Virus record (IMG/VR): IMGVR_UViG_3300031707_001164
Span: 1 to 22,868 of that record
Length of the DNA: 22,868 bases
Source: a virus
Strand: one strand, 5' to 3'
Below, one piece after another: positions 1 through 22,868 of the stretch. A model generated the notes under the pieces. It ran no database searches, was not told where the DNA came from, and saw nothing but the letters and a program-made list of their open reading frames with translations. Every line of letters begins with the position of its first letter. Within the stretch, counting starts at the first letter, position 1. The position numbers were made by a program, and so were the translations under genes.

Positions 1-105
1 TTCGAGTTTGATACCACGACTCGGGCGGGACCGGCAATTTCTCCGATGCCTCGTGGTGAAACGCAGATGATTGAACTGGAATTTGAGGGAGTTGAAAATG
101 CGTAG
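1..105 (+). CDS. C-terminal end of an unknown, probably structural, protein
   Basis: Frame 1 is open from the window edge to a TAG stop at 103-105 and encodes the last 34 residues, ending in ETQMIELEFEGVENA. The stop overlaps the start of the next gene: the ATG at 98-100 lies inside its last codons, giving an 8-nt overlap that suggests co-translation. I do not recognise the family from this fragment. Its place directly upstream of the tail-hub-like gene makes a tail component likely, but that is inference from position only. Confidence 0.6.
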   Translation, partial: FEFDTTTRAGPAISPMPRGETQMIELEFEGVENA

Positions 106-3004
106 CATATCAGTAGCCGGGCTGGCAAAATTGGCGACTCGGTACGGCAATGAACCCATTACCATCATCGAAGTCGATTGGGTGACGGGGCGTGCGCGTT
201 CGTATGCTGACCGCGATGTGAGCGGAATCCCTGGGAGGATCGTTGATCTTGGCGACCTTGACAATGTTGTTGGAGTGTCCAACAACAATTCTTCCCAGTC
301 CCTTGACGTAACCCTAGACGATACGGATGGCACCATTAAAACCATCTTTGATGGACACGACGTACATAAGCGCGATGTTCGTGTTTACCAATGGTTCGAG
401 GGTCTTGCCCTCACGGATAAGTTTCTGCTTTTCTCGGGTAAGGTTAGTTCTCCAATTACTTGGAATGAACGCGACCGTACAGTGAAGTTCACGATCATCT
501 CGCAACTTGAGGATAAGGAGATTGGTTTCTCGGCTGAGGAAGGTCAGTTTCCGTATTTGCCTGCTGAGATGGTTGGCAAGGCGTGGCCGATGATCTTTGG
601 GACCGTGCAAGATAGTCCAGCTTTGCAAGTGAACCACGCGGTAACAGGAACTACTTTGACGCCCGTAGGGATCGTTGCAGGACAGTCTCACTACAATTCA
701 CAACCGTTATTGGGGAACGGTGGCAATTCCGATTCGGGTGCCTATAAGCAATTGGCGCAGATTGCGGCCCAGTCTAACGTTCTTTGGTGTGCTAAGGCTT
801 GCTGGGATGCAGCGGGAGATGGTGTTAAGGCTGCGGACTATCTTGACCAGATCAATAAGTTGGAAGAACAACGTTTCAAGACAAGCGAGCAAATGGCAAG
901 ACAAGCTGCTTGTGCGCAGTGGAGTCGTGGTCAACAACTGGCAACTGCGAGTGCGCATGGTCTCGGTACAAATCCAATTAACATCTTAGGGGGTGAAGAC
1001 TTCCCTCAGAATCAAACTGTTGTTCTTGACATCAATGGTGGTTTGTTTACTGGACATTTTATGGGGGCGTATTTCTACATTGAATCCCGCACCAATCCTG
1101 ATCTTGAACAGACGGCTGCGAATGAGGCAGCCGACCGGAATGATGCGTGTCCGTATGAGGAACCGTCGTCTGCGGAAGCAACAGAATACGACTATCGAGT
1201 TGAAGTTCCGTGCAGTTGTATATGGGCCAATTTTGGAACGTGTGAGTGTCGTCGGTATGGATTCATCATAACAACGGCCAGCAATAAGCATAATCAACAA
1301 ACAACCGACCCTATCCTACAGCAGTTTTGGGCCGAAGCTGGGGCGACTGTCAAATTGAATAGTGCCGAACCTGTGACATACATTGTGTCGATTATTCCTG
1401 GCACGGTCTTGGCTGTGAAGGCGTACAAGCAGTTTACGGGCGAGCGGCGTCTGGTTGATGTGCCAACGAGTCTTTACACGGTGAGATCAGTGGTGTATGG
1501 TACAGTGACGGCAGTGCAAATTGTATTCAATAAACCATTGAGTACAATCGCTGACCAAGGATGGAGTGATGACATCTATGTCACATTTCATTCTACGATT
1601 GGTCCAAACATTGTGGACATCCTCAAGCATTTGGTTGACACGTACACGGATTTGGATTGGGATGCAACAACGTTTAATGCTACACGGACGAAGTTGGTTA
1701 AGTTCCCGGCTAACTTTCCGATTTTGGATCGCAAGAATACACTCACTGTGTTACAAGAGATCGCCTTCCAAGCGCGGTGCGCCTTGTGGATCAGCAACGG
1801 TAAGTTTTACATCAAGTATCTGCCGGAAGTTCCAACGATCAATGATACCGTCAGTGTGAGTGACGTGGACGCAGAGAAAGGTGTCGAAGTAGACTTAACG
1901 CCGACCGAAGACCTTGTGACGAAAATGATTGTCAAGTGGCGGGTAAGTTGGGCACCTGGGCAGACTGACCGTGAGAAGGACAAGTCTGAGAAGACCATTA
2001 TCCTTCGGCACAATATCAAACGGTACGGGACACAGGAAGAAGAGTATGACTTCTACATCTACAATCAACCTGACATCGTGCTCAAGTGTGCGACGTTTTG
2101 GTTGATTCGTAAGTCACACACTTGGAAGCGACTCAAGTTCAAGACGTTCTTGAACAAATTGAACTTGGAGACATTTGATTGTGTGAACCTTGATTTTGCC
2201 GGTGGTTATGTGGCAACTGGGGCGGTTAAGGCGGTTGTAAATAAGGCATCATACAATTCAACTGACAACACAGTAGACTTTGAGTGTACAGTGCCAGTGC
2301 GAGCGGGGACCATGACAACGTTTGACTTTTACTGGCCTGCTGCCCTGCCTGTATCGCGGACATGGCCGCCTTCCGAGGATATTGTCAGTGGTGATGCCGG
2401 AGGCGGTGGACTTGGCGCGGGTGCGACTGGAAATTTGCCAATTGGGGACACGACCGGCATTGAAACTGGGGATACTGTATTTGTGGGTGGGCCAAATGTG
2501 GTCTTCCGGGGACAAAGTGACCGAGGAGACCGGCATCCAACGGATGTTGGTTTTACAGCCCAGACTATTATCAATTTGAGCGTCTATGGTGAGTTGGACA
2601 CGACACCCCGACCACACTTGAATCTACGGATGTACGTGGGACGCTTATTGCAACTTGATCCACTTAAACAACTCAAAGGTGCGATCAGCATTGACATTAG
2701 TGAGACGAAGGTATTTGATTCCAAGGGGGATGATCCATCGAAACACTCACATCTATCGACACTGCTTCATGGCATCAGTGAAGACGGTGATCTTGTCGTG
2801 AAAGAAGGCATGTTAATTGGCAACGACGATAACCCGGATGGCACGCCACTGACGGATGCGTTGAAGATCGGTGAGAGCGGGTATCTTTGTTTAATGGCTG
2901 ACGTGTGGATCACAGAAGGTGACGGGGAGGAAACTAACTTCGACTTCAAGTATGATTCTGACGGCGAAGTTTATGGTGCAGGGACGGCTTTCTTGCAAGA
3001 CTAA
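98..3004 (+). CDS. tail tip / baseplate hub-like structural protein
   Basis: This 968-aa protein is probably a phage tail tip or hub protein. The frame is open from a TTG at 71, but the ATG at 98 has a good ribosome binding site (GAGGGAG at 85-91) and is preferred. The N-terminal part (about 20-200) is beta-rich and includes a MIFGTVQDSPALQ stretch. The middle (about 530-770) has strings such as VLQEIAFQARCALWISNG followed by a long beta-rich segment, an organisation I associate with tail hub/tip attachment proteins. A cysteine cluster (CSC...CEC, about residues 370-385) interrupts the fold. A glycine-rich linker near residue 767 leads to a C-terminal domain of about 190 residues, perhaps an exposed receptor-facing domain. 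The family call rests on overall look and size, with no catalytic motif. It is followed by a small gene and a hairpin, so it ends a rightward transcription unit. Confidence 0.6.
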   Translation: MRSISVAGLAKLATRYGNEPITIIEVDWVTGRARSYADRDVSGIPGRIVDLGDLDNVVGVSNNNSSQSLDVTLDDTDGTIKTIFDGHDVHKRDVRVYQWFEGLALTDKFLLFSGKVSSPITWNERDRTVKFTIISQLEDKEIGFSAEEGQFPYLPAEMVGKAWPMIFGTVQDSPALQVNHAVTGTTLTPVGIVAGQSHYNSQPLLGNGGNSDSGAYKQLAQIAAQSNVLWCAKACWDAAGDGVKAADYLDQINKLEEQRFKTSEQMARQAACAQWSRGQQLATASAHGLGTNPINILGGEDFPQNQTVVLDINGGLFTGHFMGAYFYIESRTNPDLEQTAANEAADRNDACPYEEPSSAEATEYDYRVEVPCSCIWANFGTCECRRYGFIITTASNKHNQQTTDPILQQFWAEAGATVKLNSAEPVTYIVSIIPGTVLAVKAYKQFTGERRLVDVPTSLYTVRSVVYGTVTAVQIVFNKPLSTIADQGWSDDIYVTFHSTIGPNIVDILKHLVDTYTDLDWDATTFNATRTKLVKFPANFPILDRKNTLTVLQEIAFQARCALWISNGKFYIKYLPEVPTINDTVSVSDVDAEKGVEVDLTPTEDLVTKMIVKWRVSWAPGQTDREKDKSEKTIILRHNIKRYGTQEEEYDFYIYNQPDIVLKCATFWLIRKSHTWKRLKFKTFLNKLNLETFDCVNLDFAGGYVATGAVKAVVNKASYNSTDNTVDFECTVPVRAGTMTTFDFYWPAALPVSRTWPPSEDIVSGDAGGGGLGAGATGNLPIGDTTGIETGDTVFVGGPNVVFRGQSDRGDRHPTDVGFTAQTIINLSVYGELDTTPRPHLNLRMYVGRLLQLDPLKQLKGAISIDISETKVFDSKGDDPSKHSHLSTLLHGISEDGDLVVKEGMLIGNDDNPDGTPLTDALKIGESGYLCLMADVWITEGDGEETNFDFKYDSDGEVYGAGTAFLQD

Positions 3005-3024
3005 CTTTTGAGAGGAGTGTTCCA

Positions 3025-3210
3025 ATGGCAAAGAAGTGGATTGCCGGGGCGATTAAACACCCCGGCGCGTTGACGCGAAAAGCAAAGGCAGCGGGCATGT
3101 CGGTGAGTTCCTTCATGGCCCATCCGCCAAAGAACGTTACAACGCAGACGACACGCCAGATCAATCTGGCAAAGACACTTGCTTCCTTCCACAAGGGACG
3201 TAGCAAGTAG
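3025..3210 (+). CDS. small basic phage protein
   Basis: The product is 61 aa, lysine/arginine-rich, starting MAKKWIAGAIKHPGALTRKA. Short basic proteins beginning with a W-I-x-x-A-I-x-x-P-G-A-L-x-x-K-A pattern are common in tailed phage genomes, usually of unknown function. The ribosome binding site GAGAGGAG lies about 8 nt before the ATG. It sits 20 nt after the tail-hub gene and just before a hairpin terminator, so it is the last gene of the rightward tail transcript. No membrane segment or signal peptide is visible. A nucleic-acid or structural accessory role is possible from charge alone, but nothing shows it. Confidence 0.75.
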   Translation: MAKKWIAGAIKHPGALTRKAKAAGMSVSSFMAHPPKNVTTQTTRQINLAKTLASFHKGRSK

Positions 3211-3233
3211 AAATTGGCGGCGGCGATGCTGCG

Positions 3234-3258
3234 GCGGGCACCCGATCTGGGTGCCCGC
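3234..3258 (+). terminator. hairpin terminator between convergent operons
   Basis: A perfect 10-bp stem (gcgggcaccc / gggtgcccgc) with a 5-nt loop is followed by a short run TTTC at 3259-3262. It lies 24 nt after the stop of the small basic gene and 17 nt before the end of the leftward operon. It probably ends the rightward tail transcript. The T-run is short, so strength is uncertain, and no T-run flanks it on the other strand. Confidence 0.65.
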
Positions 3259-3274
3259 TTTCATGCGCAGTGTG

Positions 3275-3673
3275 CTAATCAGTGCGTTTGGAGCAGGTTT
3301 GGCAGAAAGTGTTAGTCACACATATATCGCTACGCACGCCCGAGGCGGAATTGGCACACTTACCCGTGATTTCGAGGTAGCCTTCCTCATGGAGTCGAAC
3401 ACAGTAGAGGCGGAAGGAACAAAAGACCCAAGTAGGTTTTAAGACCCATTGAGTCAAGGCTTGGTAGCCTTCGGGAACTGGGGGAACTGGCCCCTCGGGG
3501 TATTCAATGCGACCATCTGCATGAATCGTCGGGTAGGTAAAGCGGCGGATGACATCTTTGTCTGGCTTCGGAAGTGCTCGCATTGCGGCAAAGGGTGCAT
3601 GTGCTGGGCCGCCAGTATAGACGATGTAATGTATACCGTCACTGTGTAATTCAGGGCAACCTTCGCAACTCAT
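3275..3673 (-). CDS. cysteine-rich protein with one copy of a repeated Cys domain
   Basis: The 132-aa product starts MSCEGCPELHSDG. The frame is open further upstream to 3700, but the ATG at 3673 has GGAG 6 nt before it and overlaps the preceding stop as ATGA, so it is the likely start. It has a CxxC near the N-terminus (C3, C6) and a C-terminal block (about 46-130) with a DGxI motif, a PTWVFCSFR motif, a distal C106 and a terminal CQTC. This block matches the repeat found twice in the next gene upstream. No signal peptide or membrane segment is seen. The paired CxxC motifs suggest metal binding or disulfides. I do not recognise a named family. Confidence 0.7.
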   Translation of the reverse strand: MSCEGCPELHSDGIHYIVYTGGPAHAPFAAMRALPKPDKDVIRRFTYPTIHADGRIEYPEGPVPPVPEGYQALTQWVLKPTWVFCSFRLYCVRLHEEGYLEITGKCANSASGVRSDICVTNTFCQTCSKRTD

Positions 3674-4377
3674 ATTTTTCTCCGTTGACAAGCACGACAT
3701 TGCTCGTGGCCGATGCGGTCTCCGAATTGGATGGCATCAGGGTTGTTGCAACGCATGATGATGCCGATGCACCCACAGTTTGCATACCGCACGCCAACAC
3801 CATGCCGTAAACTGCACTCAGGCCACAGTGGAATAAAGTGCCACGGATTGTTGGGGTCGCGTTCATAACCGTTGATGTCGCGCGGTGATTCCCAACCTTC
3901 TTCTTGTTCATAGGTGATACTACCGTCTGTCTCGAAGCGAACTTTTCGGTCACGTTTTTCAACGTAAACTGGCAACGTGTGTTCGATGTCGGCTAACGGC
4001 GACCGTTTAATTGATTCCGGTTGCCATACTCCATGTCTTGCAACTTGTGTGTCGCTAACTGGATATACAGTGACAGTTTGAGTCCCCTGTGAATTACCGT
4101 GTTCATCTTCGAGGGGTAGAGTTTGTGTTGTTCCACTACTCTGTGCGTGCGGGCAAGATGTGCAACAATCAGCGGTTGTATTCTGGCGTGTGCGGTCACA
4201 ATGGGGTGTGATTATGATTTCGACGTGGTTTGTGTGTTTGGACACCATCCGAAAACGACAAGGTTTCCAAGGCGGCACGTACCGTCCTGGTGTGTTAGGG
4301 TCGGGTATCCAACCCACGGGAATCGTGGGTGATCCTCGTGTGATTGTAAAGGCTCCATCTGGTTCAAATTTGACCGA
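3284..4377 (-). repeat. three diverged copies of a Cys-rich protein domain across two genes
   Basis: Copies are encoded at about 4150-4377, 3682-3945 and 3284-3538. Shared landmarks in order are a hydrophobic residue plus x-x-DGx[I/F], a G-Y/W segment, PxWxxCxxR (PPWKPCRFR, PLWPECSLR, KPTWVFCSFR), a downstream lone Cys after an Ile-rich strand, and a final CxxC (CTSC, CRAC, CQTC). The DPNxP motif is present in the first two copies only. The boundaries are approximate and come from reading the translations side by side. Confidence 0.6.
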
Positions 4378-4380
4378 CAT
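3670..4380 (-). CDS. cysteine-rich protein with two tandem-type Cys domains
   Basis: The 236-aa product starts at ATG 4380, with AGGAG 5 nt upstream; the longer frame to 4419 lacks such a site and would overlap the preceding gene. Two copies of one unit are visible at residues about 2-77 and 146-233. Each has a [K/R]FExDG motif, then DPNxP, a PxWxxCxxR or similar motif, I-I-rich strand, a single Cys and a closing CxxC. A linker rich in Thr and Ser joins them. It starts 8 nt after the stop of the upstream cysteine-rich gene and overlaps the following one by 4 nt, so all three are likely co-translated. Function unknown. A structural or metal-binding role is inferred from the Cys pattern only. 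Confidence 0.7.
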   Translation of the reverse strand: MSVKFEPDGAFTITRGSPTIPVGWIPDPNTPGRYVPPWKPCRFRMVSKHTNHVEIIITPHCDRTRQNTTADCCTSCPHAQSSGTTQTLPLEDEHGNSQGTQTVTVYPVSDTQVARHGVWQPESIKRSPLADIEHTLPVYVEKRDRKVRFETDGSITYEQEEGWESPRDINGYERDPNNPWHFIPLWPECSLRHGVGVRYANCGCIGIIMRCNNPDAIQFGDRIGHEQCRACQRRKI

Positions 4381-4388
4381 GACATCTC

Positions 4389-5552
4389 CTATGGCGGACA
4401 CGGTACGGCATCTTTGCACTCTCGGTCACAGGCAGGTTTGGTGAGATAGGTTCGCATGTAGTAGGTTGTATCACAGCAATAGGGATGATCTGTGTCACAT
4501 CTGTCGGCCCATTCGCAACCGCCAAAGCAAGAATACGGACTGCGACTTAAACATTCGTATCCATGATAAAGGCGCGTGCGTGTATACGGTGTTCCATCAG
4601 GACTATATGCACCGCCGCCAACTGTGGTGTAGTTTAATACTTGTACGTCACCCCAGGGATAGTGGGTGACTTGGCGTATTTGTGCCACGAGCCACCCGTC
4701 ACGACATTCACGCGGATCGGCAATAGCCCATGAAGGGAAATGTTCACACTCAAAATCAACCCAAGGGTGGGCACCGATGTTATTTACCAGAGAGATGCCC
4801 GGCAGATTGTGAATGATCGCCCAACAAGCTGCGGCCTTTGCGTTACAGATGTCTCGTTGTTCCGTAGCTTCTTCTTCGTGTTGGTCACGGTCTTCTTCTG
4901 CTTGATCTAGTGCTTCATTGGCGGCATCAAGTTCACTCTGTTTCGCATCTACAGCATCTTGCGCTGCCTCACAAGCACTCGGAGGACCGTCAGCACACGC
5001 CTGGTCTCGATGGGTTTCCAACACAGTTAATTGTTGCGTCAGGTGCTCAATTTTTTTATTGAGACAGTCAATATGCCACAGATCAGTACAGTAGAGTTCC
5101 CACTTCACACTATACGTATACGCGGCTGCATCGGCTTGGTCGCCAAGATTAGCAGCATCATTTTGTGCGGTGCAAGGAGTGGCTGCTTCTGTACAACCGT
5201 GTGTAGTAAAATTCCACTCAAGTATATCCATATCGCCACAATTTGAGCACTCTTCCAGACATTCTTCTGTGGGTTCACAGTCACACCAGGCTTGCACTAT
5301 TGCGGCATTGATTTCATCAATGATGGATTGTTTCCATAGGTCTGGGATGTTGTCGAAGGTAATGCCGTCGCAAGTTTGTTGGAGGGCGTCTTGGATTGAT
5401 TGCACGTCACTCTTGGTCCAGATGTGGTCTGGATCAACTTCGTCGATTGAATCAATAGGATTGCAGTCAGTATCCTCGGGAGGATTCTGTAATACATCGT
5501 TCACGTCTCCAATGAGACTATTCCAATCTGTGCGTTTGTAGACATCACCCAT
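4389..5552 (-). CDS. large cysteine-rich protein with central coiled coil
   Basis: The 387-aa product has about 26 cysteines, mostly outside the central region. The N-terminal part (1-90) contains an acidic stretch and a WKQSIIDEINAA helix. A Cys cluster CDCEPTEECLEECSNC lies at about 90-105. Residues about 163-240 are a charged, heptad-like helix rich in Gln, Glu, Asp and Ala, predicted as a coiled coil. The C-terminal 55 residues are again Cys-dense (YCC, CDREC, PCPP end). No signal peptide is visible. The start lies 2 nt after the stop of the DnaQ-like exonuclease gene and has only a weak ribosome binding site, so translation is probably coupled. A disulfide- or metal-stabilised structural fibre is one possibility. 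I do not recognise a family. Confidence 0.7.
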   Translation of the reverse strand: MGDVYKRTDWNSLIGDVNDVLQNPPEDTDCNPIDSIDEVDPDHIWTKSDVQSIQDALQQTCDGITFDNIPDLWKQSIIDEINAAIVQAWCDCEPTEECLEECSNCGDMDILEWNFTTHGCTEAATPCTAQNDAANLGDQADAAAYTYSVKWELYCTDLWHIDCLNKKIEHLTQQLTVLETHRDQACADGPPSACEAAQDAVDAKQSELDAANEALDQAEEDRDQHEEEATEQRDICNAKAAACWAIIHNLPGISLVNNIGAHPWVDFECEHFPSWAIADPRECRDGWLVAQIRQVTHYPWGDVQVLNYTTVGGGAYSPDGTPYTRTRLYHGYECLSRSPYSCFGGCEWADRCDTDHPYCCDTTYYMRTYLTKPACDRECKDAVPCPP

Positions 5553-5554
5553 GA

Positions 5555-6172
5555 CTATACCAGATTCAGAGTAAGGAGTGCGCGGTAAACCTCAGCTTCC
5601 GCGATGCAATCTGACAGGGCATCGTGAGGATTCGTGTTGACAATGCCTAGTTTGTTGCAGAGTGCGCCAAGATTCATGTATGCAAAGGGCTTCTTGAGTC
5701 CGCTGAAAACTGCGCGATCATTGAGTGAGACTGCATACAACATGGAGTCGCGGGCGTGCGAATGGAACATTTGATCGACCATTGGAACACCGAGCCACGC
5801 CTTGAGGAATGACGACTCAAAGGCCCAGTTGTGGGCCAAAGGAATCAGACAACGCTTGAAAGGCAATTTTAGGTTCTCAAACCATTCCACGAGCCAGTCG
5901 GCCACCCGATCTTGTTCCGGGGCGTGAAGCATCAGTTCTACCATTGGAATCTTGTGCTTGGCGGTGGCGGCTGGTGTCTCTCGTTCAGGATGAAGCGGCC
6001 GGATGTGGGTATAGAATGGTAACACGCCATCCAGCGGCCGGAGGTTGGAATCCAACGGCAGGACGGCGATTTGCACAATTTCGTGAAATCCTGGTTGTGT
6101 ACCGGTAGTTTCCAGGTCTACGGCAGCCATGAGATTTCCATCCAAGTAGGGTGGTAAGGGAATTGTGGTCAT
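5555..6172 (-). CDS. DnaQ-like 3'-5' exonuclease (DEDDh)
   Basis: This 205-aa protein is a single-domain DnaQ-type exonuclease that would trim or proofread nucleic acid 3' ends. Motif ExoI is AVDLETTG with D19 and E21. ExoII is AHNWAFESSFL, around residues 113-123, where the usual catalytic Asp after Phe is Glu (E119). ExoIII is HDALSD with H183 and D188, placing it in the DEDDh group. The start at 6172 is chosen because ATGA overlaps the stop of the HNH-AP2 gene and GGAG lies 8 nt upstream; an ATG 9 codons earlier lacks this. It sits in the replication operon with the primase-helicase, consistent with a replication or repair role. RNase T-like or oligoribonuclease activity cannot be excluded. 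Confidence 0.85.
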   Translation of the reverse strand: MTTIPLPPYLDGNLMAAVDLETTGTQPGFHEIVQIAVLPLDSNLRPLDGVLPFYTHIRPLHPERETPAATAKHKIPMVELMLHAPEQDRVADWLVEWFENLKLPFKRCLIPLAHNWAFESSFLKAWLGVPMVDQMFHSHARDSMLYAVSLNDRAVFSGLKKPFAYMNLGALCNKLGIVNTNPHDALSDCIAEAEVYRALLTLNLV

Positions 6173-6660
6173 TCGGTGGACTCCGGGAAGTTGAGGCAAG
6201 CAAATGCGCCGTAGAGTTTCTTTGCTGCGTCGTCGTAAAGTTGCGCAGCGACTTTTTCATCAATTCGCAAACCAAGATAACGCCTTCTGATAAATACTTG
6301 CCACTTTTCTGTCTTTTGTGACCAACTTACTCCCTTAAAACGACTTGTAGTGTGTTGTCGTTTACGACAATTTTGGAGTTGTTGCGAACGGGTGGCTGAA
6401 CGTAGATTACTTAGTTGATTGTCACAACCATTGTGATTTTGATGGTCAAGTTCCCGCGTGGGTTTACGATTAGCAAGTTTCCATACAAGACTGTGCATGT
6501 AGATAGTGTGTTTCTTGTTTGTTGAATCAACTTCTGTTCGGGATGCGTACCAAATTTGATGTTGTCGTTCAGCGTGCCACGCGCCACGACGCTGCAATGC
6601 TACATAGAATTTATCGTCTACGTAGGCGACCTTGCCTTGAGTCAAGGGGATTTCTTTCAC
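6169..6660 (-). CDS. HNH homing endonuclease with AP2 DNA-binding domain
   Basis: The 163-aa product starts MKEIPLTQGKVAYVDD, a typical opening of phage HNH-AP2 endonucleases. The HNH core is LDHQNHNGCDNQLSNLR at about 71-87. The AP2 domain follows at about 106-158 (SRFKGVSW ... AAQLYDDAAKKLYG ... LNFP). Such proteins cut DNA at specific sites and spread by homing. The start is GTG at 6660, overlapping the previous TGA as GTGA; the stop overlaps the next ATG as ATGA. It therefore sits between two operon genes without breaking translational coupling. Free-standing, not in an intron. Confidence 0.9.
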   Translation of the reverse strand: MKEIPLTQGKVAYVDDKFYVALQRRGAWHAERQHQIWYASRTEVDSTNKKHTIYMHSLVWKLANRKPTRELDHQNHNGCDNQLSNLRSATRSQQLQNCRKRQHTTSRFKGVSWSQKTEKWQVFIRRRYLGLRIDEKVAAQLYDDAAKKLYGAFACLNFPESTE

Positions 6661-7118
6661 TTACGTTCTCGTGTCTTTCGACTCGTGATCGTCTTTGCAC
6701 GCCGAAGGCGGCGCGCCTCTTTCTTCATGGCTGCAAGGGCGGCTTCGCCCTCGGCGGTCAGCTTGATTGGATTGCGGGGCAGATCATTCAATCCTGTTGG
6801 CAACAAACCGTTTGCGATGCGTTCCTGGGTGTCCAGGAGGCAAAGGAAGTTCCAAGCGGCCATTGCCAGGTGCGGTTCATCTCGGTCGCCACGCAGATGT
6901 TTCATGGCGTGGCGTAGGCCGCTATCCATGAAACGGCTGAGGGGGATGCCCTTTTCCCAATTACGCGCCGCATACTTGATGGCTCCCGCCTCGAAGATTT
7001 TGGCGACTTCGATTAGGGCCGAAACCGGCAACAGGTCCATACGTCCTTTGCCTTCTTGCCCATCGCGGACTGCACCTGTCTTGAAGTTGGTTCGCTTCCC
7101 GGAATCTTTGATCTTCAT
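6657..7118 (-). CDS. DUF5664-type dATP/dGTP diphosphohydrolase-like protein
   Basis: The 153-aa product carries a series characteristic of the phage family annotated as dATP/dGTP diphosphohydrolase N-terminal domain (DUF5664): GKGRMDLLP near residue 25, FEAGAIKYAARNWEKGIPLSR at 42-62, DSGLRHAMKHLRG at 65-77 and DEPHLAMAAWN at 80-90. Members are thought to hydrolyse purine dNTPs and so shape nucleotide pools; in phages with 2-aminoadenine DNA a related activity supplies substrate, but no PurZ is seen here. The frame extends upstream to 7310, but ATG at 7118 overlaps the primase stop (ATGA) and starts where the homology begins. The C-terminus (about 125-153) is a basic, probably helical tail. 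Confidence 0.8.
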   Translation of the reverse strand: MKIKDSGKRTNFKTGAVRDGQEGKGRMDLLPVSALIEVAKIFEAGAIKYAARNWEKGIPLSRFMDSGLRHAMKHLRGDRDEPHLAMAAWNFLCLLDTQERIANGLLPTGLNDLPRNPIKLTAEGEAALAAMKKEARRLRRAKTITSRKTRERK

Positions 7119-9751
7119 GCTTTGTCCTTGAATACGAGATTTGATACGTACCGTAATCCGGCGTGACCGGTGACGAGAAGATGTCCCATTGGAAGACGCC
7201 GTTGGATCATACTGCGGGGCCATTGGTGTTTCTCTTCGGCAGGCACCCAGGCAAAGAACCGCTCGTAGAAATCCTTGAATGGCAACTTGGCTCCAATCTC
7301 TCGGATACAAAACTCGTCGATGAACCGTTCAAGATCATCTTTGGATATTTCTTCCGAATGAATCTTGTTGGCTGTGGTAATCACAGGTAGCCGCAAACGT
7401 CCTTTTACTGGTGGCATTTGCATCGTCAATAACGTGTGCATGAAATGCGGTGCTTCGTTTTCCAGATGCACCATCATTTCTTTCTTCGGGATTTCCTGGT
7501 CCGGCAACAGGTCATCAACGTAGATGACGGTGATACGAGTGTCACCGGGGAACACAGGACAGTTGTGTTGTTTGTTGGCGCACTGAACCCAATGCGTCGT
7601 ATTCGGTTGCGAGTAGGCATCCGTCCGCATTTTGCGGATCGACAACATGCGGGCCGTCACCCACTCTTTCATTCGAGCGTTGGCGTGTTTCGATTGCGAC
7701 AAATCTTTCTCTTCAACGTAACAGACAACGGCTCCCGCCAACTCACCATTGAAGTCACTGTTGTTGGAGAGTGCCCGGTCGGCTGATACGACGCCCTTTG
7801 TGACCAGGGCCGCCAGGGATTCGTGGAAGATGCTCTTACCACTATTCTCGGGGCCAAAGAGAAACAGGTAGGGCAATGGCTCGAAGGGGTCACGGAACGC
7901 ACAGGCAACCCAGGCGCGCAAGTAATCGGCACCTGTCTTGATGTTGCACATAGCAGCGATTGTTGATTCACGGATGGCGGGTGTCAAGTCAGCGCCGACA
8001 TGCTCGAAGATCATATCCCAATGCGGATGAATTGGCACTTCGTCCCCCAACTCGGCAGGCTTGAAACGAAACTGCGGGGCGTCTAGGTTCCATTGTCGCC
8101 CGCCTGGATACTCCGGTTGGAAGGGAAGGTTGACCAGTTTCCACGTCTTGGCGATGGCAACGCCCATCGTCTCTTCGCACGCTGTCTTGTCGTTGCCCAT
8201 GCCTTGGAGGGTTAGTTTAATGCGGCTGTCGGTTTGCCGGACCCATTCGCCGCCTTCATGCAGAACAAATCCGGCACCTTCTTTGGCGGGTGTCTTGAGC
8301 GCACGGATCAAGTTGTCATAGACAGATTGGTCAAGTTCCTCTTCGGGTGCCGTCTTGACATCGAAGATGCGAACCCATTTGTTCTTCTTCTCAAGCCAGT
8401 CGTCAAGTGGAACGTCGCCCTTCTCGCGTTTGATTTGAACGATCAACCGGCCATCTTTGTGTGCTTTGAGTAGGATTTCACGTCCATCAAACTGTTCGTC
8501 CAATTTGATTTCTTGACCGAGAATCTTGGCAACTTCCCGAACCTGCAAGACGCTCTTAAACACGTAACCATTCTGATCCGGGTCTTCGATACCGCCCAGG
8601 GCTTTGCACAACGATGGAAGATCGGGTGCCTTGTTGAAGAGGCAGGTGGTCCAACCTTCACCATCTTGTGTCCAACTCTCGGCTTCGGCTACACCTGGCG
8701 AAAAGCGATAGACTCGCCAGCCGCCTTTCGGCAAGGGAAACAAGAAGCAATTTGGTGAGCCGGGATCGCGTCCCTCAGAGTTTGTCTTGAAGAGACCAGT
8801 CAGTCCCAGTTCCTTCTTTGATGCTGGCTCCATGAGACCTTGCAGCGCGCAGGTATGTGTCTGTAGCAGGTGGTGGTCCGTGATCCACAATGACGTGTAA
8901 CCTGACCGCATGAGGGCTTCAATCTGTGCTTTGTGACTGTCATCCAGAGGAATCATCTTTCGACTGGATGCCAACGCCTCGAAGGGGTCCAGGTCGTCTT
9001 CGGCGACTTCATTGATGCGAACTTTGGTTCGGCGACGTGTGACAACTTCGATATGGTCACGCCAGTTGGCCGGAAGATCAGTGACGCCAAGAATCTTGGT
9101 GGCCGGTTTGGTTACTTGAAGTCCCAGGTTGCCCAGGTTCATTTTCCGGTGCCAAATCCACATGATGCCACCGCAACAGTCGATTTGGTTGGCGAAGTCG
9201 AATCCCGTATCGTTCGACATCATTCCCAGGATACAACGGGCCAGAGCGGCGTGCTCGGTGTGGTTGGCAGTGGGGATTCGGTCAAGATAGACGTAGAGAT
9301 GGATGCCGCCGCCGCCAGTGCTCTTGCGGACTTCGACGTAGGGTAGGGCTTCGGCGGCTGTCTTGACACGCGCCAATTCAGCGTCAGCAATGCCGACGCC
9401 CTTGGCGTGACTGGTGAGGGCGTCAAAGTCGTACCCCACCCAACGGGAACAGAGTTCTCCCCAGTCCCAACCGGTGCAACCAATCCCCTCCGCATGGAGG
9501 TCCAAGGGGAAAGGAAGGGTGTAGTCATTCCAGGTGGGATCGGTTGCCGCGTTTTTGGGGATGCGGATATTGAACCACTCGTTTACACCGTCCGACCAGG
9601 TTGTCCGTTTACCAGCGACCGGCTCTCCATTCCCGGCGGCAACGTTCACCTGTGTTTCCAGGTGGGTTCCCCAACGGTCCACTAGATCAGTGTTCTGAGG
9701 CGTCTTTCGGGCTTGTAGGAAGCTGCGAAGAGCTTCACTGACCTTTATCAT
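7115..9751 (-). CDS. primase-polymerase fused to SF3-type helicase
   Basis: The 878-aa protein is the likely replication initiator. The N-terminal domain looks like an archaeo-eukaryotic primase (PrimPol): motif I VGYDFD (D108, D110), motif II STGGGGIH (S144-H151) and a motif III candidate QID (D191) followed by an IMWIWHRKMN stretch. The C-terminal half is an SF3-like AAA+ helicase: Walker A GPENSGKS at 633-640, Walker B VVCYVEE at about 675-681, a sensor Asn in CANKQHN near 726 and an Arg at about 739. The arrangement resembles phage NrS-1-type primase-helicases (DUF5906). GAGG lies 7 nt before the ATG. The gene overlaps the upstream HNH gene by 17 nt and the next gene by 4 nt. It would open duplex DNA and prime or extend strands at the phage origin. 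Confidence 0.88.
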   Translation of the reverse strand: MIKVSEALRSFLQARKTPQNTDLVDRWGTHLETQVNVAAGNGEPVAGKRTTWSDGVNEWFNIRIPKNAATDPTWNDYTLPFPLDLHAEGIGCTGWDWGELCSRWVGYDFDALTSHAKGVGIADAELARVKTAAEALPYVEVRKSTGGGGIHLYVYLDRIPTANHTEHAALARCILGMMSNDTGFDFANQIDCCGGIMWIWHRKMNLGNLGLQVTKPATKILGVTDLPANWRDHIEVVTRRRTKVRINEVAEDDLDPFEALASSRKMIPLDDSHKAQIEALMRSGYTSLWITDHHLLQTHTCALQGLMEPASKKELGLTGLFKTNSEGRDPGSPNCFLFPLPKGGWRVYRFSPGVAEAESWTQDGEGWTTCLFNKAPDLPSLCKALGGIEDPDQNGYVFKSVLQVREVAKILGQEIKLDEQFDGREILLKAHKDGRLIVQIKREKGDVPLDDWLEKKNKWVRIFDVKTAPEEELDQSVYDNLIRALKTPAKEGAGFVLHEGGEWVRQTDSRIKLTLQGMGNDKTACEETMGVAIAKTWKLVNLPFQPEYPGGRQWNLDAPQFRFKPAELGDEVPIHPHWDMIFEHVGADLTPAIRESTIAAMCNIKTGADYLRAWVACAFRDPFEPLPYLFLFGPENSGKSIFHESLAALVTKGVVSADRALSNNSDFNGELAGAVVCYVEEKDLSQSKHANARMKEWVTARMLSIRKMRTDAYSQPNTTHWVQCANKQHNCPVFPGDTRITVIYVDDLLPDQEIPKKEMMVHLENEAPHFMHTLLTMQMPPVKGRLRLPVITTANKIHSEEISKDDLERFIDEFCIREIGAKLPFKDFYERFFAWVPAEEKHQWPRSMIQRRLPMGHLLVTGHAGLRYVSNLVFKDKA

Positions 9752-10049
9752 GGGTCATCCTCAGATACAGGTGAAGTGGATTGCAACAACAGGGATTCTT
9801 GCAAGAGTGCAAGACGTTCGAGAGTCCCGGTTGAACGCCGTACCAGAGCCAGTATGCAATTCGAGCGGCGTTTACATCACCATGATGGCATAGATAGAAT
9901 GTAGGCAATGGTTCAATAATCGGTTGCCATGTCGGCCACGGCCAGCAAGCGTCGTCGTCGCCACGGGTGACGTGTCGCCAGAAGTCGTTTTCTTGTGCGG
10001 CAGTGAGAACCGGATAGAACCGGCGGCGTTGGCATCGGGTCAACTGCAT
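9735..10049 (-). CDS. small HNH endonuclease
   Basis: The 104-aa product has the compact HNH layout seen in many phage and bacterial endonucleases: an N-terminal DFWRHV...DACWPW segment (about 22-38), a helix with AARIAYWLWYG (61-71), then VLHSCKNPCCCNPLHLYL (79-96) with the catalytic His 81, Asn 90 and His 93 and flanking zinc-type cysteines. It is the first gene of the leftward operon; GAGGG lies 7 nt before the ATG. It may be a free-standing homing endonuclease, or it may nick DNA near the adjacent divergent region, which is inference from position. Confidence 0.8.
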   Translation of the reverse strand: MQLTRCQRRRFYPVLTAAQENDFWRHVTRGDDDACWPWPTWQPIIEPLPTFYLCHHGDVNAARIAYWLWYGVQPGLSNVLHSCKNPCCCNPLHLYLRMTHDKGQ

Positions 10050-10146
10050 AGATTTTCCCTCTACAATACAATATCGGCCAATCGAACAAAAACCTGCATG
10101 GATTCTTACTTTTGATGCAGGATTTTGCTGTTTTGGCCGATATTGT
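10050..10146. promoter_or_regulatory. divergent control region with nested inverted repeats
   Basis: This is the only point where transcription diverges. A 14-bp perfect inverted repeat (acaatatcggccaa at 10068-10081, ttggccgatattgt at 10133-10146) encloses a smaller one (cctgcat at 10093-10099, atgcagg at 10115-10121). The right arms lie inside the first codons of the ParB-like gene. Leftward, TTGTTC and TATTGT with a 15-nt spacer could be a weak -35/-10 pair. An operator, perhaps for the ParB-like protein itself, or a replication origin element is plausible. Confidence 0.55.
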
Positions 10147-11125
10147 AGTTAGACGCGGAGACGTTGTTGTGCAAGATGAAACTCGCCCAATCCCATTACG
10201 CCAATTGATCGAACCGTGGGTCATTCTGCGGTTGGTCAACCGAGAATCGGTTGCGTACTTGGAACTGCGGGACTCGATTGCTGACAAGGGTTTCCTCAAT
10301 TCTATCTGTGTGCGCCCAGCGCAGAAGTCTGGCTTCTATGAAGTAGTAGATGGACTTTATCGTTGGTCAGCCGCGAAGGAACTTGAATTGCGAGTTGTGC
10401 CGTGCATCGTCAAATACAACTTGACTGAGGATGACGTAATCGCGCTTCAGATTCAAGCCAATGCGATTCGACCTGAGACGACGCCGGTGGAGTTTGCGCG
10501 ACAAATCAAAAAGATAATTGACGCCCGGCCACAAATTACATTGGCACAGTTGCAAGCGATTGTCCACAAAAGCCCCGCTTGGATCAATCAGATTCTTGGT
10601 CTGCTTGATTTGTCGCCACGGAATCAGAAACGGTTGGAACGGGGCGAAATGCCGGTAGATAATGCTATCAAGTTGGCATTGATTCCATTTCGACACCAAC
10701 CTCGATTTGCACCGCTGGCGATGACAATGCCGCGCAATGAGTTTCGAGTTCTTGTTTCGGCGTACTTGAAACGTTACCGTGAAGCAGCAATTCAAGGTAC
10801 ACTTGATGTTGTTGAATTGAATGAATTTGAGCCAGTCCCACATTGCCGATCCGTGAAAGAGTTGCAACGGGAAGCAACGATGTGCGATGCCGGAGCCGTG
10901 GTTACAATGGATTGCACGCCACTTGATGCTTGGAAACGTTGTCTGCAATGGATGCTACATCTTGATTCAGAAAGTATTGCCGTTCAGAAAGAGAAATTCC
11001 GCGAACGTGCGTACACGGCTTTAATAACACGAAAGGAACCTGATGATGCCCTAGACTGCCCATTCCTACCTCCACATCTCGATCCCCTAACTCCTGAATC
11101 CACCATCCAGAATCCACTTTCCTGA
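10115..11125 (+). CDS. ParB-like nuclease-domain protein
   Basis: The 336-aa product has a ParB N-terminal fold at about 27-135. The segment FYEVVDGLYRWSAAKEL (74-90) corresponds to the GERR-type box with GLYRW in place of the usual GxRR, and ANAIRPETTPVEFARQI (115-131) corresponds to the following box. A helix-turn-helix follows at about 141-165 (ITLAQLQAIVHKSPAWINQI). The C-terminal 170 residues are not recognised. ATG at 10115 is preferred over the adjacent TTG; no strong ribosome binding site is seen, and the region is part of an inverted repeat. Phage ParB-like proteins act as regulators, segregation factors or nucleases. Which applies here is unknown. No ParA is present in the window. 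Confidence 0.75.
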   Translation: MQDFAVLADIVVRRGDVVVQDETRPIPLRQLIEPWVILRLVNRESVAYLELRDSIADKGFLNSICVRPAQKSGFYEVVDGLYRWSAAKELELRVVPCIVKYNLTEDDVIALQIQANAIRPETTPVEFARQIKKIIDARPQITLAQLQAIVHKSPAWINQILGLLDLSPRNQKRLERGEMPVDNAIKLALIPFRHQPRFAPLAMTMPRNEFRVLVSAYLKRYREAAIQGTLDVVELNEFEPVPHCRSVKELQREATMCDAGAVVTMDCTPLDAWKRCLQWMLHLDSESIAVQKEKFRERAYTALITRKEPDDALDCPFLPPHLDPLTPESTIQNPLS

Positions 11126-11155
11126 TCCCAACAACAACAACAACGAGGTACAACA

Positions 11156-11890
11156 ATGTCCGACAACGCTTTGGTTCCTGTCAACCTGAATCAACTTCCG
11201 TCCACCCAGATCGGCACCGACGACCAGTTCGCGGAACTGGCGAAGGGTGGCGACTATATTGGCCGGATGCAACTGTTCACCAAGGGTAAGGCCATCAACA
11301 AGGAATTGATCCGGCCCGGCCACTATGGCATCCCGGAATCCGACGAGGAAGTCTACGACCTGGGAGTGACGGTGAACATTCTTCCATTGGCCCGCCGACC
11401 CAAGGCCATCGACATGACGGACCTGGAAGCACTCGTCATCGTGTACGACATGGAGACGCCGGAGTTCAAGCGGATTGCGGCCAAATCGGTTGAGGCGGAA
11501 TCACACTGCCAGTTTGGTCCGTCCTTCTTGGTCTACGAGCAATCCACTCGTCGCTTCTTGGAGTTCTTCTGCGGCACGAAGACCAACCGCATTGAAGCCA
11601 AGAAGATTTACCCCTTCCTTCCGCTATCCGAAGGCGACATTCGGCGTCTGGCCGAAGCCGGGACGGATGTGACTGGCCTGGAACCGCACGGCCCGATTCC
11701 CTTGACGCTCAAGGTGAAGTTGGCTGAGAACCGCAAAGGTTCGTGGCACGCTCCGGTTGTCGTGATGTGCAGCACGCCCTTTGTGGCACTGCCGTCTGAG
11801 GAAGTCTTCGTCAAGGAAATCATGCGGTTCTTGACGATTCGTGATAACGGTGTCGAGAAGGTCGAAGAGAAGACCACTCGCGCCCGGTAA
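11156..11890 (+). CDS. conserved-looking phage protein of unknown function
   Basis: The 244-aa product starts MSDNALVPVNLNQLP with GAGG 8 nt upstream. The leader before it holds five CAA triplets (11129-11143), which would be unstructured. Motifs include GDYIGRMQLFTKGKAINKE near 32-50, RPGHYGIPESDEE (53-65), FGPSFLVYEQSTRRFLEFFCGT (119-140) and GLEPHGPIPLT (174-184). I associate this layout with conserved phage proteins found near replication and ssDNA-handling genes, but cannot name the family or a function. No membrane segment or signal peptide. It ends just before a strong hairpin. Confidence 0.7.
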   Translation: MSDNALVPVNLNQLPSTQIGTDDQFAELAKGGDYIGRMQLFTKGKAINKELIRPGHYGIPESDEEVYDLGVTVNILPLARRPKAIDMTDLEALVIVYDMETPEFKRIAAKSVEAESHCQFGPSFLVYEQSTRRFLEFFCGTKTNRIEAKKIYPFLPLSEGDIRRLAEAGTDVTGLEPHGPIPLTLKVKLAENRKGSWHAPVVVMCSTPFVALPSEEVFVKEIMRFLTIRDNGVEKVEEKTTRAR

Positions 11891-11898
11891 ACATCAAT

Positions 11899-11933
11899 TA
11901 GCCGAGGGCGGCGACGGCGACCGCCCTCGGCTA
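11899..11933 (+). terminator. strong GC-rich hairpin between two genes
   Basis: A 13-bp stem (tagccgagggcgg / ccgccctcggcta) with a 9-nt loop lies 8 nt after the stop of the 244-aa protein gene and is followed by TCTTTC. It may be an intrinsic terminator or an mRNA-stabilising or attenuating hairpin. The weak T-run and the closely following gene (21 nt) make partial readthrough likely. Confidence 0.6.
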
Positions 11934-11954
11934 TCTTTCAGAAAGGTATTGACT

Positions 11955-12287
11955 ATGACTCAACAAATCGTGTTCGAGGGCGACGTGAAGTTGGAATACT
12001 CGGCGGGTGATACCGACCGGGAAATCATCATCACGGAACCACCCACTCCTGAAACCATGACTGCGGATGTGGTGACAGGCGGCTACCAACCGGAAGCCTT
12101 GGCTAACTACATTGCGCGGCAATTGGGTTTTCCAAGCAATGCTGAGTTCGACGAGATGTTGCAAAAGATACGAGCGCAACAGGCGTCGGGTACATATAAC
12201 TGTGAGGAACGGGACGCCACACGCGAAGGTGTCCGGCTTCGGGTCACGGTTGAAGTGCTCAATCCCGGCATCGGGATTCAGCAGTAG
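11955..12287 (+). CDS. hypothetical 110-aa protein
   Basis: The start at ATG 11955 has AAAGG 8 nt upstream and lies after the hairpin; the frame is open further upstream but would cross the hairpin and the previous gene. The product starts MTQQIVFEGDVKLEY, has beta-like N- and C-terminal stretches (RLRVTVEVLNPG near the end) and a central helical part around residues 44-70. I do not recognise it. It is the last gene before a non-coding stretch and the tmRNA. Confidence 0.6.
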   Translation: MTQQIVFEGDVKLEYSAGDTDREIIITEPPTPETMTADVVTGGYQPEALANYIARQLGFPSNAEFDEMLQKIRAQQASGTYNCEERDATREGVRLRVTVEVLNPGIGIQQ

Positions 12288-12393
12288 AAACGATCTTGCC
12301 GCTCGGCTATCGGCCTGACCGTGGGGAACTGAACTAGGTGTGCCACGGCCTCAACCAGACTGTTGGTGAAGGGGAGTTCAGTGAGCGGACTTT
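12288..12393 (+). other. non-coding leader with possible pseudoknot upstream of tmRNA
   Basis: No gene is seen here. Two interleaved pairings are possible: ccgtgg 12319-12324 with ccacgg 12343-12348, and actgaact 12328-12335 with agttcagt 12375-12382. The second pair starts inside the loop of the first, which is the layout of an H-type pseudoknot. It may be part of a precursor RNA or an mRNA 3' structure. Short helices like these can arise by chance. Confidence 0.35.
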
Positions 12394-12632
12394 GGGGACG
12401 AATTGGATTCGATCAGACGGATGATGTGTTTGGTTGCGTGTCGTGGTTGATCGGTGGGCCACGTTAAAAGCCGATTAAAACCTTAATTGCCAAACCGCAA
12501 TTTGCTATGGCAGCCTAGCGACTGACTGCTTGTTTGTTTCGAGTTTGTGTTGAGTTCGAGTTTCGATTACACACGTAGACACCGGCATAGAAACGTCCTG
12601 ACACGAGGGTTCGATTCCCTCCGTCTCCACTA
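12394..12632 (+). ncRNA. ssrA: compact transfer-messenger RNA (tmRNA)
   Basis: tmRNA rescues stalled ribosomes and tags the unfinished peptide for proteolysis. The 5' end GGGGACG (12394-12400) pairs with CGTCTCC (12622-12628), with the G3-U70 wobble that alanyl-tRNA synthetase reads. A TGGATTCGA D-like segment follows. The T arm is GAGGG-ttcgatt-CCCTC at 12605-12621. Helix P2 pairs 12413-12419 with 12594-12601 (one bulge). Pseudoknot PK1 is clear: CGTGG 12442-12446 with CCACG 12459-12463, and ATCGG 12450-12454 with CCGAT 12471-12475 (extendable). The tag frame follows, with its stop in a GCAG/CTGC hairpin loop as in E. coli. Only about 75 nt lie between the tag stop and P2, so the usual PK2-PK4 are absent or reduced. 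The 3' end is ACTA, so CCA is not encoded. No SmpB gene is in the window. Confidence 0.9.
12489..12518 (+). other. tmRNA tag-peptide reading frame
   Basis: From a GCC resume codon at 12489 the frame reads AKPQFAMAA and ends in TAG at 12516-12518. The AMAA end matches the Ala-Ala terminus that ClpXP and related proteases recognise (usually ALAA or AVAA). The resume codon is placed by analogy: it is an Ala codon 13 nt after PK1. Other frames give no AA-stop ending. Confidence 0.75.
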
Positions 12633-12660
12633 ATCACAAGGAAACCAAAAGGAAACTACC

Positions 12661-14331
12661 ATGCGTTTTCATCTCTTCGGATTGGCGAATATCCCGACAT
12701 GCAAGGCGAATACGTATGAACCAATGACACCATTGATTTGGAACATGGCGAAGATGCTCAAGGATAATGGGCATCATGTGACGTTTTACGGAGCCGAAGG
12801 AAGCGATGCTCCGTGCGACGAGATGGTCGTCATTGTTCCTAAACATCTTTTGCCTGATGGTTTGGTGATGGGAAGTCATGGAGTTCCGGCGGCAGCATGG
12901 AAGAACGATGGGGCAAGTGCCACTTGGCAAACGTTTATAGCGTTAGGACGCATGGCACTGCGCCGACGTTATCGGACGGGCGACATCTCGCTTATCAGTT
13001 TCGGACGGTATCAAAAGTTCGTCGCTGACGTGTCAACGCTGGCTTGTGAGTTTATCGTCGGATATTCCGGCATTTTCAGTTATCATAAGGTGTTCCCATC
13101 CTATGCGTGGATGCACTACCTTTATGGTGAGTTGAAAATGGAGCGAAACCCGAATTGGATTGATGCTGTCATTCCACACTACCTGGATTTGGATGACTTC
13201 CAAGTGCAGGAAAAGAAGGGTGACTATCTACTTTGTCTCGGGAGGTTGGATCGAGACAAGGGCACCGATATTGCGATTGACATTGCCAATCGGAGTGGAT
13301 CAAAAATCATCGTGGCAGGCGTTGATATGGTAACTCACGACGTTCCTGATTGGCTCAAACAACTGCCCGGTAACGTTGAGTTTACAGGGTACGTGAACTT
13401 GGAACAGCGTCTCGAATTGTTGCGGGGGGCGAAAGCACTTTTGCATCCATGCCGTTGGTTGGAACCCTTTGGCATGGTTCTCATTGAAGCCTTGGCGTGT
13501 GGGACGCCGATCATTGCAAGCGACTGGGGTGCGTTACCTGAGATCATTCAACAGGGAGTGACAGGATTTTGTTGTCGTGACATGGAAGAGTTCGTGAGTG
13601 CTGTGAATAGTATAAAATGGATTGACCCTCTTGACTGTCGCCGTGCTGTGGAAGAACGTCACAGTCTACCTGTCGCATATCAGCAATACATGCGTTACTT
13701 TAGGCGACTCGAAAAGTTGCTTGGTGGCGGATGGTATGAAACTCGCGGGTTGTGGCGTGGGCCGGATGTCGTTGAGCGTGTGAAGTCCTTACAACATGAC
13801 GGCATGTTGAAGGGTGTAGAAATCGGTGTTGACCGTGGGGCACTTTCAGGTTACTTACTGACTGAATTGCCGACCTTACAACTTGGCATGGTTGATACCT
13901 GGGGTGTCTTTGCGGAAGATTCCTCGTATGCTAAATCAGGGGACGGCATCGTTGCCCGTACACAGGAACAACGTGAAGAAGACTTGGCGGAAGCGTTGCG
14001 CGTGACAGACCACGCACGGGATCGTCGCCAAATTCTGCGAATGACTTCGGAAGAAGCAACACGGATGTTCGCACCTTGGGAATCTGCCGTTGAAGAAGGT
14101 TCACTTGATTTCGTTTTTCTCGATGCAGACCATTCATACGCAGGCATTGCTGCCGACATACAATTGTGGGCACCAAAAGTGCGAAGCGGCGGTCTGTTGT
14201 GCGGCCACGACTACGGCATGGAAGTGTTTTATCCGCAGTGGGGTGTGACACGGGCTGTGGACGAATATGCCGCCAAGATTGGTCAGACTGTACAACGAGG
14301 CGCAGATTGGACTTGGTTCATTCAAGTATAA
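12661..14331 (+). CDS. GT4 glycosyltransferase fused to SAM-dependent methyltransferase
   Basis: The 556-aa product has two enzymes in one chain. Residues about 1-350 are a GT-B, GT4-family glycosyltransferase: an N-terminal Rossmann half, then LLCLGRLDRDKGTDIAI (190-206), VEFTGYV (239-245) and the EX7E motif with E268 and E276 in EPFGMVLIEALACGTPII. Residues about 385-540 are a class I methyltransferase: GVEIGVDRG (386-393) as the SAM-binding glycine motif, MVDTWG (410-415) and LDFVFLDADHSY (482-493), resembling the Methyltransf_24 type. AAGGA lies about 8 nt before the ATG. It may modify sugars on phage DNA, virion proteins or host surface. Which acceptor is used is unknown. It lies 28 nt after the tmRNA and 1 nt before the next gene. 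Confidence 0.85.
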   Translation: MRFHLFGLANIPTCKANTYEPMTPLIWNMAKMLKDNGHHVTFYGAEGSDAPCDEMVVIVPKHLLPDGLVMGSHGVPAAAWKNDGASATWQTFIALGRMALRRRYRTGDISLISFGRYQKFVADVSTLACEFIVGYSGIFSYHKVFPSYAWMHYLYGELKMERNPNWIDAVIPHYLDLDDFQVQEKKGDYLLCLGRLDRDKGTDIAIDIANRSGSKIIVAGVDMVTHDVPDWLKQLPGNVEFTGYVNLEQRLELLRGAKALLHPCRWLEPFGMVLIEALACGTPIIASDWGALPEIIQQGVTGFCCRDMEEFVSAVNSIKWIDPLDCRRAVEERHSLPVAYQQYMRYFRRLEKLLGGGWYETRGLWRGPDVVERVKSLQHDGMLKGVEIGVDRGALSGYLLTELPTLQLGMVDTWGVFAEDSSYAKSGDGIVARTQEQREEDLAEALRVTDHARDRRQILRMTSEEATRMFAPWESAVEEGSLDFVFLDADHSYAGIAADIQLWAPKVRSGGLLCGHDYGMEVFYPQWGVTRAVDEYAAKIGQTVQRGADWTWFIQV

Positions 14332-14332
14332 C

Positions 14333-14851
14333 ATGCTTCCAGCCGTCATCATTATTCAACGTCCGACCGTGGATATGGCAGCCTTCATCGGCATCAGCCA
14401 CAAGGTTCTTGGTCGCAGTCCGGCTGCCGCCATTGATGCGTGCCCGCGCAAGATGTCGGAAGCGGAACGTTTCCTAAGCTGCCTTGCGGCTTTGCGCGAT
14501 CCCGAGGCTCGGGCGGGGTTGCAACCGAACTTGTTAGCGCATACAACATTCAGTTTGTTTATGGTTGCGGATGAGCGCGACCTACTCGACATCATTGAGT
14601 GCGCCGCCGGGATGCCAGTCGTTTTCACAGAGACACTGGGGCGAGGCGTCATGGCCGCCGTATTCACGGGGACATTGAATCAGTGGCGGGATGCCGTCAA
14701 GGCAGGATCAAATCCCGATGCTGAACATACGATTCGCCATTGCTTCAATCAGATTTACGGTCTGTTTTACAACGAAGGATTGAACGTATGGAGCGAGTTT
14801 AAGCAACGTCCTGGACCGGAACAAACATTTTACCTAGAAGATAAGAGATGA
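14333..14851 (+). CDS. ThyX-like fold protein lacking the ThyX signature (tentative)
   Basis: The 172-aa product starts at ATG 14333, 1 nt after the preceding stop; its own stop overlaps the next gene as ATGA. Two segments line up by eye with flavin-dependent thymidylate synthase ThyX: ERFLSCLAALRDPE...AHTTFSLFMVADERDLLDII (about 45-87) with the ThyX segment around 'H..fEh..f.f', and VFTGTLNQWRDAVKAG...AEHTIRHC (about 110-138) with the ThyX C-terminal 'W..fl.lR...hAq.EIr' segment. The diagnostic RHRxxSxNExSxRY motif and roughly 60 residues around it are absent. If related, it is not a normal ThyX. It could be a pseudoenzyme, an altered nucleotide enzyme, or unrelated. Confidence 0.4.
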   Translation: MLPAVIIIQRPTVDMAAFIGISHKVLGRSPAAAIDACPRKMSEAERFLSCLAALRDPEARAGLQPNLLAHTTFSLFMVADERDLLDIIECAAGMPVVFTETLGRGVMAAVFTGTLNQWRDAVKAGSNPDAEHTIRHCFNQIYGLFYNEGLNVWSEFKQRPGPEQTFYLEDKR

Positions 14852-16431
14852 AAGACATCACGTTGTATCAAGGTGATTGCCGGGATGTTCTTGCTACGTT
14901 GCCTGAGTCATGCGTGGATTATGTAGTTACGGACCCGCCCTACGGGATAAATTTCATGGGAGAAGGTTGGGATCATGTGGTTCCAGGACCGGAGTATTGG
15001 CGGGCAATCTTGCGTGTCTGCAAACCTGGTGCGTTACTCTTGGCGTTCGGTGGCACACGAACCTATCATCGGCTGACTTGTGCGATTGAAGATGCGGGGT
15101 GGGAGATTCGAGACACCTTAATGTGGCTTTATGGGCAGGGGATGCCAAAGTGTGGTGACATCGGAAAGATGATCGACAAGTCAAAGGGAGCCAAACGCGA
15201 GATTATAGGCACCAAGTTAGGTCAACCTGGTTATTCGCTCGCCAATAATGGCCGCACGAACGAAGTCTATGGCGACCTACATAATCCCGAGGCTGAGTGC
15301 GCTATCACGGCCCCGGCCACACCCGAGGCAGCAAAGTGGACTGGTTGGGCTATGGCCCTGAAACCGGCTTGGGAACCAATCGTCCTGGCGATGAAACCGA
15401 TGGACGGGACGATTGCTCACAATGCTTTGACTTGGGACGTGGCGGGGATGAACATTGAAGCCAGTCGGGTTGGCACCGAGAGTACCGTGCGCACGCGCGG
15501 GGACAGTTTGACCGTGGCTGGTTGGGCGAGTACGAAGCGCTCACCCGTAGGCGGGTCCGAGTGCGGCCGGTGGCCTGCGAACGTGTTGTTGGATGAAGAG
15601 GCTGCCGCGCAGTTGGACGAGCAGACTGGGCGGCTTAGTGTCACTGGGAAACGATCCGAGCGGAGTAAGAACGCAGTCGTGGAGGGTACGACTTGGGGTA
15701 TCAACAATCATCTCAGCCGTGAATATCCCAATGATTCTGGCGGGGCAAGTCGATTTTTTTATTGTGCTAAAGCAACAACCAACGAGCGAAATAAAGGTTG
15801 TGAAAAGGTGGTGACATGGGAAGATGTGGACCTAAGCCAAGAGACGGACGAGTTGCTGAAACAGATCAGGGATATATCCGTTATTGGCACACACCGTCTG
15901 GCCGACGCCGCATGGAACACGATGTTGTCTGGGAGCAACATTACGGACCAATCCCGGATGGCTATTGCATCCATCATGTCAATTTTAATAAGATTGACAA
16001 TCGAATTGAGAACCTGCAACTTCTCACCTTCCTCGAACACAAACGCATCCATTCTGGGTGCTACAGAGATGTTGCTGGCGGCTGGATTAAACCTTGTCGC
16101 CGTTGCGGACGACATCGACCGATTGCGGACTTCTACAAGCGGCACGATGGCGTCACTGCTGAGTGCCGTCAGTGCAGCATCGCGCGTGTTGTCGCGGATA
16201 AGCGCAAAAGGAAGGCGCGGCAACACGCACAGCACTGTTAAGCCCCTGACTCTGATGGAGTATTTGTTGGGTTTGCTTTCAACCCCGGATGGGGGACTTA
16301 TCCTGGACCCATTTGCTGGCAGTGGTTCGACACTCGTGGCCGCCCGGCGACTAGGTCGCAGGTGCATCGGGATTGAACTGGACCCCCATAACTACGAGAT
16401 TGCCACCCGAAGGATTCAATGCGAAAGTTGA
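14848..16431 (+). CDS. beta-class DNA methyltransferase carrying a nested HNH gene
   Basis: The 527-aa product is an N6-adenine or N4-cytosine DNA methyltransferase of the beta class, with motif IV TDPPYG near the N-terminus (residues 28-33) and motif I LDPFAGSGST near the C-terminus (486-495). Other family strings are WPANVLLDEEAAAQLDEQ (242-259), SRFFYCAKAT (301-310) and HSTVKPLTLMEYL (461-473). In ordinary members the FFYCAKA block is followed after a modest linker by the HPTVKP block. Here about 140 residues (320-457) with unusual Ala/Ser/Ile/Leu-rich composition separate them, and this stretch encodes an HNH endonuclease in another frame. ATG overlaps the previous stop as ATGA. Probable role: phage DNA self-modification against host restriction. 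Activity may depend on how the insert is tolerated. Confidence 0.85.
   Translation: MKDITLYQGDCRDVLATLPESCVDYVVTDPPYGINFMGEGWDHVVPGPEYWRAILRVCKPGALLLAFGGTRTYHRLTCAIEDAGWEIRDTLMWLYGQGMPKCGDIGKMIDKSKGAKREIIGTKLGQPGYSLANNGRTNEVYGDLHNPEAECAITAPATPEAAKWTGWAMALKPAWEPIVLAMKPMDGTIAHNALTWDVAGMNIEASRVGTESTVRTRGDSLTVAGWASTKRSPVGGSECGRWPANVLLDEEAAAQLDEQTGRLSVTGKRSERSKNAVVEGTTWGINNHLSREYPNDSGGASRFFYCAKATTNERNKGCEKVVTWEDVDLSQETDELLKQIRDISVIGTHRLADAAWNTMLSGSNITDQSRMAIASIMSILIRLTIELRTCNFSPSSNTNASILGATEMLLAAGLNLVAVADDIDRLRTSTSGTMASLLSAVSAASRVLSRISAKGRRGNTHSTVKPLTLMEYLLGLLSTPDGGLILDPFAGSGSTLVAARRLGRRCIGIELDPHNYEIATRRIQCES
15816..16241 (+). CDS. HNH endonuclease nested out of frame in the methyltransferase gene
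   Basis: The 141-aa product contains a clear HNH homing endonuclease core, EHDVVWEQHYGPIPDG at 34-49 and CIHHVNFNKIDNRIENL at 51-67 followed by LEHKRIH to 79, plus a C-terminal zinc-ribbon-like pair C94-x2-C97 and C117-x2-C120. It is read in a frame different from the surrounding methyltransferase, which stays open throughout. AAGG lies 7 nt before the ATG, so it can be translated on its own. Its last residues are encoded by the start of the methyltransferase HSTVKP motif and its TAA stop lies inside the V-K codons. It appears to be a homing gene inserted into the variable linker of the methyltransferase gene. Confidence 0.88.
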   Translation: MGRCGPKPRDGRVAETDQGYIRYWHTPSGRRRMEHDVVWEQHYGPIPDGYCIHHVNFNKIDNRIENLQLLTFLEHKRIHSGCYRDVAGGWIKPCRRCGRHRPIADFYKRHDGVTAECRQCSIARVVADKRKRKARQHAQHC

Positions 16432-16493
16432 TTCTCGCCAGTTTACTGTTGCTTATTGGTTGCCGACCGCCCGTGTCCATGCCGCAGCCGTAG
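16419..16493 (+). CDS. tiny lipoprotein cut by an amber codon (possible Rz1-like spanin)
   Basis: The 24-aa product starts MRKLILASLLLLIGC, a lipoprotein signal with lipobox LIGC, then RPPVSMPQP and a TAG at 16491-16493. AAGGA lies 4 nt before the ATG, and the gene overlaps the methyltransferase end by 13 nt. Beyond TAG the same frame runs for 29 more codons to TAA at 16581-16583 and is made of Pro, Gln, Arg and Glu (PQPQPQPQPRSPRPPRSPRP and more). With the TAG read as Gln (CAG), the product would be a 54-aa proline-rich lipoprotein, the size and style of Rz1-type outer-membrane spanins used in lysis. No inner spanin is recognised nearby. TAG is a normal stop elsewhere in this window, so this is an interrupted gene, a short functional form or a readthrough case. 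Confidence 0.6.
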   Translation: MRKLILASLLLLIGCRPPVSMPQP

Positions 16494-16550
16494 CCGCAGC
16501 CGCAGCCGCAGCCGCAACCACGGTCGCCACGGCCGCCACGGTCGCCACGG
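16479..16550 (+). repeat. GC-rich short tandem repeats
   Basis: Tandem CCGCAG hexamers (about six units, one carrying the TAG in place of CAG and the last CCGCAA) run from about 16482 to 16517 and are followed by two near-copies of a cggtcgccacggc-like unit to 16550. In the lipoprotein frame they encode Pro-Gln and Ser-Pro-Arg repeats. Such tracts are prone to slippage and mutation. Confidence 0.7.
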
Positions 16551-16596
16551 CCCGAACCTCGACCTGAGCCTCTACACAGATAATTGGAATACAGTC

Positions 16597-16773
16597 ATGC
16601 AGTTTCCGATGTCATTGTTGATTGAACCCCCGTTGGTGGTAATTGAGAGCGAGCGTGTAAACGAACGTATCCGGCTTGCAACGGCACTGCGGCAACGAGC
16701 GATGACCCGAACGCCGCCCGAGGCATACGTCTTGATGATGGTGGCGGATTGGATCGAAAAGGACGAGATTTAG
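16597..16773 (+). CDS. small hypothetical protein
   Basis: The 58-aa product starts MQFPMSLLIEPPLVV and ends in a helical segment YVLMMVADWIEKDEI. The frame is open upstream to 16456, but that part reads through the repeat tract as Ser-Arg and Gly-Arg-His repeats and is probably not coding. The ribosome binding site is weak (TTGGAA about 8 nt before the ATG). No family is recognised. It lies between the interrupted lipoprotein and the SNF2-type helicase. Confidence 0.5.
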   Translation: MQFPMSLLIEPPLVVIESERVNERIRLATALRQRAMTRTPPEAYVLMMVADWIEKDEI

Positions 16774-16829
16774 GGAAATTCATGGTCCAAAGGTGCTTGA
16801 ATATCGCTTAGGTGTGTGGGAGATACCGG

Positions 16830-18788
16830 ATGATTGAGAATATCAAAATGACCGTCCGCACGTCGAGCGGCACCCTAGTTCGGGTGCCTGCTTTGATTGA
16901 GCGAAAGGACGGTCGTATTTTCTTCGTCAAGTCTCCTTTCGCCTTGAAGGACGAGATCAAGGCCATGCGCGGCTCGAAATGGCACGGCTATGACGAGGAA
17001 GACCCGCGCAAGATGTGGTCGGTTGATGACTGCCAGCGCAACAACTTCCAACTCGCGTTCCTATGTGGTGAGGATGTCTATGCTTGGTTCGACCGGCCGT
17101 TGATCCAGCATGAGTACGAACGTCCGTTGATGCCGCACCAGTGCGATATGTCGGACAGCGGTCTCACCTATCACTATCAAATCTTTGCGGCCGAGATGGG
17201 CACCGGCAAGACACTTTCGGCCCAAGAGGTCATGGAACGGTCGGGGATTCCAGTGTGGTGGTGGGCCGGGCCGAAGACCAGTATCCCGAATATCAAACGT
17301 GAATTGAAGAAATGGCAGTTTCCCTTCGACCGGATTCAGGTGGAGTTCTTCACCTATGAAGGTCTTGTTCGCGTTATGGACGAGTGGGCACCCGACGCCA
17401 TTCCGCCATTGGGTTTTATCGAGGATGAATCAAGCCGAACCAAGAATAGCACATCGCAACGTTCGCGTGCGTGCCAACGTCTTGCAGACTTGATTCGGCA
17501 GCATCATGGCTTCAAGGGTTACGTGATTGAGATGTCGGGAACGCCGTCACCGAAGACACCCGTGGACTGGTGGAGCCAATGTGAAATTGCCTGGCCTGGT
17601 TTTCTTCGAGAAGGCAGCCAACGGGCGATGGAAGAGCGCATGGCTTTCATGGTCCAGCAATCCTATGATTCTGGCACCTTCAAGAAACGTACTGGCTGGA
17701 AGGATGACGAAAAGAAGTGCGCGGAGTGCGGCGAATTGGAAGCCGAAGGTCCACACCAACTCGACGAGTGCGCAGACCCCGAAGATTACCACGCCTACAA
17801 GCCAAGCAAGAACGAAGTGGCGTACTTGAATGACCGCCTCAAAGGCTTGGTCATCGTTAAACATAAGAAAGATTGCCTCAGCTTGCCTGATAAGCGCTAC
17901 CGCAAGATTGTTTGCAAACCGACTGCCAGTGCATTGCGTGTTGCCGAAGCCATCGTGCAATCGGCTCCGAACGCTATCACCGGCATGACGCTTCTGCGAG
18001 AATTGAGCGATGGGTTTCAATATCGTGAAGAGCAAGACGGTATGGTGGCGTGTCGGCAATGTACTGATGGCACGATTGCGGAGTGGAGTGATCCTGACTC
18101 ACCCGAACGTACTTATCAGGCCATCGACCTTCTTGACCCGGATACCATTGCTCGACTGCAAAAGCAGTCGATCACTTGCCCGACGTGTGGTGGCACGAAG
18201 GAAGTAGTGAAGATGATTCGGGTCACCCGTGAAGTTCCATGCCCGAAGGATGCCGCTCTCAGGATGTTGCTTGACGAGAATGAGGAAGTTGGGCGGCTTG
18301 TAGTTTTTGCTGGCTTTACAGGGTCCGTTGACCGCATCGTGCGACTTTGCCTCAAGGATAAATGGAATGTTGTGCGGTGTGACCAGGGCAACTTCCAAGT
18401 GCTCACGGATGAAGGTGTGAATACCGTTGAGGAACCATTGGATTATTGGGCGAATATGGACCATCCTCGCGTGGTGTTCGCAGCAAACCCGGAATCCGGC
18501 GGCATGAGTCTCACGTTGGTCGAGGCTAGGATGTCGGTGTACTGGTCCAATAGTTGGAAACCCGAATACCGGGTTCAATCTGAGGATCGGATTCACCGAA
18601 TCGGAATGGACTTGAACAAGGGTTGTACCATCGTTGACTTGATTCACTTGCCTAGCGATGAGCGCGTCTTGCAGGTGATCCGGGAGAATCGAAAGTTGGA
18701 GTTGATGACGATGGGCGAAATCATGGCGGATGTTAATTGGATGGATTCCAGTGAAGATGGCGAATTAGTAGTCATGGAGGCAACGTGA
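16830..18788 (+). CDS. SNF2-type DNA helicase/translocase with zinc-binding insert
   Basis: The 652-aa product (start ATG 16830 with GGGAG 8-9 nt upstream; a GTG at 16812 is less likely) is an SF2/SNF2-like ATPase. Motif I is AEMGTGKT at about 121-128, motif II EDESS at about 198-202, motif III MSGTPSP at about 235-241, and the C-terminal RecA lobe has VVFAGFTGSVDR (492-503), a GGMSLTLVEA stretch (557-566) and motif VI QSEDRIHRIG (583-592). Between the lobes lies a region with CAEC and paired CxxC motifs (about 297-300, 408-411 and 450-453), a likely zinc ribbon. Phage SNF2-like proteins act in replication, recombination or transcription. The substrate here is unknown. It overlaps the next gene by 4 nt (GTGA). 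Confidence 0.88.
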   Translation: MIENIKMTVRTSSGTLVRVPALIERKDGRIFFVKSPFALKDEIKAMRGSKWHGYDEEDPRKMWSVDDCQRNNFQLAFLCGEDVYAWFDRPLIQHEYERPLMPHQCDMSDSGLTYHYQIFAAEMGTGKTLSAQEVMERSGIPVWWWAGPKTSIPNIKRELKKWQFPFDRIQVEFFTYEGLVRVMDEWAPDAIPPLGFIEDESSRTKNSTSQRSRACQRLADLIRQHHGFKGYVIEMSGTPSPKTPVDWWSQCEIAWPGFLREGSQRAMEERMAFMVQQSYDSGTFKKRTGWKDDEKKCAECGELEAEGPHQLDECADPEDYHAYKPSKNEVAYLNDRLKGLVIVKHKKDCLSLPDKRYRKIVCKPTASALRVAEAIVQSAPNAITGMTLLRELSDGFQYREEQDGMVACRQCTDGTIAEWSDPDSPERTYQAIDLLDPDTIARLQKQSITCPTCGGTKEVVKMIRVTREVPCPKDAALRMLLDENEEVGRLVVFAGFTGSVDRIVRLCLKDKWNVVRCDQGNFQVLTDEGVNTVEEPLDYWANMDHPRVVFAANPESGGMSLTLVEARMSVYWSNSWKPEYRVQSEDRIHRIGMDLNKGCTIVDLIHLPSDERVLQVIRENRKLELMTMGEIMADVNWMDSSEDGELVVMEAT

Positions 18789-19087
18789 GAGTTATTCGGT
18801 TACACATTGTTCTAGCCAGAGGCCACTGGGGACGCCGCCTTACAGGTGCCTACCTCAAGATGCTTTTGGATGATGGGACAGTGACCGACGTGGAAGTCCA
18901 AACGCCCGATGCGGATACGTTATACGATTTCATTCTCTCGTATCTACGAGAAGAAGACGATAACGATGATCCTGCTGGGGACGTGTGTTGGGCTTTGGTT
19001 TGTCGCTTTCAACCTGAGTATGAAAGTATGGTAGACGTGTCGGTGGAGGAGGATTGTACCTCACCCCTTAATTTGTTGCTTCGGTAA
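18785..19087 (+). CDS. hypothetical 100-aa protein
   Basis: It starts at GTG overlapping the helicase stop as GTGA. The product has a beta-like N-terminus (MRVIRLHIVLARGHWG), a Tyr-Leu-rich helix, and an acidic run REEDDNDDPAGD near residues 55-66, and ends TSPLNLLLR. No family is recognised. Translational coupling suggests co-expression with the helicase. The start of the next gene is 28 nt downstream. Confidence 0.65.
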   Translation: MRVIRLHIVLARGHWGRRLTGAYLKMLLDDGTVTDVEVQTPDADTLYDFILSYLREEDDNDDPAGDVCWALVCRFQPEYESMVDVSVEEDCTSPLNLLLR

Positions 19088-19115
19088 CTTACTCTTTTCA
19101 TGTGGAGTCCAAACA

Positions 19116-20063
19116 ATGAAGTACGTGTTGTTGGTTCTTATTCTGATCGCTCTTGCCGTTCCCACGGCGGCGCTGGCTGGTGTCCCTGATGACTTGCAAG
19201 CCGTCAGTGTCACGATTAAGGCTGATCGTGCCCAAGGTTCGGGTACACTTGTCACTCGGAAGGTTGGCGATGAAACCATTACCTTCGTCTGGACGGCGGG
19301 CCACGTCGTTGACGGTCTCCGCACTACGCGGACGGTGATTTCGTCTACAGGTACTCCGAAGATTCTCATTGAATACAAAGACGCTGAAATCGTTCAAGAG
19401 CGACAACAGAACGGCCGCGCGGTTGGCGAGGTCAAGTATGCTTGCAAGGTGGTTAAAGTCAGCGGTGCTGATTACGGCGAAGACTTGGCCGTATTGATGG
19501 TTCGTTGCAAGAGCGCCTATCCCCTTTCCATCTGTGCCAAGTTCCAGCAAGACATCAACTACATCCCGCCTATCGGTATCGAGTTGAGCCATTGCGGTAG
19601 TCTCCTCGGTCAATTCGGGGCCAATAGCTATACCACCGGCGTCTTGAGCCAGACGGGTCGTATGCTCCCGATGAAGGGTGCCAATGTCAAGGTTTTCGAT
19701 CAAGTGACGGCGGTTGCTTTCCCTGGGTCGTCTGGCGGCGGCATGTTCTTGAAGGCAGACGGTGCCTATGTCGGCATGTTGACGCAAGGTGTGATGCAGT
19801 TGCAAGGTTTCAACTTCATCGTCCCTGTGCGGCGCATCCATACGTTTGCCAGGGACGCGAAGATGGAGTGGGCCATCAATCCGACCGTTGAGATGCCAAC
19901 GATGAAAGAGATTGACGCGATTCCGGTCGAGGATGAAGGTTCATCGCCGGGTGGCTATCCACAACGCGCCTCGGGTGGCGGGGAGGAACCGGGTGCTCCG
20001 GCTTTCAAGCCGCCGTTCAACTTCGACAATGCCATCAACTGGGTCAAGCAATTCATTCGCTAA
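19116..20063 (+). CDS. exported trypsin-like serine protease
   Basis: The 315-aa product has a signal peptide (MKYVLLVLILIALAVPTAA then LAG, cleavage likely near residue 21-22) and a trypsin-like/HtrA-style catalytic triad: His 63 in WTAGHVVDG, Asp 123 in GEDLAVLMV and Ser 206 in FPGSSGGGMF. Paired cysteines (110, 131, 140, 160) could form disulfides. The last 65 residues are a Gly/Pro-rich tail with a final amphipathic helix NAINWVKQFIR. No PDZ domain is seen. An exported protease is unusual for a phage; it could act in the periplasm during infection, on host defence or envelope proteins, or be a captured host gene. The ribosome binding site before ATG 19116 is weak (GTGGAG about 10 nt upstream). 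Confidence 0.85.
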   Translation: MKYVLLVLILIALAVPTAALAGVPDDLQAVSVTIKADRAQGSGTLVTRKVGDETITFVWTAGHVVDGLRTTRTVISSTGTPKILIEYKDAEIVQERQQNGRAVGEVKYACKVVKVSGADYGEDLAVLMVRCKSAYPLSICAKFQQDINYIPPIGIELSHCGSLLGQFGANSYTTGVLSQTGRMLPMKGANVKVFDQVTAVAFPGSSGGGMFLKADGAYVGMLTQGVMQLQGFNFIVPVRRIHTFARDAKMEWAINPTVEMPTMKEIDAIPVEDEGSSPGGYPQRASGGGEEPGAPAFKPPFNFDNAINWVKQFIR

Positions 20064-20074
20064 ACCCCTGTTGG

Positions 20075-20109
20075 GCCGGGCGGGGAGTTTACGCCACTCC
20101 CCGCCCGGC
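20075..20109 (+). terminator. perfect GC-rich hairpin before the second methyltransferase
   Basis: A 14-bp perfect stem (gccgggcggggagt / actccccgcccggc) with a 7-nt loop lies 11 nt after the protease stop and 14 nt before the next ATG. No T-run follows, so it is more likely an attenuator or an RNase-blocking mRNA hairpin than a full intrinsic terminator. It could also mask or space the ribosome binding site GGAG at 20113-20116. Confidence 0.6.
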
Positions 20110-20123
20110 ACGCGGAGATTGTC

Positions 20124-20966
20124 ATGCACATTGTCCCAACTGATGCTTTGACGTTTTTACGGGGTCTGCCGGAGAAGTCTGTAGACTTGTTCTTGACAGA
20201 CCCGCCCTTCTTTGGCATCGTCAAAGATGAATGGGATAATCAATGGCGCACGGCGGACGAGTTTGTGGACTGGCTCTTTGGCGTCTTTCAAGCGGCTCAC
20301 TCTTGTCTCAAAGACACGGGGAGCCTGGTGTTCTTTGGGGGCATCGGGAAACACGGCGCACATCCGCTGTTGAATCTGATGCAGCGGCTTGAAAGTCTCT
20401 ACACGTATCGCAACTGGATTACTTGGGGCAAACGTCGGGCATACGGTAAACAACGTGATTACCTCTTTTGCCGTGAGGAAATTCTGTGGTACACTTGCTC
20501 GGATCAATGGACCTTCAACATTCCCTACCTAGCCGAGAAGCGTGGCTATGCGGGTTTCAATCCGAAGTACCCGGCCAAGTCTGAGTACAAGCGAGTCTCT
20601 AATGTTTGGACGGATATTACTGAATTGTTCCGGCCTGAGAGATCGTGTCAGAAGCCGGACCCACTTATGACCCGGCTGGTGGCGACCCACTCGAATCCGG
20701 GCGACCTAGTAGTGGACCCGTTTGCAGGAATGGGGACAACGGGAGTGGCTGCCTTGCGACTGGGGCGACGGTTTCAGGGTTGTGAGATCGAAGTGGCAAC
20801 TGCAATACTTGCGGAGGGACGGTGCAATGGGGCGACTCAGCAAGTCCAACAGTTGGAAACGAACGGCGCAGATGCTCGATGCACCAACGCTGAAACGTTG
20901 GTACAAGAAATTGGTGCGCCGTCAGAATCGACGGAAAGCCAAACAAAACCCGGATGCCAAGGATAA
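20124..20966 (+). CDS. beta-class DNA methyltransferase
   Basis: The 280-aa product has motif IV TDPPFFG (residues 25-31) near the N-terminus and motif I VVDPFAGMGTTG (196-207) near the C-terminus, the beta-class order of N6-adenine or N4-cytosine methyltransferases. GGAG lies 7 nt before the ATG. The family usually ends shortly after the GCEIE block (219-223); here the last 45 residues (about 235-280) have no recognisable motif and overlap in another frame a gene for a small basic protein. A frameshift or simple overlap could explain this. Together with the first methyltransferase it suggests modified phage DNA. No cognate restriction enzyme is seen. Confidence 0.85.
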   Translation: MHIVPTDALTFLRGLPEKSVDLFLTDPPFFGIVKDEWDNQWRTADEFVDWLFGVFQAAHSCLKDTGSLVFFGGIGKHGAHPLLNLMQRLESLYTYRNWITWGKRRAYGKQRDYLFCREEILWYTCSDQWTFNIPYLAEKRGYAGFNPKYPAKSEYKRVSNVWTDITELFRPERSCQKPDPLMTRLVATHSNPGDLVVDPFAGMGTTGVAALRLGRRFQGCEIEVATAILAEGRCNGATQQVQQLETNGADARCTNAETLVQEIGAPSESTESQTKPGCQG

Positions 20967-20994
20967 GCCCCTTGATCCCTGGGCCATAGACTAG
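20827..20994 (+). CDS. small basic protein overlapping the methyltransferase end
   Basis: The 55-aa product starts MGRLSKSNSWKRTAQMLD and is very basic (KRWYKKLVRRQNRRKAKQ), ending PLDPWAID. It overlaps the methyltransferase end by 140 nt in another frame. GGAGG lies about 9 nt before the ATG. Small basic proteins with an RWYxxxxRRQ-type pattern occur in phage genomes. Its charge suggests nucleic-acid binding, but function is unknown. It ends 11 nt before the metallophosphoesterase gene. Confidence 0.6.
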   Translation: MGRLSKSNSWKRTAQMLDAPTLKRWYKKLVRRQNRRKAKQNPDAKDKPLDPWAID

Positions 20995-21005
20995 GAGATG
21001 AACGG

Positions 21006-22319
21006 ATGAAGAAACTTAGCAACGAGCAGGTTACACAGATCAAGGTGCAGATAGGCAAGATACCCCAACCGGAAATCGCCAAACAATTTGGTGTCAGCCG
21101 GTCCATCATTTCAGATATTGCGACAGGGCGTGTTCACAAAGACATCGCATGGCCGGATGGGCAGCCGACACCGAAGTCCGCAGGCGGGCAACATAAACCA
21201 ATTCCTGACTTTGACCCAACTGATGCCAAGGTCATGGAATTGGAAGCCGAGATCGTTCACTTGACTGACGAGCGCAACCGCGAACGGCAGAAGGTTAAGG
21301 CGGGGGCGAAGATTGCCGGGTTGTTCAAGGCCATCACCACTGAGATGGGACAACGGATTAAACCATTTGCAGCCTTGCCGACTGCATTGGATTTTCGTCG
21401 CAAAGCGCAGATTACCGAACATGTCGTCATGCACCTGAGCGACGGCCACCACGATCAAGTCGTGCGGCCCGAGGAAGTAGGCGGCTTGGAAGAGTACAAC
21501 TTTCCGATCAGTTGCGCGCGTGCCGAACGGTACGTGGATACTGTGGTCGAGTGGACACAGGATACCCTCGTGCCCAAGTTCTACTTCCCGGTACTCTGGG
21601 TGCTAGCCTACGGCGACTACACCAGCGGTGAAATCCACAAGGCGTGCGAGCGGTCTTACTATCGCAACCAATTCAAGAACTGCCTGGCCATCGGCCAACT
21701 CCATGCTTTGATGTTACGTGACTTGGCTCCTCACTTCGAGCAGGTCAACATCCTGTATCTGGCAGGCAATCACGGGCGACGGACGCCGAAGAAAGATTAC
21801 GGCGGGGCACAAGACAACTGGGACTATCTTGTGGCTGAGGTCGCCAAGTTGCATTGCCGGGAGATTGCGAATATCAATTTCAGTATTCCTGATGCGTGGA
21901 GCGCCAATGTCAACATCAATGGCGTCGGTTTCAACATTTCACATGGGGACGATGTTCGCTCGAATAATTCCATTCCCTGGTACGGAATGGTTCGACGGCA
22001 AAAGGGTTTGATTGCATTGGGTGCAGCAGCCGGTGCTCAACGTTGTCGTTACTTTGTCATGGGACACCACCATGCGTCAAGTACGTTGGCGGATGTGGAT
22101 GGCGAATTGCTGGTTAATGGATCATGGGTAGGCACCGATGCCTTCGCCTACAATTCATTGTCCGGGTATCGGGAACCATCACAGTGGATTCATGGCGTCA
22201 ACGGGAAGCACGGGATCACTTGGCGGATGAACTGCAAACTGCGACACGAAAATGAGAAGAACGGTCCTCGCCGCTATAAGATTGACGGCGGACGTGACAT
22301 TGGGCCGTTGAAATCCTAA
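21006..22319 (+). CDS. metallophosphoesterase with N-terminal helix-turn-helix
   Basis: The 437-aa product has an N-terminal HTH (about 8-45, PQPEIAKQFGVSRSIISDIA), a charged helical linker (about 72-100) and a calcineurin-type metallophosphoesterase domain. Metal-site motifs are SDGHHD (D146, H148), YGDYTSG (D204), AGNHGRR (N255, H256), ISHGDD (H313) and MGHHH (H354-H356), complete and in the right order. AGGAG lies about 8 nt before the ATG. Enzymes of this superfamily cut phosphodiester or phosphomonoester bonds. The HTH makes DNA the likely target, for example a nuclease or end-processing role. Its place after the DNA methyltransferase fits DNA processing. Confidence 0.85.
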   Translation: MKKLSNEQVTQIKVQIGKIPQPEIAKQFGVSRSIISDIATGRVHKDIAWPDGQPTPKSAGGQHKPIPDFDPTDAKVMELEAEIVHLTDERNRERQKVKAGAKIAGLFKAITTEMGQRIKPFAALPTALDFRRKAQITEHVVMHLSDGHHDQVVRPEEVGGLEEYNFPISCARAERYVDTVVEWTQDTLVPKFYFPVLWVLAYGDYTSGEIHKACERSYYRNQFKNCLAIGQLHALMLRDLAPHFEQVNILYLAGNHGRRTPKKDYGGAQDNWDYLVAEVAKLHCREIANINFSIPDAWSANVNINGVGFNISHGDDVRSNNSIPWYGMVRRQKGLIALGAAAGAQRCRYFVMGHHHASSTLADVDGELLVNGSWVGTDAFAYNSLSGYREPSQWIHGVNGKHGITWRMNCKLRHENEKNGPRRYKIDGGRDIGPLKS

Positions 22320-22334
22320 TCTTGGAGAAATCCT

Positions 22335-22625
22335 ATGAAGGCGAAAGAATGTGTGACTGCTTATTGTGTAGCAGTCATTGGCATCATGGCCATATTCCTG
22401 GCCGCCATCCTCATGCGTGGTTTCGTACTCACGGTTTTGTGGGGATGGTTCATTGTTCCTGTGTTCGGTTTACCGGCGTTGGGTCTTGCTCCGGCACTTG
22501 GCCTGACGGTACTGCTCAACTATTTGTTTGCCGCCCACACACGCGAAGCCCGGTCGCTTGGAACCATCTTTCAAGAGACACTAGGGGTACTGGTGGTGGG
22601 TTGCATCCTTCACTTGTTCATGTGA
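22335..22625 (+). CDS. small multi-pass membrane protein
   Basis: The 96-aa product has about three hydrophobic segments: residues about 9-32, 34-66 (with a Gly/Pro-rich GLPALGLAPALG stretch) and 82-96. GGAG lies 8 nt before the ATG. The size and two to three membrane passes could fit a holin or another phage envelope protein, but no motif supports a specific call and no endolysin is adjacent. Confidence 0.7.
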   Translation: MKAKECVTAYCVAVIGIMAIFLAAILMRGFVLTVLWGWFIVPVFGLPALGLAPALGLTVLLNYLFAAHTREARSLGTIFQETLGVLVVGCILHLFM

Positions 22626-22632
22626 GATTCCA

Positions 22633-22806
22633 ATGCCAGTTCACACGACGACTAAGGGAAACAAACCGGCATACCAGTGGGGCAACCACGGTGCCAAGTA
22701 TGTTTACGTACCCGGCAACAAAGCAAGTCGGGAGGCTGCGAAGAAGAAAGCCATTCGACAAGGTTTGGCCGCCGCGCGTGCGATGGGGGTAAAACCAGAA
22801 TTATAA
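22633..22806 (+). CDS. small basic phage protein
   Basis: The 57-aa product starts MPVHTTTKGNKPAYQWGNHG, continues AKYVYVPG, then a Lys/Ala-rich helix (REAAKKKAIRQGLAAARAMG). Short proteins of the type MPV-x-Y-x-WG-x-HG-K-x-Y ... A-x-x-QG-x-A are common in tailed phages, of unknown function. The start is 7 nt after the previous stop. Too short for an ORF cut-off of 60 residues, but the pattern supports it. Confidence 0.7.
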   Translation: MPVHTTTKGNKPAYQWGNHGAKYVYVPGNKASREAAKKKAIRQGLAAARAMGVKPEL

Positions 22807-22815
22807 GGTGTCACC

Positions 22816-22868
22816 ATGAAGTCACATACAATTGAACATTGGCGGGACGGTGAAAAGATAGGCCAATT
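22816..22868 (+). CDS. N-terminal fragment of an unknown protein
   Basis: ATG at 22816 with AAGGTG about 6 nt upstream opens a frame (MKSHTIEHWRDGEKIGQ) that runs off the window. It lies 9 nt after the previous stop. Nothing more can be said. Confidence 0.5.
   Translation, partial: MKSHTIEHWRDGEKIGQ

Follow-up and report, generated by a model that had tools for sequence, protein, structure and literature searches.

The window analysed here is the whole of one IMG/VR record (22,868 bases) and contains phage genes. These encode a primase-like DUF5906 protein, a ParB-like protein, a glycosyltransferase, methyltransferases, a helicase, an exonuclease and HNH endonucleases, and there is a weak match to a tail protein (E 9e-4). 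Between the genes at 11156-11890 and 14267-14851 lies a tmRNA gene, preceded by a small ORF and followed by the glycosyltransferase gene. ARAGORN calls a one-piece tmRNA at 12394-12630, with the tag AKPQFAMAA*, as the sole RNA gene of the window. RF00023 is likewise the only Rfam family matched in the window at the gathering threshold, at 12394-12632 (model positions 1-374, 95.1 bits against a cut-off of 47, E 3.1e-36). The original prediction had placed a compact tmRNA at 12394-12632 and named Infernal with Rfam and ARAGORN as the means of checking it; the two detectors agree across the gene, the coordinates were right, and the window RNA is confirmed as a phage-encoded compact one-piece tmRNA gene.

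Two other identities were rejected. A permuted two-piece tmRNA is contradicted by the score of RF04321 at this place, 22.1 bits and thus below its cut-off of 47, against 95.1 bits for the standard gene order, and a molecule confined to the tRNA-like domain, as in mycobacteriophage DS6A, by the open tag frame. A nucleotide search of annotated phages with 12300-12700 returned no match. The tmRNA alone, searched against the same phages at E <= 10, matched 641 records, none spanning 80% of the tmRNA; the 15 matches listed all fall within tmRNA nucleotides 207-239, which are the T arm and the 3' end. No sigma-70-like promoter was found at 11850-12750, where shuffled sequences gave a mean of 0.5.

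Anatomy of the tmRNA

The features of the gene are collected in Table 1. Pairings were read from the sequence by hand, guided by the RF00023 alignment, and tmRNA numbering is converted to window coordinates by adding 12393. The 7-bp acceptor stem with a G3-U pair and the T arm, both predicted, can be read directly. The G3-U pair is G3-U233, and a G3-U pair is present in all 26 phage tmRNAs compared. The ACTA end indicates that CCA is not encoded. As in the RF00023 alignment, the tRNA-like domain has no anticodon arm, its place being taken by helix 2. A P2 helix had also been claimed, and here the picture is mixed: helices 2a and 2d can be paired by hand, but the middle of helix 2 contains several non-standard pairs in the RF00023 alignment, and when the complete RNA is folded for minimum energy without constraints, by a method in which pseudoknots are not representable, the acceptor and T stems are the only elements kept and helix 2d is lost.

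Table 1. Features of the window tmRNA gene
Feature	Window position	tmRNA nt	Strand	Basis
Whole tmRNA gene (compact, one-piece), 239 nt with the 3' ACTA	12394..12632		+	ARAGORN; RF00023, 95.1 bits
Acceptor stem, 5' strand GGGGACG (G3 pairs with U)	12394..12400	1-7	+	Sequence; 7/7 pairs
Helix 2a, 5' strand TCAGACG, opposite 12594-12601 with a single C bulge	12413..12419	20-26	+	Hand pairing; RF00023 region
Helix 2d, 5' strand GCGTGT, pairs with 12571-12576	12436..12441	43-48	+	Hand pairing; RF00023 alignment
PK1	12442..12478		+	Two-sided changes among 26 phage tmRNAs
PK1 stem 1, CGTGG/CCACG	12442-12446, 12459-12463	49-53/66-70	+	
PK1 stem 2, TTGATCGG/CCGATTAA	12447-12454, 12471-12478	54-61/78-85	+	
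Tag reading frame, GCC to TAG, AKPQFAMAA*	12489..12518		+	ARAGORN; interval measurement
Stop-codon hairpin GGCAG/CTGCT, 5 bp, in the place of helix 5	12509..12530		+	Position only
Leftover stretch of ~40 nt where PK2-PK4 are expected, probably single-stranded	12531..12570		+	Interval of 59 vs 165-181 nt; shuffle folding
Helix 2d, 3' strand ACACGT	12571..12576	178-183	+	Hand pairing; RF00023 alignment
Helix 2a, 3' strand CGTCCTGA	12594..12601	201-208	+	Hand pairing; region per RF00023
T arm GAGGG-TTCGATT-CCCTC, 5-bp stem	12605..12621	212-228	+	RF00023 alignment; pair counts, 5/5
Acceptor stem, 3' strand CGTCTCC	12622..12628	229-235	+	Read from sequence; pair counts
Discriminator A, then CTA	12629	236	+	Read from sequence

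The predicted H-type pseudoknot PK1 is present. Both stems are paired in the window (stem 1 in 5/5 pairs, stem 2 in 6/6 of the counted pairs), and both covary among phage tmRNAs of the same PK1 pattern. Read without the pseudoknot, the PK1 stretch has a folding energy like that of shuffled sequence (z -1.25). The comparison set consists of 26 distinct phage tmRNAs picked by the PK1 pattern; this had 36 matches, and ten without an ARAGORN tmRNA call were left out, among them L295, whose contig is represented by L102, added by hand. The acceptor stem is paired in 182/182 cells of this set and the T stem in 130/130, while PK1 stem 1 is paired in 128/130 and the six pairs of stem 2 in 143/156, the PK1 counts being partly fixed because the sequences were chosen by that pattern. 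Two-sided changes occur in the acceptor stem, the T stem and both stems of PK1, and none of 1000 column shuffles reached the observed pair totals, a control that ignores relatedness. The counts cover these three elements.

The resume codon GCC (nt 96-98) follows UAAUU. The tag occupies nt 96-122 and is closed by UAG at nt 123-125, the frame reading GCC...GCAGCCTAG, so that the short frame ending in Ala-Ala-stop was predicted correctly. Tags resembling it are found on longer phage tmRNAs (AKTELAMAA, ATPMAMAA and AKHSFAMAA), and those of many other members of the PK1-pattern set are quite unlike it. A small hairpin had been proposed at the stop codon. A 5-bp pairing is indeed located there, in the right place for helix 5, but its folding energy is no better than that of shuffles (z -0.06), so it is by position that the hairpin is recognized.

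Four pseudoknots are usual in tmRNA, and the role of PK2-PK4 has been probed through their replacement in E. coli tmRNA. In the window tmRNA the interval between the stop codon, counted from its first base, and the conserved GTA in helix 2d measures 59 nt, against 165-181 nt in six full-length tmRNAs of the PK1 type (L102, L103, L110, L269, L289 and L236). PK2-PK4 therefore do not fit, and the prediction of almost no room for them was accurate. A hairpin replacing them was considered but gained no support: the leftover stretch (12534-12570) folds like shuffled sequence (z 0.34) and is best regarded as single-stranded. PK2-PK4 are usual and non-universal features of tmRNA, and the available part of PMC1168896 lists accepted groups in which one or more are absent.

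Relatives and other compact tmRNAs

Searched with tblastn against annotated phages, the primase-like protein has no match, and the helicase and glycosyltransferase have only matches below 60% identity (119 and 67 records). Relatives of the primase-like protein were collected from 66 viral loci and those of the 11156-11890 protein from 34, together giving 80 contigs. Of these, 70 were searched with RF00023 and five exceed the cut-off. Two of the five are twins of the window (3300032164_000053 and 3300032053_000140), 99.99% identical to it over 19,751 bases and with an identical 239-nt gene; one distinct compact tmRNA sequence is known from the window lineage. The other three carry tmRNAs of 355 nt (G033, tag AKTELAMAA), 346 nt (G062, tag ATPMAMAA) and 385 nt (G050). 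ARAGORN found no tmRNA in the parts examined of the ten remaining contigs, which is weak evidence of absence since the program also misses the G050 gene.

The G033 and G062 genes lie elsewhere in their contigs, outside the slot occupied in the window. The G050 gene, at 1501-1885 on the minus strand of locus L102, scores 128.5 bits with RF00023 and is flanked by homologs of the 11156-11890 protein (29.7% identity) and of the ORF at 14267-14851 (E 5.8e-13 with a profile of 16 sequences that include the window's). It therefore occupies the same slot between homologous genes. The acceptor stems of the two tmRNAs are identical, with an A-U at pair 5 found only in these two of the 26, and nt 35-100 of the window tmRNA are 87% identical to the longer molecule. 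The two differ in the interval from stop codon to GTA, 179 nt in G050 against 59 nt in the window, in the encoded CCA of G050, and in its longer tag, ANNVINADFGQSAKAA, which was read by hand as there is no ARAGORN call. Among 51 distinct intervals at loci with both flanking genes, the window's twin is the only one for which ARAGORN reports a tmRNA; for 47 of the 50 remaining intervals RF00023 was run on the contig as well, without a match in that slot.

The full-length tmRNA in the same slot of a distant relative makes the compact form look like a reduction inside a phage lineage. The pair is read, from sequence comparison, as one gene at one locus, of which the lineage of the window would have the shortened form. 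Growth of a compact ancestor into a longer molecule seems less probable, full length being the general state. The 385-nt homolog in this slot is new; phage tmRNAs as such were already known.

As predicted, the gene is far shorter than is usual in bacteria. In the phylum of genome G071 (inferred to be Pseudomonadota) RF00023 matches 80/120 genomes at E <= 1e-20, and the shortest match is 325 nt apart from that of G071 itself, the centre of the phylum draw, which is 244 nt. In the phylum of a Chloroflexi MAG (G075) there is a match in 113/121 genomes at the same threshold, the shortest being 349 nt. The claim that the reduced form is unusual stands with regard to length, but the window gene is not unique, as compact genes also occur in another phage lineage and in one bacterial MAG. 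The one-piece tmRNAs recognized by ARAGORN, with L102 added by hand, comprise 152 loci and 128 distinct sequences, of which eight are no longer than 253 nt and the next is 279 nt. Most of these loci were recovered with strict sequence patterns, which in three length bins matched 15, 38 and 108 stretches, so the proportion of compact tmRNAs is only a guide. The eight comprise the window's sequence, present at five loci, six sequences from seven loci of a separate phage lineage, and one from a bacterial MAG (L263).

The second compact phage lineage (L113, L115, L118, L120, L122, L125 and L127) is similar in length, 238-253 nt by ARAGORN, with tags of the form ANDNVA(L/I)(S/T)LAA. Its members are likewise one-piece by ARAGORN and score best with RF00023 (98-119 bits); in five of the seven, RF04321 too exceeds its cut-off, but it scores much lower there than RF00023 (55.7-63.6 bits). 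They differ from the window in belonging to another sequence lineage and in having 66-78 nt after the stop codon in the four measured, which by eye could form one further pseudoknot. A search of annotated phages with the L113 gene gave no match. The bacterial gene, at 2273-2516 of L263, is a 244-nt tmRNA in an Ectothiorhodospiraceae MAG, where it is the sole match above the cut-off (153.6 bits). Its ARAGORN tag has 26 residues and does not end in Ala-Ala, and the deletion may have taken the original stop codon.

Not all candidates found by pattern were retained. The 15 matches of the 207-267 nt pattern cannot all be taken as compact tmRNAs, as RF00023 supports only nine (L113, L115, L118, L120, L121, L122, L123, L125 and L127); among these the RF00023 match in L123 is just 137 nt long, and ARAGORN makes no call for L121. 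L114, L116, L117 and L126 are permuted tmRNAs of the cyanobacterial type, and L119 and L124 have tRNA or permuted matches at the place. L263 is the compact tmRNA among five bacterial pattern matches; L264 and L267 have no RF00023 match in the pattern locus, and for L264-L267 ARAGORN calls no tmRNA there, their genomes carrying tmRNAs of 352-399 nt elsewhere. At the other end of the scale, L274, L278, L285, L290, L297 and L298 are phage tmRNAs of 410-412 nt whose ARAGORN tag, at 32 residues, is unusually long (AEQEEADLLAEAEAIFNNPDAFLVQEDALLAA and close variants).

Published lengths run from 230 to 400 nt (PMC3968760, in the part available), and the shortest sequence in an alignment of 2005 is given as 250 nt, partial genes and one frameless mitochondrial gene aside (PMC1168896, likewise in part). 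That tmRNA genes are known in some phages, as the original prediction stated, agrees with the accessible portion of PMC9004378, which reports them in 402 of 18,146 phage genomes. The accessible text of PMC11915505, a database of 2025, counts 79 phage sequences among 97,179 and also lists the DS6A form without a tag, and that of PMC7162821 describes huge phages with tmRNA and SmpB. A coding tmRNA of 239 nt is thus close to the lower limit of published lengths, and tmRNAs in phages have been described before. The 'minimal tmRNA' of PMC2584231 refers, in the excerpt available, to a shortened tag. No compact one-piece coding phage tmRNA was found in the literature searched, which was mostly open-access and excluded preprints.

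Proposed function

The window RNA shares with standard bacterial tmRNA (RF00023) the gene order, the tRNA-like domain with G3-U, helix 2, PK1, the resume codon, a tag ending in Ala-Ala and the stop codon. It differs in being 239 nt long rather than about 350 nt, in having no room for PK2, PK3 and PK4, and in being phage-borne. The permuted two-piece tmRNAs (RF04321 and clade models) also have fewer pseudoknots, but the window gene is not permuted. Quite probably, a tailed phage here encodes a functional, minimal tmRNA of the one-piece type, descended from a full-length phage tmRNA by the loss of PK2-PK4. Of this reading, the gene and its anatomy come from sequence, the reduction from comparison, and the enzymes, activity and benefit in infection from known tmRNA biology.

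In sequence, everything required for charging, resumption and termination is intact, and the most likely action would be ordinary trans-translation with host factors, without the PK2-PK4 ring, which work on E. coli reports to be dispensable for tagging. The RNA would be matured by host RNase P and CCA-adding enzyme, charged by host alanyl-tRNA synthetase via G3-U, and delivered by host SmpB and EF-Tu to ribosomes that have stalled on mRNA that is cut or lacks a stop codon. Once transfer to alanine has taken place, the ribosome would resume at GCC, add AKPQFAMAA, stop at UAG and be recycled, and the tagged protein would pass to host proteases. The part of PMC3968760 available, citing Nameki 2000, states that tagging requires PK1 and not PK2-PK4, and PK1 itself is described there and in the available part of PMC4236655 as replaceable by a hairpin or single strand; the window RNA retains the parts reported as needed. 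The suggested search for smpB elsewhere in the genome was negative: PF01668 was detected in none of 19 viral records, possibly fragments, which include the window and its two twins, and was detected in all ten control genomes, hence host SmpB is presumed.

A shortened RNA might instead bind SmpB or ribosomes and so block host trans-translation rather than tag proteins. The DS6A gene, also a reduced tmRNA of a phage, contains little beyond the tRNA-like domain, and such molecules inhibit tmRNA according to the accessible parts of PMC4131195 and PMC11915505. The tag part is, however, absent in DS6A and present in the window RNA, which keeps PK1, the UAAUU-GCC context, the Ala-Ala tag and the stop codon; a decoy would need none of these, and with the tag part intact this role is unlikely. 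The gene could also be the decaying remnant of a full-length tmRNA, disappearing after the loss of PK2-PK4, in keeping with the scarcity of tmRNA in this phage group (the five of 70 contigs above, two of them twins), with the single compact sequence known in the window lineage and with the poor pairing of mid-helix 2 in the RF00023 alignment. Against this stand the fully paired acceptor, T stem and PK1, the ability of helices 2a and 2d to pair, the tag frame that ARAGORN finds open, and the retention of compact tmRNA by a separate phage lineage in six distinct sequences at seven loci, and we regard decay as quite improbable. Deletion of the middle of a full-length gene by an assembly error, conceivable as a collapse at the short direct repeat TTCGAGTTT that occurs twice in the leftover region, is very improbable given the identical 239-nt gene in 3300032164_000053 and 3300032053_000140, which are possibly from related samples.

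A working minimal tmRNA in the window would mean that some phages trim their tmRNA yet keep the coding part, and together with G050/L102 it offers a matched pair for asking what the PK2-PK4 ring is for. Tentatively, phages might repeatedly strip tmRNA to the smallest tagging molecule (tRNA-like domain, helix 2, PK1, tag and stop), and the window lineage might then be natural proof that a one-piece tmRNA can do without the ring; faster maturation, or freedom from control through S1 or RNase R, may be what the reduced RNA gains in infection.

Other elements at the locus

The slot between the 11156 and 14267 homologs holds other small genes in some relatives. In L077 (5787-5859), L085 (2299-2370), L086 (5840-5907) and L023 (7463-7536) these are tRNA-Arg(CCG) or degenerate tRNA-like genes, and downstream of the 11156 homolog in L072 and L087 there is what looks, by eye, like a tRNA with an insert of about 100 nt.

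A conserved intergenic element is located at 12299-12388 of the window and ends 5 nt before the tmRNA. By eye it has an outer stem CCGCTC/GAGCGG, and it contains a pseudoknot formed by CCGTGG/CCACGG with ACTGAACT/AGTTCAGT. Many relatives have it too, again between their 11156 and 14267 homologs and often, by eye, directly upstream of a start codon (e.g. L070 near 5842, L096 near 5816, L333 near 598 and L326 near 5656); the copies are mostly close, with a few divergent ones that show two-sided changes. No Rfam family scores above its cut-off there, with RF04321 and sR52 appearing only below threshold. It may be a structured RNA not yet described, perhaps with a cis-regulatory role. Further downstream, a DNA methyltransferase ORF at 14848-16431 is conserved at about residues 1-173 and, after a long intervening stretch, at about 443-524, and is overlapped in another frame, at about residues 323-464, by an HNH endonuclease ORF (15816-16241), an arrangement that might represent a homing insertion.
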